Origin: an uncultured Candidatus Melainabacteria bacterium
GTDB lineage: Bacteria > Cyanobacteriota > Vampirovibrionia > Gastranaerophilales > Gastranaerophilaceae
NCBI GenBank assembly: GCA_947361615.1
Contig: CANAJP010000003.1
Location: forward strand, 17,432 to 81,431
DNA: 64,000 nt
Direction: 5' to 3'
How positions within the stretch are numbered: position 1 is the stretch's first letter; each line of letters begins with the position of its first letter. Below the pieces are notes generated by a model, which did no database searches, had not been told where the DNA came from, and was given only the letters and a program-made list of their open reading frames with translations. Positions 1 to 64,000 of the stretch are shown piece after piece. A program made the position numbers and the translations under genes.

Positions 1-132
1 TTCAACGTACTCTTCAGTATATTTTGCAGGGTATTTTTTGTTATAAACCGCAGACTTTTCGGCGGCTATTGCGGCCGTTGAAATCATACAGCCCATCAAT
101 GAAATACATAAAAGTTTCTTAATCTTCCTCAT
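1..132 (-). CDS. Secreted protein with signal peptide (partial)
   Basis: This is the N-terminal 44 codons of a gene running off the left edge; it is too short for the ORF track. It starts at an ATG that overlaps the end of the upstream TPR gene by 14 bases, which suggests translational coupling. The product begins MRKIKKLLCISLMGCMISTAAIA, a basic start followed by a hydrophobic stretch and an AIA-type cleavage site, so it is probably exported. The remaining visible residues (AEKSAVYNKKYPAKYTEEYVE) do not identify a family. Function is unknown. Confidence 0.6.
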   Translation of the reverse strand, partial: MRKIKKLLCISLMGCMISTAAIAAEKSAVYNKKYPAKYTEEYVE

Positions 133-1702
133 AACTCTCACTTTCTATTACGCATATAGTAATAGTATAATGCATATATACCGCAGACGTACTATCAATG
201 GTTACAGCTTCATTAGCATATTCAAGCGCTGATTTTATATCTTCTTTTTCAAGGTAAACTCTTGCCATTTCAGCGTAATATTCCGGATTTGCTAAATCAT
301 ACATAATTGCACGTTTTAAGCATTCAACAGCCTCGTCATAATCATTTTTACTTTTGCGAACAAGCCCCAGATAGTAATAAGCTATAGAAAAATTAATATC
401 AACAGTCAACGCTTCCTGTGCAAAATCCTGTGCTTTCTCTAAATCTGCCAACCCGTATGCAGCTTTCATTGCAACAGAATACGCCGGCATGTAAAAACGG
501 TTATTTAAAATCAATTTTTCAACGAGTTCAAGCGCTTCGTTGAATTTTCCCTGTTCAGCGAAAAGATAAGCCAGAACACAAATCGATTCAGGATTTTCGG
601 CATTATAAAGAATTACTTTTTGAATAAGATTTTCCGCTTTTTCAAACAGTTTCAAATCCACAAGAACTTTAGCAAGTGATGTATTGGCAAAATCGTTATC
701 AGGAGTGACTGTAAGAACTTTTTCCAACTCTTCTTTAGCACCAAGATAATCTTTATTTTGATATTTTAACAGCGCATCAAGGACTTTCGTATCAAGATGT
801 TCGTCGTCAATATGCTTGATATTCGCGACTTCAAGGCGTGCTTTTGCAAAATCTTTTGCTTCATAATAAAGATTTGCAAGCGCAAAACGATAATCGACAT
901 TTGAAACATCAAGCGATACAGCTTTTCTATAAGCCTCCTCCGCTTCCTCAAGCCAGCCGTTATAAAAATAAGCGTTACCTAAGTTAAAATATAATTTCGG
1001 ATTTGCAGGCTCCAGCGCAACGGCTTTGGCAAAACACTTTATCGCCTCAATAAATTTCATTTCTTCAATATAGAAAAGGCCCTTGAGGTTCAAGACATCA
1101 ACGTTTTCAATATTCAAATCCATAACCAGACTTTTGGCGGTTTCAAGTTCGTTTTTGTTGAATGCAATAAGTGCAAGAACGGCTTTCTTATCATCAGAAT
1201 CTGGAATATTTTGAAGCAAAGCCTCAGCATCCGCAACAAACGCGTGATTTACATAAACACCTGCGATTTTCAGTCGAACATTTTCACTAAGTTCAGCGAC
1301 ACTAACAAGATCTCTAAGAGCTTTTATGTCGGCAAACTTATCCAGCACATCTACAAACAGAATATAAGTCTTATCAGATGGCATAATTTGAACCGCTTTA
1401 AGTGCATATTCAAGAGCGTCTTTGAATTTTCCTGCTGAAAAATTCTTGTTATACAAAGCACAAATCGCACAAAGATTATTTTCATCTACTTCAAGAATAT
1501 CTTTATAATAGCGAATAGAACGCTCAATATCATTCATAAGCGCATAAAGTTCGGCAAGCTGGGTAAGTACATCAATATTATCCGGCTCAACGTCAAGTGC
1601 CTTATATAAAGCTTCAACCGCAAGTTTGTATTCTCCGTTTTCACGGTGTTCACAAGCTCTGTCAAAATTCAATTTAAGCTCATCTACTTCTTTTCCGACC
1701 AT
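119..1702 (-). CDS. Tetratricopeptide-repeat protein
   Basis: The 527-residue product is made almost entirely of 34-residue TPR units. The recurring pattern of A/G-x-x-Y/F and E/D-A-x-x-x-x-x-K-A-x-x-L/x-P is clear, for example PANPKLYFNLGNAYFYNGW and EEAEEAYRKAVSLD. I count roughly a dozen units. There is no signal peptide or membrane segment, so it is probably a cytoplasmic scaffold. It lies 3 bases after the FtsB-like gene and overlaps the following secreted-protein gene, so the three are probably co-transcribed. TPR proteins mediate protein-protein contacts; the partner cannot be read from sequence. Confidence 0.85.
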   Translation of the reverse strand: MVGKEVDELKLNFDRACEHRENGEYKLAVEALYKALDVEPDNIDVLTQLAELYALMNDIERSIRYYKDILEVDENNLCAICALYNKNFSAGKFKDALEYALKAVQIMPSDKTYILFVDVLDKFADIKALRDLVSVAELSENVRLKIAGVYVNHAFVADAEALLQNIPDSDDKKAVLALIAFNKNELETAKSLVMDLNIENVDVLNLKGLFYIEEMKFIEAIKCFAKAVALEPANPKLYFNLGNAYFYNGWLEEAEEAYRKAVSLDVSNVDYRFALANLYYEAKDFAKARLEVANIKHIDDEHLDTKVLDALLKYQNKDYLGAKEELEKVLTVTPDNDFANTSLAKVLVDLKLFEKAENLIQKVILYNAENPESICVLAYLFAEQGKFNEALELVEKLILNNRFYMPAYSVAMKAAYGLADLEKAQDFAQEALTVDINFSIAYYYLGLVRKSKNDYDEAVECLKRAIMYDLANPEYYAEMARVYLEKEDIKSALEYANEAVTIDSTSAVYMHYTITICVIESESYEED

Positions 1703-1705
1703 AAA

Positions 1706-2086
1706 CTATTCCTGCTTGTTTCCCTGTAAATCTTCAGCCTGCTGCTCGTTAATCAGGATTAGAACCTCATCTTCGCTGGCCATTTTCAAAGAGTTCCGAG
1801 CGATTCCCTCAAGCTGTGATACCTGAGAATACGCCTTAATCTCATTTTTAAGCTGTTCGTTTCTGGCAGCGGAAATATTTTTCAAACGCTCTAAATCCGA
1901 AATTTTCCCGTTAAACGCCACAACTTTAGAGAAATTTATTAAAACACTCCATCCGACTTGAATAAGCGCAAAAAGTAAAAACAGCGTCAAACCGGAATAA
2001 TAAATTTTTTCGTGCGGTTTAGCCGAATCTTTTTTACCGATTTTTCTAATCTTTTCGAAAACTTTTGTACGCTTTTTTTTGTCCAC
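1706..2086 (-). CDS. FtsB/DivIC-like septum formation protein
   Basis: A small bitopic membrane protein of the septum-formation initiator (FtsB/DivIC) type. A basic cytoplasmic N-terminus is followed by one membrane segment (IYYSGLTLFLLFALIQVGW), a coiled coil rich in K/E/L, and a C-terminal LEGIARNSLKMASEDEVLILI. That last stretch matches the family signature in which IARxxLxM is followed by a short strand. I placed the start at a GTG (126 residues) preceded by AGAGGTG. The ORF-track start is upstream without a ribosome site and would overlap the neighbouring gene. The family bridges early and late divisome components in the inner membrane. Confidence 0.7.
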   Translation of the reverse strand: MDKKKRTKVFEKIRKIGKKDSAKPHEKIYYSGLTLFLLFALIQVGWSVLINFSKVVAFNGKISDLERLKNISAARNEQLKNEIKAYSQVSQLEGIARNSLKMASEDEVLILINEQQAEDLQGNKQE

Positions 2087-2150
2087 AAAACACCTCTTAA
2101 TATCAATTATAAACAAAAGATATTCAATGTACAAAATTGTTTTAATAAAT

Positions 2151-2984
2151 TTACAATTCCAGTTTGGTTGAAAACTCAAATTTTGTTCTCATTAGAGAAT
2201 TTGTATCATCATAAGTCTGTCCGGCGCCAAGTTCCACGTTAAACCTGTCATTCCCTTGATATGCAAAAGGCGTTAAAAGCAATATTAACTGTGCAGTTTT
2301 ACGTTGACGTGTCAAATCAGCTTTCAAAACATTTTTTATCGCAAGCGCCTTATTTAAACGCAATTCCGGTGCAATAGAAACATTATTGGTCGTAAGTCCG
2401 TATGTTGCAACCTGCTCTTTATAAACTTGAGTTTTTAGAGAAAAGTTTTTCTTGTTATACTTTGAAAACAGTCCGGAAGAATACTCAAGGCTCGATAGCG
2501 ATGAAACTTCCGAAGAAAAATTTGTACCAAAAGAAAAATCACCGTATTTTTCTTCAATGCCTTTATAATCACCTGCAATCCAGCTTTCCTCATCGCCCCG
2601 ATATGAAGCCTGAACAACTTTATTAGAAACTCTTGCCGCCTTGTTTGCTTCAAGTTTTTTATTATAATCTTTCAAACTCGTAGCCGAAATCTTCTGAGGT
2701 TGAGAAATATTTATTTTTTTGGAATTTGTCGTTTTATCCAGACTTACAACATCCAAATTATCAAAGTATTGGATTTCCGTTTTCAAAACTGGCGTTTTAA
2801 CAGCCGTGTTAGTTTTTAAATCAGTGTTACCGATTTCTTGAACCACAGGATGTTCCTCTTCTTCTTCATCCGGAATTTCATAAATAAAAACATTAGGGAT
2901 ATAACCGTCCGGATTTTTATTCTTGGCATGTACCGACGGGGTAAATAATAATAACGTTAAAATTATTAAAATAATCTCTCTCAT
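2151..2984 (-). CDS. Secreted protein, possibly outer-membrane associated
   Basis: This 277-residue protein starts MREIILIILTLLLFTPSVHA, a good signal peptide with an AxA-like site (VHA). An acidic linker with EIPDEEEEEHP follows, then a lysine/serine-rich middle. The C-terminal ~120 residues alternate polar and hydrophobic residues and end in KFEFSTKLEL, as in beta-strands of an outer-membrane protein. I do not recognise a family. The upstream context is divergent from pilT. The start is preceded by TAAAAT eight bases upstream rather than a Shine-Dalgarno, so the mRNA may be nearly leaderless. Confidence 0.6.
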   Translation of the reverse strand: MREIILIILTLLLFTPSVHAKNKNPDGYIPNVFIYEIPDEEEEEHPVVQEIGNTDLKTNTAVKTPVLKTEIQYFDNLDVVSLDKTTNSKKINISQPQKISATSLKDYNKKLEANKAARVSNKVVQASYRGDEESWIAGDYKGIEEKYGDFSFGTNFSSEVSSLSSLEYSSGLFSKYNKKNFSLKTQVYKEQVATYGLTTNNVSIAPELRLNKALAIKNVLKADLTRQRKTAQLILLLTPFAYQGNDRFNVELGAGQTYDDTNSLMRTKFEFSTKLEL

Positions 2985-3049
2985 AATAAAATATTTTACT
3001 ATTTTTTTGCATTTTATTCAACTATTTTTATTAATTTATTGTTAAAAAT

Positions 3050-3078
3050 TTGCCCGCTGACACGCAAACAAATATAAT
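3050..3078 (+). promoter_or_regulatory. Putative sigma-70 promoter of pilT
   Basis: TTGCCC and TATAAT are separated by 17 bases in the 126-base gap between the divergent secreted-protein gene and pilT. The TATAAT is a perfect -10 match and the -35 is moderate. Transcription would start about 25 bases before the TTG start codon, leaving room for the AGGAGA ribosome site. Confidence 0.5.
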
Positions 3079-3110
3079 TAATAAGGATAGTTGTATTAGG
3101 AGATAGAGAA

Positions 3111-4247
3111 TTGGAAAACGAATACCAGTTAGTGAAACACGATTTATTTGAAATTAATGAATGCCTTGAAGAAATGGTTAAATTTGGTGTATCCGATATA
3201 CACCTGCTAGCCGATTCCTATCCAATTTATCGCAAAAATGGTAAAATCCAGCAGGCAGATAATTACCCGATTCTTACAGAAGATGTTATTCTTACCTCAA
3301 TAAAACAAATTTTACCTGTACAAACTATTCCAAACCACATTGCAATGAAGATGGAAACATCTAACGACTTTGACTTTTGCTATGAAATCAACGGACTTTC
3401 AAGATTTCGTGTAAATGTCTGCAGCAGAATGTACAAAAAAGGTATGGTAATAAGGGTTATTCCGTTTGAACCAGTAGCACTTGACGACTTACATCTTCCA
3501 CCTGCCGTATCAAATATTACCGGGTATAACAACGGTCTTGTACTTGTCACAGGTCCAACCGGTTCAGGGAAATCCACCACACTTGCCTCAATGATTGAAC
3601 ACATCAACAAAACCCAGCAAAAACATATAATCTCAATAGAAGACCCTGTTGAATTTGTTTTCACGAATAAAAAATGTGTAATCTCGCAACGTCAGGTAGA
3701 ATTCGATACAGAAAGTTTTTCAAGCGGTGTAAAATATGCACTCCGTCAAGACCCTGATATCATTTTCATCGGTGAAATCCGTGATATGGAAACTCTCAAT
3801 GCTGCACTTAAAGCCGCAGAAACAGGGCACCTTGTGTTCTCAACTCTTCACACAAACGACGCAGTCCAAACAATTAACCGTATCGTTAACATGTTTGAAC
3901 CGGAACAACGCCAATTTCTTCGTCAGCAGCTAGCCTCAACTCTTAGAGCTACCTTAGCACAAAAACTTGTTCCAACAATCGATGGAAACTCAAGAAGACC
4001 TGCATGCGAACTTTTAGTCGTAACCTCAACCATTAAAGATATGATTTTAAAAGATGAAATAGACGGTATTTATTCTCTTGTCAAAGCCGGTTCTTTTAAC
4101 CAGATGATTACAATGAATACATCACTATTCCAGCTATATAAAGCAGGAATAATTTCTGCTGAAACTGCCGTTGAATACTCCGACAATAGAAATGAATTAC
4201 AACAAATGCTAAGAGGCATGTACCACGGAGTTTCACGTGACAACTAG
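3111..4247 (+). CDS. pilT: Twitching motility ATPase PilT
   Basis: PilT is the hexameric cytoplasmic motor that depolymerises type IV pili and drives retraction. The 378-residue product has the full set of secretion-ATPase motifs. These are Walker A GPTGSGKSTT near residue 148, the Asp box (HIISIEDPVEF), the Walker B region IFIGEIRDMETL near 218 and the His box HLVFSTLHTNDA near 238. The PilT-typical N-terminal PAS-like domain with SDIHL is present. The start is TTG, preceded by TTAGGAGAT. recO overlaps its 3' end by 11 bases. It is the obvious partner for the prepilin genes at the right end of the window, although no pilus assembly genes lie beside it. Confidence 0.95.
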   Translation: MENEYQLVKHDLFEINECLEEMVKFGVSDIHLLADSYPIYRKNGKIQQADNYPILTEDVILTSIKQILPVQTIPNHIAMKMETSNDFDFCYEINGLSRFRVNVCSRMYKKGMVIRVIPFEPVALDDLHLPPAVSNITGYNNGLVLVTGPTGSGKSTTLASMIEHINKTQQKHIISIEDPVEFVFTNKKCVISQRQVEFDTESFSSGVKYALRQDPDIIFIGEIRDMETLNAALKAAETGHLVFSTLHTNDAVQTINRIVNMFEPEQRQFLRQQLASTLRATLAQKLVPTIDGNSRRPACELLVVTSTIKDMILKDEIDGIYSLVKAGSFNQMITMNTSLFQLYKAGIISAETAVEYSDNRNELQQMLRGMYHGVSRDN

Positions 4248-5001
4248 ACAGACCTACACAACTAACGCGATTAACCTCAAATCTTATCCACTTAAAGAAT
4301 CCGATAAGATTGTCGTGATGTACTCACGCGACAAAGGTATAATCCGTGCAGTTGCAAAGGGAATTAAAAAGCCGAAAAGTTCCTTAGGCGCAAGAATGGA
4401 AGCGTTTATTGCAAACAACCTTCTTCTTGCCAAAGGGCGTAATATGGATGTTGTGTCACAGGCAGAAACCCTTAATTCTTTTGGAGGAACCCGAAAAGAT
4501 TTAGACAAAATTTTTTACTCTATGTATCTTACAGAAGTAGTGAATAATTTTGGCGTCGAAAACGATCCCTGTTCCGCTGAAACCTATGATACTCTTTACA
4601 ATGCATTAAAAACAATTGCTGACGCTCCTGAGAAAAAAGATATTCTCCTAACAGTATTAAAATTTCAACTAAAAATAATGAACATCTCCGGTTTCTCACC
4701 AGAATTTAATACTTGCTTGAAATGCGGCTGCAAAGTCGATACTAACGCATATTTTCTTATCAACGAGGGCGGGATTATATGCGAAGAATGCATAAACGAT
4801 TCTCGCGGCAAACTTATCATTCACAGCAAAATAAGAGAGTTTTTAAACTACCTTACAAATGCTGATTACACAGCTGTAACCGATTACGAAACAAAAGCAA
4901 CCGAAAAAGTTTGTGAAGTTTGTTTTAATCTGTTAAAAAAATGTATTGAACAGCACAGCACAAGAAAAATCAGAACAACCGAAATCCTCGCCGCAATTTA
5001 G
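4237..5001 (+). CDS. recO: DNA repair protein RecO
   Basis: RecO loads RecA onto SSB-coated single-stranded DNA together with RecR in the RecFOR pathway. The 254-residue product has the N-terminal OB-fold start (TNAINLKSYPLKESDKIVVMYS), the GARMEAF region and a zinc-binding pair CLKCGC...CEEC in the C-terminal half. Start is GTG, overlapping pilT by 11 bases, so translation is probably coupled. It converges on trmD with a 4-base overlap of the stop regions. The length is normal for the family. Confidence 0.9.
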   Translation: MTTRQTYTTNAINLKSYPLKESDKIVVMYSRDKGIIRAVAKGIKKPKSSLGARMEAFIANNLLLAKGRNMDVVSQAETLNSFGGTRKDLDKIFYSMYLTEVVNNFGVENDPCSAETYDTLYNALKTIADAPEKKDILLTVLKFQLKIMNISGFSPEFNTCLKCGCKVDTNAYFLINEGGIICEECINDSRGKLIIHSKIREFLNYLTNADYTAVTDYETKATEKVCEVCFNLLKKCIEQHSTRKIRTTEILAAI

Positions 5002-5687
5002 TTATTGTTCATATATTTTTCGTAAAGATCCGGACGCTTTTCTTTTGTACGCTTTAAGCTTTCCTGTAAACGAAATTCGTCGATAAGTTTGTGATTCCCG
5101 TTCAAAAGAACTTCAGGAACTTCTAATCCTCGATAAAGGCGCGGTTTTGTATAGTGCGGATATTCAATCAAACCGTTAGAAAATGTATCGTAATCCGCAG
5201 ATTCAATCTTGCCTAAAGTTCCCTCAATCTTACGGCTTACAGCGTCAATAAGGCAAAGTGCAGGAAGTTCTCCGCCTGTCAAAACAAAATCACCAACCGA
5301 AATCTCAACAGGTTTGATAATTTCTCTTATACGCTCATCAAATCCCTCATAATGCCCGCATAACATAACAATCTGGTCATATTTAGCTAAATCATTCACA
5401 ACGCTGTCGGTCAACGGTTTTCCCTGCGGTGTCAGCATTACTGTCACAGAATTCTCAACACGTTCAAGGCTTTCGTACGCATCAACATAAGGTTGAGGCA
5501 TCAAAACCATTCCTGCACCGCCACCATAAGGTGTATCATCGACTTTTTTATGTTTATCCAGCGTAAAATCACGCGGATTTACAGTGTTGACCGAAAAAAC
5601 TTCACTCTCACGCGCACGTTTCATAATACTGACATTACAATATGCCTCGATAATTTCAGGAAACAGTGTCAAAACATCAAAACGCAT
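4998..5687 (-). CDS. trmD: tRNA (guanine-N1-)-methyltransferase TrmD
   Basis: TrmD methylates N1 of G37 in tRNAs reading CNN codons and so prevents frameshifting. The 229-residue product starts MRFDVLTLFPEII. It carries the trefoil-knot S-adenosylmethionine site, including DDTPYGGGAGMVLMPQPY, LCGHYEGFDERI and the ISVGDFVLTGGELPAL loop. The rimM stop and trmD start overlap as TAATG, so the two are translationally coupled in the usual rimM-trmD order. The usual rplS does not follow; recO converges instead. Confidence 0.96.
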   Translation of the reverse strand: MRFDVLTLFPEIIEAYCNVSIMKRARESEVFSVNTVNPRDFTLDKHKKVDDTPYGGGAGMVLMPQPYVDAYESLERVENSVTVMLTPQGKPLTDSVVNDLAKYDQIVMLCGHYEGFDERIREIIKPVEISVGDFVLTGGELPALCLIDAVSRKIEGTLGKIESADYDTFSNGLIEYPHYTKPRLYRGLEVPEVLLNGNHKLIDEFRLQESLKRTKEKRPDLYEKYMNNN

Positions 5688-6199
5688 TATTCTAAAAGCC
5701 CTTCAATATTATTGACAACAACTTTTTTCGTTTTAATATCGACAGACGGAACAATCGCTTTTACAAACGGAATAAGTGAAACTTTGCTGCTTTTTGTTTT
5801 AACTGAAAGCAAATCCGTTGCACCGTTGTTAGAAACTCCGACAACAAATCCAAGACTTTTGCCCTCGGCATCAAAAACGCCAAGCCCAACAAGTTCATCG
5901 ATTAAGAACTCATCTTCATCAAGAGTCTCACGAATAATTTCTTCCTCAACAAAAAGCAAGCAACCTTTATATTCAAGAAGCTCGTTGATTGAAGTAATAT
6001 TCTTAAATTTTACCAGTGCAAAAGTTTTATTCAAACGAATTGACTCAATCTCAAAGGGTAAATATTCACTGTCTTTTTTAATAAAAACAGATTTTAAGCC
6101 AAGAAAAAATTCTTCTTGATTCTTAGAAAAGCCAACCTTAGCTTCTCCCTTAATCCCATGAAAATTAAGAATTTTTCCGACAGAAACGAACTTACTCAT
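5687..6199 (-). CDS. rimM: 16S rRNA processing protein RimM
   Basis: RimM is a 30S assembly factor that binds ribosomal protein S19. The 170-residue product has the N-terminal RimM domain (VGKILNFHGIKGEAKVGF) and the C-terminal PRC-barrel (LIDELVGLGVFDAEGKSLGFVVGV... LIPFVKAIVPSVDIKTKKV). It overlaps the upstream zinc-ribbon gene by 8 bases and trmD by 1 base, so all three are one operon. Confidence 0.93.
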   Translation of the reverse strand: MSKFVSVGKILNFHGIKGEAKVGFSKNQEEFFLGLKSVFIKKDSEYLPFEIESIRLNKTFALVKFKNITSINELLEYKGCLLFVEEEIIRETLDEDEFLIDELVGLGVFDAEGKSLGFVVGVSNNGATDLLSVKTKSSKVSLIPFVKAIVPSVDIKTKKVVVNNIEGLLE

Positions 6200-7259
6200 G
6201 AGCTTTAGGTTTTCTGCCTCTTTTTGGTTTTTCTTTTACTTCTTCAACAGGCGCTTCTGCGACAGGCACAGCCTCCGCTACCGGTTCCTCAACTTTTTCT
6301 GCAGCAGCTTTAGCAAGTTTTTCGGCTTCTTTTTGAGCTTTTGCCGCATTAGATTGTTTAGTTTTTTCAATTAAAACTTCAGGAACATCGGTTCTTTCTT
6401 CGTTCCAGCGCGGAAGTCCCATTTGCGCACGTATCAAACCAATACCAACGTGTACACGCCATTCATCCATTTTCAATTGTGCAGCAATAATTTTGTGGCA
6501 ACCAATTGGAGGTAATGGCAATAATAAACCGTAAAGGTTTTTGATTGCAAACAACTGATCCGGAGAAATCGCGAGTTTACGTTTCGGGAACGGAAGTTTC
6601 GGCAACATCATTTTTTGTCTGACCAAATTTATGCCAAAAAATACTTTTCTAGGTTCCAACCCGATTTTTTCAGCAATAACTTCATGTGCATCAGGGTTTG
6701 GAAGCGGCATCATCATTTTGTATAACAATTCAATTTGAGCTAGTTGTTCTTTGCTAACAAGTAATTGTTTAGGTGCCCTGTTACGATTTTGCATAGGGCG
6801 TCTATTATTTTGGAAACGGTTTCCGCCCTGTGGACGATTATTGTTATAACCACCGCGGTTGTTATTATTTTGATAACGGTTGTTATTTTGTGGTCTTTGG
6901 CCATATCCGCCACGATTATTGCTTTGATAGCGGTTATTATTTTGCGGACGATTGTTGTTATATCCGCCACGGTTGTAGTTATTTCTATCTCTATTGTCGT
7001 AAGATGGACGTTGAGGTCTTGAATATCTTTGCTGCTGTTCATCGTTACCGCCGGCGCTGTAAAATCTAGGAACATCTTCGTTAGGTCTATTATCGTTACC
7101 ACCTGCGGAATAAGATTGTTGCGGTGCAGGATTAGATGCAGAAGCATCGTTATTCAACATCATACTTTTGTCAGGGTATAAACATTCAGGACAAATCACT
7201 CTCTTAGGGTTTTTGGTCTCGAACTCACGACCACATTTAATACATTTGTTTACATACAT
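6192..7259 (-). CDS. Zinc-ribbon protein with RGG/Asn-rich repeats, putative RNA-binding
   Basis: A 355-residue protein of unusual build. Residues 1-30 form a CxxC...CxxC zinc ribbon (CIKCG at 6, CPEC at 23). Residues ~40-160 are low complexity, rich in N, R, G, Y and Q, with about three imperfect 18-residue units of NRGGYNNNRPQNNNRYQ. Then come two related ~50-residue helical modules (SKEQLAQIELLYKMMMPLPNPD and SPDQLFAIKNLYGLLLPLPPIG). It ends with an A/K/E-rich tail closing in PKRGRKPKA, an AT-hook-like stretch. It overlaps rimM by 8 bases and heads the rimM-trmD operon, where many bacteria have rpsP and a KH-domain protein. An RNA-binding role is inferred from this composition and context. 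I do not know a named family. Confidence 0.65.
   Translation of the reverse strand: MYVNKCIKCGREFETKNPKRVICPECLYPDKSMMLNNDASASNPAPQQSYSAGGNDNRPNEDVPRFYSAGGNDEQQQRYSRPQRPSYDNRDRNNYNRGGYNNNRPQNNNRYQSNNRGGYGQRPQNNNRYQNNNNRGGYNNNRPQGGNRFQNNRRPMQNRNRAPKQLLVSKEQLAQIELLYKMMMPLPNPDAHEVIAEKIGLEPRKVFFGINLVRQKMMLPKLPFPKRKLAISPDQLFAIKNLYGLLLPLPPIGCHKIIAAQLKMDEWRVHVGIGLIRAQMGLPRWNEERTDVPEVLIEKTKQSNAAKAQKEAEKLAKAAAEKVEEPVAEAVPVAEAPVEEVKEKPKRGRKPKAHE
6830..7000 (-). repeat. Intragenic tandem repeat encoding NNRGGY/NNNRPQ units
   Basis: Inside the zinc-ribbon protein gene the sequence repeats a ~54-base unit about three times with small changes. Recurrent forms are ccgcgg/ccacggttgttattatt and gataacggttgttattttg. 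The repeat encodes the flexible linker. Such in-frame repeats can change copy number between strains without breaking the gene. Confidence 0.55.
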
Positions 7260-7426
7260 AACAATAAATAGCCTCTTAATTAATAAAATACTTCTCTAAA
7301 ATACGTATTTGAATAAAAAAATTTAATATTTCTCCTCGTAAATGATAAATATATAAAAAATTTCACTTCTAGTAGAAATTATAACACAAAGTGTAAAATT
7401 TTGCAAGCCCCGTAAGGAGCGCAGGG
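7260..7426. other. Intergenic, 167 bases, no gene seen
   Basis: This very AT-rich stretch holds the 5' region of the zinc-ribbon gene and the 3' end of ribF. Close to ribF there is a short GC-rich stretch, GCCCCGTAAGGAGCGCAGGGC, that could form a weak hairpin (GCCC/GGGC) and may end ribF transcription, but it lacks a clear T-run. No small ORF with a ribosome site is visible. Confidence 0.35.
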
Positions 7427-8314
7427 CTAAATCGCTCTGATATCATTTTTTATCTGCGAAACCAATTCATCCGCTGATGAAAATTTCTTTTCTGCACGTA
7501 AAAAATCCAAAACCTCAATCTGCAAGGTTTCGCCATAAATATCTTTATCAAAATTAAGGATATGAACTTCCAATAACGGAGTCGCGGTAAGGTTTTCAAA
7601 GGTAGGTTTTACGCCAAAGTTTGCAATCCCCTTCATACCATTTGCCCGAACAGCATAAACTCCAAACGGCAGCTTACAAATCTTCTCAGGATAAGAAACA
7701 TTCGCCGTTTTAAACCCTATTTTAGAAGCCAACCCCGCTCCTTTTTGAACAATGCCGGAAATAGAAAACGGCCGTCCAAGAAGTTCACAAACCTGTTTCA
7801 CTTCACCAGCGGCAAGCTTTTTTCTAATCAAAGAACTACTTACAACTTCGCCATCAATTTCAACGGGTGCAATTTTAAAATATTTATAACCGTATTTTTC
7901 CCCTAAATCGGCAAGTAATTCAGGAGTTCCGCTTTTTTTTGCACCAAAATTGTGATTAAAACCTGTTGAAATCGATATCGGGGCGAAATTTTTCACAAGA
8001 ATTTCGCGGACATATTCTTCACCATCCATGCCGGAAATCGCTGAAAAATCGAGTTCATAACAAAAATCCACACCAAGTTTTTCCAAATTTCTGCGACGCT
8101 CTTCTTCTGTTGAGATATATTCAGGTGCGCAACCGCGCAAAACCACCTGAGGATGTTCTTTAAATGTTATCACGGCCGACTTTGTTTCATTTTGACGGGC
8201 AAAATCAACTGCAGATTTTATTACCGCTTGATGCCCTGCGTGAACTCCATCAAAAAATCCGAGCGCGAGTGCTATATTCTTATTTTCATTATTTAATTCT
8301 GTATAAAACTTCAT
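7427..8314 (-). CDS. ribF: Riboflavin kinase/FAD synthetase RibF
   Basis: RibF makes FMN from riboflavin and ATP, then FAD. The 295-residue product has the N-terminal nucleotidyltransferase motif LGFFDGVHAGHQ, the VSSSLIRKKLAAGEV segment, and the C-terminal flavokinase domain (GAGLASKIGFKTANVSYP, GVYAVRANGMKGIANFGVKPTF). The length is usual. It follows ldpA with a 4-base ATGA-type overlap, so it is last in the serine hydrolase-ldpA-ribF operon. Confidence 0.93.
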   Translation of the reverse strand: MKFYTELNNENKNIALALGFFDGVHAGHQAVIKSAVDFARQNETKSAVITFKEHPQVVLRGCAPEYISTEEERRRNLEKLGVDFCYELDFSAISGMDGEEYVREILVKNFAPISISTGFNHNFGAKKSGTPELLADLGEKYGYKYFKIAPVEIDGEVVSSSLIRKKLAAGEVKQVCELLGRPFSISGIVQKGAGLASKIGFKTANVSYPEKICKLPFGVYAVRANGMKGIANFGVKPTFENLTATPLLEVHILNFDKDIYGETLQIEVLDFLRAEKKFSSADELVSQIKNDIRAI

Positions 8315-9213
8315 AGTGTAGACTTAATCAAATTTCTTGCCGTATCAATCGGATTATCCGTATTTTTTACTATTTTACGTGCAAAAGAACCGATTGCAAT
8401 GCCGTTGTAGTTAATTCCACACATTTTAGCGAGTTCTGCGGTTTTGAAATTCGTCCCACCTGAAAGCATTAAATAAACAGGAAGCTTAGCGTTCTGAACG
8501 ATTTCCGCAGCGGCAACGGCTTGAAGTGTAGTTTTGTAATCATCCTGACCGCCGCTCATAGGGAATCCGTCCGCCTGAATTATCGTTGTATAAGGCGCTC
8601 TGCCCTCTATCATTCTTTTAATCCGCGCAACCATCTGCTCATCGCCGAGTTTTCCGCGGCCTGTACAAATACTCAGCATGCCGGAATATACAGAACAAAT
8701 ATACGCCCATTTTTCATTAATTTCGTTCTCATCAAGCCCCATTGCGTGAAACTCGATACAATCAACGCCAAGCGCCAAAATCGGCGGTAAAACTTCTTTC
8801 AAATCCTTTTCTTTTGAATAAAAAGAAATCGCGCCCTTATGGCAAACTTTTGCACAACGACCGCAGCCAATACAGTCGCGCTCTTTAACTTTGCAATAAT
8901 TTATCGCCCGTTGCGGACAAATTTCCTGACATTTGCCACACTGAACGCATTTTCCACTGTCTATTTGCGCTTTAGAAACATGCGGATCATTTTTTATCCC
9001 AACACTAACGCAAATATAAGCGTCTGCAATACCACAATCCTTCAACGCGCACTTTGCGGCCAAGACGATTTCCTCTTTTGCACACAGATCGAAAAACTTA
9101 CACCCTGCCTGCGCATAAAGTTTAACGAGATTATAAACCTCTTCCTCATTTTCATTACCTGCGCCACAAACAAGTTTAAAACATTTTTTCGCTTCCAATA
9201 AATCTTTTAACAT
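8311..9213 (-). CDS. ldpA: LdpA-like iron-sulfur protein (circadian input family)
   Basis: The 300-residue product begins with KCFKLVCGAGNENEEEVYNLVKLYAQAGCKFFDL, close to the FKLICGAS...LAGADCIDV start I recall for cyanobacterial LdpA. Next come two 4Fe-4S cluster motifs (CVQCGKCQEICP and CIGCGRCAKVCH), then a TIM-barrel-like C-terminal domain (DCIEFHAMGLD, LMLSGGTNFKTAELA). In Synechococcus elongatus LdpA senses redox state and modulates circadian period. Here no kai gene is visible and the cell is probably non-photosynthetic, so a redox-sensing or enzymatic role is more likely. Its start overlaps the upstream hydrolase stop (TAATG) and its end overlaps ribF. Confidence 0.75.
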   Translation of the reverse strand: MLKDLLEAKKCFKLVCGAGNENEEEVYNLVKLYAQAGCKFFDLCAKEEIVLAAKCALKDCGIADAYICVSVGIKNDPHVSKAQIDSGKCVQCGKCQEICPQRAINYCKVKERDCIGCGRCAKVCHKGAISFYSKEKDLKEVLPPILALGVDCIEFHAMGLDENEINEKWAYICSVYSGMLSICTGRGKLGDEQMVARIKRMIEGRAPYTTIIQADGFPMSGGQDDYKTTLQAVAAAEIVQNAKLPVYLMLSGGTNFKTAELAKMCGINYNGIAIGSFARKIVKNTDNPIDTARNLIKSTL

Positions 9214-10406
9214 TAGCTTTTAACCAGATATTTATAAATCATATCAGACGCCTCAACAATAAACTCTTTTCCTTTAACAGAGTTATACGGACGGTTTGCA
9301 AGAATTACGACAATATAGCGCTGGCCGTTCGGAGCGTGAACAATTCCCGCATCCCCGAGCATTTTGCCAATATCACCGGTTTTGTGCATAAAATCTGCAC
9401 CTGCCCCGAGCCCCGCAGGAATAAGTCTGTCATTTTTAACATGTGACATATAAGAAATAATTTTTTCACGCGAAGAAACACTCAAGAACTTAGGGTTTTC
9501 GATATTATATAGCAGTCTTCCCATATCACGGGCCGTAATGTAATTCGTACCTTCCATATCAGGAAGCCAGTTATTAACATGCGTTCTAGCAAGTCCCCAG
9601 TCCTTTATTTGCCTGTTAACTGCAGGCATGCCGCCGATTTTGGTCATAAGCATGTTTGTTGCAGAGTTATCGGAGTTTGTAATCATCACCCGCGCAAGAT
9701 TATCAATAGAATATTTAGAATTCTCCGCTTTGTATTGCAAAGCCCCAGAACCCTCTGCACGGAACAAATCTGTCAAAACCATTTCATCATAAATAGATGT
9801 CTGACCGTTTTCGATATTTTTAAACAACGCAACAAGCACCGGAAGTTTAATAATACTTGCAGCCGAAAAAATCTCATCAGCATTAATATCAACATAATTA
9901 TTGTCGTTATAATCCCAGACATAAATTGATGAATGTATAGTCGGATATTCTTGCTGAAGTGCCATCAGACGATTTTTCAAAACATTCATCTGCTGATTTT
10001 CTTTAACAGGTAGCATCTTAGGATTTTTCTTATTAGCACCCTGAATAGTTCTTACACCGAGTGACCAATCATTTGCAAGATATGTTTCGAGCGGGTGAAC
10101 AAGTTTTTCGTAATCGGTAGTTATATGCGAATATCTTGAACCGGATGGAATAGCCTTAATATATTTATTAAACATCGCAGGAATAATAAACATAGCAACA
10201 AGCGAGAAAAACACAAGTGAAATAACCTTATGAATAAGCATATTGCGCTTAACTTTTTTCTTGTTAGGCTTAATCATAACGCGAGGACGATAATTTTCGG
10301 AACGCACATAATAAGGTCTGTCACCACGATAATAACGTTCCCTTGCCTCATAACTCGTTAAATTATTATTATAAAAACTACTATCCCTATAAGCCGGTTG
10401 CGGCAT
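9213..10406 (-). CDS. Membrane-anchored class A beta-lactamase-like serine hydrolase
   Basis: The 397-residue product has a Tyr/Arg-rich cytoplasmic N-terminus and a signal anchor near residues 55-80 (VISLVFFSLVAMFIIPAMF). A periplasmic domain follows with all three serine-hydrolase boxes: SIIK (the SxxK nucleophile), SDN within MITNSDNSATNM, and KTG within MHKTGDIGKM. A GTNYITARDM stretch sits where class A enzymes carry the omega loop, although the canonical ExxxN is not obvious. It may be a beta-lactamase or a penicillin-binding-protein-like enzyme acting on peptidoglycan; resistance cannot be claimed. A strong GGAGGAGAT precedes the ATG, and the stop overlaps the ldpA start. Confidence 0.75.
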   Translation of the reverse strand: MPQPAYRDSSFYNNNLTSYEARERYYRGDRPYYVRSENYRPRVMIKPNKKKVKRNMLIHKVISLVFFSLVAMFIIPAMFNKYIKAIPSGSRYSHITTDYEKLVHPLETYLANDWSLGVRTIQGANKKNPKMLPVKENQQMNVLKNRLMALQQEYPTIHSSIYVWDYNDNNYVDINADEIFSAASIIKLPVLVALFKNIENGQTSIYDEMVLTDLFRAEGSGALQYKAENSKYSIDNLARVMITNSDNSATNMLMTKIGGMPAVNRQIKDWGLARTHVNNWLPDMEGTNYITARDMGRLLYNIENPKFLSVSSREKIISYMSHVKNDRLIPAGLGAGADFMHKTGDIGKMLGDAGIVHAPNGQRYIVVILANRPYNSVKGKEFIVEASDMIYKYLVKS

Positions 10407-10471
10407 ATCTCCTCCAAGTACTCCCTAATTATATTATTAAAAAAATCATTTGGCAAACGTCTTAATAAATA

Positions 10472-11371
10472 TTAATTTTCATCATTTCCTGCCCGCAAGC
10501 TATCAATTTGCGCCTGAATTTCAGACGCTTTTTTCTCTAGCTGATTATAAACCTGTGAGTTAATTTCGCCACCAATGAGAATAAGCAGAGATGTATAATA
10601 AAGCCATACCATCAATACCGCAAAAGCCCCGATAGTACCGTAAACCATATTATAAGTGTTCAGATTATTAACGTAGATTGAAAAACCCCACGAACCGAGC
10701 AGCCAGAATGTGCAGAAAAACCAGGTACCTGGCAGTGCGCTGCGCATTTTAAATCTTTCGTTACCTTTGAGGTTCGGTAAAACATAATAGCTTAAAAATG
10801 CCATAAGGAACAACGCCGAAAACGCAATCGGCCAACGTAAAACAAGGATTAAACCGGCTGTTGGAATAGATATGTGCAAAGAGTCCACAAGCGTTGTGAT
10901 AATCAGTTTACCAAAGACAATCAAGTTTATACTCAAAAACAACACCATTGTGTCCACAAACACCATTATCAATGACAACAATCTGGTATAAAAAAAGTTC
11001 CTGGTTTCATCAACTTTATAGGCACGGTTCAGACCTTTTAATACAACAGCGATACTGTTTGTTGAAAGAAAAAGCGTTACGCAAAAACCAATAACAGCCA
11101 TAATATCCGCGTTTGAAAATATCATAACTTCATTCAACACCGATTTAATAAGGTTAATTGCCTGCGCCGGCATGACATTGTTAAGAAATAACAGTATAGG
11201 CGCCATCATAGACTTATGCCCCATCCAGCCAAAAACAGCCATCAAAAAAAGCATAAACGGAAAAATTCCGATGACCATCATGAACCCCATTTCCGCGGCC
11301 ATACCACAAAAATCGTTACGAATAACAGATTTAATTAATTTTCTTAACCCAATAATAAAATGTCTTTTCAT
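10472..11371 (-). CDS. YihY/BrkB-family membrane protein
   Basis: The 299-residue polytopic inner-membrane protein has about six hydrophobic segments and the family landmarks. These are the early AAEMGFMMVIGIFPFMLFLMA segment, the NSIAVVLKGLNRAYKVDETRNF loop and the late GAFAVLMVWLYYTSLLILIGGEINSQ. YihY/BrkB proteins are widespread, sometimes misnamed ribonuclease BN, and their exact role is unsettled. It overlaps nrnA by 4 bases, indicating coupled translation. Confidence 0.88.
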   Translation of the reverse strand: MKRHFIIGLRKLIKSVIRNDFCGMAAEMGFMMVIGIFPFMLFLMAVFGWMGHKSMMAPILLFLNNVMPAQAINLIKSVLNEVMIFSNADIMAVIGFCVTLFLSTNSIAVVLKGLNRAYKVDETRNFFYTRLLSLIMVFVDTMVLFLSINLIVFGKLIITTLVDSLHISIPTAGLILVLRWPIAFSALFLMAFLSYYVLPNLKGNERFKMRSALPGTWFFCTFWLLGSWGFSIYVNNLNTYNMVYGTIGAFAVLMVWLYYTSLLILIGGEINSQVYNQLEKKASEIQAQIDSLRAGNDEN

Positions 11372-12330
11372 AATCCCAATTTTTCGATTTTTCCTAAAAC
11401 CTTTTCTACAGCACTCTTAACCGGCGCTTTTACAACACAACCTGCAGCAAGTTTATGCCCGCCTCCGCCGAATTCTGCACAAATCGCAGAAACATCAGCG
11501 GTTTTACTACGCATAGAAAATTTTGTTAAGCCGGAACCAATTTCCTTTGCAATAAACGCAATTTCTGTTGATGAAATAGCACGTAATTTTTCGGTCAACC
11601 CTTCCGTGCAATCAGGGCCAACGCCAAATTTTTCGACATCTTTTTTATAAACTTCAGTATAAGCGACTTTATCATCATGCAAAAACACAGCTTTATTCAG
11701 ACAATAATTCTGAAACAAAAAGAAATTTTTCGGATAAGATTCAAAACACTGCTTGTAAACATCATGCGGTTTTACGCCGTATTCAAGTAATCTGGCCGCT
11801 GTTTCAAAGGTTTTTACCGAGGTATTGCTAAACTTAAACGCGCCGGTATCCGTCAAAATAGCGGTGTATAACGCGAGTGCCGAGTCATAATTCAATCTCC
11901 ACCCCAATTTTTGAGCAAGCGAAACAATAACTTCACCCGTCGAACTTGCATCTGGTTCAACGATATTATATTGTGCGTAAGAAATATTCGTTGCATGGTG
12001 GTCTATATTCAACGTCACCGCAGCCTTATCAAAGAAAATTTTAGCCTCATTCATTCTATCAATTGCCGCAACATCAACCGTTATAACCAAATCATAAACA
12101 AGCGATTTATCGATAGTTGCGAAGTATTTTGCGTTCTTAATCGCCGGAAGAAATTCATAAACTGCTGGCAAATTATCAAGCAGCATGTCACATTCTTTTT
12201 TATATTTTTCTTTTATTAAAGAAAACAATCCGCTCATAGAGCCAAGCGTGTCACCGTCAGGATTTATATGTGAAATAATGAGTATTTTTTTTGCACTCTT
12301 TATGATATAATCAATATTATCGCAACTCAT
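11368..12330 (-). CDS. nrnA: DHH-family oligoribonuclease/pAp phosphatase NrnA
   Basis: The product has the DHH phosphoesterase motifs HINPDGDTLGS, TVDVAAIDRM and DHHATNISYAQ, then the DHHA1 motif GGGGHKLAAGC near the C-terminus. NrnA-type enzymes degrade nano-RNAs and/or dephosphorylate pAp with Mn2+. I chose the ATG at 12330 (320 residues) rather than the track's TTG start. Its product begins MSCDNIDYIIKSAKKILIISHINPDGD, as in the family, and the ATG sits exactly 6 bases after a TATCAT hexamer, which suggests a leaderless mRNA. The gene is divergent from dciA. Confidence 0.88.
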   Translation of the reverse strand: MSCDNIDYIIKSAKKILIISHINPDGDTLGSMSGLFSLIKEKYKKECDMLLDNLPAVYEFLPAIKNAKYFATIDKSLVYDLVITVDVAAIDRMNEAKIFFDKAAVTLNIDHHATNISYAQYNIVEPDASSTGEVIVSLAQKLGWRLNYDSALALYTAILTDTGAFKFSNTSVKTFETAARLLEYGVKPHDVYKQCFESYPKNFFLFQNYCLNKAVFLHDDKVAYTEVYKKDVEKFGVGPDCTEGLTEKLRAISSTEIAFIAKEIGSGLTKFSMRSKTADVSAICAEFGGGGHKLAAGCVVKAPVKSAVEKVLGKIEKLGL

Positions 12331-12374
12331 TCTCTGATGATAGCACAAAAGCAGAGAAGAAAACAAGGGCTAGA

Positions 12375-12710
12375 ATGGAAAAAGTTTTATACACGGATTT
12401 TGTAGGCATAGACGAACTTGTTGGGGAACTTTTGAAACAAAAAGAGTTCAAGAAAGCCATGACGCGCTCAAACCTGTGTAAATTCTGGCAAAGCGTGGTT
12501 AATAAAAAATTTGCGGATAAGTCAAAACCATACTCAATGCTTCCGGGGAACGTTATGGTAATAGCCTGCGAAAACGCAATTGTTGCACAGGAACTTTTAT
12601 TAAATAAAACTCAATTGCTTGTAAAATTTCAGCCTTACGCAAAATCGCTGGACATAACAGTTAACGACTTAAAATTTGATGCTAAACGCTGGGTAAAAGA
12701 TACTGATTAA
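12375..12710 (+). CDS. dciA: DUF721/DciA-like protein
   Basis: The 111-residue product has the DUF721 pattern: LCKFWQSVVNKKFADKSKPYSMLPGNVMVIACENAIVAQELLLNKTQLL. This is a tryptophan-centred helix, then a small beta-rich module in which a secreted-looking hydrophobic strand is followed by AQEL. DciA members load or recruit the replicative helicase DnaB and are the common alternative to DnaC/DnaI. The assignment rests on this pattern; the N-terminal extension is short. A weak AAGGGCTAG precedes the ATG. It is divergent from nrnA. Confidence 0.7.
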   Translation: MEKVLYTDFVGIDELVGELLKQKEFKKAMTRSNLCKFWQSVVNKKFADKSKPYSMLPGNVMVIACENAIVAQELLLNKTQLLVKFQPYAKSLDITVNDLKFDAKRWVKDTD

Positions 12711-12761
12711 CATACCCGACAGAGTATGTATTAAAAACCTTTTTTATGCTATCCTTTGTGT

Positions 12762-14624
12762 ATGAAAAAAATGGGTTATGTTGTATTAGTTATAATTCTT
12801 GTGCTTCTTTTTGCAAAAGCCTGCATAAGACGCGATATGCCGGATGCAGAAATAATAAGCGGCGGAGGAACCGAAGAACAACTTTCGTTGAATATTTATC
12901 CTGTGGAACGAAAAAACGTTACAATTAACGGCGTTGACTACTTACAAACAAACGCTCCGATAGGAAAATTCGGCGGAACCTTAATAAATTCCACAATCGG
13001 CGAGGGGCCGAAAACTTTTAACCCATTTAACTCAAAAGACGCAACATCTTCTACATTTGCGGATTTAATGTACGACGGACTTGTGACAATCGACCCTGTA
13101 AGCGGTCAATATATCCCGAAACTTGCAAAATCATTTGAGGTAAAGGGCAACGACTATATTGTCCACCTGCGCCACGGGATAAAATGGTCAGACGGCAAAC
13201 CTATTACAGCAGATGATGTTTATTTTACCTGGAAAAATATAATTCTGGACGGTTTTGGAAATACTTCGACACGCGATTCAATTTCTGTTGACGGTAAACT
13301 TCCGACTGTCACAAAGATTGATGACTACACAGTAAAATTCACTACCCCAAAGCCGTTTGCACCGTTTCTGGCCTCACTTTCGACTGCGATTGCGCCGAAA
13401 CATATATTTGAGCCTGCGGTCAAAAAAGGAAAAGACTTTTTCGACACATTTCTTTCGACAAACGTTAACCTGAAAGACCTTGTAACTTCAGGCCCTTTCA
13501 AACTGGTGGAATATGTTCCTGCACAGCGTGCCGTCTACAAACGGAGTCCTGACTATTACGTAATAAATTCTAACGGCGAAAAACTACCGTATTTGGATAA
13601 AATAACTTACTTAATCGTAGGCGACGCGAATAACGAAGTTTTGAAATTTGAAGGCGGAGAACTTGATGTAATCGGAGTTAAAGGCTCAGATGTCCCGCGT
13701 TTCAAAGAACGTCAGGAAAAATCAGGCTTTTCACTCGTTAACCTGGGCCCTGACACGGGTACAATGTACCTTTCAATGAACCTAAATAACAGATTAAATA
13801 AAGAGGGAAAGCCTTATGTCAATCCGACTAAAAGCAAATGGTTCTGCAACAAAAACTTCCGTGAAGCAGTTGATTTAGCAATTGACCGCGAAAACATGGT
13901 TTATAACATTGCAAACGGATTTGCGAAACCGCTTTTCACGCCTGAAAGCCTTAACTCAATATTTTTGAATAAAGAATTGAAGCCTTACCCGCGCGACCTA
14001 GGAAAAGCACGCGATCTTCTTGAACAAGCAGGATTTAAACAGGACGCAAAAGGCAGACTTCGTGACGCTGACGGAAACCGAGTAGAATTTGATCTGCTTA
14101 CAAACGCAGGCAATGCAGAGCGTGAAGCAATTGGAGTTATGGTCAAAGAAGACCTCGAAAGCCTAGGAATGAAAGTTAACTTCAAACCTATTGAATTTAA
14201 TTCGTTAGTAAACAAACTACTTTCTACATACGACTGGGATATGGTTGTAATGGGACTTACAGGCTCACCGCTTGAACCTAACGGAGGCAAAAACGTATGG
14301 CTTTCTAACGGTGCGCTACACATGTTCAACATGAGAACGCCACAAGAGGCAGGCAAAAACCTCTTGCCGTGGGAAGAAGAACTTGATTACCTTTTTGAAA
14401 AAGGAGCAATCGCACTTTCTTTTAACGAGCGCAAAAAGTTTTATAACCGCTATCAGGAAATAATTTACAACGAAAAACCTATGATTTATCTTTATTCGCC
14501 AATCAGAATTACAGCGATAAGGAATAAATTTAAAAACATCTACCCTACAACACTGGGCGGCGTTATACACAATATAGAAGAAATTTATGTTGATGATACG
14601 GGGGCAGAAAATGGAAATAATTAA
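12762..14624 (+). CDS. Peptide ABC transporter substrate-binding protein
   Basis: A 620-residue family-5 (OppA/DppA-type) solute-binding protein. Recognisable parts are GPKTFNPFNSKDATSS near the N-terminus, the family signature LRHGIKWSDGKPITADDVYFTWK, and the ligand lobe FREAVDLAIDRENMV. The N-terminus MKKMGYVVLVIILVLLFAKAC is a membrane anchor or signal; AKAC is a poor lipobox. I used ATG 12762 instead of the track's TTG. There is no Shine-Dalgarno, but TATCCT lies 6 bases before the ATG, so the transcript may be leaderless. Its 3' end overlaps the permease gene by 14 bases. Confidence 0.92.
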   Translation: MKKMGYVVLVIILVLLFAKACIRRDMPDAEIISGGGTEEQLSLNIYPVERKNVTINGVDYLQTNAPIGKFGGTLINSTIGEGPKTFNPFNSKDATSSTFADLMYDGLVTIDPVSGQYIPKLAKSFEVKGNDYIVHLRHGIKWSDGKPITADDVYFTWKNIILDGFGNTSTRDSISVDGKLPTVTKIDDYTVKFTTPKPFAPFLASLSTAIAPKHIFEPAVKKGKDFFDTFLSTNVNLKDLVTSGPFKLVEYVPAQRAVYKRSPDYYVINSNGEKLPYLDKITYLIVGDANNEVLKFEGGELDVIGVKGSDVPRFKERQEKSGFSLVNLGPDTGTMYLSMNLNNRLNKEGKPYVNPTKSKWFCNKNFREAVDLAIDRENMVYNIANGFAKPLFTPESLNSIFLNKELKPYPRDLGKARDLLEQAGFKQDAKGRLRDADGNRVEFDLLTNAGNAEREAIGVMVKEDLESLGMKVNFKPIEFNSLVNKLLSTYDWDMVVMGLTGSPLEPNGGKNVWLSNGALHMFNMRTPQEAGKNLLPWEEELDYLFEKGAIALSFNERKKFYNRYQEIIYNEKPMIYLYSPIRITAIRNKFKNIYPTTLGGVIHNIEEIYVDDTGAENGNN

Positions 14625-15588
14625 ATATATTCTAAAACGTATTTTACAGACAATTCCTCTGCTTTTTATCGTATCTATCGTAAGTTTTGCACTCATAAGA
14701 CTTTCTCCTGTCGACCCGCTTGCAGAACTCCGCTTGAATCCGTCGATTTCACAGGAAACACTTGAACGCGAACGCCAACGCCTCGGGTTGGATAAAAACA
14801 TTGCGGTTCAATACGGTTTATGGGCTAAATCGTTTGTAAAAGGGGATTTAGGCATAACCTCAAACGGCGAAAGCGTTGCTCAAAAGCTTAAAGAACGAAT
14901 TCCAAACACGCTGCTTTTGACTTCAATCGTAATCTTTTTGACGTGGCTTGTCGGTGTTCCGCTTGGCATAATCGCAGCCGTAAAATGGAAATCTCCACTC
15001 GATAGAATTCTTACCGTTCTGACCAGCATAGGAATGGCGATTCCGTCGTTCTTTTTTGCAGTGTTATTGCTTATTTTTGCGGTAAAAACGGGCTGGTTCC
15101 CGATTGGCGGTCTCACAAGTTCTAACTTTATAGAAATGAATTTAGGCCAAAAAATCTTAGACATAACAAAACACTTAATCCTACCGGTGACGGTTCTTTT
15201 CACTGTTTCACTTGCAGGATTACAACGCCAGATGAGAGCAAACCTACTAGACGTTCTCGATAGTGACTATGTTAAATTCGCACGAGCAAAAGGCGTTAGC
15301 GAATACAAAGTTATTATGAAACACGCGCTTAGAAACGCAGTTAACCCTATGATTACACTTCTTGGCTTTGAATTTGCGGGCTTGCTGAGTGGTGCGGCGC
15401 TTACGGAATATGTGTTTCAATACCCGGGCCTTGGCCGTTTAATCCTTGAAGCAGTCATGAAATCCGACATCAACCTTGTTATGGCGTCGTTAATGATGGG
15501 CGCTATTATGTTAATCCTCGGCAACCTTATCGCAGACCTATTGCTAATATTCACCGACCCTCGCATAAGAACCGGAGGGACTAACTAA
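14611..15588 (+). CDS. Peptide ABC transporter permease (DppB type)
   Basis: The 325-residue polytopic membrane protein begins MEIIKYILKRILQTIPLLFIVSIVSFALIRLSPVDP, the typical DppB/OppB first helix followed by the LxPVDP loop. The permease EAA-type loop is visible as YVKFARAKGVSEYKVIMKHALRNAVNPMITLLG. The ATG at 14611 is preceded by GGGGGCAGAA and lies inside the end of the binding-protein gene; the track's upstream ATG has no ribosome site. It forms the transmembrane channel with the next permease. Confidence 0.94.
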   Translation: MEIIKYILKRILQTIPLLFIVSIVSFALIRLSPVDPLAELRLNPSISQETLERERQRLGLDKNIAVQYGLWAKSFVKGDLGITSNGESVAQKLKERIPNTLLLTSIVIFLTWLVGVPLGIIAAVKWKSPLDRILTVLTSIGMAIPSFFFAVLLLIFAVKTGWFPIGGLTSSNFIEMNLGQKILDITKHLILPVTVLFTVSLAGLQRQMRANLLDVLDSDYVKFARAKGVSEYKVIMKHALRNAVNPMITLLGFEFAGLLSGAALTEYVFQYPGLGRLILEAVMKSDINLVMASLMMGAIMLILGNLIADLLLIFTDPRIRTGGTN

Positions 15589-16628
15589 TGTTTAAAGAAA
15601 TTCTAAACGGTTTAATGAAAGATAAGTTCGCAAAAATTGCGCTCTGGGTGCTGTTTATAATCTATTTTGCACTGGCGTTTGCAAACTTTATCGCACCTTA
15701 CAGCAAAGATTTTTCGGACAGAAGTCTTGCCTACGCGCCACCATCAAAAATCTTCACAATAGACCAAAACGGCAAGTTCTCAAAGCCTTACACATATAAC
15801 TACAAGCGCTCGTTTGATGATAAAAACTTCAATATGTATCAACTCGACCGCTCGCAAAAATATTACCTGAAATTCTTTTCAAAAGGCACTGACGGCAAAC
15901 GCCATCTGGTAAGCGTTCCACAAGGGGGAAACTTATTTTTACTGGGAACAGACATTAACGGACGAGATGTCTTCTCACGCCTACTTTTCGGAGGCAGAAT
16001 TTCAATGACAATCGGATTTCTGGCGCTTTTCGTACTATTCCCGATAGGTATGATTTACGGCGGAATATCAGGCTATTTCGGCGGTAAAGTCGACACCATA
16101 ATGATGCGTATTGCAGAGGGAATTATGTCCATCCCGAGTTTCTATCTTCTCATAATTCTTGCCTCTATTCTTCCGGCAGGAATGACAAGCATTCAACGCT
16201 TCATTCTAATCGTTATAATCCTAGCATTCATAGGCTGGGCAGGCTTCGCGCGGGTCGTTAGAGGTATGGTTTTATCTATAAAAAATCAAGAATTTGTGCA
16301 AGCAGCAAAATCCATCGGAGCGTCAAACTTCCGTATAATCACAAAACATATCCTCCCGCAAACAACTAGCTTCATAATCGTGGCAATAACCCTATCAATC
16401 CCATCCTACATTCTATCTGAATCAGGTCTAAGCTTCCTCGGCCTTGGTATCCAACAACCAGACGCAAGCTGGGGCAATATGCTTAAAGAAGCGCAAGTAT
16501 TCTCAAACATAATATACCGTCCGTGGCTTCTAACCCCGGGGTTCCTAATCTTTATTGCAGTGCTTTCATTCAACCTTGTCGGCGACACTATCAGGGATAT
16601 CCTTGATCCTAAGTCGAAGATAAGGTAA
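15588..16628 (+). CDS. Peptide ABC transporter permease (DppC type)
   Basis: The 346-residue permease has the EAA loop EFVQAAKSIGASNFRIITKHILPQT and the LSFLGLGIQQPDASWGNMLKEA segment of DppC/OppC. It is longer than the usual ~300 residues. An insertion of about 75 residues between the first helix and the core (PPSKIFTIDQNGKFSKPYTY to GTDINGRDVF) should form a periplasmic loop. It overlaps the DppB-type gene as TAATG, with GGAGGG upstream. No ATP-binding subunit follows in this window, so the ATPases must be encoded elsewhere. Confidence 0.93.
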   Translation: MFKEILNGLMKDKFAKIALWVLFIIYFALAFANFIAPYSKDFSDRSLAYAPPSKIFTIDQNGKFSKPYTYNYKRSFDDKNFNMYQLDRSQKYYLKFFSKGTDGKRHLVSVPQGGNLFLLGTDINGRDVFSRLLFGGRISMTIGFLALFVLFPIGMIYGGISGYFGGKVDTIMMRIAEGIMSIPSFYLLIILASILPAGMTSIQRFILIVIILAFIGWAGFARVVRGMVLSIKNQEFVQAAKSIGASNFRIITKHILPQTTSFIIVAITLSIPSYILSESGLSFLGLGIQQPDASWGNMLKEAQVFSNIIYRPWLLTPGFLIFIAVLSFNLVGDTIRDILDPKSKIR

Positions 16629-17050
16629 TTTGTTCGCATCAATTCCGCCGTAATGTTTCGAGTCGAAGCCTTCCGCTCACGTTTGCTTTACATTTGCCGC
16701 TCCTGACAAATTTTAAGCGGTTGTTATCAACAACCGCAAAATTTGAAACGTCGCTATCGTAGTGCTTGCCTGCTTGTCTTGCTCACGCAAGCCATCACGC
16801 AAGCACCGGCTTACGCCCTCTGCTCGCGATAGACGGCACCGTTCGCGTTCGCGGCCGAAAGCGCGGTTTCGCCCGTCGCACGCTCAACTGTCCGCAAGGC
16901 TAGCCTTGCTCCCTGCCTCTGCTCGCAGAGGCAAAAAAAAGACCTTGGTATTCAAGGCCTATCCGTTTAAATAAGAAGAGAGAGCTTTATATGTATATAT
17001 AAAGTTCTCTCAAAATCGAAATTTGCTAGTTTTGTCAAAAATATTACAAA
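16629..17050. other. GC-rich, hairpin-rich intergenic island
   Basis: About 420 bases with no credible gene (the 70-codon ORF on + is Arg/Ser-rich and lacks a ribosome site). The middle is far more GC-rich than its surroundings and packed with inverted repeats. One is a 17-bp hairpin at 16707-16745 (CAAATTTT-aa-GCGGTTGTT / AACAACCGC-AAAATTTG). Another is GTGCTTGC...GCAAGCAC enclosing CTTGC-tcac-GCAAG. There is also a perfect 16-bp palindrome GCAAGGCTAGCCTTGC at 16894, and GCCTCTG-ctcg-CAGAGGC at 16915. It could encode a structured RNA or be a nest of small palindromic elements. Confidence 0.5.
16933..16959 (-). terminator. Rho-independent terminator of the thioredoxin-like gene
   Basis: Read on the minus strand: GGCCTTG-aatac-CAAGGTC followed by eight T. 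It lies about 95 bases after the stop of the thioredoxin-like gene. A second hairpin (GAGAGA.CTTTATAT / ATATAAAG..CTCTC, 16978-17011) lies between and may assist. Confidence 0.6.
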
Positions 17051-17053
17051 ATA

Positions 17054-17512
17054 TTAAGACACACCTTTTTTCAAAATTTCGCGCATTTGCAAATAACGGT
17101 TCAATTCGTCCTCAAAACGCGGCATATAATGATACATTATAGGATTTATGAACACTCTGTTTCTAAACGGCGCGTCTTCCAAATAAACCTGCGGAATAAC
17201 ATTTATCATAAATTCTATACACAAAGGTGCATTCATTTGATTATCCACATCTATTTCAATAAAATTAAATTTATCTTTGTATCTGCGTTTTAATACAAGC
17301 CAATTTGGTTTAAATTTTTGACAGGATGAACAATCTTTTGCAAAAAAGTATATCAATGCAGGCTTACCTATCTCCTTAACTTCACCGGTGTTTGTCGTCA
17401 CAACCTGTTTTTCCGCCTCTGCAACTTCTGATTTTCCACCAAGTAAAAATCCTGCTAAAAATCCCGCCAAAAGCATAACAACAGCTAATATAATCAATTT
17501 ATATTTACTCAT
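17054..17512 (-). CDS. Membrane-anchored thioredoxin-like protein
   Basis: The 152-residue product has one N-terminal membrane anchor (LIILAVVMLLAGFLAGFLLGG). A thioredoxin fold follows with the redox motif FAKDCSSCQKFKPNW and the cis-proline region NVIPQVYLED. The motif is CSSC rather than CGPC, so the redox potential may differ from standard thioredoxin. Topology puts the domain outside the inner membrane, where it could reduce or oxidise exported proteins. A GGAGGG precedes the ATG. The gene stands alone, divergent from the sigma-factor gene. Confidence 0.82.
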   Translation of the reverse strand: MSKYKLIILAVVMLLAGFLAGFLLGGKSEVAEAEKQVVTTNTGEVKEIGKPALIYFFAKDCSSCQKFKPNWLVLKRRYKDKFNFIEIDVDNQMNAPLCIEFMINVIPQVYLEDAPFRNRVFINPIMYHYMPRFEDELNRYLQMREILKKGVS

Positions 17513-17686
17513 TTTTGCCCTCCAAATTCTATTCTACAACAAACCTAACTTCTTGCAAATTTTTCAACTATGTAACAGTTTCTTAACACAAACTTGATTT
17601 CATTATATATTTGAGTATATACTAAGTATATAAGTGTTTAGTTATTCCCGTTGTTATTACCTTTTAAAAAAGAGGAGCCTCGTGTT

Positions 17687-18595
17687 ATGCCAAAAGATAG
17701 CGTTATTAAGATGAAAAAATGTGAAAGTTTTTCAAACCCCGCAAGAGATGATGTATTCAGCTGTGAAGAAAACGATTTAATGAGTGAATATATCAAATCA
17801 ATTTCGCATTATACTGCCCTAACAGCTGAAGAAGAAAGAGATTTAGCACAAAAAATTCAAGCCGGAGACATTGTTGCCAAGCAAAAACTTATTGAAGCAA
17901 ACCTACGCCTTGTTGTTATGATTGCAAAGAAAACAATTCATATTTCTAAAATTCCGATGAGCGATTTAATCCAAGAGGGCAATATTGGTTTGATGATTGC
18001 AGTTGAAAAATTCGACCACAATTTAGGTTACAAATTCAGTACTTACGCAAACTGGTGGATTAAACAGGCTATGTTCAAGGCGATTTCTGAACAGGGCTAT
18101 TGTATGAAAATTCCTGTATATATTCAGGAAACCTTATCTAAATTTTCAAAAGTTAAACGCGAACTTGAGCGCGAAGAAAACAAAACTGTTTCAAACAGCG
18201 AAGTCGCAAAGAAAATGAATATTGAACCCGATAAAATCGACACGTTTTTGTCTGCTTATTCAAAAAGTTTGTCACTTGAAAGTTCTTTGAACAATGACGA
18301 GAACAAAGATATGACGCTTGCTGAAATCATCCGCGATGAAAACGCTTCTGTTGAAGAAGAAGTTGAATTTGAGGGTTTAAAAACAGATATTTACAGTATT
18401 GTTTCAAGCTTAAAAGACCGTGAACAAGAGGTTGTCAAAATGCGTTTTGGCCTAGGCGACACAGCGAAGAAAACCTTAGAAGAAATCGGTAATTTATACG
18501 GTGTTACAAAAGAATGTATTCGCCAGACAGAGATGCGCGCATTAAAGAAAATGAAAGCAAGCGGCGCCGAACTCCTTGCTTGCTACGTTTGTTAA
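17687..18595 (+). CDS. RNA polymerase sigma-70 factor (RpoD-like, group 2)
   Basis: The 302-residue product has sigma regions 1.2 ([32 protein letters not shown]), 2 ([12 protein letters not shown]... [19 protein letters not shown]... [13 protein letters not shown]), 3 and 4 ([17 protein letters not shown]...[27 protein letters not shown]). The ATG at 17687 follows AGAGGAG; the track's TTG start lies upstream of that site. The protein lacks the long region 1.1 and non-conserved insert of a primary sigma, and region 2.3 reads [15 protein letters not shown], so it is probably an alternative group 2 sigma. In cyanobacteria such factors handle stress and nutrient responses; the role here is unknown. 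Confidence 0.88.
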
Positions 18596-18620
18596 GTTGT
18601 GGAGTATTAGCTCCACAACT
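18595..18620 (+). terminator. Hairpin after the sigma-factor gene
   Basis: A perfect 10-bp stem AGTTGTGGAG-tattag-CTCCACAACT starts at the stop codon region of the sigma gene. It lacks the T-run of an intrinsic terminator, so it may be an mRNA-stabilising hairpin or a Rho-assisted end. Confidence 0.4.
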
Positions 18621-18712
18621 GTCATTCCGAACTTGGTCGACTGAGTCGACAGCCATAATTGGTTAATTGATAAAATTCCCTGTTGTCATCCTGAACTTGT
18701 TTCAGGATGACA
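18620..18712. repeat. Copy of the dispersed inverted-repeat element (degenerate)
   Basis: Two end sequences of the dispersed element lie here. One is TGTCATTCCGAACTTGG, at the left. The other is a near-perfect 29-base palindrome TGTCATCCTGAACTTGTTTCAGGATGACA at 18684-18712. The central part is unlike the other copies. See the copies at 25965, 36719 and 59076. Confidence 0.6.
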
Positions 18713-18764
18713 GGCAAAAATTAAATGTAACAATTTCTTAACATTTACCCTTCGGTTAAGCAAT

Positions 18765-18778
18765 CCCCCCCCCCCCCC
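18765..18778 (+). repeat. 14-base poly-C homopolymer tract
   Basis: Fourteen consecutive C bases in an otherwise AT-rich intergenic gap, 43 bases upstream of the ATG of the next ORFan. Tracts this long are unstable during replication. It occupies about the -35 position relative to a TTTATATAAG that could serve as the -10 of the downstream gene, so its length could tune transcription. Confidence 0.7.
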
Positions 18779-18821
18779 GCTGAACTTTATATAAGAGTAA
18801 GGAAATATAAAGGAGGAAAAT

Positions 18822-19097
18822 ATGGGATTAGGAATTAAAAAAATTATTGCGGCGGTAAAAACATTAAAAAGTAATCCTTTTAGTAAGGCTAAACTAAAAA
18901 ATTGTAAACACAAGATTGATGTTAACGCTGCTGATCTATTTTCAGAAGCAAAACCAAAGAAACCTACGGGGAATTACAGAGTGTTTCCAGATAAACCTGA
19001 ACCAACATCAATGACATTAACTTATCAAGATTACGACGCGGAAAAGATAAAAAACACAGTTGCTGCTTGGTCACAAACAATTAATACGAAAGTTTAG
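18822..19097 (+). CDS. Small protein of unknown function
   Basis: The 91-residue product (MGLGIKKIIAAVKTLKSN...) is basic at the N-terminus and has no signal peptide or recognised domain. An excellent ribosome site AAAGGAGG sits 6 bases before the ATG. Codon use resembles the neighbours. It is followed by a CGGGTTTAAACCCG palindrome (19112-19125). Together with the next gene it forms a small ORFan pair between the sigma gene and aspS; both products begin MG followed by a basic amphipathic stretch. Confidence 0.6.
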   Translation: MGLGIKKIIAAVKTLKSNPFSKAKLKNCKHKIDVNAADLFSEAKPKKPTGNYRVFPDKPEPTSMTLTYQDYDAEKIKNTVAAWSQTINTKV

Positions 19098-19274
19098 TTA
19101 TAACACAAGGGCGGGTTTAAACCCGTTCCTGATATAAATAATATATAACAAATATTGACAAAATTTATAAATATTTACATTCAATACAAATGAGTCAATT
19201 AAAGATTTAAAAAACTCTTTATAGAAGTATCAGGGGATACTTATTTATTAAAAGAAATCGAAAGGGGATATTCT

Positions 19275-19760
19275 ATGGGAAAAATAACCGCATTATCACG
19301 CTTATTTATTAAAGCAGGACAAAAAAATTATTTAAAACAATTTAAAGAAGCAGGCACAAAAACTTTTGCAGGAACAATTACATTACCCCATTTTGCGCAA
19401 TTTAACTTCCTCAAAAATAATACAAAATTAACAGGGAAAAAACTTGCATACGCTTATGGAGCAGCAACACTAGCAACACCTGTATTCATTGCTGCGACTA
19501 CCTCAGGCGAGGGCAGTCAAAAAGCAATCCGTAACAGCATTATTGGCGGTTCTATATTCGGTCCTGCGGGCAGCGCATTAGCAGGGATGGTCACACTGGA
19601 TAATGAAGCAAACAAACTGGAACAAAAGCGTCTTGAGCAGGAAGAAGAAGATAACTATTTTGAAAGAATGTATTATGAAGATGAAGAATTCCGAAATGAA
19701 TATGAAAAAGAACGACAAAAAGAACTGGAAGAAGACCAACAATATGACGAACTAGGATAA
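19275..19760 (+). CDS. Small protein with hydrophobic Gly-rich segments and acidic tail
   Basis: The 161-residue product has a basic N-terminus and two Ala/Gly-rich hydrophobic segments (YAYGAATLATPVFIAATT and IIGGSIFGPAGSALAGMVTL, the latter glycine-zipper-like). A strongly charged, probably coiled-coil tail of E, K, R and Q follows. This could be a membrane-inserting or membrane-associated protein. AAAGGGG precedes the ATG, and a short hairpin AAGTATC-aggg-GATACTT lies 35 bases upstream. I recognise no family. Confidence 0.6.
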   Translation: MGKITALSRLFIKAGQKNYLKQFKEAGTKTFAGTITLPHFAQFNFLKNNTKLTGKKLAYAYGAATLATPVFIAATTSGEGSQKAIRNSIIGGSIFGPAGSALAGMVTLDNEANKLEQKRLEQEEEDNYFERMYYEDEEFRNEYEKERQKELEEDQQYDELG

Positions 19761-19769
19761 ATAAAAAAG

Positions 19770-19790
19770 GGGCGGTTTTAAAAACCGCCC
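19770..19790. terminator. Bidirectional intrinsic terminator
   Basis: GGGCGGTTTT/AAAACCGCCC makes a perfect 10-bp stem. It is followed by GACTTTT on the plus side and by CCTTTTTT on the minus side. It separates the plus-strand ORFan from the converging aspS. Confidence 0.75.
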
Positions 19791-19854
19791 GACTTTTGGA
19801 AAATATTGTAACCTCTAGCCAATAAGCCAGATATGAAGCCCGCTTGACCGCGGG

Positions 19855-21636
19855 TTAGTTATTAACTCTCGCAGTGCTTTTTAAGTGGAGTTCTCTTAAT
19901 TGTTGCAGAGAAGCTTCGCCCGGAGCGTCGCTCATCAGGTCTTTTGCACCTGAGTTTTTAGGGAACGCGATTACGTCACGGATTGAATCGGTTCTTGCAA
20001 GAAGTGCAACAAGTCTATCCAAACCGATAGCCAAACCTGCGTGAGGTGGTGTACCGTACTGAAGCGCATTAACCATAAATCCGAATTTTTCAACAGCTTC
20101 TTCTTCTGTCAAACCAAGAGCTTTAAATATTTTCTTTTGAACTTCGGATGAGTGAATTCTTACAGATCCGCCGCCGAGTTCCGTACCGTTATAAACGATA
20201 TCGTAAGCAATTGATTTAACGTTACCAAGATCACCGCTATCCAATTTGTCAAGATCTTCAAGACAAGGTGAAGTGAACGGGTGGTGCATTGCCATAAATC
20301 TGCCTTCTTCCTCGCTGTATTCAAACATAGGGAAGTCAACAACCCAGAGAAGCGCGTGTTTAGCTTCATCAATAAGGTTCAACTTTTTACCGAAGTGAAG
20401 TCTTAATCTTCCCATAATGTCGTAAACAAGTTTCGGTTTATCTGCAACAAAGAAGATAATATCGCCGGCAACGGCTTGCGCACGTTCTTGAATAGCTTTA
20501 GCCTGTTCTTCTGTCACAAATTTCATAACAGGAGATTTTGGAGTGCCGTCTTCTTGATAAATAATGTTTGCAAGAGCCTTTGCACCGAATGACATTGCAA
20601 GTTTTGTAATATCATCGATATCTTTTCTTGAGTAAGACGCGCCGCCCGGAATTTTGATACCACGAACGATACCGCCTTTTTCAAGAGTAGATTTAACGAT
20701 TTGGAATTCAGATTGCATAATGATATCGCCAAGGTCGAAAAGTTCTAAGCCGAAGCGGGTATCAGGTTTATCAGAACCAAATCTGTCCATAGCTTCTTGC
20801 CAAGGCATTTGAATAAACGGAGGTTTAACTTCAACGCCTGCAGCTTTGAAAGCGTCAACAATGATATCTTCAACAACTTTGATAACGTCTTTTTGTTCAA
20901 CGAAAGACATTTCAAGGTCAACCTGAGTGAATTCAGGTTGTCTGTCCGCACGCAAGTCTTCATCACGGAAGCATTTAGCGATTTGATAATATCTTTCAAT
21001 ACCGCCAACCATCAAAAGTTGTTTAAAGATTTGCGGAGATTGCGGAAGCGCGTAGAATTTACCCTCTTGTACACGAGAAGGAACGAGATAATCTCTTGCA
21101 CCCTCAGGAGTTGTTTTGATAAGAATTGGAGTTTCAACTTCTAAGAAATCCTTATTATTCAACGTGTTTCTGATAGCTTGAACAATCTTGTGACGAAGAA
21201 CAAGATTTCCAAGCATTTTTTCACGTCTGATATCTAAATATCTGTATTTCAAACGAACATCTTCTGAAACGTTATCGTCGTCAAGAACGAACGGTAAAAC
21301 TTTTGATTCAGAAAGAATTTCGACAGATTCAGGATACATTTCAACCTGACCTGTAGCATATTTTTCGTTATAAGTTTCCTCAGGACGGCGTGTAACTTTA
21401 CCTTTAACGGTAATAACGTATTCTGAGCGAACTTTTTCAAGCACACTGTGTACTTGCGGGTTAATCTGCGGGTTTGCAACGATTTGGAAGAATCCGCTTC
21501 TATCTCTTAATTCAACGAACAAAATACCGCCAAGGTCACGAACACACGCTACCCAGCCGGATAAAGTAACTTCCTGATTGATATTGTTCAAATTCAACTC
21601 GCCGCAATTGTGCGATTTCATCTTTGTAACTAACAT
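19855..21636 (-). CDS. aspS: Aspartyl-tRNA synthetase
   Basis: AspRS charges tRNA-Asp. The 593-residue product is the bacterial type. It has an N-terminal OB-fold (VTLSGWVACVRDLGGILFVELRDRSG), class II motif 2 (YQIAKCFRDEDLRADRQPEFTQVDLEMSF), a central GAD insertion, and motif 3 GLAIGLDRLVALL. The C-terminus has the bacterial FPKNSGAKDLMSDAPG. GAGGAAGATATAGT precedes the ATG. Whether it is discriminating or also charges tRNA-Asn cannot be settled here. Confidence 0.97.
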   Translation of the reverse strand: MLVTKMKSHNCGELNLNNINQEVTLSGWVACVRDLGGILFVELRDRSGFFQIVANPQINPQVHSVLEKVRSEYVITVKGKVTRRPEETYNEKYATGQVEMYPESVEILSESKVLPFVLDDDNVSEDVRLKYRYLDIRREKMLGNLVLRHKIVQAIRNTLNNKDFLEVETPILIKTTPEGARDYLVPSRVQEGKFYALPQSPQIFKQLLMVGGIERYYQIAKCFRDEDLRADRQPEFTQVDLEMSFVEQKDVIKVVEDIIVDAFKAAGVEVKPPFIQMPWQEAMDRFGSDKPDTRFGLELFDLGDIIMQSEFQIVKSTLEKGGIVRGIKIPGGASYSRKDIDDITKLAMSFGAKALANIIYQEDGTPKSPVMKFVTEEQAKAIQERAQAVAGDIIFFVADKPKLVYDIMGRLRLHFGKKLNLIDEAKHALLWVVDFPMFEYSEEEGRFMAMHHPFTSPCLEDLDKLDSGDLGNVKSIAYDIVYNGTELGGGSVRIHSSEVQKKIFKALGLTEEEAVEKFGFMVNALQYGTPPHAGLAIGLDRLVALLARTDSIRDVIAFPKNSGAKDLMSDAPGEASLQQLRELHLKSTARVNN

Positions 21637-21759
21637 ACTATATCTTCCTCTTTTCTAAACATTTATGAAACTATTTTATAACAAACATGTCAAAAATCAA
21701 TTTACAATTATCATGTTTATAATAATATAAGAAAAGGGATATTTTGTAAGGAGAAGAAC

Positions 21760-22074
21760 ATGAGTAATGATTGTATCTTTTGTAAGATAATCAACGGCGA
21801 TTTTAATACTGAATTTTTGCTGGAAAACGATTATCTTGTTGTTTTTAAAGACATTAACCCTAAAGCAAAACACCATTTGCTTGTTGTCCCAAAGGTTCAC
21901 GTTGAATCTTTGAACGAACTTGAGGACGAAAAACTTATGTCAGAACTCATCAAAGGTGTGAAAGAAGTTACAAAAAAACTCGGAATTAAGTCATATAGAG
22001 TTCAAATTAACACCGGAAAAGAAGAGGGACAGGAAGTTTTCCACCTGCATATACACGTATTATCAAATCATTAG
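21760..22074 (+). CDS. HIT-family nucleotide-binding protein
   Basis: The 104-residue product has the zinc-site-like start CIFCKIINGD and the histidine triad HLHIH at the C-terminus. HINT-type proteins hydrolyse nucleoside phosphoramidates such as AMP-lysine. It is slightly shorter than the usual 110-115 residues at the C-terminus. AAGGAG lies before the ATG. It heads a tight operon with speE, the RseP-like gene and the DUF3326 gene (gaps of 8-14 bases). Confidence 0.92.
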   Translation: MSNDCIFCKIINGDFNTEFLLENDYLVVFKDINPKAKHHLLVVPKVHVESLNELEDEKLMSELIKGVKEVTKKLGIKSYRVQINTGKEEGQEVFHLHIHVLSNH

Positions 22075-22088
22075 AAAGGAATATAAGA

Positions 22089-22928
22089 ATGAGCGAAAAA
22101 TTTTATCACGAAATAACACCGGCAGGCTTCGGTATTGCTATTAAGAAAAAAGACGTACTTTTTGAGGGGCAGTCAGATTTTCAAAAAGTTGAAGTTTTTG
22201 AAACAGACAGCGAACTCGGAAGAGTTTTAACGCTTGACGATTTGATGATGACAACCGAGGGTGATGAGTGGCACTATCACGAAATGATTGCACATATTCC
22301 GATGATGAACCACAAATGCCCTAAAACTGTTTTAGTTATCGGCGGCGGTGACGGCGGAACTGTCAGAGAAGTTCTCAAACACGACACTGTTGAAAAAGTT
22401 GTACTTTGCGAAATCGATGGTATGGTAATCGATGCTTGCAAAAAATTCTTACCTACAATCGCCTGCGAACTTGATAACCCTAAATGCGAAATCCTCGTTG
22501 AAGACGCTATCGAATACATCAAAGACAAGAAAAACATGTTTGATATCGTCCTTATCGACTCAACAGATCCGATGGGGCCTGGTGAAGGATTATTCACAGA
22601 AGAATTCTACACAAATGTTAAAGAATCTTTAAAAGAAGGCGGTATCGTTGCAGCACAATCAGAATCACCTGTTGTAAACAAAAAAGAAATCAAAAAAATG
22701 TATGATTTGTTGAAAAAAGTATTCCCGATTTGCTCAACATACACCTCAAACATTCCTACCTACCCGGGCGGTTACTGGGCATGGGCATATTGCTCAGAAA
22801 CAGTAAAACCTTTATCATACATTGATGAAGAACGCTGTGAAAAAATCACTAAAACTTGCAAAATCTATAACAAGGATTACCACCTTGCAAGATTTGCATT
22901 ACCAAACTATTTAAAAGAGTTATTATAA
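22089..22928 (+). CDS. speE: Spermidine synthase
   Basis: SpeE transfers aminopropyl from decarboxylated SAM to putrescine. The 279-residue product has the SAM-binding motif VIGGGDGGTVREVLKH, the EIDGMVIDACKKFLP segment and the DSTDPMGPGEGLFT substrate loop with catalytic Asp. The N-terminal strand domain (VEVFETDSELGRVLTLDDLMMTTEGDEWHYHEM) is typical. The length is normal. Partner genes such as speD or speA are not in the window. Confidence 0.95.
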   Translation: MSEKFYHEITPAGFGIAIKKKDVLFEGQSDFQKVEVFETDSELGRVLTLDDLMMTTEGDEWHYHEMIAHIPMMNHKCPKTVLVIGGGDGGTVREVLKHDTVEKVVLCEIDGMVIDACKKFLPTIACELDNPKCEILVEDAIEYIKDKKNMFDIVLIDSTDPMGPGEGLFTEEFYTNVKESLKEGGIVAAQSESPVVNKKEIKKMYDLLKKVFPICSTYTSNIPTYPGGYWAWAYCSETVKPLSYIDEERCEKITKTCKIYNKDYHLARFALPNYLKELL

Positions 22929-22940
22929 GGGAATAAATCT

Positions 22941-24971
22941 ATGTCATTTATCATTGCGATTATAGTTTTAAGCATATTAAAATTAACATTCACAATCGGG
23001 CGCTTTATCGCGGCCAAACGCCTTAAACTTCCGGTTGAAAAATTTGTCATCGGTATCGACTGGGGCAAACCAGTTTTCGCAAAGAAATTTAATGACACAG
23101 AACTTATAATCTATCCGCTGTTTTTCGGCGGGTACCTTGAATGTTCAGAAGAAAAATGCACAAAAGGTCAAAAAGCATTTTTAACATTTTCATCAGTCCT
23201 GATGATGATAATCTCAATGCTTATTATCGGACTAGTTGCAATAAATTACGTTCCGTCAGGAAAATATGACACAATAATCACAAACGCGCCTGAAACCTCA
23301 CAGTTTCAGGCTGGCGATAAAATTTTGAATGTCAACGGAACAAATATAACCGGCCCGAACACGGTCAAATCAATTATCAACAAAAAAAATACCGTACTTA
23401 AGGACTTAGGCTTTACTGATGAGCCTGAAAATTCTGTTGTTCAGGTTGAGAGAAACGGCGAAATAACTAATCTTAAATCCGCTTCTTTTGATAATATTCA
23501 GTATAGAGTAAGTACAATATACTCTCCAAAATCAGAAGTATTAAAAAGCCTTAAAAAGAATATGGCATTCAAATTTGAGAAGAAAAGTTTCACAAAAAAC
23601 TTAATCTCAATAATTGCTATGCTTGCATTAATCAGTATTCTCGTACTTGTTCACGAAGCCGGACATTTCTTAGCGGCAAAAATGTTCAAAATCAAAGTTG
23701 AACGTTTTGGATTCGGACTCCCATTCGGGCCTATACTGTGGCAAAAGCAGTGCGGCGAAACTCTGGTCGTTATTCACGCATTTTTGCTCGGGGGATATGT
23801 TTCATTCCCTGACGACGATAAAGATAATACGATGCCTAAAGATTCACCGGAAAGGTTTGCCAATAAACCGATTTATCAACGTTTAGTGGTTGTATCAGCA
23901 GGTGTTTTTGCAAACATCTTGTGCGCGATTTTCATCGTAATTCTGACGGCACTTATGTGGGGAAAACTTCCGACCGAAAACTACGACACATTTATTAAAG
24001 ACCTTAGTCCGAAAGACAACGCGGCTGTGACATCTTCCGGATTTAAAAAGGGCGATAAAGTCCTTGAAATCAACGGAAGCCCGATTAACAGCGCTTACGC
24101 ACTCCAACTTTACGCTATTAAAAGCAGAAAATTTGATGGAACAGTTTCGCTAGACGCAGTTAAAACAACACTTAAAAATCTGCAAAAACTCAACCCGAAA
24201 TTTACAGATGCAAAACTAATACCGGCAGGAACAATAATTAGACTTCCGAAAAGTTTATCAGAAGAAGAGGTTAAACTCACAGACGATATGCTTCGCGGTT
24301 ACGAACGTATAACCGACGACAAAATTTCTCTCAACGATCGTCAAAAAATGCTTCGTAACGCTGCACAAGGTAAAAATATTTATAAAACCGACGGGCTTAC
24401 AACTCTTGTGGACTTAGCGTTCGCCCTGAGTGATACTGCCAGCCCGATGAACATAAAAATAGAACGCAACGGCAAAACAATAGACCTAAAACCAATTTAT
24501 TCTAATGAAAAAGGCGTTATGGGGGTTGAACTTGACAAAAAACGCGTATTTGTTGAAACAAAAACATTCAAATCAGCTGTCACAGAAAGTTGGAATTACC
24601 TGTACAGCCAGACAAAAATGTTGTTAAAAGGCTTATGGCAACTATTCAGCGGCAAAGTTCCGCTAGACAATATGCACGGTGTTGTTGCTGTTGTAAAATA
24701 TGGCGGTGACGTAATCCAACAGGATGGATTCTGGCAAGGACTGCTTTTAACAGCATTAATTTCGCTCGATTTAGCAATCGTAAACTTCCTGCCGATACCA
24801 GCACTTGACGGTGGGCATGTCATGTTCCTTCTTATCGAAAAGCTTTACGGTAGACCGCTTGACGAAGAAATGGTAAACTCAATCGCAACCGCAGGGTTTA
24901 TGTTCCTGATATTGTTGATGGTAATAGTGCTTTATAACGACATAGTAGCACTGGCTTTACATAAAATTTAG
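22941..24971 (+). CDS. RseP-like site-2 intramembrane protease with a degenerate N-terminal duplicate
   Basis: At 676 residues it is far longer than the usual 350-450. The C-terminal part is a standard site-2 protease: HEAGH near residue 237, GGYVSFPDDD, a PDZ-like domain (SGFKKGDKVLEINGSPI) and NFLPIPALDGGH near 617. The first ~215 residues look like a second, degenerate copy of the same N-terminal module. RFIAAKRLKLPVEKFVIGIDWGKPVFAKK parallels HFLAAKMFKIKVERFGFGLPFGPILWQKQ, FFGGYLECSE parallels LLGGYVSFPD, and a PDZ-like FQAGDKILNVNGTNI follows. The first copy lacks HExxH (GR replaces GH), so it cannot be catalytic. It may act in substrate gating. Located in the inner membrane. Confidence 0.88.
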   Translation: MSFIIAIIVLSILKLTFTIGRFIAAKRLKLPVEKFVIGIDWGKPVFAKKFNDTELIIYPLFFGGYLECSEEKCTKGQKAFLTFSSVLMMIISMLIIGLVAINYVPSGKYDTIITNAPETSQFQAGDKILNVNGTNITGPNTVKSIINKKNTVLKDLGFTDEPENSVVQVERNGEITNLKSASFDNIQYRVSTIYSPKSEVLKSLKKNMAFKFEKKSFTKNLISIIAMLALISILVLVHEAGHFLAAKMFKIKVERFGFGLPFGPILWQKQCGETLVVIHAFLLGGYVSFPDDDKDNTMPKDSPERFANKPIYQRLVVVSAGVFANILCAIFIVILTALMWGKLPTENYDTFIKDLSPKDNAAVTSSGFKKGDKVLEINGSPINSAYALQLYAIKSRKFDGTVSLDAVKTTLKNLQKLNPKFTDAKLIPAGTIIRLPKSLSEEEVKLTDDMLRGYERITDDKISLNDRQKMLRNAAQGKNIYKTDGLTTLVDLAFALSDTASPMNIKIERNGKTIDLKPIYSNEKGVMGVELDKKRVFVETKTFKSAVTESWNYLYSQTKMLLKGLWQLFSGKVPLDNMHGVVAVVKYGGDVIQQDGFWQGLLLTALISLDLAIVNFLPIPALDGGHVMFLLIEKLYGRPLDEEMVNSIATAGFMFLILLMVIVLYNDIVALALHKI

Positions 24972-24979
24972 GATTAAAT

Positions 24980-25948
24980 ATGGAAAAACTCGGAGCATTT
25001 ATAGTCCCAACAGGTGTAGGCGCAAGCATTGGAGGCTTTGCAGGTGATGCAAGTCCTTATGCACGCGAATTTTCCAAACACTGCAAACTCATCGTAAACC
25101 CGAATGTTGTCAACGCAGGCGGGTTTTCAGGAATTAACGAAAACATGTTTTACGTTGAGGGATATTCTCTTGACGAATTTTTTAAAGGCAATTTAAACCT
25201 TGTACCTTCACACGATAACAAAATCGGAATAATTTTTGACAAGGGAATTCCCGAACACATCCTGAATGTTCACCTGAACACAATGAACGCAGTAAAAGCC
25301 GTGTACGGACTTGATATTCCGTTTTATGAGTTAACAGAAGAAGCTGTAGGCGTAGAATTTTCAATGGAAGAAAGCGGAATTTCAACAGGCAGGGTAAATA
25401 ATCCAGAAACATTGCTAAAAACGGCGAAATCACTACTTGCGAAAGGCGCAGAGGCTCTGGCAATTGTTTGTATGTTTGAAAACCCAACAGAAGAGAACCC
25501 CGAATATCAAAACGGCGAGGGAACTGACCCCGTAGGCGGTGTTGAAGCAATAATTTCTCACTATATTTCAAAAGAGCTTCAAGTTCCATGCGCGCACTCA
25601 CCTGCATTTGATGATTTGGAAATAACAACAGACTTAATAGATGGCAAAGCAGCTTCTGAATACATAACCCCGACGTTTTTACCTTGTATTTTATTAGGTT
25701 TAAGCAACGCGCCTAAACTTAATACAACAGAGGGAATAAGTATAAACGACCTTGATTTTCTTCTAATGCCGCATAACTGTCTTGGCTCAACGCCCGTTTT
25801 TGAATGTTTAAAACGCAATATTCCAGTATATGCAATAGAAGAAAACACGACGGTTCTTGATGTTACAAAACAAAAAATATTCCCGACAACTGACGGAATA
25901 AAACTCGTCAAAAGCTATCGGGAAAGTTTAGAGAAGATGGCCCTTTAA
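24980..25948 (+). CDS. DUF3326-family protein
   Basis: The 322-residue product starts FIVPTGVGASIGGFAGDASPYAREFSKHCKLIVNPNVVNAGGFSG and contains GTDPVGGVEAIISHYISKELQVPCAHSPAF and FLPCILLGLSNAP. This matches the DUF3326 pattern I know from cyanobacteria and plants. The biochemical function is not established. It is cytoplasmic by composition and is the last gene of the HIT-speE-RseP operon, 8 bases after the protease. Its presence supports a cyanobacterial-lineage host. Confidence 0.75.
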   Translation: MEKLGAFIVPTGVGASIGGFAGDASPYAREFSKHCKLIVNPNVVNAGGFSGINENMFYVEGYSLDEFFKGNLNLVPSHDNKIGIIFDKGIPEHILNVHLNTMNAVKAVYGLDIPFYELTEEAVGVEFSMEESGISTGRVNNPETLLKTAKSLLAKGAEALAIVCMFENPTEENPEYQNGEGTDPVGGVEAIISHYISKELQVPCAHSPAFDDLEITTDLIDGKAASEYITPTFLPCILLGLSNAPKLNTTEGISINDLDFLLMPHNCLGSTPVFECLKRNIPVYAIEENTTVLDVTKQKIFPTTDGIKLVKSYRESLEKMAL

Positions 25949-25964
25949 CGGGCTTACTTAAAAT

Positions 25965-26117
25965 TGTCATGCTGAACTTGTTTCAGCATCTGTCACACGA
26001 TGAATTCTATCGGTGACGCTAGACAGATCCCGAAACCGTCTTGCTCGACTCGCAGAAAACGTGCCTCCGCGCGTCCCGCGCTTCGCACTCTGCTCGCTCG
26101 CGCAGTTCGGGATGACA
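25965..26117. repeat. Dispersed inverted-repeat element, interrupted copy
   Basis: The left end TGTCATGCTGAACTTGTTTCAGCATCTG and the far right end GTTCGGGATGACA match the other copies. The right inverted repeat is split after CAGATCCCGAAAC by about 65 bases of GC-rich sequence (tcttgctcgactcgcag to gctcgctcgcgca). The copy is therefore 153 bases long rather than ~86. It fills the gap between the DUF3326 gene and the methylase. Confidence 0.7.
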
Positions 26118-26125
26118 TAATACTT

Positions 26126-27001
26126 TTATTTCTTCTGGAAAATCATCACATATTCATGCTTAAAGATGTAGAAACCGCCTGCAAGCGCTCTGTAACGCCA
26201 TAGGTTCGCGTCTTTACCCTTGCAGCGTTCGTTGCCTTGAATATCTTTTACGATTACGGCTTTTGTTGTGAAACCGATTTCGTTCATTCTGCGCATACAT
26301 TCAAAACCTAATGGTATATATTGAGAATCCGCGTACTTGTCACCGATAATAAGTGCTGCGAAACGTCCTTTTTCAAGTAAATCGTAACCGTTTTTCGCAA
26401 CTTTTTCAAACAGGTCATAGAATTCTTCTGTTGAAGAACAGTTTGACAAATCTTCTTTGCGGTCTGAGAACTTAATAATATCATCATAAGGCGGATGGAG
26501 GATTAAAAGCTGAGCGCTTTCTTCACCCATAATATCAAGACGCGCTTTAATCTTTTCTTTTGCGAGTTCTGAGGCAGAATCCGCACAGATAATATTCACA
26601 TCTGTAACAAGTTGTTTAGGTGTAAATTTTTCAGAAACGCTTTCAGCAAGTTCATCTTTCAACTCAACGCCGATACAGCGTCTGCCCATATTGATTGCTT
26701 CAATACCTGAAGTTCCAGAGCCGAAAAACATATCAAGAACGATATCATTTTTCTTTGTAAATCTTTCGTATAACTGCTCAGCGATTTGCGGAATGTAGTT
26801 TCCGTGGTACTCGTTTGAGTGTCCGTTTTCACGCGAACGCGCAGGGAATTCCCACAAAGAATCCGTCATAACATGCCCGTAATCTTTCCAGTTATTCAAA
26901 TCAATGTCACTGTATTTTGTAGTCTTAACCGGTTTAACGACCTGCAAATCAGGTTTTGGTACCGGTTTTAATCTGGTATTGCCTCTTACTGCCATATCCA
27001 T
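26126..27001 (-). CDS. DNA N4-cytosine/N6-adenine methyltransferase (orphan)
   Basis: The 291-residue product has the SAM motif LDMFFGSGTSGIEAINMGRRCIGVE (motif I) followed downstream by LILHPPYDDII (motif IV, HPPY instead of the more common DPPY/SPPY). The order I then IV puts it with the permuted N4/N6 methylases. The C-terminal part probably holds target recognition. There is no restriction enzyme on either side (a repeat element and mutL), so it is probably an orphan, regulatory or maintenance methylase. AGGGAG precedes the ATG. Confidence 0.8.
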   Translation of the reverse strand: MDMAVRGNTRLKPVPKPDLQVVKPVKTTKYSDIDLNNWKDYGHVMTDSLWEFPARSRENGHSNEYHGNYIPQIAEQLYERFTKKNDIVLDMFFGSGTSGIEAINMGRRCIGVELKDELAESVSEKFTPKQLVTDVNIICADSASELAKEKIKARLDIMGEESAQLLILHPPYDDIIKFSDRKEDLSNCSSTEEFYDLFEKVAKNGYDLLEKGRFAALIIGDKYADSQYIPLGFECMRRMNEIGFTTKAVIVKDIQGNERCKGKDANLWRYRALAGGFYIFKHEYVMIFQKK

Positions 27002-27114
27002 ATCTCCCTCTTCTCTAATGTTTTAATTCTATAAAATTGTTTCAAAATTGTAATCAAACGTATGGATGAGATTTTGTTTCTGCTAGAATTATAAAGGGAT
27101 TTAAGGGGATAAAA

Positions 27115-28893
27115 ATGGCAAGAATTCAGCAATTATCAAAGCATTTGATTAACCAGATTGCAGCGGGGGAAGTTATTGAGCGTCCGGCATCGGTTGTAAA
27201 AGAACTGGTTGAAAACTCAATTGACGCGGGTTCTGGCCGTATTAGCATTGAAATCACAAACGATTGCCGCGATATAAGAATTGCAGACAATGGCTGCGGA
27301 ATTCACCCTGACGATATTTATCTTGCGTTTTCCAAGCATGCCACAAGTAAAATTCGAGAAAGCGAAGACCTTTTTGATATCCATACTCTGGGTTTCCGCG
27401 GAGAAGCGCTTGCAAGTATTATTTCTATCGCCAAACTCACCTGCACAACCAGAACAAAGGATTACGATACAGGAACACGCGTAAAATGCGAGAATTCCGA
27501 AGTCGAAAAGATTGAAACAAGCTGCGCCGTCGGAACGATTATGGAGGTTAAAGACCTTTTCTACAACCTTCCTGCACGTTTAAAATTCCTCAAAAATTCA
27601 AACACCGAATTTTCTTATATTCAGGAGTTAATCCAGAACCTCGCGCTTTCACATCCGGAAGTCGCGTTTGAATTAAAGAAAAACGGCAAAACTGTTCTAA
27701 AAACCACAGGCCAAAACATGCCGCTTCTAACCATCAAAGAAATCTACGGCGAAGATGTATCTAAAAATTTAAAAGAAGTTTGCAGAACCGACGAACTTTC
27801 AGGCCTGAAAATCAGCGGTTACGTCAGCACACCTGATTTAACACGCTCAAGCAAAAAGTATTACCATATTTATATTAATTCAAGAACCGTAAAATGTCCT
27901 GTATTCTTAAAATCAATAGATATGGCATACAAAAGTCTTATCGCAATCGGCAAATATCCGATTGTAATTCTTAACCTTGAACTTCCTGCAAGCGATGTTG
28001 ATGTAAACGTTCACCCGACCAAAAAAGAAGTTCGCTACAAAAATCCGAACCAGATTTTCAATTTTATCATGAGCGCAATTCATGCCGGACTCGCCAATTA
28101 CGCAGAACGCCCGACAAACATCGTAGAAATAAACCAGCCGACGTCACGTCGTTTTGAAAACCCTAAGGTTCAGACTGACGCCCCGACTGTAATCAACTTG
28201 ATGTTTCCGCAATCTACACCAACCGAGGACGACACAATTTACTTCTCTGACAAACAGGTTGAAACAATTCAAGCGCACCGAGAAGCCGAAATCACACAAA
28301 CACAATTTTTCACGCCTGTCGAAACCGCACCGCCTGAACCCGAAGACAAAATCATCGGTCAATACAAAAATACTTATATTTTAATTGAAAAGGAAGACGG
28401 ACTTGAAATCGTCGACCAGCACATTGCAGAAGAACGATACATCTATGAAAAACTTATGAGCGAAAAAGAAATAATTTCTCAAATGCTTTTCATCTCTGAC
28501 GTTCAAACGATTTCTGCAACAGATGCGGCTATCATCAAAGAAAATATCGCAAAATTTGAACGCTTCGGCTACGGTATAGAATTTATTTCCGACACAGAAC
28601 TAATCTTCCGCAAAGTTCCGCAAATGCTTTCAAAAGTCAACCCGAAAGAAATTCTAACTGATATTCTCGAACACATCGAAGGCGATATCGACCACCTGGA
28701 AGAAAAAATTCTTATCACAACCTCCTGCAAAGCAGCCGTTAAAGCAGGCCAAAAGCTTTCAACGTGGCAAATGCAGGAAATAATCAAAAAATGGCGGACA
28801 ACCAAAATGCCTTACACCTGCCCGCACGGAAGACCAATTTGCAAATTCTTTGAACACAAAGATATTGCTAAATTCTTCCAGAGAAATAATTAA
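27115..28893 (+). CDS. mutL: DNA mismatch repair protein MutL
   Basis: The 592-residue product has the GHKL ATPase motifs (NQIAAGEVIERPASVVKELVENSIDAG, DNGCGI, TLGFRGEALASI). The C-terminal domain carries an endonuclease-type motif DQHIAEERYIYE (usually DQHAxxER) and CPHGRPI, so it is probably the nicking form found in bacteria without MutH. An extended -10 (TGCTAGAAT) and AAGGGGAT precede the ATG. gcvT starts 10 bases after it, so repair and glycine cleavage genes share a transcript. mutS is at 47-50 kb. Confidence 0.96.
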   Translation: MARIQQLSKHLINQIAAGEVIERPASVVKELVENSIDAGSGRISIEITNDCRDIRIADNGCGIHPDDIYLAFSKHATSKIRESEDLFDIHTLGFRGEALASIISIAKLTCTTRTKDYDTGTRVKCENSEVEKIETSCAVGTIMEVKDLFYNLPARLKFLKNSNTEFSYIQELIQNLALSHPEVAFELKKNGKTVLKTTGQNMPLLTIKEIYGEDVSKNLKEVCRTDELSGLKISGYVSTPDLTRSSKKYYHIYINSRTVKCPVFLKSIDMAYKSLIAIGKYPIVILNLELPASDVDVNVHPTKKEVRYKNPNQIFNFIMSAIHAGLANYAERPTNIVEINQPTSRRFENPKVQTDAPTVINLMFPQSTPTEDDTIYFSDKQVETIQAHREAEITQTQFFTPVETAPPEPEDKIIGQYKNTYILIEKEDGLEIVDQHIAEERYIYEKLMSEKEIISQMLFISDVQTISATDAAIIKENIAKFERFGYGIEFISDTELIFRKVPQMLSKVNPKEILTDILEHIEGDIDHLEEKILITTSCKAAVKAGQKLSTWQMQEIIKKWRTTKMPYTCPHGRPICKFFEHKDIAKFFQRNN

Positions 28894-28902
28894 GGAGATA
28901 TT

Positions 28903-30012
28903 ATGACAAAAGAAACGTACTTACACGACAAACACGTTGCACTCAACGCAAAAATGGTAGATTTTGCAGGCTGGCACATGCCTGTACAATACCAGACTTC
29001 AATCATCGAAGAACACAATACTGTCAGAAACGCCGTCGGGCTTTTTGATGTGTCGCACATGGGCGAAGTTTTTGTATCGGGTAAGGACGCGCTTAAATTT
29101 CTTAATTCAGTTGTACCGCAAGATATCTCCAAGCTTGCGTATGAAAAAGCTGTCTATTGCCAGCTTCCAAACAAAAACGGCGGGCTTATTGACGACCTCA
29201 TTATTTATAAATTAGGGATTACAGAATACTTAATCATCTGTAACGCCTCAAGACTTGATGAGGATTTGAACTGGCTCGTACGCAACAAACGCGGGCTTGA
29301 CGTTAAAATAGACAACCAGTCACACAACTTTTCACTTTTAGCTGTTCAAGGCCCTAAAGCCGCAGAATTGCTAGAAAAAATGGGCTTGAATACGAATCAG
29401 GACTCTTTCACCATTAAAACCGGCGAAGTTGCAGGGGTTAAAGTTCTGGCTTCACGCACCGGCTACACCGGTGAAGACGGATACGAAATCCTTGTTGAAA
29501 ACGAATTTTCAGAATTTCTCTGGGATAAAATCCTCGAAGTCGGCGCAGAATTCGGCATAAAACCAATCGGCCTCGGCGCACGTGACACGCTACGTCTTGA
29601 AGCCGCACTTCACCTGTATGGAAACGATCTGGACGAAAACACCACTCCAATCGAAGCTGGACTTTCCTGGTCTATCCCAAAAGATAAGAAAGAAGACTAC
29701 AACGGCAAAGCCGTTATTATGGAACAACTTGCAAACGGCGGTAATAAAAAATTAATCGCACTAAAAATGCTGGACAAATCTATCGCACGCCACGAATATG
29801 ATGTTTATTTCAACGGCGAAAAAGTCGGACATATTACAAGTGGCGCCCCATCACCAACTCTCGGCGCAAATATAGCACTCGCTTATGTTAAAAATCTTAA
29901 AGAAATTTGCACAGATTCAATTGTTCAAGTTATGATAAGAGAAAAATTACATGATGCACAGGTTGTCAAAAGACCTTTTGTCAACAAAAGAAACAAAGTA
30001 AAAGGAGAATAA
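28903..30012 (+). CDS. gcvT: Glycine cleavage system T protein (aminomethyltransferase)
   Basis: GcvT moves the methylene group from the aminomethyl-lipoyl H protein to tetrahydrofolate, releasing ammonia. The 369-residue product starts with the family signature MVDFAGWHMPVQY and LFDVSHMGEV. It continues with VQGPKAAELL, SRTGYTGEDGYEI and the IGLGARDTLRLEAALHLYGND motif. AAGGAGAT precedes the ATG. It is followed directly by gcvH. Confidence 0.97.
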   Translation: MTKETYLHDKHVALNAKMVDFAGWHMPVQYQTSIIEEHNTVRNAVGLFDVSHMGEVFVSGKDALKFLNSVVPQDISKLAYEKAVYCQLPNKNGGLIDDLIIYKLGITEYLIICNASRLDEDLNWLVRNKRGLDVKIDNQSHNFSLLAVQGPKAAELLEKMGLNTNQDSFTIKTGEVAGVKVLASRTGYTGEDGYEILVENEFSEFLWDKILEVGAEFGIKPIGLGARDTLRLEAALHLYGNDLDENTTPIEAGLSWSIPKDKKEDYNGKAVIMEQLANGGNKKLIALKMLDKSIARHEYDVYFNGEKVGHITSGAPSPTLGANIALAYVKNLKEICTDSIVQVMIREKLHDAQVVKRPFVNKRNKVKGE

Positions 30013-30013
30013 A

Positions 30014-30397
30014 ATGGGTATCACAGAGAAAATTTTATGTTCATCAACACACGAATACCTGTTGGACAACGAAGACGGCACTTTTACTATCGGTTTGACC
30101 GACTACGCCGTTGAACAATTAGGAGACATTGTATTCCTGGAACTTCCTGAATTAGGCTCAGAATTCAAAAAAGGCGAGTCTTTCGGCGCCATCGAATCAG
30201 TTAAAGCCGCATCAGAAATCTATATGCCAATCTCAGGAAAAGTTATTGAAGTTAACGAAACTCTTGTTGAAACACCTGAAGAATTAAATCAAGATGTTTA
30301 CGAAAACGGCTGGCTTATAAAAGTTGAAGCAACTGTAGACGCTTCTGAAATGAATGATTTAATGGAATACGAAGACTATAAAGAAAGCGTACACTAA
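30014..30397 (+). CDS. gcvH: Glycine cleavage system H protein
   Basis: The 127-residue lipoyl carrier protein has the lipoylation lysine in FGAIESVKAASEIYMP and the typical NETLVETPEELNQDVYENGWLIKVE end. It shuttles the aminomethyl group between the P and T proteins. AAAGGAGAA lies before the ATG, and the stop overlaps gcvPA as TAATG. Confidence 0.97.
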   Translation: MGITEKILCSSTHEYLLDNEDGTFTIGLTDYAVEQLGDIVFLELPELGSEFKKGESFGAIESVKAASEIYMPISGKVIEVNETLVETPEELNQDVYENGWLIKVEATVDASEMNDLMEYEDYKESVH

Positions 30398-31638
30398 TGG
30401 AAAACTTCTTAGTACATAACGACGACACAAAAGCTCAAATGCTTGCCGAAATCGGCATGAATTCAATAGATGACCTTTTTGCGCAAATCCCCCAAATCGC
30501 TGTTCCAATTGATTTCGAGAAAGAACTTGGCAAAGCCAAAAGCGAACTGGAAACACAAAAAATCGTTAAAAAACTTGCCGCTAAAAACAATCTGCCTGAC
30601 GAAAGTTTTCTCGGCGCTGGTTGCTATAATAAATTCACTCCGGCATGCGTTCTTCAAACCGCACAACGCTGGGAATTTTTGACAGCCTACACCCCTTATC
30701 AGGCGGAAATTTCGCAAGGCACGCTTCAAGTTATGTACGAATTCCAGACAATGATGTGTCGCCTTACAGGCATGGATATTGCAAACGCTACGGTTTATGA
30801 CGGAGCAACCGCATGTGCAGAAGCGATTTTGATGGCTTCTCGCATTTCTAAAAAATCAAAAGCGCTGGTTCACAACAACATCAACCCTGAATACGAAAAA
30901 GTTATCAACACCTATGCGTGGGCAAAAAATATTGAAATAGAAAAGTTCACAGACGAACTTCCGACAAATCTCGCGGACTATGCGTGCGTTTTAGTCCAAA
31001 CGCCCGACTACTACGGTGAAATTCTAAAAACACCAACGGTAGACGGAACACTTTTAATCGTCTGCACAAACTTTAGTGCGCTCTCAATTCTTGAGCCTCC
31101 GAGAAATGCAGACATTGTCGTGGGCGATATTCAACCGCTCGGAATTCCGCAATCGTTTGGCGGCCCTTATGCAGGCGTTATCGCTTGTAAAGAAAAATAT
31201 ATGCGCCAGCTTCCGGGAAGACTTGCTGGCAGAACAGTCGACACAAACGGTAATACCGCTTACTGCCTCACTATCCAAACGCGCGAACAACACATTAAGC
31301 GCGAAAAAGCAACAAGCAATATCTGTTCAAATCAGGCTCTTATGGGGCTTTGTGCGGCGCTTTATCTGACAGTTATGGGCGAAAACGGCTTCAAACAGGC
31401 GGGATATCTAAGTGCGAAAAACGCTCACAAACTCGCAAGCAAACTAAATATTGAAAATAAAAACTTCTTCAATGAGTTTGTATTCAAAGTTAATAATGTG
31501 GATGAAACACTTAAAAAACTTAGAGAAAACGGTATTGCCGGCGGTATAAAGCTTTCTGAAACCCGAATATTAACAGCCGTCACAGAAATGAACAGCGACG
31601 AAGCAATCGAAAAATTTGCAAATATAGTCAACAGTTAG
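30397..31638 (+). CDS. gcvPA: Glycine dehydrogenase (decarboxylating) subunit 1
   Basis: The 413-residue product is the alpha half of the two-subunit P protein (IGMNSIDDLFAQIP, TPYQAEISQGTLQVMYEFQTMMCRLTGMDIANATVYDGATACAEA, LGIPQSFGGPYAGVIACK). In this type the pyridoxal-phosphate lysine is on the other subunit. gcvPB does not follow; a terminator comes directly after the stop, so the partner gene must be elsewhere. Confidence 0.95.
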   Translation: MENFLVHNDDTKAQMLAEIGMNSIDDLFAQIPQIAVPIDFEKELGKAKSELETQKIVKKLAAKNNLPDESFLGAGCYNKFTPACVLQTAQRWEFLTAYTPYQAEISQGTLQVMYEFQTMMCRLTGMDIANATVYDGATACAEAILMASRISKKSKALVHNNINPEYEKVINTYAWAKNIEIEKFTDELPTNLADYACVLVQTPDYYGEILKTPTVDGTLLIVCTNFSALSILEPPRNADIVVGDIQPLGIPQSFGGPYAGVIACKEKYMRQLPGRLAGRTVDTNGNTAYCLTIQTREQHIKREKATSNICSNQALMGLCAALYLTVMGENGFKQAGYLSAKNAHKLASKLNIENKNFFNEFVFKVNNVDETLKKLRENGIAGGIKLSETRILTAVTEMNSDEAIEKFANIVNS

Positions 31639-31644
31639 GATATT

Positions 31645-31671
31645 AAAAAAGGGAGCGATTGCTCCCTTTTT
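31645..31671 (+). terminator. Intrinsic terminator of mutL-gcvTH-gcvPA
   Basis: AAAAAAGGGAGC-gatt-GCTCCCTTTTT, a 12-bp stem counting the A/T flanks and followed by TATTTTTTATT. It lies 7 bases after the gcvPA stop. Confidence 0.9.
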
Positions 31672-31684
31672 ATTTTTTATTAAC

Positions 31685-31993
31685 TTAAGCATAATATTCA
31701 AGGTGCGGCATATTCGCTTGTGCCTCAGCCTTTTTATTTTGGATAATCTTGATAGCTTTTTGGATTTTATAAATTGGTGACAAGAAAATATTTGATTGAA
31801 CTGCGTCAGCTTCTCTAGTGACATTCCAATCTTTCTCAAAGCTTGTTCTTGCCCCTTCGCCTTGAATTGCAAGAGCTGCAACGTTTGGCATGTGGCTATC
31901 GTAGTGATTATTTACTGTATGATTATAATTATTATTAGTATTTCCGAAAGCTATCGGTGTTGTATTTACTTTAATTGGATTAACTGCGATCAT
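31685..31993 (-). CDS. Small protein of unknown function (FG-motif N-terminus)
   Basis: The 102-residue product begins MIAVNPIKVNTTPIAFGNTNNNYNHT and ends in a basic helix (KIQKAIKIIQNKKAEAQANM). It has no hydrophobic segment or recognised domain. A very good GAAGGAGGT precedes the ATG, which supports a real gene. The N-terminal Asn/Thr-rich stretch followed by AFG resembles the starts of several other ORFans here (42576, 43545, 32287, 40360). Confidence 0.65.
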   Translation of the reverse strand: MIAVNPIKVNTTPIAFGNTNNNYNHTVNNHYDSHMPNVAALAIQGEGARTSFEKDWNVTREADAVQSNIFLSPIYKIQKAIKIIQNKKAEAQANMPHLEYYA

Positions 31994-32130
31994 TTTGACC
32001 TCCTTCGGGATTGAGTAGAACCTCTTGCCCCTTTTATTAAGTGTTACTTAAACACTTCTTTCAACACTTTTACTATAACCTATATTAATATTTTTGTCAA
32101 CACTTTAAAAACAAAATAGCCCGATTGGTG

Positions 32131-32194
32131 TAAAAGCTTGTAATATAAAGAAAAGAGTATAAAGTGTCAAAAGCGCACTTATTACAAGCTTTTA
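32131..32194. repeat. 15-bp perfect inverted repeat
   Basis: TAAAAGCTTGTAATA and TATTACAAGCTTTTA flank a 34-base spacer in the 293-base gap between two divergent ORFans. AAGTGTCA occurs both in the spacer and just after the right arm. The rest of the gap holds two copies of TCAACACTTT (32081, 32097) and an AAGTGTT/AACACTT hairpin, but no gene. It may be an operator or an mRNA hairpin. Confidence 0.5.
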
Positions 32195-32286
32195 AGTGTC
32201 ATTTTTACAATTGAAGCCCATTAAGAATTGTTAAGCACATTCAAAAATATTAGCAAGATTTTATGATACAATGACTTTAAATAAAT

Positions 32287-33696
32287 ATGACAGTGTGTGT
32301 AAATGGTATATCCGCGTATAATATTAATCAAACTTCCCGCTTAAACAATAATCGGGATAATTCCGTTGCAAATGTCCAACCCCCAATAAATAGCGCCAAA
32401 ACGACGGCATTCAGAGGAACAGAAGACAAAACAAAGGCGACATTCAGAACAAAATTGTCAACAAAAGAAGAGCATCAACAATTTAACGCCGTTTCAAAAG
32501 AATTGGCGTCGGATGAAAAAAAACTTCTTAACGGCCTTTTAAAAAGCGGAATTCTGTTAAAAGACAATTCAGACGATAAATCCACCGTGCTTGCGAACCT
32601 GCATTCCATAGCAACAACCCCTAGAGCCGAAGGATTAGATAAACAAGTTATTCTAAAAAATGTACTTCAAACCCTTGCATTCCCGTACTCAATCAATCAG
32701 AAACTTGGTGATATTCCGGAGAATTACAAGGCGCCCATTTTACAATCACTATTAGAAAACAAAGAATTCGACTTCAAAACAATGCAGGAAGCAGACTCTA
32801 AATTCAACGACCTGCATTCAAGCACATGCCCGACTGCTTGCGTAGAATTCAATCTTGCAAGCAAACATCAAGCAGAATTTGCCAGATTTGCAAAAGATTT
32901 AACCTCACCTAAGGTTGAAACCGACAAAATAGTAAACTTCAGAAATCTTTCTAAAAACACAGCAGAAGCTGTGTGGCTTTTAAACGCGTTCAAAGCACCT
33001 TATGAAGTAATTGACAGGGATAGAGTTAAAATCAAGCTTAAACCAGACAAGGACGCCCTTACACGCGCACAAATTCAAACCAAGCATCAAGACGGCATGG
33101 AACGCAACGCAACAGACGTATTAATCCAATCAACATTAATGAACTTAGGTTCCCAGCAGACGTATAATTCCTTAATCGATGAGCGCAAAGGCGATTTTGC
33201 AACAGAAAATACCGGCCTGATTGAATTTGAAAAAACATTTGTTGAATCTGTTATTGAGAACAAAAGTACAACCTCAATGCTCTATCAACAAGTGGATGAA
33301 AACCTCACAGTAACAGGCTATGAATGCGATTTTGCAACAACAAAACAACAAATTTTAGACACCCTCAAACGCGACCAGAACGTTATTATAGGTATAACAT
33401 ATTTCGAAAAAGACAAAGAACAGCCTGATTACACCAAACCTCAAGAGGCAATTGCAGGTGGTCACGAAATTACAATCATAGGTGCGAGAACCGACAAAAA
33501 CGGCGAAACAATTTTTATCTGTCAGGATTCAGACGATGAAGTCAACATGCCGATTGAATATCCTGAAAGCTGGTTATTACCTAGATTACACCACGCTGGA
33601 CTCCCTGAAGACATTGCAGAGCGAACAATAACTGATACAAAAGAAAACTGGCAGATAGCCTTAGATAATTACCAGCAACTCAAAAGCTCTCACTAA
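32287..33696 (+). CDS. Putative papain-like/C39-like cysteine protease
   Basis: The 469-residue product has an Asn-rich N-terminus (to KTTAFRGTED), a helical middle, and a C-terminal half with a possible cysteine-protease layout. The cysteine is in LHSSTCPTACVEFNLAS, the histidine in AIAGGHEITIIGARTDKNGE, and an acidic residue in TIFICQDSDDE. GGHxxTIIG followed by a strand and D/N is typical of C39/papain folds. There is no signal peptide of the usual kind. The ATG has no clear Shine-Dalgarno; TATGATACAAT lies 14-20 bases upstream. The function is an inference from these residues only. Confidence 0.5.
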   Translation: MTVCVNGISAYNINQTSRLNNNRDNSVANVQPPINSAKTTAFRGTEDKTKATFRTKLSTKEEHQQFNAVSKELASDEKKLLNGLLKSGILLKDNSDDKSTVLANLHSIATTPRAEGLDKQVILKNVLQTLAFPYSINQKLGDIPENYKAPILQSLLENKEFDFKTMQEADSKFNDLHSSTCPTACVEFNLASKHQAEFARFAKDLTSPKVETDKIVNFRNLSKNTAEAVWLLNAFKAPYEVIDRDRVKIKLKPDKDALTRAQIQTKHQDGMERNATDVLIQSTLMNLGSQQTYNSLIDERKGDFATENTGLIEFEKTFVESVIENKSTTSMLYQQVDENLTVTGYECDFATTKQQILDTLKRDQNVIIGITYFEKDKEQPDYTKPQEAIAGGHEITIIGARTDKNGETIFICQDSDDEVNMPIEYPESWLLPRLHHAGLPEDIAERTITDTKENWQIALDNYQQLKSSH

Positions 33697-33772
33697 AACG
33701 ATTTTTCTATATGCTTGCCTAATCTGACTTTTAATGATATTATAAAGTTAAAATATGTTTTGGGTTAATTGA

Positions 33773-35962
33773 ATGGTAGGAAAATCGAAAAAGTTATCAA
33801 TTGCATTCTACTGGCATATGCATCAGCCGGTGTATCAGCTTACGCCCGAAAGTGATTATATTATGCCCTGGACAAGGCTTCACGCAGTCAAGGATTACCT
33901 TGATATGCTTACCATTATTAAAAACCACAAAAATATAAAACTAAATTTTAACATTGTTCCAATACTTGTGGATTCATTTATCCGCTACGGTGAACAAGGT
34001 TTCCACGACCTGCATTCCAGAATAACTGTAAAACCGGTTGAAGAACTCACCGACGAGGATAAAAACTTTATTATAAACAATTTCTTTGACGCAAATTATC
34101 AATTTATGATATTACCGCTTAAAGAATATGACCGCTTAATCCACAAATATCAATTTACAAAAGATATTAACGACTTTTCGCCACAGGAATATTCAGACCT
34201 TATGGCGCTTTTCAACCTAGCATGGATTGATAATTCTCACATCAAAGACTATCCGGAATTAAAAGCGTTATACAAAAAAGGCTCCGGCTTTACACTTGAA
34301 GACAGAAAAAAAATCATTGAAATCCAACGCGATATAATCCGTAAGATTATTCCAACATTCAAAAAATATTTAAAATCTAAACGCATAGAAATTACAACAA
34401 GCCCGCATTACCATCCAATATTACCGGCGCTTGTTGATATTGCAGATGTTTCGACGAATTCCAACGGGGATTTACCACTTACGCTTGGCATGAAAAAAGA
34501 TGCAGAAAACCAGATAAAAGAAGCTATAGATATTATAGAAAAAGCATTCGGCGTAAAACCACAGGGGATTTGGCCATCTGAGCACTGTATCAGCAACAAA
34601 ACCCTTAAACTTTTTAGCGATTTAGGTCTAAAATGGACGATCTCTGATGAAGGTGTGCTTTCAAACTCAATAAAATTTGATTTTGTGAGGGATTTCAACG
34701 GAAACCTTGAAAATCCTTATCCGTTATTGAAAGTGTACGATTTTAAATCAAACCTAAAAGTTATTTTTAGAGAAGCCGTATTCCCTAATCTTATCAGTTT
34801 TGAATACCCAAACCACGACTCTGAACGTGCTGCAAACGATCTTTATGACAGAATTAAAACGATTCAAAACAAAATCCAGAATTCACCTGACGACACCCAT
34901 CTGCTAACAATTGCAATGGATGGCGAAAACTGCTGGGAAAACTATGCCAAAGACGGCGCTGTGTTCCTGAACACCCTTTATGGTTTAATCAACGACGATC
35001 CAACCCTTGAAACAGTCTTAATCAGTGATTACGTCGAAAATGAAAAACACTTAAAAGAACTCAATAGCATCAAAGCAGGTTCGTGGATTAATCAGGATTT
35101 CAAACTATGGATTGACGAACCATTGAAAAATTTGGCGTGGTCTTATCTAAAACAAGTTAAGGATGATTTAGAAAACTTTATTCTTTTAAACCCTAATCAT
35201 CCAAACATTGAATCCGCAAAAAAAGAATTGTTTGTTTGTCAGGGCAGCGACTGGTTCTGGTGGTTTGGTGAGCCGAACGACTCAGGCCACGACAATATCT
35301 TTGACTACCTGTTCCGTATGCACTTGAAAAATGTTTACGAATTTCTTGACATGCCTGTACCGGAACGCCTTAATGTTCCGCTTCTCGACTCGCTGGAAGA
35401 ACAATTCGATGCCGAACATCCACTTCCATCCGCAATAGACATGAAATTTCTTGAAATTTCCGACGGGCCTGTACTTCAAGAGAATAAACTGTTTGACAGG
35501 ATAGCCTATGGATGTGATTCAAACAATTTCCATTTAAAATTTTATCTCAATGAATATATGCAAAACAATCCGACCAAATATTATCAAACATTCCAAACAT
35601 ATATCTATATGAGAAATGCGAATAAAAAGCACTATTTATCGCATATTAGATTGATAAACAAGACCGAAAGCATACTGCCGGTCTGTAAAGAAAAATTTCA
35701 CAACGAATTTCAACTCACAGTCGACGACGGAGTGTTAAAATTTTCGCGTCTCACCTCAGCAATTCAAAACGGTCTGTGGGTATTGCAATCGAAAAAAGAT
35801 TTTGCTATCAGTCACGAAAAAACAATAGACGTAACAATTCCGCTAGATAATCTTGATATTGGCGTTGGCGAAGAAATGGAATTTATTATCGCACAATCAA
35901 AATTAGGTGTACTGGATTCAGTAACACCTAATGAAGTTCTATTAAAAGTTAAGAGAATTTAA
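33773..35962 (+). CDS. GH57-family glycoside hydrolase
   Basis: The 729-residue product starts SIAFYWHMHQPVYQL, the GH57 motif HxHQP, and has the catalytic-region motifs GIWPSEHCISNKTL (nucleophile Glu) and TIAMDGENCWENYAKDG. GH57 enzymes are alpha-amylases, amylopullulanases or 4-alpha-glucanotransferases acting on glycogen, starch or maltodextrins. There is no signal peptide, so a cytoplasmic glycogen or maltodextrin role is likely. The C-terminal ~200 residues form a beta-rich accessory domain. No ribosome site is obvious before the ATG. Confidence 0.9.
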   Translation: MVGKSKKLSIAFYWHMHQPVYQLTPESDYIMPWTRLHAVKDYLDMLTIIKNHKNIKLNFNIVPILVDSFIRYGEQGFHDLHSRITVKPVEELTDEDKNFIINNFFDANYQFMILPLKEYDRLIHKYQFTKDINDFSPQEYSDLMALFNLAWIDNSHIKDYPELKALYKKGSGFTLEDRKKIIEIQRDIIRKIIPTFKKYLKSKRIEITTSPHYHPILPALVDIADVSTNSNGDLPLTLGMKKDAENQIKEAIDIIEKAFGVKPQGIWPSEHCISNKTLKLFSDLGLKWTISDEGVLSNSIKFDFVRDFNGNLENPYPLLKVYDFKSNLKVIFREAVFPNLISFEYPNHDSERAANDLYDRIKTIQNKIQNSPDDTHLLTIAMDGENCWENYAKDGAVFLNTLYGLINDDPTLETVLISDYVENEKHLKELNSIKAGSWINQDFKLWIDEPLKNLAWSYLKQVKDDLENFILLNPNHPNIESAKKELFVCQGSDWFWWFGEPNDSGHDNIFDYLFRMHLKNVYEFLDMPVPERLNVPLLDSLEEQFDAEHPLPSAIDMKFLEISDGPVLQENKLFDRIAYGCDSNNFHLKFYLNEYMQNNPTKYYQTFQTYIYMRNANKKHYLSHIRLINKTESILPVCKEKFHNEFQLTVDDGVLKFSRLTSAIQNGLWVLQSKKDFAISHEKTIDVTIPLDNLDIGVGEEMEFIIAQSKLGVLDSVTPNEVLLKVKRI

Positions 35963-36619
35963 TTACTCAGGTCGACAAGTTGCAACAGCTGATGCAGCAA
36001 GAGCTACAGCACCTGCAACCAAACCACCTATTATCATGCGTTCATTTTTAATGGTTTTCATTGCACGTTCAAGAACAGCATGACCATCTTGAGTGATAGT
36101 TGTCCCTGCTTTAACTAATTTTTTCTTGTTGAAACCGTCTTTAACCAATGCTTTTGCTTCTGCTTCAGTTGTATTGCTGTTCAATAAAATTTGTTTTCCA
36201 TCTTCTGAGAATTTAACTTCGCCATTTTCTGCAATTTTATTTTCAACAACTTCTTTAAGTTTATCGCGTAACCCTTTTCCTTTTAATGCATTGCCTTTGT
36301 CATCAACCATTTGCTCACGTTTAATTTCTAAGAAATCTCCGAAACGATTGAAAAACTTCTCTGTTTGAGCATTGTTAGCGTAAGTTTTATCAGTAGCATA
36401 AACTGTATCAAGATAATCTTTTGCGCTTGCCGCATTTAAAAGTTTATAAAGTTTATCAGAATTCATCTCTTTAACAACTTCCTTGACGAACCTGTCAGAA
36501 GTTGCCTGACTTTTAGCATTAACAAGCGGCATATAATTACCAGCTGCAACGCCAGCACCGATTCCTGCGACTGTACTTGCTGCGATAATACCTGTACGAT
36601 TTTGATTATTAACTTGCAT
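35963..36619 (-). CDS. Unknown protein with Gly/Ala-rich hydrophobic ends
   Basis: The 218-residue product has an N-terminal segment IIAASTVAGIGAGVAAGNY and a C-terminal segment MIIGGLVAGAVALAASAVAT, both glycine-zipper-like. They flank a charged helical middle rich in K, E and N. It is probably membrane associated at both ends. TTGGAGAA precedes the ATG. It converges on the GH57 gene with no gap between the stops. I recognise no family. Confidence 0.6.
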   Translation of the reverse strand: MQVNNQNRTGIIAASTVAGIGAGVAAGNYMPLVNAKSQATSDRFVKEVVKEMNSDKLYKLLNAASAKDYLDTVYATDKTYANNAQTEKFFNRFGDFLEIKREQMVDDKGNALKGKGLRDKLKEVVENKIAENGEVKFSEDGKQILLNSNTTEAEAKALVKDGFNKKKLVKAGTTITQDGHAVLERAMKTIKNERMIIGGLVAGAVALAASAVATCRPE

Positions 36620-36718
36620 ACAATTTCTCCAATTTAAAGAAAACTACACACTTTATACAAAACTAAACATAAATTTATTTGCTAGTTAAAGCAAAAATTT
36701 TACATTTGTTAACCATTT

Positions 36719-36804
36719 GTCATCCTGAACTCGATTCAGAATCTATCCAGTGTGACGGGCTATCGGTTTCGCTTGCCAGATTCCGAAACAAGTTCGGAAT
36801 GACA
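36719..36804. repeat. Dispersed inverted-repeat element, intact copy
   Basis: An 86-base element with ~27-base inverted ends. The left end is TGTCATCCTGAACTCGATTC and the right end, read on the minus strand, is TGTCATTCCGAACTTGTTTC. Both continue into AGAATCT or GGAATCT. The centre is ATCCAGTGTGACGGGCTATCGG. Each end is itself partly palindromic. It sits between an ORFan and dut. Confidence 0.75.
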
Positions 36805-36822
36805 GGAAAAGGGTTAGCCACC

Positions 36823-37260
36823 TTACTTTCCTGTAGAGCCGAAACCACCTTCGCCACGAACGGTGTCAGAAAGTTCCGTTACAACTTCGATTTTTGCTTG
36901 TTCGTACTTCGCAATAACCATTTGTGCAACACGTTCACACGGTTGAATAACGTAAGATTGGGTTGATAGGTTCACAAGCGCAATACAAACTTCTCCGCGG
37001 TAATCTTCATCAACTGTTCCAACACAGTTAATCAAAGAAATTCCGTGTTTGATTGACAAGCCGGAACGCGGTCTGATTTGCGCTTCGTAACCGTGTTCAA
37101 GTTCAATTTTTAATCCTGTAGGGATTAACTTGCGTTCTAACGGTTTCAAAACAATCGGTTCAGCGATTGCAGCGCATAAATCCATGCCTGCAGCGCCTTC
37201 TGTTTTGTATTCAGGAACATTCACGTTATGTGGTAAACGTTGAATTTTTAAAACTGTCAT
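36823..37260 (-). CDS. dut: dUTP diphosphatase
   Basis: The 145-residue trimeric dUTPase hydrolyses dUTP to dUMP. Motifs seen are AAGMDLCAA (motif 1), RPRSGLSIKHGI (motif 2), NCVGTVDEDYRGEVCI (motif 3), CERVAQMVI (motif 4) and RGEGGFGSTG (motif 5). GAGGAGAAATT precedes the ATG. It lies 10 bases after alaS, so they are probably co-transcribed. Confidence 0.97.
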   Translation of the reverse strand: MTVLKIQRLPHNVNVPEYKTEGAAGMDLCAAIAEPIVLKPLERKLIPTGLKIELEHGYEAQIRPRSGLSIKHGISLINCVGTVDEDYRGEVCIALVNLSTQSYVIQPCERVAQMVIAKYEQAKIEVVTELSDTVRGEGGFGSTGK

Positions 37261-37270
37261 AATTTCTCCT

Positions 37271-39913
37271 CTATTTTAAAATTTGTGTTTCAATCGCTGC
37301 AAGAGCGTCGTCAAGTTTTGACGCATCTTTTACGCCGCCTTGTGCAAAGTTTGGACGACCACCGCCGTTAGCACCTGTTGCACGGGCAATTTCGCCAACA
37401 ATTTTGCCAGCATTGACACCTTTTTGGATAAAGCTGTCAGAAACTTTTGCCAATACCATCCTGTCATTAGCAAGAACAATTACACACTCGCCAAGTTTAT
37501 TTGCAAGAAGTTCCACACCAGCTTTAACGCCGTCTGCGTCAAAGTTTTCGATTTTAGATATGAACACTTTTCCGCCATCAACGTCTTTCGCGCGTGAAAT
37601 AAATGTTGAGAATTTATTTCTTGCTGCTTCTTCTTTTAGTTGTGCAAGTTGTTTTTGAAGCTCACGATTTTCTTCCGCAAGTTTTTCAACACGTTCAAGA
37701 ACTTCATCAGTGTGAACTTTAAATCTAGCTTCAAGTGCGTTTGTAACTTTAGCTTTTTCGTTCATATATTCAAGTGCAGCTTTAGCAACAACAAGTTCAA
37801 TACGTCTGGTACCTGCTGCGATTGCACTTTCAGAAACGATTTTAACTAATCTTAAATCGCCCGTGTTTTTCGCGTGCGTACCAGCACAGAATTCACGAGA
37901 AATAACAGCCGGTGCGTTTTCTTGACATTTGCAGCCCCCGCCACATTTACATTTCTTCGCTCCGCCTATAGATACAACACGAACAACATCTTCGTATTTT
38001 TCACCAAATAATGCAGTTGCACCTGTAAGTTTCGCTTCTTCTATATCCATAACATCTGTGCGAACCGTAAGTTTTTCGCTAATCCATTCGTTCATAAGGT
38101 TTTCAACCTTAACGACCTCATCAGGAGTCATTGCACGTGAGAAAGTAAAGTCAAATCTCATACGATTTTCTTCAACCTGTGAACCAGCCTGCTTAACCTC
38201 ATCGCCTAATGTTTTAACAAGCGCTGCTTGAAGTAAGTGAGCAGATGTATGGTGAACGCGGATTTCTGAACGTCTTGCCGCATCAATAGAAGCGCAAACA
38301 CTGTCACCGATAACAACTTCGCCGTTAAGAATTTGGCATCTATGAACAAATAAGTGATTAACTTTAAATGTTGTCAAAACTTCTGCTTTAAGGTTTTCAC
38401 TTTCGATTATACCGCTGTCGCCAACCTGTCCGCCGCATTCTGCGTAGAACGGAGTTTTGTCAAGAACGATGTCAACAAAGCCTTCACCTTCAACCTGAGC
38501 GAGAATTTTCGCATCGCACACGGTTTCATCGTAGCCTACAAACTCAGTTGAACCCACCTGTTCTTCTATTTTTGCATATTTAATATCGCCTGTAACTGAA
38601 ATTTTCGCAGTAGCAGCTTTTGCACGATCCTTCTGTTCTTGCATAGCCTTTTTGAAGCCATCTTCATCAACCTTGAGGCCGTTTTCCTCAGCGATTTCAC
38701 GTGTAAGTTCAAACGGGAAACCGAAAGTATCATAAAGTCTGAATGCGCTTTCACCGTCGATATCTTTTTTGTCAGCGATAAACTCTTCTAACAACTTGTA
38801 ACCACGGTCAAGTGTAACCTTGAAGCGTTCTTCTTCTTTCTTGATAACATCTTTGATTTTCGCCTGATTTTTAACAAGTTCTGGATAAGCTTCACCGTAG
38901 TGTTCAATAACAGTATCAACAAGTTTGTAGAGGAATGGTAAATCCATTCCGAGGATTTTTCCATGACGGAGCGCACGTCTTAAAATCATTCTCAAAACAT
39001 AGCTTCTGCCTTCATTTCCAGGGATTACACCGTCAGAAATCAAGAAAGTTACGCAACGCGCGTGGTCTGTAATTATACGCAATGAAATATCTGTTTTTTC
39101 AGATTTTTTGTAAGGAACGCCACTCATTTCACAGACCTTGTCCAGAATAGGTTTTAAAAGGTCAGTTTCAAAAGTTGATGCAACGCCCTGACACACCATT
39201 GTAATACGTTCTAAGCCCATGCCTGTATCAACGTTTTTCTTTTCAAGCGGGGATTGATTACCCTCTTCATCCTGATAAAGTTCGGTAAAAACGAGGTTCC
39301 AAATTTCAACCCAGCGGTCGCATTCACAAGTATCAATACCACAGTCGTCAGAACATTTGTATTGTTCACCTAAATCATAGTGAATTTCCGTGCAAGGACC
39401 GCAAGAACCAGACGCCCCGGGAGGCCCCCAGAAGTTATCCTTTTTACCTTTGCGTTTAATACGTTCAGCCGGAACACCGATACTTTGCCAGATTTCCGCG
39501 GCTTCGTCGTCAGTTTCAAAAATAGTAATCCATAATCTGTCTTTATCAAGTTTTAAAACTTCGGTTACAAATTCCCACGCCCAAGGAATAATTTCTCTTT
39601 TGTAATAGTCTCCAAAAGAGAAGTTACCAAGCATTTCAAAGAAAGTGTGGTGGCGCGGAGTACGACCAACATTTTCAATATCAGAATCTTTTCCGCCTGC
39701 TCTTGCGCATTTTTGGCAAGACGCAGCGCGCGCAGGGTCGTACGGCGGTTTTACAATACCTAAAAACATAGGTAAAAATTGAAGCATGCCTGCTGTAGTC
39801 AACAATACAGTTGGATTATCCGGCACAAGGCTTGAACTTTCAACGATAGTGTGCTGATGTTTATTTTTAAAGTAATCTAAGTATAACTGTCTAATCTGAT
39901 TTCCTGTTAACAT
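37271..39913 (-). CDS. alaS: Alanyl-tRNA synthetase (Cys-rich insert in editing domain)
   Basis: The 880-residue product has the class II core (DNPTVLLTTAGMLQFLPMFLG, HHTFFEMLGNFSFGDYYK), the editing-domain HHTSAHLLQAAL and CAGTHAKNTGDLR, and the C-terminal DHHA1 domain (GGGRPNFAQGG). An unusual insert KKCKCGGGCKCQENAPAVI lies just before the editing CxGTH motif, where most AlaRS have a short turn; it adds four cysteines. It is otherwise of normal length. GAGGAATATT precedes the ATG. Confidence 0.97.
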   Translation of the reverse strand: MLTGNQIRQLYLDYFKNKHQHTIVESSSLVPDNPTVLLTTAGMLQFLPMFLGIVKPPYDPARAASCQKCARAGGKDSDIENVGRTPRHHTFFEMLGNFSFGDYYKREIIPWAWEFVTEVLKLDKDRLWITIFETDDEAAEIWQSIGVPAERIKRKGKKDNFWGPPGASGSCGPCTEIHYDLGEQYKCSDDCGIDTCECDRWVEIWNLVFTELYQDEEGNQSPLEKKNVDTGMGLERITMVCQGVASTFETDLLKPILDKVCEMSGVPYKKSEKTDISLRIITDHARCVTFLISDGVIPGNEGRSYVLRMILRRALRHGKILGMDLPFLYKLVDTVIEHYGEAYPELVKNQAKIKDVIKKEEERFKVTLDRGYKLLEEFIADKKDIDGESAFRLYDTFGFPFELTREIAEENGLKVDEDGFKKAMQEQKDRAKAATAKISVTGDIKYAKIEEQVGSTEFVGYDETVCDAKILAQVEGEGFVDIVLDKTPFYAECGGQVGDSGIIESENLKAEVLTTFKVNHLFVHRCQILNGEVVIGDSVCASIDAARRSEIRVHHTSAHLLQAALVKTLGDEVKQAGSQVEENRMRFDFTFSRAMTPDEVVKVENLMNEWISEKLTVRTDVMDIEEAKLTGATALFGEKYEDVVRVVSIGGAKKCKCGGGCKCQENAPAVISREFCAGTHAKNTGDLRLVKIVSESAIAAGTRRIELVVAKAALEYMNEKAKVTNALEARFKVHTDEVLERVEKLAEENRELQKQLAQLKEEAARNKFSTFISRAKDVDGGKVFISKIENFDADGVKAGVELLANKLGECVIVLANDRMVLAKVSDSFIQKGVNAGKIVGEIARATGANGGGRPNFAQGGVKDASKLDDALAAIETQILK

Positions 39914-40009
39914 AATATTCCTCTTCTAACTAATATATAGAAACATGGTATTACGAAAACAGTTGATTTTAAATAGAATTATAAGTTATTTAAAGATAAA
40001 ATTAAACAC

Positions 40010-40036
40010 TTGAAAAAAATTTATGTTTGATATAAT
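40010..40036 (+). promoter_or_regulatory. Putative promoter of tRNA-Leu
   Basis: TTGAAA and TATAAT lie 15 bases apart, 17 bases before the mature tRNA 5' end. The -10 is perfect; the spacer is slightly short. Confidence 0.45.
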
Positions 40037-40053
40037 ATAAAGGAGCACTTCAT

Positions 40054-40139
40054 GCCGGAGTGATGGAATTGGTAGACGTGCCAGACTCAAAATCTGGTGA
40101 GGATCACACCTCGTGTCGGTTCGACCCCGACCTTCGGCA
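40054..40139 (+). tRNA. tRNA-Leu (anticodon CAA)
   Basis: The cloverleaf folds cleanly. The acceptor stem is GCCGGAG/CTTCGGC with A as discriminator base. The D-arm contains TGGTAGAC. The anticodon stem is CCAGA/TCTGG with loop CTCAAAA (anticodon CAA, reading UUG). A long class II variable arm (TGAGGATCACACCTCG) and the T-arm GTCGG-TTCGACC-CCGAC follow. The 3' CCA is not encoded. This is the only tRNA I found in the window. Confidence 0.95.
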
Positions 40140-40180
40140 AATAATAAGCCCTTCGTTTTTACGAGGGGCTTATTATTTTT
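40140..40180 (+). terminator. Intrinsic terminator after tRNA-Leu
   Basis: AATAATAAGCCCTTCG and CGAGGGGCTTATTATT form a long stem with one wobble, followed by six T. It begins directly at the tRNA 3' end. Confidence 0.85.
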
Positions 40181-40197
40181 TGTGGGCGGGGGAGAAC

Positions 40198-40315
40198 CGT
40201 GTCGGTTCGGAGAATTTTCGGTAGGGTGAAGCGGAGCGAAACCCGTAACTTGTCCAGAAGCGTGGTTCTGGACAAAGCCGAATAATCCGAAAGAACCCCG
40301 ACCTTCGGCAAATAA
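40198..40315 (+). repeat. Split second copy of the tRNA-Leu 3' end with 85-bp palindromic insert
   Basis: CGTGTCGGTTCG (40198-40209) and ACCCCGACCTTCGGCAAATAA (40295-40315) are together identical to the contiguous 33 bases 40112-40144 of tRNA-Leu and its 3' flank. Between them lie 85 bases (40210-40294) holding the perfect stem TTGTCCAGAA-gcgtgg-TTCTGGACAA, a GGGT...ACCC stem, and outer TTCGG/CCGAA repeats. The split falls exactly in the T-loop. It could be a remnant of tRNA-targeted integration or a small palindromic element. Confidence 0.75.
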
Positions 40316-40350
40316 AAGAGGGATACCGATGGTATCCCTCTTTTATTTTT
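40311..40350. terminator. Bidirectional intrinsic terminator
   Basis: AATAAAAGAGGGATACC-gat-GGTATCCCTCTTTTATT is a perfect 17-bp stem followed by TTTATTG on the plus side. On the minus strand it can end the lysozyme-like gene, which stops 10 bases away. Confidence 0.8.
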
Positions 40351-40359
40351 ATTGAAATA

Positions 40360-41145
40360 TTATTTCTTCGCCATTACTGGATTTAGGATTGTTGTTTTTA
40401 TATTATTTAATACCATTTGCAAATCTGTTTTGGTAATTTTTAAATCCTTGTCATAATCTAATGGCTTATTAGCTTCATATAATGTTTTAGTAATTGAATC
40501 TGTTGCACTTGTTAAAAATGGTTTATTTACTCGTGCGGGAGTATAAAAAAGTGCATAAAGCTCGCCGCCCGTAAGTTTCCCTTTGTGCTTCCTCATATAA
40601 GTATTTTTCATTGTCAATATATAATTTCTTACATATGGCATTTGCTCTGCACGCGATAACGATAGGAATTTTTCCATTGAAATTTCACTACTAAGCTTGA
40701 TTGCATCCTTGCCTAATTGCCCAAGACCAGCAAAACTTCCGTTTTTCACATCGGGTTCAAACTTTGACTCTTTGTATAAAAGAGCGGTTAAATCTTCAGC
40801 TTCACAGTTTACTTTTTCTGAGGTCTTAATAATTTCGCTGACAAATTCATCCTTTACGTCCGGGACTACATTTGCTACCATTTTTTTTATCCGTTGAAAT
40901 TCAACAGTTTCAATAATATCCCCAAAAATATTTTCCATAGACTTTACAGCCTGTTTTTGGATATTAGTCTCAACAGGCATTCTTTCGGGTGCATGACTTG
41001 CTATTGGCGCAGTTAAGGCGTGTGCTGCAATCATTATCGCAGGATATGTTTTTTTTATTATAGTTTTTGGCGTGGCGCAAATTCTCTTTAATGTTCCAAA
41101 CCTATTTACGCCTATATTAGAGTTGGTAATTCGTGGTAAATGCAT
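40360..41145 (-). CDS. Putative lysozyme/lytic-transglycosylase-like protein
   Basis: The 261-residue product has a basic N-terminus with RFGTLKRI, then a hydrophobic stretch AIMIAAHALTAPIASHA that could be a late signal or anchor. A C-terminal domain follows with DLTALLYKESKFEPDVKNGSFAGLGQLGKDAI. The E-S-x-F ... GLGQL arrangement is that of SLT/goose-lysozyme catalytic cores (usually ESxF...GLMQI), with the Glu of YKES as likely acid. ELYALFYTPARV resembles the later core. If correct it cleaves peptidoglycan outside the inner membrane. Confidence 0.6.
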   Translation of the reverse strand: MHLPRITNSNIGVNRFGTLKRICATPKTIIKKTYPAIMIAAHALTAPIASHAPERMPVETNIQKQAVKSMENIFGDIIETVEFQRIKKMVANVVPDVKDEFVSEIIKTSEKVNCEAEDLTALLYKESKFEPDVKNGSFAGLGQLGKDAIKLSSEISMEKFLSLSRAEQMPYVRNYILTMKNTYMRKHKGKLTGGELYALFYTPARVNKPFLTSATDSITKTLYEANKPLDYDKDLKITKTDLQMVLNNIKTTILNPVMAKK

Positions 41146-41241
41146 ATATTTCCCTAGTGTTTTACTTTAATAATTCTTGCTAAATATAAATCTTGCAATA
41201 TATTAAAACCGAAATATTTTATAAAGTCAATAATAAATTTG

Positions 41242-41835
41242 CTAGTCGGTAATTGCAATCTGCTTTTCATATATTAAAGTTTTAATTGTTTTTCCATTTA
41301 TAAAGGTTTCAACTTCTTTCTTTAAGATAAAATTATTCTTTTTATAATAATCATAATTGCAAGTCGTATCCGTCCACAGGCAAATTTTACTTATACCATT
41401 TTCAATACAAGCTTTCACAAGTTCCGTAAGAAGCATTCTCCCGCAGCCTTTTTGAGTGCTTACAAACAAGCCGAGAATTACATAATTCTCATCAATAATT
41501 TCCTTTAAGCTTTTACCGCAAGCTTCCAGATAATCAAACAGCTCAAGTACAATTTGTTGTTCCTGCTTAGATTCCAGCAACTGAACTTTATTTTTATACT
41601 CCACAAGCTTCTTGCTATTATCAGTTTTTGTAAACGCTAATAAATAAGCTTTCAGGTTATTCTCATCGACTATACTAAATGAATATTTACGATTCAAGTC
41701 ATAATATTCGACCATAAAACTATAAATCAAAGTTTGCAATTCCACACTTTGATTGGTATAAAAATCTCCCCACGTTAATTGTGATAAATTCGAAGCTTCT
41801 TTAATATCTGAATCTTGAAAGTTTCTGATTAACAT
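41242..41835 (-). CDS. GNAT-family N-acetyltransferase
   Basis: The 197-residue product has the GNAT layout: MLIRNFQDSDIKEASNLSQLTW at the N-terminus, the acetyl-CoA loop ILGLFVSTQKGCGRMLLTELVKACIENG near residue 125, and the C-terminal CNYDYYKKNNFILKKEV strand-helix pattern (Y-x-x-x-G/N-F). The P-loop is KGCGRML in place of the usual Q/RxxGxG/A. The substrate is unknown. GAAAGGGGGGTAAT precedes the ATG. It follows pnuC with a 1-base gap. Confidence 0.85.
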   Translation of the reverse strand: MLIRNFQDSDIKEASNLSQLTWGDFYTNQSVELQTLIYSFMVEYYDLNRKYSFSIVDENNLKAYLLAFTKTDNSKKLVEYKNKVQLLESKQEQQIVLELFDYLEACGKSLKEIIDENYVILGLFVSTQKGCGRMLLTELVKACIENGISKICLWTDTTCNYDYYKKNNFILKKEVETFINGKTIKTLIYEKQIAITD

Positions 41836-41836
41836 A

Positions 41837-42529
41837 TTACCCCCCTTTCTTCATATCTTTCTGCCACGTAATAAGAAAATATATCCCGAGAAAAAAATAA
41901 ACTGTCCACATCATAAATGTAGCAAGCGTTCTTGAACCATGCAAAACGAGATTCAACCACATTAAGGCTGAAAGACCGTTTACAACTATCCAGATATACC
42001 ACTGTTCAATACACCGTTTCACTGTCAATAGTAAACCTGCAATTGAAAATACAGTCGTAACAGCATCGATTACAGGCGCTGTATCACCTGTAATTTTCAA
42101 CACATAAGCCAATACAACAGAACCGGCAAAAATCGACACAGCACAAACAATTCTATCCTTTAAACTTAATCTTGTTTTTTCTATTACATGCGTATCCGTG
42201 CGTAAATGCTTTCTCCATCTAAAAATTCCAAGGATTTGCATAGGGAAATAATACAGAGCATAAAGCGCCAGATTCCCCCACAATCCGTTGATTAATGACA
42301 AGTATGCATAACACATCGTCCCGCAAAGCCCAATATAATAACAGGAAATCTTTCCTTTGCCCGCAAGTATTGTATAACTTATTCCACAAACAGCCGAAAC
42401 CATTGCGACAGGAGTATCTCCCATATAAATAGAGGCCAGCAGAATAAACAGAATTATTGACGGAAAAACAATCCGCTCAAACTTTCCCCAGCCGTTTAAT
42501 TCTCGTTTGATAAAATTAATTAAGTCCAC
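41837..42529 (-). CDS. pnuC: Nicotinamide riboside transporter PnuC
   Basis: PnuC facilitates uptake of nicotinamide riboside for NAD salvage. The product has about seven membrane segments and the family motifs GLCGTMCYAYLSLINGLWGNLALYALYYFPMQILGIFRWRKH and TVKRCIEQWYIWIVVNGLSALMWL, which hold substrate-binding W, Q and N residues. I use the GTG at 42529 (230 residues, usual length). The track's upstream start overlaps the divergent ORFan. TATAAT stands exactly 6 bases before this GTG, suggesting a leaderless mRNA. No nadR or other salvage gene is adjacent. Confidence 0.88.
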   Translation of the reverse strand: MDLINFIKRELNGWGKFERIVFPSIILFILLASIYMGDTPVAMVSAVCGISYTILAGKGKISCYYIGLCGTMCYAYLSLINGLWGNLALYALYYFPMQILGIFRWRKHLRTDTHVIEKTRLSLKDRIVCAVSIFAGSVVLAYVLKITGDTAPVIDAVTTVFSIAGLLLTVKRCIEQWYIWIVVNGLSALMWLNLVLHGSRTLATFMMWTVYFFLGIYFLITWQKDMKKGG

Positions 42530-42575
42530 ATGTATATTATATGCTAAAATTGGATTTTTGTGAAATACTATTAAA

Positions 42576-43565
42576 ATGCGAGTCCAAAATATAAATAGGG
42601 ATAATACAAATTTTAAGGGAATGTTAAACAACAAAACATTCCTTAAAGGACTGGAAACCATTTCTGATCACGGAACCTCTTTTGCTGCTGCGACATCTCT
42701 TGTAATGTCTTTGACTGTCAGACCACTTGCAATTCTTGCAACACCTGATACAGAAAAAGAAAACAAACAATATGCCTGCGCAAATTCCATAGGTTCCGGC
42801 CTAATAAAATTTGGGCTTGTAGAAGCCGTTGCGCTTCCTATAGAAAGTGCTGTCAAAAAAATTGATAAAAATCCAAACAAATTCCTTAAAAAGGATACAA
42901 TTAAAAACATTAAGCCGCCAACATCCAGAAGCTATAAATTAGGAACACAGATTATGAAGCTCGGAACAGGTATTATCACAGCCATTCCAAAATCAATGCT
43001 TACAATCGCCCTAATCCCTTTTATTATGGACAAACTTTTTAACGCACAAAAGGCGAAACCCGAAACACCCCAAAAGCCAAAAGGGCTTACATTCGGTGCT
43101 AAGCCTACAGAAAGTCTGGCAAAAGGTATCGGTAAAATCCTAGACAACACAAAAATTCAAAACTTCCTTAAGAAAAATGAACATAACGACAAAGATATCG
43201 CAAAACACTTAACCGCCGGCACAGATATTCTTTTGACCTCAAGTTTTGCATATATGACAGACAAAAGCCAAAATATTAAAGAAAACCGCAAAAAAGCACT
43301 TATTTATAATAATGTAATTTCTACAGCAATAACACTTGCCGGCGGGTATGGAATAGATAGCTTAATCCAAAATAAATCAGAGAACTTTGTAGAAAAATTC
43401 AAGCAGGCGAATAAAGGCAACCCTAACCTTCATAAACATATTGAAGGACTGCACATCCTACGTCCGGCATTAATTTTTGCAGCAATATATTATGGAATTC
43501 TACCTATATTCTCAACCTACATTGCAGAAAAAGTTGATAAGCATTTAATCAATAAATCTATTTAA
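42576..43565 (+). CDS. Unknown multi-pass-like protein (FKG-motif N-terminus)
   Basis: The 329-residue product begins MRVQNINRDNTNFKGMLNNK. It contains several moderately hydrophobic stretches (FAAATSLVMSLTVRPLAILA, GTGIITAIPKSMLTIALIPFIM, ALIFAAIYYGILPIFSTYIA) separated by Lys-rich linkers, with a second TFGAKP motif in the middle. It is probably a membrane or membrane-associated protein. I recognise no family. It is divergent from pnuC and overlaps the 3' end of the next, convergent ORFan by 21 bases. Confidence 0.65.
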   Translation: MRVQNINRDNTNFKGMLNNKTFLKGLETISDHGTSFAAATSLVMSLTVRPLAILATPDTEKENKQYACANSIGSGLIKFGLVEAVALPIESAVKKIDKNPNKFLKKDTIKNIKPPTSRSYKLGTQIMKLGTGIITAIPKSMLTIALIPFIMDKLFNAQKAKPETPQKPKGLTFGAKPTESLAKGIGKILDNTKIQNFLKKNEHNDKDIAKHLTAGTDILLTSSFAYMTDKSQNIKENRKKALIYNNVISTAITLAGGYGIDSLIQNKSENFVEKFKQANKGNPNLHKHIEGLHILRPALIFAAIYYGILPIFSTYIAEKVDKHLINKSI

Positions 43566-43916
43566 AAAACGGTCTATTTCAAGTTGTTTGAGTAAAGTAT
43601 GAACATGCTCTTTTAATGGCGCAAAAATTTTCGAATCAGTTGCGACTAAAGTTGCAGATGGCTTACCAAAGGATGTATAAAGATCATTAACTTCATATTC
43701 TAAATAACATTTTTCATCAGCCTTAGGTGTACGCAAGCCTAACGGATCGCGCCATGTTGAGCGCGGTTTCGCAGTAACGATTATATCTTGCTCTTCTGCA
43801 ATTTTATTAAAAACCTTATTAGCTTTCATTATTTCTTGCATATCGGCAGGAATTTTATAAAACTTAGCTGCACCAAAATTCTGTTTTGCTTGCGGGGTAG
43901 ATGTATTAATTTGCAT
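43545..43916 (-). CDS. Small unknown protein (FG-motif N-terminus)
   Basis: The 123-residue product begins MQINTSTPQAKQNFGAAKFYKIP and is otherwise a soluble mixed alpha/beta protein without recognised motifs. AAGGAGAA precedes the ATG, so expression is likely. Its 3' end overlaps the convergent ORFan by 21 bases. The short polar start followed by NFG is shared in style with neighbouring ORFans. Confidence 0.65.
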   Translation of the reverse strand: MQINTSTPQAKQNFGAAKFYKIPADMQEIMKANKVFNKIAEEQDIIVTAKPRSTWRDPLGLRTPKADEKCYLEYEVNDLYTSFGKPSATLVATDSKIFAPLKEHVHTLLKQLEIDRFLNRFID

Positions 43917-43984
43917 ATTTTCTCCTTAATAATTATAAGAATACCGCTGAAAAAATTTATTGCTCATTTGTAAAGAAAAATAAA

Positions 43985-44007
43985 GCTCTTTTCAAAAAGA
44001 AAAGAGC
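43985..44007 (-). terminator. Hairpin downstream of secY terminator
   Basis: GCTCTTTTC-aaaaa-GAAAAGAGC, a perfect 9-bp stem. On the minus strand it is followed by TTTATTTTTCTTT, as expected for an intrinsic terminator. It may back up the secY terminator and insulate the small ORFan. Confidence 0.55.
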
Positions 44008-44105
44008 ATAGACTGAGCAATCAGAAGAGTTGAGGATATTTTGTATATTTTGATAATAGCTTATTTATCAAATCGTATCCTTGACGCAAAGCACTAATTT
44101 TGCAC

Positions 44106-44136
44106 AAAAAAATAGCCCTCGAAAGGACTATTTTTT
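44106..44136 (-). terminator. Intrinsic terminator of rpsE-rpmD-rplO-secY
   Basis: AAAAAATAG-x-CCT-cgaa-AGG-x-CTATTTTTT hairpin lying just after the secY stop. On the minus strand it ends in a T-run. Confidence 0.75.
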
Positions 44137-44157
44137 GTTTATTATTAAACTATTTTT

Positions 44158-45495
44158 CTACTGTTTCAAGAAAGATTCATAATTTCTCGCGAGCAGGTGG
44201 CTCTTAACTTGATTAATCAAATCCAAAGCTACCCCAACCATGATGATAAGTGAAGTTGAACCAATACCCATTAGGGTTTGAATACCCGTCACGTAACTCA
44301 TCAAGGATGGAACCAATGCAATAATACCAAGAGCAATAGCACCGATAAATGTTGTTTTACTCAAGATTTTATCAAGCGCTTCCGCAGTTGGTCTGCCCGG
44401 TTTGATACCAGGAATTGATGAACCGTATTTTTTAAGGTTGTCAGCAATATCTTTTGGCTGCATATTCGGCATAATTGATGCGTAGAAGAAAGTCAAGATT
44501 ACAATCAAAGTGAAGTAAATTACATAATAAAGAACTCCATCCGGATTTAACCAGTGACTTAAATTCAAAATTGCAGCTTTCACCGCCGGATTTGAAATAT
44601 TTGCCTGTCCAACCAAACTCAAAATAGTTGAAGGGAAAAGCAAAATTGCAATCGCGAAGATGATAGGCATTACACCGCCCGGATTAAGTTTAAACGGAAT
44701 GAAAGAGTTCATACCGCCGTAAACTTTGTTTCCAACCTGACGCTTAGGGTTAACGATAACGACTTTTCTAACAGCTTCCTGCATAATTACGATAACAATC
44801 ATAGTTATAAAGAAGACTGCAAGAAGTAACATTAAGCCCATTTGTAAAGCGCCGTTGTTAGCAACCATTTGTGCTGTTCTTGATGCGTAAACAGGAATGC
44901 CGGATAAGATACCTACAAAGATTATCAAAGAGCCGCCGTTTCCGATACCTCTTTCGGTAATCAATTCGGAAATCCACATTACAAGCACAGCTCCTGCTGT
45001 CAATACCAGAACAGAACTCAAGAAGAACATTCCATGATTAACGTTCGGCATTATTGCAGTAGGCAGGTGCTTCATGTAAAGCATAAATACAAAAGATTGG
45101 AAAAACGCTAGAATACAAGTAAAATATCTTGTATATTGCGCTAATTTTCTTCTGCCTGCTTCGCCATCTTCTTTCTGTAATTTTTCCAGTTGCGGAATAA
45201 TTACAGACATTAATTGGATTATGATAGAAGCAGTAATGTATGGGCCGATACCTAACGCAAAGATAGACACGTTACCCAGCGCACCGCCTGAAAATAAATC
45301 CAAAAATCCGATAATATTGTTTCCCTGTGCAATTTGTCTGAATGCTTCGTTATTAACGCCGAAAAGCGGTAACTGAGCACCCAAACGAAACGCTGCTATC
45401 ATCAAAAAAGTAAAAATAATTTTTTGTTTCAAGCCAGATGCGTGCCACATTGAAACCAAATCATCAGTTGTAGGCATTCTCATTCCTTGTGCCAT
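44158..45495 (-). CDS. secY: Protein translocase subunit SecY
   Basis: The 445-residue, ten-helix channel subunit of the Sec translocon. It begins KQKIIFTFLMIAAFRLGAQLPLFGVN (helix 1) and contains the plug region, ALGIGPYITASIIIQLM, the cytoplasmic loop NPKRQVGNKVYGGMNSFIPFKLNPGGVMPIIFA, and GIKPGRPTAEAL. It overlaps rplO by 1 base. The adk, map and infA genes that often follow are absent; transcription ends at a terminator. Confidence 0.97.
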   Translation of the reverse strand: MAQGMRMPTTDDLVSMWHASGLKQKIIFTFLMIAAFRLGAQLPLFGVNNEAFRQIAQGNNIIGFLDLFSGGALGNVSIFALGIGPYITASIIIQLMSVIIPQLEKLQKEDGEAGRRKLAQYTRYFTCILAFFQSFVFMLYMKHLPTAIMPNVNHGMFFLSSVLVLTAGAVLVMWISELITERGIGNGGSLIIFVGILSGIPVYASRTAQMVANNGALQMGLMLLLAVFFITMIVIVIMQEAVRKVVIVNPKRQVGNKVYGGMNSFIPFKLNPGGVMPIIFAIAILLFPSTILSLVGQANISNPAVKAAILNLSHWLNPDGVLYYVIYFTLIVILTFFYASIMPNMQPKDIADNLKKYGSSIPGIKPGRPTAEALDKILSKTTFIGAIALGIIALVPSLMSYVTGIQTLMGIGSTSLIIMVGVALDLINQVKSHLLARNYESFLKQ

Positions 45496-45941
45496 TATAC
45501 TAACTCAACCTTTCCGCCTGCTGCTTCAATTTTTTCTTTTGCTGATGGAGTTACGTAGCTAGCTTTAACAATCATAGCTTCTTTAACTTCACCGTTGCCC
45601 AAAACTCTTAAACCAACAGTTGACGGATGAGCTTTTCTGATTTCTTTCAAAGCTTCAATAGAAACTTCTTTCAAGCCAAGAGCAGCCAATCTGCCAACAT
45701 TGATTTCTTCATATTGAAGTTGGTTAACGATTTTGAAACCTTTCAATTTAGGCATTTGTCTGTAACCAGGCATTTGACCACCTTCGAAACCTCTTTTAGA
45801 GCTTCTTCCTGATCTTTGTCCTTCACCATTGTGGCCACGGCAAGATGTTTTACCACGACCAGATGAACGGCCTCTGCCAACGCGTTTTGTTTTGTGAGTT
45901 GAACCTTCTGCAGGTCTTAAATCTTCTAATGTTATTGTCAT
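45495..45941 (-). CDS. rplO: 50S ribosomal protein L15
   Basis: The 148-residue product starts TLEDLRPAEGSTHKTKRVGRGRSSGRGKTSCRGHNGEGQRSG, the basic loop that penetrates the 50S core. It has the typical GGQMPGYRQMPKLKGF and a C-terminal VTPSAKEKIEAAGGKVELV. The spacing to rpmD is 32 bases and secY overlaps the end. Confidence 0.98.
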   Translation of the reverse strand: MTITLEDLRPAEGSTHKTKRVGRGRSSGRGKTSCRGHNGEGQRSGRSSKRGFEGGQMPGYRQMPKLKGFKIVNQLQYEEINVGRLAALGLKEVSIEALKEIRKAHPSTVGLRVLGNGEVKEAMIVKASYVTPSAKEKIEAAGGKVELV

Positions 45942-45973
45942 AATTATAATTCCTCTAATTTTATTAAATAGTC

Positions 45974-46162
45974 TTATACAATCTCAAGCAAGTGAGAAAT
46001 TTTGTTAACCATACCCATGATTACAGGGGAATCGTAGTGTTCAACGATCTGGTCTTTTTTAGTGAAGCCTAATGCTTTAGCGATTTTGCATTGAGCATCA
46101 GAGCAACCGATTAAACTTTTAACAAGTTTGATTTTAATTTGTTTATTAGCTGTTTTTGTCAT
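45974..46162 (-). CDS. rpmD: 50S ribosomal protein L30
   Basis: With the start placed at the ATG after AAAGGAAATAAAAAG, the product is 62 residues (MTKTANKQIKIKLVKSLIGCSDAQCKIAKALGFTKK...). It matches the ferredoxin-like L30 fold and its usual 58-62 residue length. The track's longer form adds 14 residues with no ribosome site. The order rpsE-rpmD-rplO-secY is the standard spc order. Confidence 0.93.
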   Translation of the reverse strand: MTKTANKQIKIKLVKSLIGCSDAQCKIAKALGFTKKDQIVEHYDSPVIMGMVNKISHLLEIV

Positions 46163-46212
46163 CTTTTTATTTCCTTTATAAGTTAAATTATCATCTAAAA
46201 TCAATTAGCCAA

Positions 46213-46899
46213 CTAGTTGAGTAATTGTGCTAAAGTCAAACCGCGACGAGCAGCAACTTCAGAGAACGGAGTTAAGTTTTTCAACGCTTCGATAGTTGCG
46301 TAAGCTGCGTTAAGAGGTGATTTTGAACCTAAAGATTTAGATAAGATGTTTTCGATACCAGCGAGTTCAAGAACCAAACGAACAGAACCACCGGCGATAA
46401 TACCTGTACCTTGAGAAGCTGGTCTTAACATTACTTCACCTGAACCAGAACGGCCTGTGATAGGGTGAGGAATAGTTGTTTTGAAGATAGGTACTGTAAC
46501 AAGATTTTTTCTACCATCAGCGATAGCTTTTTGGATAGCAATGATAACTTCAGAAGCTTTAGCACAGCCAACGCCAACCTGGCCTTTTTTGTTACCAACG
46601 ATAACAACTGCACGGAAGCTTAATTTTTTACCACCTTTAACAACTTTAGTTACACGTCTGATTTGAACAACACGTTCAGTCCATTCAGATTGCGGCTTTT
46701 CTTCAGAAGTTTCGATTTTTTGTTTTCTGCCGCGACCTTTTCTTCTAGCTTGCCTGTCGTCTGTTGCGTTTTCTTCAACAGCAACTTCTTTTTCCATAAC
46801 TTCAACAACATCTGTTACTTCTGCAACTTCCGGTGTTTCTGTTCTTTCAACTGTTTCTGTAACTTCAGAAACCATTTCTTCTTTGTTTTCTAAATCCAT
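46213..46899 (-). CDS. rpsE: 30S ribosomal protein S5 with acidic N-terminal extension
   Basis: S5 helps maintain decoding accuracy. The conserved part runs from [48 protein letters not shown] to [13 protein letters not shown]. The 228-residue product is about 60 residues longer than usual. Its N-terminus is a Glu/Val/Thr-rich acidic stretch ([20 protein letters not shown]) followed by a basic patch [16 protein letters not shown] before the first ATG supports the long form. No rplR precedes it; 220 bases of intergenic sequence and mutS lie upstream. Confidence 0.95.
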
Positions 46900-47071
46900 T
46901 GATTTTACCTTTCGATTAATTAAATTTGTATCTAAAAAATTTTATTTAAGGAATACGCCAAAATAAAGTATTTATTGACTGATTAAAGTGTCTAGCCACA
47001 CATTTAATCTAAAAATAACATTTTGAATTCGTATTCGGGTTTTTCTGACATTTGAAAAATATCATAAACAA

Positions 47072-47094
47072 AACACCGCGTCAAGCGCGGTGTT
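47072..47094 (-). terminator. Intrinsic terminator of mutS
   Basis: AACACCGCG-tcaag-CGCGGTGTT, a perfect 9-bp stem. On the minus strand it is followed by TTTGTTTATG. It lies 26 bases after the mutS stop; the remaining ~150 bases up to rpsE are AT-rich and must contain the rpsE promoter. Confidence 0.75.
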
Positions 47095-47119
47095 AAGAAA
47101 TTATAAGTCCAATTATGCA

Positions 47120-49699
47120 TTATTTATAAAACAATGTCAATTGTGGAACTTCAAGTTCGCCGTTCGGTGATTTTTTACGGGTCGCAAGGTTGCTTGAAAA
47201 ATCTTTTTGAAGTTTCTGCATTAATTCTTCGGAACGCTTAATAACAGGCGCCGGAAGCCCTGCCATTTTCGCAACCTGAATACCGTAACTGCGGCTTGCC
47301 CCACCTTGAACAATTTTACGCAAAAATTGGATTTCACCGTTTTCTTCCGTAACTGTAATTCTATAGTTCTTAATTTGCGGATACATTTTTGTCATTACGT
47401 TAAGTTCGTGATAGTGAGTTGCGAAAATACAACGCGCTTTTACTTTTGAGGCAAGATATTCAGCGACAGACCATGCAATTGCAACACCGTCGTAGGTACT
47501 TGTTCCGCGGCCGATTTCGTCTACCAGCACTAAACTTTTTTGAGTTGCTGAGTTAAGAATATGTGATGTTTCAATCATTTCAACCATAAATGTAGACTGT
47601 CCGAGCGTCAAATCATCAGACGCGCCGACACGGGTGAAAATCTTATCCACAACGCCGAGTTTCAAGTAATCAGCCGGAACCCATGAACCGATTTGCGCTA
47701 ATATACAAATCAACGCATTTTGACGCATATATGTAGATTTACCGGCCATGTTCGGCCCTGTTAAAATCATAAACTGCGTTAAATCTTGAGAATTTGCGCG
47801 GAGTTCCAAGTCGTTTTCAACGTACTCACCAAGCGGAAGAATTTTTTCCAGCACAGCATGACGACCGTTTTTAACAATAAAATCTTCCGATTCATCAATA
47901 ATCGGTTTAGAATAATTATTTTCAACGGCGGTTACGGCAAGCCCCGTATAAACATCGGCTTTTGCAATACACAAAGCTATTTCGCGAAGTTTAGAAACAA
48001 ATTCCTGCGCATACTCACGCATATCACAGAAAAGTTTGTACTCAAGCTCAACCGATTTATATTTAGCCGAAAGAACATCGTCCTCGTGGTTTTTCAATTC
48101 TTCGGTGATAAATCTTTCACCGTTAGAAAGCGTTTGTTTTCTAATATAATGCGGCGGAACAAGATTTTTATAAGAGTTTGTAACCTCTAAAAAATAGCCA
48201 AAAACTCTGTTGTATCCGACTTTTAAATTTTTAATTCCAGTTGATTCACGTTCTTGTTCTTCAAAACTTTTCAACCATTCTTCACCACCGGTCAAAAGGT
48301 CGCGGAAATAGTCAAGTTCGCCGTTAACTCCGTTCTTAATAATTCCGCCCTCTTTAATTTGTGCAGGAGCGTTATCATCAATTGTACGCTCAATCATCAT
48401 TGCGAAATCAGAAATTTCGTTTGCATATTCCATGACTGATGCAAACGGATTATTTTCAAGATTTTGTGATGATTCCAGGAGTTCCGGAAGCATTAACAGC
48501 GACGTTTTTAACCCTAGAAAATCTTTAGGTGTTACAGAGCCGTTGCTAATTTTTGTTGCAAGGCGTTGAATATCGTAAATTTTTTCAAGTGCTGCAGACA
48601 TTTGAACGCGCAGTTCGGCCTTTTCGACGAGTTCTGAAACGTGATTTTGTCTTGTCACGATATCTTCACGCTTACGTAAAGGCTGACAGAGCCAGCTTTT
48701 CAAAAGTCTTGCGCCCATATTTGTTTTTGTATTGTCGATAGCCCAGAGAAGCGACCCAAATTTATTTTTTTCGCGTAGCGTTTCAACAAGTTCTAAGTTT
48801 TTACGTGTTCCGGCGTCAATTATCAAGAATTCAGAAAGTTCATAGCTTTCTATACGCTCAAACTTGGGAACATTTTCTTTTGTTGTTTCCCAGATATACG
48901 CAAGTAGTGCGCCTGCAGCACGAAATCCTATTTTAAAATTGTTATATCCAAAAGCTTCAAGACTGTTAGCATTAAAAACAGCTTTCAGGTTTGAGAACGA
49001 AAAATGTTCTTCAAAAACTGACGGCGGGATTTTAGAACAGTTGTAATTTTTAACGATTACATCCGGAAGATTAACGACTTCATCCGGAACTATCTGGAAT
49101 GGTTTAATCTCCGTACGCTGTGACGGAGCAACAATTTCAGCAGGTTTTACGCGTGCGAGTTCTGATAAAATAAGATTCAACGGGCCTTGAGTAACTTTGT
49201 ATTCACCGGTTGAAATATCTGCGTATGAAAAACCATAAAGGTCGCTTTTCTCGTCGTGGAAAAGCGCACAGATATAGTTATTGGAATTCTTTTCTAAAAA
49301 GTCGCTTTCTAAAATTGTACCTGAGGTGATAACCCTAGTAACCCCGCGTTTAACAAGTCCTTTTGCTTCTTTCGGGTCTTCAAGCTGGTCACAAATTGCA
49401 ACTTTAAAATTCTTCTGAATCAACTTTTCTATATAGGCGTTAGTAGATTTAATTGGAATTCCTGCGAGCGGAATTTTGCCCAGAACCTTACCTGCGTCGC
49501 GCGCAGTAAGTGTAATTTCCAGAACTTTTGACATCGTAACAGCGTCTTCAAAAAAGGTTTCAAAAAAGTCACCCAGCCTGTATAACAAAATACAATCAGG
49601 ATTCTCTCTCTTAGTTGCCAGATAGTGCTGCATCGATGGCGTCACCGTATCAATATCTACATCAGCCGAATTAATATAGTTGATTTCAGGTTTATTCAT
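47120..49699 (-). CDS. mutS: DNA mismatch repair protein MutS
   Basis: The 859-residue product has the mismatch-binding N-terminus (LLYRLGDFFETFFEDA, with the FxE wedge) and the LESWLCQPL-type lever domain (KSWLCQPLRKREDI). The ATPase has Walker A TGPNMAGKSTYMRQ, Walker B LVLVDEIGRGTSTYDG and the FATHYHEL switch. TATAAT lies 9 bases, and AATAAT 6 bases, before the ATG with no Shine-Dalgarno, suggesting a leaderless mRNA. Together with mutL it gives MutS1-type mismatch repair. Confidence 0.98.
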   Translation of the reverse strand: MNKPEINYINSADVDIDTVTPSMQHYLATKRENPDCILLYRLGDFFETFFEDAVTMSKVLEITLTARDAGKVLGKIPLAGIPIKSTNAYIEKLIQKNFKVAICDQLEDPKEAKGLVKRGVTRVITSGTILESDFLEKNSNNYICALFHDEKSDLYGFSYADISTGEYKVTQGPLNLILSELARVKPAEIVAPSQRTEIKPFQIVPDEVVNLPDVIVKNYNCSKIPPSVFEEHFSFSNLKAVFNANSLEAFGYNNFKIGFRAAGALLAYIWETTKENVPKFERIESYELSEFLIIDAGTRKNLELVETLREKNKFGSLLWAIDNTKTNMGARLLKSWLCQPLRKREDIVTRQNHVSELVEKAELRVQMSAALEKIYDIQRLATKISNGSVTPKDFLGLKTSLLMLPELLESSQNLENNPFASVMEYANEISDFAMMIERTIDDNAPAQIKEGGIIKNGVNGELDYFRDLLTGGEEWLKSFEEQERESTGIKNLKVGYNRVFGYFLEVTNSYKNLVPPHYIRKQTLSNGERFITEELKNHEDDVLSAKYKSVELEYKLFCDMREYAQEFVSKLREIALCIAKADVYTGLAVTAVENNYSKPIIDESEDFIVKNGRHAVLEKILPLGEYVENDLELRANSQDLTQFMILTGPNMAGKSTYMRQNALICILAQIGSWVPADYLKLGVVDKIFTRVGASDDLTLGQSTFMVEMIETSHILNSATQKSLVLVDEIGRGTSTYDGVAIAWSVAEYLASKVKARCIFATHYHELNVMTKMYPQIKNYRITVTEENGEIQFLRKIVQGGASRSYGIQVAKMAGLPAPVIKRSEELMQKLQKDFSSNLATRKKSPNGELEVPQLTLFYK

Positions 49700-49735
49700 A
49701 GTAAAATTATTATAACATGAAAAAGGTTTAAGAGA

Positions 49736-50398
49736 ATGGGATGTTTAAGAAATATTATTAATCTTATAATAATAACGCTTGCGATTATTGGTTTTCTGTC
49801 TATTGGCGGAAGAGAATATCTGGAAAATGATTTAATGCCTGCCGTAAAAAAAGTTAACAATGCATTCCAGACAGAAATGCAAGAAAGCGGAAAAACCTTC
49901 ACCGAACTTTCTCTAAAAGAACTTGGCGGAATTCTCTGGAATTCGGTTAAATCAGTAATTTTCGTCAAAAAAGTTGCAAATGGCTACGAAATCACCGAAA
50001 TTAAAGGGCTTATGGGCTATGATACAAAAATCGCCGAAGACCTTACAAACGGGCAAAAAATGATTATTGCCGACACTAAGGACAAAGTTCTTCTTGACCT
50101 GAACAAAACTGATAAAGCCGAACTTAAAGCTGATATGCTAAAACTTGCCAAAAAACATAAAGCGCTTCCTGTAAAATTCGACGACATAGACATCGTGGAA
50201 CTTGGCAAATGGAAAGCTTTAAATAAAGATTTACGATACGCCAAAGTAAGTATAAAAGACAAAGCAACAAACAGCGAAATCGTCGCAATCGTTTCAACTT
50301 CACCGGATGAAACAAACTCCAAAATAATTGTAACGTTTGCTGAAAAATCAAAATTCTCACGCAAAATCGCTGAAAAATACTTCAAAAAAGCTCAGTAG
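49736..50398 (+). CDS. Unknown membrane-anchored protein
   Basis: The 220-residue product has one N-terminal membrane segment (INLIIITLAIIGFLSIGG) and an otherwise soluble, Lys/Asp-rich mixed alpha/beta domain. The domain ends in IVTFAEKSKFSRKIAEKYFKKAQ. The domain is probably outside the inner membrane. It is divergent from mutS and preceded by TTTAAGAG. I recognise no family. Confidence 0.6.
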   Translation: MGCLRNIINLIIITLAIIGFLSIGGREYLENDLMPAVKKVNNAFQTEMQESGKTFTELSLKELGGILWNSVKSVIFVKKVANGYEITEIKGLMGYDTKIAEDLTNGQKMIIADTKDKVLLDLNKTDKAELKADMLKLAKKHKALPVKFDDIDIVELGKWKALNKDLRYAKVSIKDKATNSEIVAIVSTSPDETNSKIIVTFAEKSKFSRKIAEKYFKKAQ

Positions 50399-50401
50399 AG
50401 A

Positions 50402-50839
50402 CTACTTTTCTACCATAAATGTTACAGGTCCATCGTTAATGAGTTCAACATTCATCATCGCTTGGAATTTGCCTGTTTCAACGTTTAAGCCAGAGGTACG
50501 CAGACATTCAACAAAATATTCATATAAAGGTACGGCTTTATCAGGTGCTGCTGCGCCATCGAAGCTCGGGCGCGTGCCTTTTTTACAATCTCCGCATAAC
50601 GTGAATTGCGAAACAACGAGAAACTCTAAGCCCTCATCGACAATAGAGCGGTTCATTTTGCCGTTTTCATCCTCAAAAATCCGCAAAGAAAGAAGTTTTT
50701 GGGCTAATTTTTCGGCATTTTCTTTTTCATCCTCTTTTGTAACCCCAACGAACACAAGCATGCCTGCCCCGATTGAGGAATAAAGTTCACCGCCAATGGT
50801 AACTGATGCGCGTTTTACACGCTGAATTAAAGCTTTCAC
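50402..50839 (-). CDS. dtd: D-aminoacyl-tRNA deacylase
   Basis: DTD hydrolyses D-amino acids mischarged on tRNA. The 145-residue product has MKALIQRVKRASVTI, the SQFTLCGDCKKGTRPSF motif and the cross-subunit LINDGPVTFMVEK, a Gly-cisPro-like element (usually NxGPVT). The start is GTG, preceded by CGAGGAG. It follows rlmN by 15 bases, so YkgJ-rlmN-dtd form an operon. Confidence 0.95.
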   Translation of the reverse strand: MKALIQRVKRASVTIGGELYSSIGAGMLVFVGVTKEDEKENAEKLAQKLLSLRIFEDENGKMNRSIVDEGLEFLVVSQFTLCGDCKKGTRPSFDGAAAPDKAVPLYEYFVECLRTSGLNVETGKFQAMMNVELINDGPVTFMVEK

Positions 50840-50854
50840 TTATTAATCTCCTCG

Positions 50855-51916
50855 TTACCGCAAGCCATCCAACGTATTATGAGAGGCGGTTGCCCCCGCC
50901 CGGCCATGGAGTTGACCGCAGGCCGCGTCAATATCCGCTCCGCGCTCCAATCGCACCGTAACCTTTTTACCTGTTTGCTCCATTAGCGCCTTGAAACGCA
51001 TAATAGAATTATTCGACGGCTTTTGATAATCATTTTTCGCGGTCGGATTATACGGAATTAAATTAATATTACATTTAATATCTTTTAAGTAATGCGCAAG
51101 CTCTTTGACACTTTCAAGCGTATCGTTGAGGTCTTTTATCAACAGATATTCGATAGTAATCCGACGTCCTGTTTTTTCGATATATTTTTTAAGCGCAGTG
51201 TGCAAATCATTAATATTATAACGGTTTTCAATCGGCATAAGTTTTGCACGGATTTCGTGGTTTGGCGCGTGAAGCGAAAGCGCCAGAGTTGATTGCATTT
51301 CAATATTTGCAAGTCTTTCAATTCCCGGGATTATACCGCTAGTTGAAACGGTGATTCTGCGCGCTCCAATCTGAAAACAATCGTTAAAAATTTGCATTGC
51401 TTTAAGAACATTATCAAGGTTTAACAATGGTTCACCCTGCCCCATAAACACAATGTTTGTAACTTTCAAGCCAGTATCGCGCTGGATTGTTAAAACCTGT
51501 TCCAAAATTTCTTTGTATGTAAGATTTCTGATAAACCCGCGTTTTCCGGTTGCACAGAACGAACAATTTACAGCGCAGCCGACCTGAGAACTTACGCAGG
51601 CTGTAAGGTTTGCGCGGTTGTCAAAACGCATTAAAACAGTTTCAACACACTCGCCATCAGGATACTCCAGAAGATATTTAAGCGTCCCGTCAGAACTCAC
51701 CTGTTTAACTTTAACCTTAACATTTGTGACTTCTGCGACTTTCTTAAGCTCCTCTCTGAACGAAAGCGATAAATCAGTCATTTCATCAATTGACGAAACA
51801 GATTTCAGATAAATCCAGTTATGAATTTGTCGCGCACGAAACTTAGACGCGTTTAAATTCTCAGTAATTTTTTCAATTTCGTTCAAATCCAGTCCGGAAA
51901 GTACAATCTTTTCCAC
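50855..51916 (-). CDS. rlmN: 23S rRNA/tRNA adenine-C2 methyltransferase RlmN
   Basis: RlmN is a radical-SAM enzyme that methylates C2 of A2503 in 23S rRNA and A37 of some tRNAs. The 353-residue product has the cluster motif CAVNCSFCATGKRGF, FMGQGEPLLN, and RITVSTSGIIPGIERLA. The C-terminal catalytic cysteine region is ERGADIDAACGQL. The start is GTG, with GAGGTATT located inside the end of the YkgJ gene. Confidence 0.97.
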   Translation of the reverse strand: MEKIVLSGLDLNEIEKITENLNASKFRARQIHNWIYLKSVSSIDEMTDLSLSFREELKKVAEVTNVKVKVKQVSSDGTLKYLLEYPDGECVETVLMRFDNRANLTACVSSQVGCAVNCSFCATGKRGFIRNLTYKEILEQVLTIQRDTGLKVTNIVFMGQGEPLLNLDNVLKAMQIFNDCFQIGARRITVSTSGIIPGIERLANIEMQSTLALSLHAPNHEIRAKLMPIENRYNINDLHTALKKYIEKTGRRITIEYLLIKDLNDTLESVKELAHYLKDIKCNINLIPYNPTAKNDYQKPSNNSIMRFKALMEQTGKKVTVRLERGADIDAACGQLHGRAGATASHNTLDGLR

Positions 51917-51918
51917 GT

Positions 51919-52596
51919 TTATAATACCTCTTTTAATTTATCTTTATAAAAATCTATAATTTCCACCATTGAATGAAGCATCAGCGCAACAGGGTTAATC
52001 TCGTCTTTCCATGCTCTGTAGCCACATTTTTCGGGTAACACAGCAAGCGGATTGTCAGGGAAATCACGGCAAATTTGCGGTCTGTTTTCATAATCCGAAC
52101 AACGGTTATCCTCCGTCAGTTTCGGGCAGTGATAAAAATAAACATCACCCTCAACTTTTCCGCGCAAAAGCTCAATATACGCAGGATAAACTGCTTCCGC
52201 CTCCTCTATGGTTTCATACGGAATAAACACGCTTGTAAATTGTTGTGCAAATTTATCACCGTTTTTCGCTTTTTCTTTTAATTCTTCATAAGAAAACTCG
52301 CTGCAAGCCAGACGACAGCAGGTAGCACAGCCTTCACATTTAAACATATCGCGATACGCCAAAATCTCCTGCAACTTTCTGAAAACCTCCTGCGAGATTT
52401 CACCGTTAAGAAGATTTAATGCTTTTTCCTGCCAAATATACCCCTCAGATGCCGGCACATATTTATCTAAAAGTTCACCACTAAATCCTGCAGGTTTGAT
52501 TTCGTCAAGCCTTTTCTGAATTTCATCAACAGACTTGAGAAAAATCTCTCTATAAAGCGTCTTTTGGGCGTTTAATTGTTGTTCTACACTGTTCAT
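51919..52596 (-). CDS. YkgJ-family cysteine cluster protein
   Basis: The 225-residue product contains the metal-binding pattern of the YkgJ (zinc/iron-chelating) family: CEGCATCCRLACSEFSYEEL, then YHCPKLTEDNRCSDYENRPQICRDFPDNP. The cysteines probably hold an Fe-S cluster or Zn. The precise function is not established. The ATG is preceded by TAGAAT at exactly 6 bases and no Shine-Dalgarno, suggesting a leaderless transcript that continues into rlmN-dtd. Confidence 0.85.
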   Translation of the reverse strand: MNSVEQQLNAQKTLYREIFLKSVDEIQKRLDEIKPAGFSGELLDKYVPASEGYIWQEKALNLLNGEISQEVFRKLQEILAYRDMFKCEGCATCCRLACSEFSYEELKEKAKNGDKFAQQFTSVFIPYETIEEAEAVYPAYIELLRGKVEGDVYFYHCPKLTEDNRCSDYENRPQICRDFPDNPLAVLPEKCGYRAWKDEINPVALMLHSMVEIIDFYKDKLKEVL

Positions 52597-52705
52597 ACAA
52601 ACATTCTATCACGAATATGTTAAATCTTGTAACAACATTCCTTAATAATTTGTATTTTTAGAATTAATAAATTACAATATTTAATGTGGAGAGGAATAGT
52701 AAAAC

Positions 52706-53212
52706 ATGCAAGAAACAATGTTAAAGGAAAAGAGCTTGTCACCTCAAGATGTCAGAAAAATTCTTGGAGTAGACAATCAAGAAATAGTTGATTTATGTAA
52801 AAGAGCATCTATAAGACCAAAGAAAAATAGTCAGGGACAAACATATTTTTCTTATGACGAAGTGAGAAACCTTAAAAAAGTTCATCAGGACACTAAAGGC
52901 CACACTTCACTTCCTGCAGTACGCGGCTCTGACAGAATGCCTCAACCTGCTTCAGTTAGAAATATCCTGACTTCCATTAAAGATATGGAAAAAAATATTT
53001 CTGAACAGATTTCTAAAGTTATCGACGAAAAGCTCGAAGGCATGGACGAGGTCGTTGTAGAACTTATTCGCTGCAAAACCGATAACGAAACACTCAGACA
53101 AAAAATTATTGACTTGAATAAAGAAATTTACCAGCTTAAAAACACACTTTCTTGCTATAAACCGGTAGCTCTCGGCTTATACAGAAAGATTGATAAACAT
53201 ACTTGGGAGTAA
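52706..53212 (+). CDS. MerR-like HTH and coiled-coil protein upstream of recA
   Basis: The 168-residue product has an N-terminal MerR-type winged-helix segment (LSPQDVRKILGVDNQEIVDLCKRASIRPKKNSQGQTYFSYDEVRNLKKV). A linker, a long coiled coil (VVVELIRCKTDNETLRQKIIDLNKEIYQLKNTL) and a short tail follow. It is likely a dimeric DNA-binding protein. GGAGAGGAATAG precedes the ATG. recA begins 3 bases after its stop, so it may regulate recA or itself. Confidence 0.75.
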   Translation: MQETMLKEKSLSPQDVRKILGVDNQEIVDLCKRASIRPKKNSQGQTYFSYDEVRNLKKVHQDTKGHTSLPAVRGSDRMPQPASVRNILTSIKDMEKNISEQISKVIDEKLEGMDEVVVELIRCKTDNETLRQKIIDLNKEIYQLKNTLSCYKPVALGLYRKIDKHTWE

Positions 53213-53215
53213 GAA

Positions 53216-54238
53216 ATGGCAACAAAAGAAGTTCAACCCGCAGCTATAAGCGAAGAAAGAAGCAAAGCGTTAAAACTTGCTATCGATAAAATCGAAAAAG
53301 ATTTCGGTAAAGGTTCAATCATGAAACTTGGCGACAAACCGTCAGTTAACGTTGAAGCAATCCCTACCGGCGCGCTTGCACTTGACCTCGCACTTGGTAT
53401 AGGTGGCGTTCCACGCGGAAGGATTATAGAAGTTTACGGGCCTGAAAGTTCAGGTAAAACAACACTGGCACAACATATCGTTGCTGAATGCCAAAAACGC
53501 GGCGGAATCGCAGCATACGTCGACGCAGAACACGCACTCGATCCTGAATACGCAAGAAACCTCGGCGTTGACATTGATAACCTGCTTATTTCACAACCTG
53601 ACACAGGTGAACAAGCGCTTGATATTACAGAAGAACTCGTTCGCTCAGGCGCGGTTGATGTCGTTGTTGTCGACTCTGTTGCAGCACTTGTTCCAAAAGC
53701 CGAAATCGACGGTTCAATGGAAGACCAACAAATGGGCTTGCAAGCACGTTTAATGAGCAAAGCACTCAGAAAATTAACCGGTGTAATCGGCAAAACCAAT
53801 ACAACCGTAATTTTCATCAACCAGCTTCGTATGAAAATCGGCGTTATGTACGGCAACCCTGAAACAACAACCGGTGGTAACGCGCTAAAATACTACGCGT
53901 CAGTTCGTATGGAAATCAGAAGAACAGAAGGCTTAAAAGGTGACGGTGAAGATATCGGTAACCACGTAAGAGTAAAAGTTCTTAAAAATAAAGTGGCACC
54001 GCCATTTAGAACCGCTGAATTTGATATCATCTTCGGCAAAGGTATCTGCAAAATCGGTAACATTCTTGACGTTGCTGTAAACTTAAACATTGTAAACAAA
54101 GCAGGCGCCTGGTTCAGCTATAACGATGAAAAACTCGGACAGGGCAGAGAAAAAGCAAAAGAATTCCTCGCTTCAAACCCTGACTTGCTCGCTGAAGTTG
54201 AGACAAAAGTCCGCGCAAAACTTGCAGAGGAAGCTTAA
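53216..54238 (+). CDS. recA: Recombinase RecA
   Basis: RecA forms filaments on single-stranded DNA for strand exchange and the SOS response. The 340-residue product has [35 protein letters not shown], Walker [10 protein letters not shown], Walker [11 protein letters not shown], the L1/L2 loops ([38 protein letters not shown]) and a shortish acidic tail (KLAEEA). It lies 3 bases after the MerR-like gene. I saw no LexA-type operator upstream of either gene. Confidence 0.99.
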
Positions 54239-54252
54239 ATAATATAACACAC

Positions 54253-54280
54253 AAAAAAGGAGCCGAATGGCTCCTTTTTT
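54253..54280. terminator. Bidirectional intrinsic terminator of recA and prepilin 1
   Basis: AAAAAAGGAGCC-gaat-GGCTCCTTTTTT, a 12-bp stem with T-runs on both strands. It ends recA on plus, and on minus directly follows the prepilin stop codon. Confidence 0.9.
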
Positions 54281-54281
54281 A

Positions 54282-55208
54282 TTAGCGTTTAACACATTGA
54301 ACATGATAGTTATCAGCTTTTGGCACAGAGTATTTCATCCCAGCATTAGGGCCAAAAACCCATGCATGAGTGCTATCTTCCACCGTTGAAGACCAACTGC
54401 TTAATGTAGTGTTCCAATCAAACAATGTATTACTATAAAACATTGACAATAATTCTTCAATATTCGGCAACCTGTATTCCGCATCAAGCTTAGAACATTC
54501 TTTAGACGCCTGTGAATACGAATATTGAGCATCAAGCATACGAACAGGTTGAGGCATTACAACATTTGAATCACTAGAGTAAATCGCCGAAATAACCCCT
54601 ATATCTTTACCTACAGTATTCGGTCCTTTTGAACCGTTTAAGTCAAACACAAAATGCGCACACATCTGTGATTTCATATAAAGCCCCGGCTTTCCAGAGT
54701 TGGAAGCGCCCTCAAAAAACATACTTGACGAAGTACAATTAGGATTGTAAAAAGTAAGTATAGATTCTCCGTTAATTGTTTCAAAAGCCGCAGCATTAGT
54801 GTTTGAAATCAAAAAAACATTTGCAGGGATTCCAGGATTTAAGTCTGACATTTTACGCGGCAAATTCATCTGGCTGCCCCCAAGAGTTGTTATTTTACTG
54901 GCTAGCCCGCAATCAAACACATGGTCTTTGTCGCAAATATTGTTAATTTTAAGCACTTTTGCTAATCCAGTCGTAATAAATGTTTCTGCGGCTGTATCGT
55001 TAATAGATGCCGAACTGCTTGTACTGACCGTTTCATAAGTTCCATAACCATTCAACGACGGCATAAGCGCGATTGCCTGACTGAAACGAGCGTATAAGGC
55101 TTTACGTTGAGTGTTCCATGTGCGTTCGTTAATGTTACCAGTAAGCGACGGTAACGTTATCGCTGCAACCACGCCGATGATTGTTAGGGATAAAAGAATC
55201 TCTGCCAT
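54282..55208 (-). CDS. Type IV prepilin-like protein 1 with C-type-lectin-like C-terminus
   Basis: Coordinates are those of the internal-ATG ORF. The true prepilin signature extends four codons upstream (G|FTMAE, with cleavage after Gly and Glu at +5) and reads open through a poly-G tract. It then meets an in-frame TAA eight codons after a well-placed ATG (MKKLNVLN*, 55271). The mature helix is FTMAEILLSLTIIGVVAAITLP. The middle has AAAFETINGES and NGSKGPNTVGKDIGV, conserved in all three copies. The C-terminus (YRLPNIEELLSMF ... SSWSST ... YHVQCVKR) resembles DUF1566/C-type-lectin folds of adhesins. It is probably a surface pilin or minor pilin whose expression state is unclear; as read it is OFF or uses an unusual start. 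Confidence 0.75.
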   Translation of the reverse strand: MAEILLSLTIIGVVAAITLPSLTGNINERTWNTQRKALYARFSQAIALMPSLNGYGTYETVSTSSSASINDTAAETFITTGLAKVLKINNICDKDHVFDCGLASKITTLGGSQMNLPRKMSDLNPGIPANVFLISNTNAAAFETINGESILTFYNPNCTSSSMFFEGASNSGKPGLYMKSQMCAHFVFDLNGSKGPNTVGKDIGVISAIYSSDSNVVMPQPVRMLDAQYSYSQASKECSKLDAEYRLPNIEELLSMFYSNTLFDWNTTLSSWSSTVEDSTHAWVFGPNAGMKYSVPKADNYHVQCVKR

Positions 55209-55229
55209 TGTAAATCCGGTTAAAAGGCT

Positions 55230-55241
55230 CCCCCCCCCCCC
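55230..55241 (-). repeat. 12-base poly-G tract in prepilin 1 leader
   Basis: On the minus strand, twelve G encode GGGG between GCA and AGC, seven codons upstream of the internal ATG. With 12 G the tract is in frame with both the upstream ATG leader and the pilin helix, but a TAA sits between the leader and the tract. Confidence 0.8.
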
Positions 55242-55293
55242 TGCTTAATTCAAGACATTAAGTTTTTTCATAATTTACATCCTTTCTCTTGAT

Positions 55294-55322
55294 ATTTTGT
55301 AGCATGTTTTATAAATAGTCAA
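55294..55322 (-). promoter_or_regulatory. Prepilin 1 promoter
   Basis: TTGACT-N17-CAAAAT on the minus strand, with the spacer ATTTATAAAACATGCTA. It aligns almost base for base with the prepilin 2 promoter. The -35 abuts the valS terminator. AGAAAGGATG follows as ribosome site for the ATG at 55271. Confidence 0.6.
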
Positions 55323-55340
55323 GGGGGCAAATGCCCCCTT
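55321..55340 (-). terminator. Intrinsic terminator of valS
   Basis: AAGGGGGC-aaat-GCCCCCTT, an 8-bp stem starting 3 bases after the valS stop. On minus it is followed by GACTATTTAT, a poor T-run, part of which is the prepilin 1 -35. Confidence 0.65.
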
Positions 55341-55343
55341 TGA

Positions 55344-57989
55344 TTAACTTTCGAGTTCCGCTATCAAATCGTTGATTGTTTTTTCTTGAATTGAAATTTC
55401 TTCAATACGCGCATTGGTTTGTTCAATCAACTCTTTCGGCGCATTCTGAACAAATTTTTCGTTCTTCATTCTACCCGCAAGCGAATTCTTTTCATTCACA
55501 AGTTTTTCTAATTTTTTCTTTTGACGTGCGATTTCTGCATTAAAATCAATCAGATTTTCAAGTCTAATTATAATTTTTGACGCTGAAACAACTGCTGTCG
55601 CAGATTTTTTCGGTGATGGAGCCTCTAGTTCACCATACGTAATATTTTCAACTTTCGCTAAGCGTTGAATTAGGGCTTCGATAGCTTCAAACACCGGTTT
55701 CTCTGATTTTTCAGCACGAATTTCTACGTCAAATTTAACTGACATAGGGATATTAAAGCTTTGGCGTACGTTTCTGACAGATTTAATTGTTTCAAAAACG
55801 AGTTCCATTTCTTCGCGTTCTGTAGGGAACACAAGTTCCTCTTTGAATTGAGGAAATTCAGAAACCATAATTGCTCTAACATCGGTATTTTTAGGAATCA
55901 ACTGCCAAACTTGTTCAGTGATATGCGGCATAATCGGGTGAAGCATTCTGAGTGACATATCAAGAACATATCTCAAAACGCGCTGTGTATTAAGTTTTAA
56001 ACTTTCATCAGCCAGTTGAATTTTCGCGATTTCAACGTACCAGTCACAGTATGAATTCCAGAAGAAATCATAAAGAATATGTGCATTTTCACCAATACGG
56101 AAGTTTTTAATATTTTCGTTAAATTCTTTAGCGACAGAATTTAATTTATCCAAAATCCATTTGTCAACGATTGTAAGTTTTGAGAAATCAATTTCCTTAT
56201 CGTCAACACCTTGAAGGTTCATCAAAACAAAACGTGAAGCATTCCAGATTTTGTTAGCAAAGTTTCTACCGTATTCAAAACGCTCGTCAGAAATTTTGAT
56301 ATCCTGACCGCCGTATGTGCAAAGCGATGTCATTGTAAATCTCAACGCGTCGCAACCGTATTTATCAATAATTTGAACAGGGTCGATTGTATTGCCTTTA
56401 GATTTAGACATTTTTTGACCTTTTTCGTCACGTATCAGACCGTGAATATAAACCGTTGAAAACGGTGCTTTACCTGTAAATTCCAGGCCCATCGTAATCA
56501 TTCTCGCAACCCAGAAGAAAATAATATCAAAACCTGTTACAAGAGTTGTTGTAGGATAGAATTTTTTGAAATCTTCACTGTCAAGGTTTGGCCAGCCCAT
56601 TGTTGAAAACGGCCAGAGGCCTGATGAGAACCAGGTATCAAGGCAATCGGTTTCCTGTACATAGTTTTCAGGATCTGGATTTTCTTTTGCAACGACCATT
56701 TCACCTGTAACTTTGTGATAATATGCAGGAATTTGGTGTCCCCACCAGATTTGACGCGAAATACACCAGTCGCGGATATTTTCCATCCAGCCAAGGTAGT
56801 TCTTTTCCCAGCGTTCGGGAACAAATTTAATTCTACCGTCTTTGACTGCTGCAATTGCTTCTTTTGCAAGCGGTTCCATTTTAACAAACCATTGTTCGGA
56901 AAGAAGCGGTTCAATAGTAGTATTACAACGTTGACATTTACCAACATTGTGTTCATGGTCGCGAATGCGCAAAAGTGCTTGTTTTTCTTGAAGCATTTCA
57001 ACGATTTTTTTACGTGCCTCGTATCTGTCCATACCGCGAATTTCCCAAGGAACTTCAGGACAATCTTTCATCGTGCCGTCTTCGTTCATAATCCAAATCG
57101 GCTGCAAGTTGTGGCGTTTACCAACTTCGTAATCGTTCGGGTCGTGTGCCGGAGTGATTTTAACTGCGCCTGTACCAAAAGATTTATCAACATACTCGTC
57201 AGCGATAATAGGAATTTCTCTGCCTGAAAGCGGAATAACAACCGTTTTGCCGATTAATTCAGAATATTTTTTATCTGACGGGTTAACAGCGATTGCGACA
57301 TCACCGAAAATCGTTTCAGGACGGGTAGTTGCAACGATAATTGCACCGACTTCACCTTTCAGATGGTAAGAAATTTCCCACATATGGCCTTGTTCTGTTT
57401 CGTACTCGGTTTCAACGTCAGAAATCGCGCTCATGCAACGCGGACACCAGTTTACGATATAAGCACCTTTATATATTAATCCTTTTTCGTAAAGTCTTAC
57501 GAAAACCTCTTTAACAGCGTCTGAACAGCCTTTATCAAACGTAAATCTTTCGCGGGAACGGTCAAAAGATGCGCCAAGGCGTTTCATCTGGTCTAAGATA
57601 GTGCTTCTATGTTCATTAGTCCATTGCCAAGTGCGTTCTAAGAATTTTTCACGTCCTAAGTCGTGGCGTGTAAGCCCTTCTTTTGCGATTTGTTTTTCAA
57701 CAACGTTTTGAGTGGCAAGTCCGGCGTGGTCTGTTCCCGGAAGCCATAAAGTTTCATAACCTGCCATTCTGTGATAACGTGTGAGAATATCCTGCAAAGT
57801 TTCGTCAAGCGCGTGGCCCATGTGCAAAACACCTGTAACGTTTGGTGGCGGGATTACAATTGAATAAGGTTCTTTTTGGCTCTTAGCGTCAGCCTTAAAA
57901 AGTTCGTTTTCTTCCCAGAATTTATAAATTTCGCGCTCAGTATTCTGCGCGTCATAAACAGTTGGTAAATCTTCAATTTTTATAGTCAT
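55344..57989 (-). CDS. valS: Valyl-tRNA synthetase
   Basis: The 881-residue class I synthetase has PPPNVTGVLHMGHALDETLQDI (HIGH-type motif), WLPGTDHAGLATQNVVEK, the CP1 editing domain (ATTRPETIFGDVAIAVNP), DTWFSSGLWPFSTMGWP, and KMSKSKGNTIDPVQII. It ends with the ValRS-specific C-terminal coiled coil (RQKKKLEKLVNEKNSL). Length and domains are normal. Confidence 0.98.
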   Translation of the reverse strand: MTIKIEDLPTVYDAQNTEREIYKFWEENELFKADAKSQKEPYSIVIPPPNVTGVLHMGHALDETLQDILTRYHRMAGYETLWLPGTDHAGLATQNVVEKQIAKEGLTRHDLGREKFLERTWQWTNEHRSTILDQMKRLGASFDRSRERFTFDKGCSDAVKEVFVRLYEKGLIYKGAYIVNWCPRCMSAISDVETEYETEQGHMWEISYHLKGEVGAIIVATTRPETIFGDVAIAVNPSDKKYSELIGKTVVIPLSGREIPIIADEYVDKSFGTGAVKITPAHDPNDYEVGKRHNLQPIWIMNEDGTMKDCPEVPWEIRGMDRYEARKKIVEMLQEKQALLRIRDHEHNVGKCQRCNTTIEPLLSEQWFVKMEPLAKEAIAAVKDGRIKFVPERWEKNYLGWMENIRDWCISRQIWWGHQIPAYYHKVTGEMVVAKENPDPENYVQETDCLDTWFSSGLWPFSTMGWPNLDSEDFKKFYPTTTLVTGFDIIFFWVARMITMGLEFTGKAPFSTVYIHGLIRDEKGQKMSKSKGNTIDPVQIIDKYGCDALRFTMTSLCTYGGQDIKISDERFEYGRNFANKIWNASRFVLMNLQGVDDKEIDFSKLTIVDKWILDKLNSVAKEFNENIKNFRIGENAHILYDFFWNSYCDWYVEIAKIQLADESLKLNTQRVLRYVLDMSLRMLHPIMPHITEQVWQLIPKNTDVRAIMVSEFPQFKEELVFPTEREEMELVFETIKSVRNVRQSFNIPMSVKFDVEIRAEKSEKPVFEAIEALIQRLAKVENITYGELEAPSPKKSATAVVSASKIIIRLENLIDFNAEIARQKKKLEKLVNEKNSLAGRMKNEKFVQNAPKELIEQTNARIEEISIQEKTINDLIAELES

Positions 57990-58040
57990 CTTAAATCCCT
58001 CAAATTATTAAATGCTGAGAAAATTTTACCACAAAAAAAC

Positions 58041-58067
58041 GGGATTACAAACCTATATTGCAATCCC
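58041..58067 (-). terminator. Putative terminator of prepilin 2
   Basis: On the minus strand GGGATTGCAA and TTTGTAATCCC pair around a short loop and are followed by GTTTTTTTG. It lies about 10 bases after the prepilin 2 stop. Confidence 0.6.
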
Positions 58068-58074
58068 ATTTCCA

Positions 58075-59163
58075 TTAACGTTTCACGCATCTTACATAAT
58101 TAGAAGGCACACTATACGAACTGGCTGTTCTCAAATATCTGTAATGTAAATACATACGCTTACCATCTGTCGGATAAAAAGTTGATGTCCAGTATCTATT
58201 ATCAGGTAAGGCTCCCATTAATTTTGAATTTATAGCGACAGAAGAAATTTCCTCCAGTGACGGTAATCTGTAATCAGGATCTTGCGCATTACAAGCCCCA
58301 CTTACATTAGACGCATCAATTGCCGTTGTAGAGGTATCATGCAAATTTGGCAATGGTGAAACAACCACACTATCAGTCGGGTAAAATACAGACATAACTC
58401 CGATATCTTTGCCCACAGTATTCGGGCCTTTTGAACCGTTCAGATCGTAAATCATATTAACGCACACTTTTTTCTGCATATAAATATAATATGTTTCGGC
58501 TAATAATGATTGACAATTAGGATTATAAAAAACTGCAATACTTTCACCATTTTGCGTTTCAAAGGCCGCAGCTTTTGAATTAGGTATAGAATAAGAAGCG
58601 CCGGCATCTCCATATGTACTGCCAACTTCATAGGAAACATTGGCAGAATTCAAATCCCCGAATTTTTCAGGGAAAGCAATTTTTACCCCATCTAGAGTGG
58701 TCAAACTTGTCGGAATTCCGCAGTCTGCTATATTACCGTTACCGCATATATTATTAATTTTCAATACTTTTGAAAGTGCAGAAGTGATAAAAGTTTCGGC
58801 TAAAGTATCTGTTGTAACACTGCCACTTGCATCTTCTGTAATCGTCCCATAGCCGTTAAGCGCAGGCATCAGGGCAACAGCCTGCGACATTCGAGAATAA
58901 AGTGCTTTGCGTTGAGTATTCCAGGTGCGCTCGTTAATATTGCCTGTTAATGATGGCAATGTTATCGCAGCTACTACTCCAATAATTGTTAGAGATAAGA
59001 GTATCTCTGCCATGGTGAAGGCTATTCGTTGACCGGCAGCCCGCAAGCCAATTATAGAACCCGCTTGACCGCGTGTGTCATGCTGAACTCGTTTCAGCAT
59101 CTGGCCAGCGTTGCACTCTACCGGTAGCGTTGGACAGATCCCGAAACAAGTTCGGGATGACAA
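58075..59163 (-). CDS. Type IV prepilin-like protein 2, phase-OFF, leader interrupted by repeat element
   Basis: The listed start is a TTG inside a repeat element and is probably not real. The natural start is the ATG at 59248 after GGAAGGGTAAATAA, giving MKLIKNVSSLS then poly-G. With 13 G that reading stops at a TAG after GGGGASLRYS. With 12 G it would run on in frame through the 87-base repeat and into IAFTMAEILLSLTIIGVVAAITLP, a complete prepilin with a long leader. The mature protein shares the pilin helix, AAAFETQNGES and NGSKGPNTVGKDIGV with its paralogues. It ends in a divergent lectin-like region (YRLPSLEEISS ... YWTSTF ... YVRCVKR). The residue before the cleavage site is Ala, not the usual Gly. 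Confidence 0.75.
   Translation of the reverse strand: MSSRTCFGICPTLPVECNAGQMLKRVQHDTRGQAGSIIGLRAAGQRIAFTMAEILLSLTIIGVVAAITLPSLTGNINERTWNTQRKALYSRMSQAVALMPALNGYGTITEDASGSVTTDTLAETFITSALSKVLKINNICGNGNIADCGIPTSLTTLDGVKIAFPEKFGDLNSANVSYEVGSTYGDAGASYSIPNSKAAAFETQNGESIAVFYNPNCQSLLAETYYIYMQKKVCVNMIYDLNGSKGPNTVGKDIGVMSVFYPTDSVVVSPLPNLHDTSTTAIDASNVSGACNAQDPDYRLPSLEEISSVAINSKLMGALPDNRYWTSTFYPTDGKRMYLHYRYLRTASSYSVPSNYVRCVKR
59076..59162. repeat. Dispersed inverted-repeat element inside the prepilin 2 leader
   Basis: An 87-base copy with ends TGTCATGCTGAACTCGTTTC and, on minus, TGTCATCCCGAACTTGTTTC. It separates the poly-G leader from the pilin helix of prepilin 2 and has no stop codon in the frame of the prepilin. 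Its centre ACTCTACCGGTAGCGTTGGA differs from the other copies. Confidence 0.75.
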
Positions 59164-59202
59164 GTTGGTGTGTAACGCCCCACTAGCTATACCTAAGAGA
59201 GG

Positions 59203-59215
59203 CCCCCCCCCCCCC
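59203..59215 (-). repeat. 13-base poly-G tract in prepilin 2 leader
   Basis: Thirteen G on the minus strand directly after the codons for MKLIKNVSSLS. Removing one G, or adding two, joins the leader to the prepilin frame; the present length gives early termination. Confidence 0.85.
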
Positions 59216-59273
59216 TGATAATGACGATACGTTTTTAATTAATTTCATTTATTTACCCTTCCTTTCTACATGC

Positions 59274-59302
59274 ATTATGTAACATGTTACATAATTAGTC
59301 AA
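59274..59302 (-). promoter_or_regulatory. Prepilin 2 promoter with 22-bp palindrome
   Basis: TTGACT-N17-CATAAT on the minus strand. The -10 and most of the spacer form the perfect palindrome ATTATGTAACATGTTACATAAT (59274-59295), which has the look of an operator for a dimeric regulator. The prepilin 1 promoter keeps the same spacing and much of the motif. AGAAAGGAAGGG follows as ribosome site. Confidence 0.65.
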
Positions 59303-59305
59303 GTC

Positions 59306-59959
59306 TTATACAGTATTAAACATTCTATCGCCTGCATCACCCATGCCAGGTACGATATACCCCTTTTCGTTTAAATGGTCATCCAGCGTTGCAGTAATAA
59401 TTTCCAAATCTGGAAAATGTTTTTGCAGATTTTCAACGCCCTCAGGTGCCGCGATTATCGAAATAGCCTTAATGTTTTGAATTGGAACCCCTTTTTCTAA
59501 ATAAAGACGAACACTTTCAAGCAGAGAATTCCCCGTTGCAAGCATTGGATCGGTAATAAAAACATAAGTACGATTAGCATCTTTTAGGCTTTTAGGAAGT
59601 TTATTGTAATACCAGACAGGCTTCAATGTCGCTTCGTCACGGTACATACCGATATGTCGGATTACGGCTTGCGGCAAGATATCCACGGCCTCATCAGTAA
59701 AAATCAAACCTGCACGAAGAATAGGAGAAATAATTATTTCAACATCTTCATCCACAACTTTTGTGGTAAAAGTCGTGAGCGGGGTCGTAACCTCTTTATC
59801 TACCAATGGCAAGGATTTTGATGCTTCGTATAAAAGACAGCTCGTAATCTTACGCGCTGCGTATCTAACCTCGCTACTCTTTGTATCTTTATCGCGCATT
59901 ATGTATAAATTTGTTAAAATAACAGGGTTTTGAACAATATTCAGTTTATCTTTATTCAT
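59306..59959 (-). CDS. upp: Uracil phosphoribosyltransferase
   Basis: UPRT makes UMP from uracil and PRPP. The 217-residue product has the PRPP loop TYVFITDPMLATGNSLLESVRL and the uracil-binding C-terminal ATLDDHLNEKGYIVPGMGDAGDRMF. The N-terminal ISPILRAGLIFTDEAVDILP is typical. Its ATG overlaps the MCE gene stop by 4 bases, with AAAGGAATTGAGAA before it. The stop lies close to the prepilin 2 promoter region. Confidence 0.96.
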   Translation of the reverse strand: MNKDKLNIVQNPVILTNLYIMRDKDTKSSEVRYAARKITSCLLYEASKSLPLVDKEVTTPLTTFTTKVVDEDVEIIISPILRAGLIFTDEAVDILPQAVIRHIGMYRDEATLKPVWYYNKLPKSLKDANRTYVFITDPMLATGNSLLESVRLYLEKGVPIQNIKAISIIAAPEGVENLQKHFPDLEIITATLDDHLNEKGYIVPGMGDAGDRMFNTV

Positions 59960-60561
59960 TTCTCAATTCCTTTTTTACTGCCATTGAACTTTTTCAAATG
60001 CTCGACTGTACGCTGCATGTGTCCCGTAAATTCGACATAATTATCGTACTGTCCGGCTTCAATATAGGGCGTCATCTGCTTCATAAAATAGTTAAACTTG
60101 CCACCGATTAAGGCCATTTTGCTGAACATATTGTCCAGCAAATCAACAGAATGTGCAAGCCTGAATGTATCTTTGATATTAATAATTTTCTCGGTTTTTA
60201 AATCCGGCGCCGTAGGCGGATAAAGCTCAAGAGATTTAGTTCCCCCCATTCCATTGAACTCAACGTTGGCAACAACGCCTTTAGGCAAAACAAAATCTTT
60301 ATCATTAAGCACGAATTTTACATACACCTCGTTTGAAATCAATTTTGCATAGCTGACATATCCGACCTGAACTCCCATATATTTAACAGGAGAGCCGACA
60401 ATCAAACCGTCAACATCTGAAAGAAAAATTTGATACTGTTTTATTGCCTTATGCTGTTTGTAGTGATACATTCTAATAGAAAACAAAACGATACACAACA
60501 GACTAAACCAGATAACAGCTTCAAGAATTAAAATTCTATTAATATCCAAACGTTTGTTCAT
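59956..60561 (-). CDS. MlaD-like MCE-domain protein
   Basis: With the start at the ATG of MNKRLDINRILILEAVIWF the product is 201 residues. It has one N-terminal membrane anchor and an MCE domain (YQIFLSDVDGLIVGSPVKYMGVQVGYVSYAKL ... VANVEFNGMGGTKSLELYPP). The MCE fold forms hexameric rings that carry lipid between inner and outer membranes. No MlaE/MlaF partners lie nearby. TATAAT stands exactly 6 bases before this ATG, suggesting a leaderless mRNA; the track's start lies upstream of that hexamer. Confidence 0.85.
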   Translation of the reverse strand: MNKRLDINRILILEAVIWFSLLCIVLFSIRMYHYKQHKAIKQYQIFLSDVDGLIVGSPVKYMGVQVGYVSYAKLISNEVYVKFVLNDKDFVLPKGVVANVEFNGMGGTKSLELYPPTAPDLKTEKIINIKDTFRLAHSVDLLDNMFSKMALIGGKFNYFMKQMTPYIEAGQYDNYVEFTGHMQRTVEHLKKFNGSKKGIEK

Positions 60562-60584
60562 AGATAAATTATACAACAAAAAAA

Positions 60585-61817
60585 CTAAGAGATATACTTC
60601 ACACCAACAAGCTCATCGGGCATAAATTGCTGTTCAAAATCCGGTGCTGCATGCGAATAAACATACCCTACGCCAAACCCGTATTTTGAAGCGTCTTTAT
60701 AATGAGCGTCACGCAAATGCATTGGCGGCGGAAAATCTTTACCGGAATCAATATCCGCAAGCGCCGCGTCTATTGCCATAATCGCTTTGTTAGATTTCTT
60801 AGCCTGTGCCACATAAATCACAGCTTCAGCAAGCGGAATTCTACCCTCTGGAAGTCCTAATAATTCAACCGCGCGGTATGCATTCACGGCAATATTTAAA
60901 GCATTAGGGTCAGCAAGTCCGACATCCTCTGCCGCGCAAACAATCAGACGTCTTGCGATAAATCTCGGGTCTTCACCTGCCGCAATCATTTTCGCAAGAT
61001 AATAAATCGCCGCGTTAGGGTCGCTTCCGCGCAAACTCTTTTGAAATGCTGACGCACAGTCATAGTGTTCTTGCTGGGAATATCTTGTGTTGCGTTTTTG
61101 ACAAATCTCTTCAATAATCGCAACCGTTAAATTACGTTTATTATCTTTCAAATCACTTGCAAAATAAGCATTTTCAACAATATTCAAGGCATATCTTGCG
61201 TCACCGCGTGCCAGATTTATGATAAAATCGAGAACCCCTGTTTCACAATCCATCGGCATATAGTTTTTCGCAAGATGTTCAAACCCGCGCATAATAATTC
61301 TTTTCATTGAATTATCATCAATAGAGTTCAACCTTATAACCTGAACCCGTGACAACAGTGCCGGAACAACCTGAAACGAAGGATTTTCAGTCGTAGAACC
61401 AATAAGGAAAATCGTTCCGTTTTCAAGGTGCGGCAAAAGCGCATCCTGTTGAGTTTTTGAATAACGGTGAATTTCATCGATGAACAAAATAGTTTTAACA
61501 CCAGAACGCAAAGACATCTTAGCCTTTTCAACCGCGTCTTTAATGTCTTTAATCCCAGACGTTACGGCAGAAAGCTCTATAAAATCAGCATTGGTTTTTG
61601 TGGCAATAAGACGCGCAAGTGTCGTCTTTCCACACCCCGGAGTTCCCCAGAAAATCAGCGAAAAAAGGCGTTTTGTCTGCAATAAATTCAATAGCGGACT
61701 TTTTTCGCTCACAATATTACTCTGGCCCATAAACTCCTCTAAAGTTTTGGGGCGCAAGGCTTCTGCTAGCGGAATTTGTTTATTCTGATTTTCCAGTTCC
61801 GTAAATAAATTGTTCAT
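60585..61817 (-). CDS. rarA: Replication-associated recombination protein RarA (MgsA)
   Basis: RarA is a clamp-loader-like AAA+ ATPase acting at stalled forks. The 410-residue product has PLAEALRPKTLEEFMGQSNIV, Walker A WGTPGCGKTTLAR, Walker B ILFIDEIHRYSKTQQDALLPHLE, sensor 1 LIGSTTENPSF and the C-terminal MgsA domain (DPNAAIYYLAKMIAAGEDPRFIARRLIV). TACAAT is exactly 6 bases before the ATG, with no Shine-Dalgarno. It is divergent from the solute-binding protein gene. Confidence 0.96.
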   Translation of the reverse strand: MNNLFTELENQNKQIPLAEALRPKTLEEFMGQSNIVSEKSPLLNLLQTKRLFSLIFWGTPGCGKTTLARLIATKTNADFIELSAVTSGIKDIKDAVEKAKMSLRSGVKTILFIDEIHRYSKTQQDALLPHLENGTIFLIGSTTENPSFQVVPALLSRVQVIRLNSIDDNSMKRIIMRGFEHLAKNYMPMDCETGVLDFIINLARGDARYALNIVENAYFASDLKDNKRNLTVAIIEEICQKRNTRYSQQEHYDCASAFQKSLRGSDPNAAIYYLAKMIAAGEDPRFIARRLIVCAAEDVGLADPNALNIAVNAYRAVELLGLPEGRIPLAEAVIYVAQAKKSNKAIMAIDAALADIDSGKDFPPPMHLRDAHYKDASKYGFGVGYVYSHAAPDFEQQFMPDELVGVKYIS

Positions 61818-61851
61818 AGTATAATTGTAGCATAAAGGGGATAAAAGTCTA

Positions 61852-63039
61852 ATGAGTAAGAATGTTTTTATTTGGGTATCGGTTATTTTCTTAGTGATTG
61901 TTGCGTTATTTTTACGTCCTCAGAAAAAATCCGATGAACTTGTTTTCTGGACGCTTCAAATGCGCGATTTTTCACCTTATATGGAAAAGGTCATCACGAA
62001 TTTTGAAAAAGAAAATCCCGAAATAAAAATCAAATGGGTAGACATTCCATTCTCCGAGGGTGAAAAACGAACTCTCGCCGCGATTTTGAGCGATACTCCA
62101 CCGGATTTAGTAAACCTTAACCCTGATTTCTCTGCGTTACTGGCGCAAAAAGGAACTCTCACTGAAATTGAGAACTCAGCGCTCACACAATTTCCGCAAG
62201 AAATCATTAACAATATGAAATACAACGGTAAAAACTATTTTATCCCGTGGTACGCAACATCAGCTCTGACTTTTTATAACAAAAAACTTTTACCTAACCC
62301 TCCGAAAAACTACAACGAAATTTTCGCGCGCTGCCATGCAGGTGTTACGAAACCGTTTTTAATGTTTAACTTTGCAGAAAATGATTCAATGCTAAAACTT
62401 CTGAACAAATACGGTATAAATTCAGCGGAAATGATAAATTCACAACTGGCCATCGATCTTTATAGCACAATTCAGGAAGCTTACACATCCGGATGTTTCC
62501 CGAAAGAAAGCCTTACTCAGACTCATAGAGAATCGCTAGAAAAATTCATGGCGGAAGAAATTTTAATGTTTGAGGGCGGTTCCAACTTTCTTAATCTTAT
62601 AAAAGAAAACGCACCGCGCACATTTAAAAATACGGCCCTGAGCGCACAACTTACAGGCGAAACTGGCAACTTCAACTTCTCAATGATGAATTTTATTATC
62701 CCGATAAAATCAAAAAAACAGCAAGAAGCTTTAAAATTTGCACTTTTCCTAACGAACGAAGAGAACCAGCTTGAACTGGCAAAACTTACAAACATTCTGG
62801 CGGTAAATAAAAATGCATTAAACAATGAATTTTATACAAAATCTGACGGGGATATTTTCACGCAAGCCCGCGTTTTCAGCGCAAAACAGCTAAAAAACAT
62901 TCAACCTCAGCCGTTTTACCCTCATAGAAAAGAGCTTATAACATTAATTAACAACGCGACCCAAAAAATAATACTTAAACAGGACGCTATAGAAAACGTC
63001 CTGAATAAGCTTAGAACTGATTGGAGCAGATTAAATTAG
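61852..63039 (+). CDS. Extracellular solute-binding protein (family 1, sugar-type)
   Basis: The 395-residue product has an N-terminal membrane anchor (VFIWVSVIFLVIVALFLRP). A family-1 binding-protein domain follows: VITNFEKENPEIKIKWVDIPFSEGEKRTLAAILSDTPPDLVNLN, IPWYATSALTFYNKKLL and LKFALFLTNEENQLELAKL. Such proteins feed sugars to ABC importers; no permease is adjacent, because the next gene is a convergent prepilin overlapping by 4 bases. A TATAAT about 27 bases upstream and AAAGGGGAT provide transcription and translation signals. Confidence 0.88.
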   Translation: MSKNVFIWVSVIFLVIVALFLRPQKKSDELVFWTLQMRDFSPYMEKVITNFEKENPEIKIKWVDIPFSEGEKRTLAAILSDTPPDLVNLNPDFSALLAQKGTLTEIENSALTQFPQEIINNMKYNGKNYFIPWYATSALTFYNKKLLPNPPKNYNEIFARCHAGVTKPFLMFNFAENDSMLKLLNKYGINSAEMINSQLAIDLYSTIQEAYTSGCFPKESLTQTHRESLEKFMAEEILMFEGGSNFLNLIKENAPRTFKNTALSAQLTGETGNFNFSMMNFIIPIKSKKQQEALKFALFLTNEENQLELAKLTNILAVNKNALNNEFYTKSDGDIFTQARVFSAKQLKNIQPQPFYPHRKELITLINNATQKIILKQDAIENVLNKLRTDWSRLN

Positions 63040-64000
63040 CGTTGAACACACCTTACTTTGCAATAAGACGTTACAGGATAGTTGCATCGCTCACCATTAG
63101 TCAATAAAAGCGACCAGCCATGGTCTTTATCAATTTTAGTTCCGGACCAATATACATTATGTCCGGAAGTTTGACTTTCACCTGTCATAGCCCGCCAGTT
63201 ATAGAACATAGAACTTAATTCGTCAATATTAGGCATTCGCAATTCACTGCTCAAATCTTTACAATACCCTAAAGTTTGTTTTTGATTTTTATAAACACTG
63301 GATTCTTTATTATAAGGCATTGGAGCGACCACCACCGGATCTGACGGGTATAAAACTGAAATAAACCCGATATCTTTACCGACAGTGTTCGGCCCCTTTG
63401 AACCATTCAAGTCATACAGAAAATTCGCGCACATTAACGACTGAGAGAAATATCTGCCTTTACCGGTAATAGGCCCTTGACAGAAAGGATTATAGTGCAC
63501 CAGAACACTTTCTCCGTTAGCTGTTTCAAACGCAGCCGCCTTAGAAATTTTCTGACTATAAGTGCCGGAATATGATATAGTAGTTCCATCAGCCCCACCA
63601 CCATATGCCCCCGAATACGAGCCGTTAAACATGGCGTTATAGCCTGATAAATCAATAATATCCGAGAGTAAAAATGCAGAAGCCCCATTTAGAGGAATCA
63701 TCTTAGAAGCCAATCCACAATCAGCTAAATTTGTAGAATCACAAATATTATTTATTTTAAGGACTTTAGATAATCCTGCTGTGACAAAAGTTTCAGCGGC
63801 TGTATCTGTTGTGTCATCAAGAGTACCATAACCATTCAATGCAGGCATTAATGCTATTGCCTGTGAAAATCTTGCATAAAGTGCTTTTCGCTGAGTGTTC
63901 CAGGTGCGCTCATTAATGTTGCCGGTTAACGACGGCAACGTTATCGCAGCTACCACACCGATAATGGTGAGAGATAAAAGTATCTCTGCCATGGTAAAGG
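63036..64000 (-). CDS. Type IV prepilin-like protein 3 (5' end outside window)
   Basis: The ORF stays open to the right edge, where TTT-ACC-ATG-GCA-GAG gives FTMAE, so the leader and any poly-G tract lie beyond the window. The pilin helix and first ~55 residues are almost identical to copies 1 and 2 (NINERTWNTQRKALYARFSQAIALMPALNGYGT). AAAFETANGES and NGSKGPNTVGKDIGF are shared. The C-terminus (ELRMPNIDELSSMF ... VYWSGT ... CKVRCVQR) is again lectin-like but divergent. The middle has a Gly/Ser/Tyr-rich loop (FNGSYSGAYGGGADG) not found in the others. Confidence 0.8.
   Translation of the reverse strand, partial: FTMAEILLSLTIIGVVAAITLPSLTGNINERTWNTQRKALYARFSQAIALMPALNGYGTLDDTTDTAAETFVTAGLSKVLKINNICDSTNLADCGLASKMIPLNGASAFLLSDIIDLSGYNAMFNGSYSGAYGGGADGTTISYSGTYSQKISKAAAFETANGESVLVHYNPFCQGPITGKGRYFSQSLMCANFLYDLNGSKGPNTVGKDIGFISVLYPSDPVVVAPMPYNKESSVYKNQKQTLGYCKDLSSELRMPNIDELSSMFYNWRAMTGESQTSGHNVYWSGTKIDKDHGWSLLLTNGERCNYPVTSYCKVRCVQR

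Follow-up and report, generated by a model that had tools for sequence, protein, structure and literature searches.

Site-2 proteases (S2P) of the RseP type (M50B; TIGR00054), such as RseP of E. coli and A. aeolicus and RasP of B. subtilis, are the closest described relatives of the protein analysed here. Known controls on site-2 proteases are size exclusion by PDZ domains and separate inhibitors; BofA, to our knowledge, is not itself an S2P homologue. Outside this family, the iRhoms are eukaryotic and are not known to be fused to an active enzyme. These rhomboid pseudoproteases are described in PMC3149277 as inactive intramembrane protease homologues with regulatory roles. Inhibition of the S2P SpoIVFB by BofA and SpoIVFA relies on a membrane segment that controls access to the active site (PMC9042235), and among inactive S2P homologues only EGY3 of plants was counted in a 2022 paper (PMC9355673).

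The locus described here lies in a stretch of 64,000 nucleotides (hereafter, the window) from a genome near Candidatus Gastranaerophilus phascolarctosicola Zag_221, in a genus of gut bacteria with kinship to the cyanobacteria, and encodes an RseP that is preceded in the same chain by a second, partial S2P (Table 1). The active half is like the RseP proteins named above in its motifs, and the fusion differs from them by the extra inactive N-terminal module, which comprises TM1, a membrane re-entrant (MRE) loop, TM2 and a PDZ domain. In contrast to the PDZ tandem of E. coli RseP, the active half has a single PDZ with an insert of about 100 amino acids. The N-terminal module (hereafter, the dead module) resembles EGY3 of plant chloroplasts, an S2P homologue regarded as inactive; EGY3 is, however, a separate thylakoid protein, whereas the dead module is an incomplete bacterial copy in covalent linkage with an active S2P. 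The single chain likewise distinguishes the fusion from BofA, SpoIVFA and SpoIVFB, which are separate proteins, and the iRhoms differ from the dead module in belonging to the rhomboid (serine) family. No description of a dead and a live S2P in tandem in one chain was found in the open-licence literature, and the strong preservation of the dead copy hints at an inbuilt regulator, a type that has not been described in the RseP family. It would add a bacterial pseudoprotease to a family in which only EGY3 had been counted (PMC9355673), and it bears on the open question of how site-2 proteases avoid cutting the wrong membrane protein. The chain with a live and a dead half, a member of the genus without the dead PDZ (G146) and close relatives without the dead module form a natural series suited to finding out which parts of the S2P membrane domain serve substrate binding and which serve cutting alone.

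Table 1. Features of the fusion gene and its 5' flank (window positions)
Feature	Residues	Position	Strand	Remarks
Ribosome-binding site AAGGGA of the fusion		22927..22932	+	8 bases before ATG, overlapping the speE stop; from sequence
Predicted structured mRNA segment		22933..23134	+	low synonymous change in six species; suggestive only
Whole fusion reading frame	676 aa	22941..24971	+	no internal stop; pseudoprotease module and active RseP
Dead S2P module	1-214	22941..23582	+	
Dead TM1	2-27	22944..23021	+	AF2 helix 2-27
FTIGR replacing HExxH	17-21	22989..23003	+	gapless alignment with single-copy RseP
Dead MRE beta-sheet	32-68	23034..23144	+	VIG for GFG, GGYLE retained
Dead TM2	75-103	23163..23249	+	faster evolving
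Dead PDZ	about 107-196	23259..23528	+	missing from G146
Linker, low model confidence	197-218	23529..23594	+	pLDDT below 50 for 196-217
Active RseP half and stop	219-676	23595..24971	+	TIGR00054 283 bits; orthologous to single RseP of ~455 aa
HEAGH zinc-binding/catalytic motif	238-242	23652..23666	+	H238, E239, H242 invariant
Active-half PDZ		23976..24515	+	split by insert of ~100 aa at about 24096-24404
LDG, third zinc ligand	622-624	24804..24812	+	invariant

The two halves align with each other in BLASTP at 29% identity over 161 amino acids (E=3e-15), and the dead module alone scores above the gathering score of Pfam Peptidase_M50 (PF02163; 32.3 versus 27.2 bits, 8e-8, residues 6-206). It also matches TIGR00054 at 1.4e-12 over residues 3-172, although at 47.2 bits it falls below the cut-off of that model and, with neither HExxH nor LDG, is not an RseP by itself. 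The segment MSFIIAIIVLSILKLTFTIGRFIAAK of the dead module aligns without gaps to MSIIIMILLLSVLILVHEAGHFLAAK, the start of single-copy RseP, and in this alignment FTIGR takes the place of HEAGH with all three catalytic residues replaced. At the HExxH position, every one of the seven genomes of the genus has FTIGR, except for one species with YTIGQ, so the loss can be put down neither to faulty assembly nor to a recent mutation. An assembly error or frameshift as the source of the fusion itself is ruled out by its presence in seven separate genomes. The preliminary description had proposed an inactive S2P-like module, lacking HExxH, joined to an active RseP, and on both counts it holds. Its wording that the protease is fused to a copy of itself stands for TM1, the GGY loop, TM2 and the PDZ; the copy is not a full one, as TM3, TM4 and LDG are missing; TM2 has no AG..N motif, and the loop that follows the MRE is shorter by about 12 residues. 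The dead copy retains the four-stranded MRE beta-loop with its GGY, whereas the substrate-binding motif GFG is VIG. Loss of the zinc-binding and catalytic residues with the fold kept is the mark of an S2P pseudoprotease; the residues are gone in seven of seven genomes and the predicted model matches RseP structures. The N-terminus of the fusion is thus an S2P-like module, and its inactivity is predicted from the lost catalytic residues.

The active half carries HEAGH, GFG, GGYV, a PDZ, NFLPIPALDG and LDGGH, and the fusion as a whole, at 283 bits, exceeds the curated cut-off of the TIGR00054 equivalog (147.55 bits). H238, E239, H242, L622, D623 and G624 are invariant among 40 proteins. To judge from its sequence, this half is an ordinary RseP-type site-2 protease with all catalytic residues, and a known member of the family. 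The insert in its PDZ is conserved across the RseP proteins of the order, and the stretch LNPKFTDAKLIPAGTIIRLP within it looks LysM-like but, at 14.2 bits, scores under the Pfam cut-off of 20.9.

A ribosome-binding site of the AAGG/AGGG type at the start of the fusion is retained in six close species. Separate translation of an active RseP from an internal ATG at residue 208 is ruled out, as this ATG is not common to the other species. A start at M227 is shared but is likewise rejected, as it lacks a ribosome-binding site, in contrast to the ATG of the fusion, and would shorten TM1.

In the full-length AF2 model, the dead half consists of a helix (2-27), four strands (34-37, 46-50, 53-57 and 64-67) and a second helix (75-102), in the same order as the elements of the active half. 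A second AF2 model was built from the seven dead-half sequences only, to keep it free of any pull from active RseP rows. Its pLDDT is about 74-84 over TM1-MRE-TM2, and each of the six PDB structures that it matches significantly is an RseP or a RasP (E 3e-9 to 2e-7), the best being RseP of A. aeolicus, K. koreensis and E. coli. The TM-scores, at 0.29-0.38 of the query, are modest owing to the uncertain orientation of the PDZ relative to the membrane part. An S2P-like fold of the N-terminal half, on which the preliminary description had staked its reading beforehand, is borne out by these matches, of which the best reaches E=3e-9. The full-length model has a pTM of 0.58, with linker pLDDT below 50 and low confidence between the modules.

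All seven genomes of the genus, which is of the Candidatus Gastranaerophilus type, have the fusion, and none of the 376 other genomes (51 genera) searched in the order does. At the threshold used (E=1e-14), the search of the 383 genomes with the dead module returned, beyond the genus, only G318, whose match is an ordinary RseP of 468 amino acids. With the full protein as query against 146 genomes, those outside the genus have a single RseP that starts at query residue about 215-222. In a phylum-wide TIGR00054 search, open frames above 520 amino acids were confined to this genus among the matches listed. The phylogenetic profile that had been proposed is thereby supplied, and the suspicion that the architecture lies outside classical RseP is upheld within the order and, phylum-wide, among the best matches listed. 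A public record labelled Fusobacterium sp. (JAMPIJ010000030.1, L032) has the fusion at 86% identity in the same gene order, and appears to be a mislabelled MAG of the fusion genus. One genome of another genus (G105, g20) has a second S2P-like gene besides RseP, with a frame of 407 amino acids (G105:C1:168801-169313).

The gene order HIT-speE-rseP is common to members of the genus and to L008/L009, in which RseP is single-copy, and the syntenic gene in the rest of the order is an ordinary RseP of about 455 amino acids. The conserved order indicates that the fusion gene is an orthologue of single-copy rseP with a 5' extension. In a phylogenetic tree, the seven dead modules group as a single clade, with a very long stem (4.8 changes per column) and, among six species, short tips, which points to rapid change followed by little. 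With that long branch, descent of the dead copy from the RseP of the genus itself is neither favoured nor rejected by the tree (AU p of about 0.49). As an indirect sign on origin, the dead PDZ retains PSGKYD, as in other genera, where the active half has PTENYD. A mobile or repeated element is ruled out, since the 5' segment of 261 bp occurs just once in the genome that carries it; its sole other trace is one short partial match of 46 bp elsewhere in G047.

The dead module is under purifying selection at the protein level, strongest on TM1 and the MRE. Among six species, residues 1-66 are 94-100% identical with dN/dS of 0-0.07, and they are at least as conserved as the active TM1-MRE, whose identity is 90-94% where these pairs include the window protein. 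Leaving aside the closest pair, identity over dead TM2 and PDZ is 58-92%, with dN/dS of about 0.07-0.16 at unsaturated synonymous sites (PDZ about 0.13-0.16). The distant seventh member, G146 (L035, 594 amino acids), keeps dead TM1-MRE-TM2 and has lost the dead PDZ. Its synonymous sites are saturated (pS 0.90) and yet 77% of dead residues 1-66 are kept, which shows that selection acts on the protein. As the dead PDZ evolves faster and was lost in G146, the conserved core is TM1 with the MRE loop; an asymmetric PDZ pair, put forward earlier as a possible function, is therefore not a conserved one. K14, T18, G38, W41, K43 and GGYLE (63-67) are invariant in all seven dead modules, and R21 is Q in G146. 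From helix periodicity, K14, T18 and R21 would share one face of dead TM1, matching H17, E18 and H21 of the enzyme.

The same 5' segment has features that could act at the level of the mRNA. Within codons 1-66, 29 of the 58 codons whose amino acid is invariant in six species are also invariant as codons; for the rest of the gene the figure is 65 of 365 (P=5e-7). Synonymous divergence is also moderate in the neighbours speE, HIT and aspS, so part of this constraint may be regional; in the more distant L006, pS of the 5' segment is 0.29, below the 0.55 of speE. The fold predicted for the 230 nt around the start is more stable than those of dinucleotide shuffles (z -3.8; -2.0 to -4.7 across six species), and against protein-preserving synonymous resampling the six values are -4.4, -4.2, -2.7, -2.2, -1.8 and -1.6. 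In a predicted helix, the start-codon region (22942-22948) pairs with 23091-23097 at a probability above 0.94 in all six species; both helix and synonymous constraint are absent from G146. Double changes occur in 4 of 62 pairs (covariation term +0.45), and covariation gives almost no support because both helix arms are invariant in the six species. The starts of HIT and gcvT reach z -2.7 and -1.6 under synonymous resampling, no Rfam family scores above threshold, and other segments of the window fold as extremely. The most stable predicted folding of the window is at 40000-40400, on both strands (z -5.9 to -7.2). Taken together, these data are suggestive of a second, RNA-level constraint on the first 66 codons, to which the 5' conservation may in part be due. 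Recombination between species as the cause of the low synonymous change is disfavoured, as identity falls exactly at the ATG and 5' divergence is nearly equal for close and distant pairs. An antisense reading frame over the 5' end is open in the six close species, but it lies in the frame whose wobble positions coincide with those of the gene, and conservation of the sense frame is enough to account for its own.

Our preferred reading, held tentatively, is that the dead half may be a pseudoprotease module that works in cis, retaining or gating substrate at the active half. In the ancestor of the genus, rseP would have gained an in-frame second copy of an RseP TM1-MRE-TM2-PDZ segment at its 5' end, most simply its own, and the added copy would have lost zinc binding, diverged fast and then become fixed as a pseudoprotease module. 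As the number of added helices is even, the topology of RseP would be kept and the active half would stay functional. The dead helices and re-entrant beta-sheet would be placed in the membrane beside the active half, where the retained GGY edge strand and the polar TM1 face (K14/T18/R21) would hold or gate a substrate transmembrane segment in cis; alternatively, the module would bind to the active half and control access to it. Whether the effect is to assist or to restrain is hypothetical, as is the substrate. With catalysis gone and both the polar TM1 face and the MRE kept, a non-catalytic module that holds substrate or sets access in cis appears to be the simplest reading. In E. coli RseP, the transmembrane segment of the substrate is bound by the MRE loop, through what is proposed to be strand addition, and residues 69 and 71 make contact with it (PMC4597795); the equivalent strand of the dead module is GGYLE, which is invariant. 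GFG, in the region before this loop, is important for substrate binding in E. coli RseP (PMC12067869), and its change to VIG argues against a full substrate site in the dead module. It is conceivable, if doubtful, that the fusion is a built-in pseudoprotease subunit in a double sense, the dead half being a cis exosite or gate that alters what or when RseP cuts and the 5' segment doubling as an mRNA structure that controls translation.

The main rival to this cis-acting module is an autoinhibitory plug, in which dead TM1 or the re-entrant loop would occupy or cover the active-site cleft until displaced by a signal. The precedent is SpoIVFB, held off by a BofA membrane segment in its cleft (PMC9042235), and K14 and R21, on one face of dead TM1, would require contact with protein or water in place of lipid; K14 is invariant, as is T18. 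We nonetheless consider a plug unlikely, as no contact between the modules is confidently predicted in the full-length model and retention of the whole TM1-MRE-TM2 fold exceeds what a plug requires. A structural role, with the extra hairpin aiding insertion, stability or pseudo-dimer formation of RseP and substrate choice unaffected, seems unlikely too: the near-invariance of TM1 and MRE, polar face and GGYLE strand included, goes beyond the needs of a generic hairpin, and sister genera manage without the module, even though the even helix number preserves topology and the dead half tolerates change in TM2 and PDZ, the latter dispensable in G146.

The codon invariance, the fold stability against resampling and the start helix in six species would all be accounted for if the 5' segment were kept mainly as an mRNA element that sequesters the start codon and controls rseP translation, the dead protein being a by-product. 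This is very improbable, as it leaves the S2P fold unexplained and G146 keeps 77% of the residues with neither helix nor synonymous constraint; the near absence of covariation and the values at the HIT and gcvT starts also weigh against it. Least credible is a neutral or decaying remnant of a partial tandem duplication, with which the very long branch and the single loss of the dead PDZ would agree, but which the low dN/dS of both TM1-MRE and PDZ and the intact module in all seven genomes disfavour.

As for substrates of the proposed cis-acting module, the genome has two pairs of ECF sigma and membrane anti-sigma factors (G000:C8:40141-40851 and G000:C45:1027-1842; L080, L082), and both anti-sigma factors are candidate RseP substrates. 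Neither of the two is specific to the fusion, and since both are also present in genera without it, neither explains it; one is conserved across the family and the second across the order. In one anti-sigma factor, the transmembrane segment lies at the extreme C-terminus, with only about 5 residues beyond, and this protein might for that reason be an RseP substrate without site-1 cleavage.
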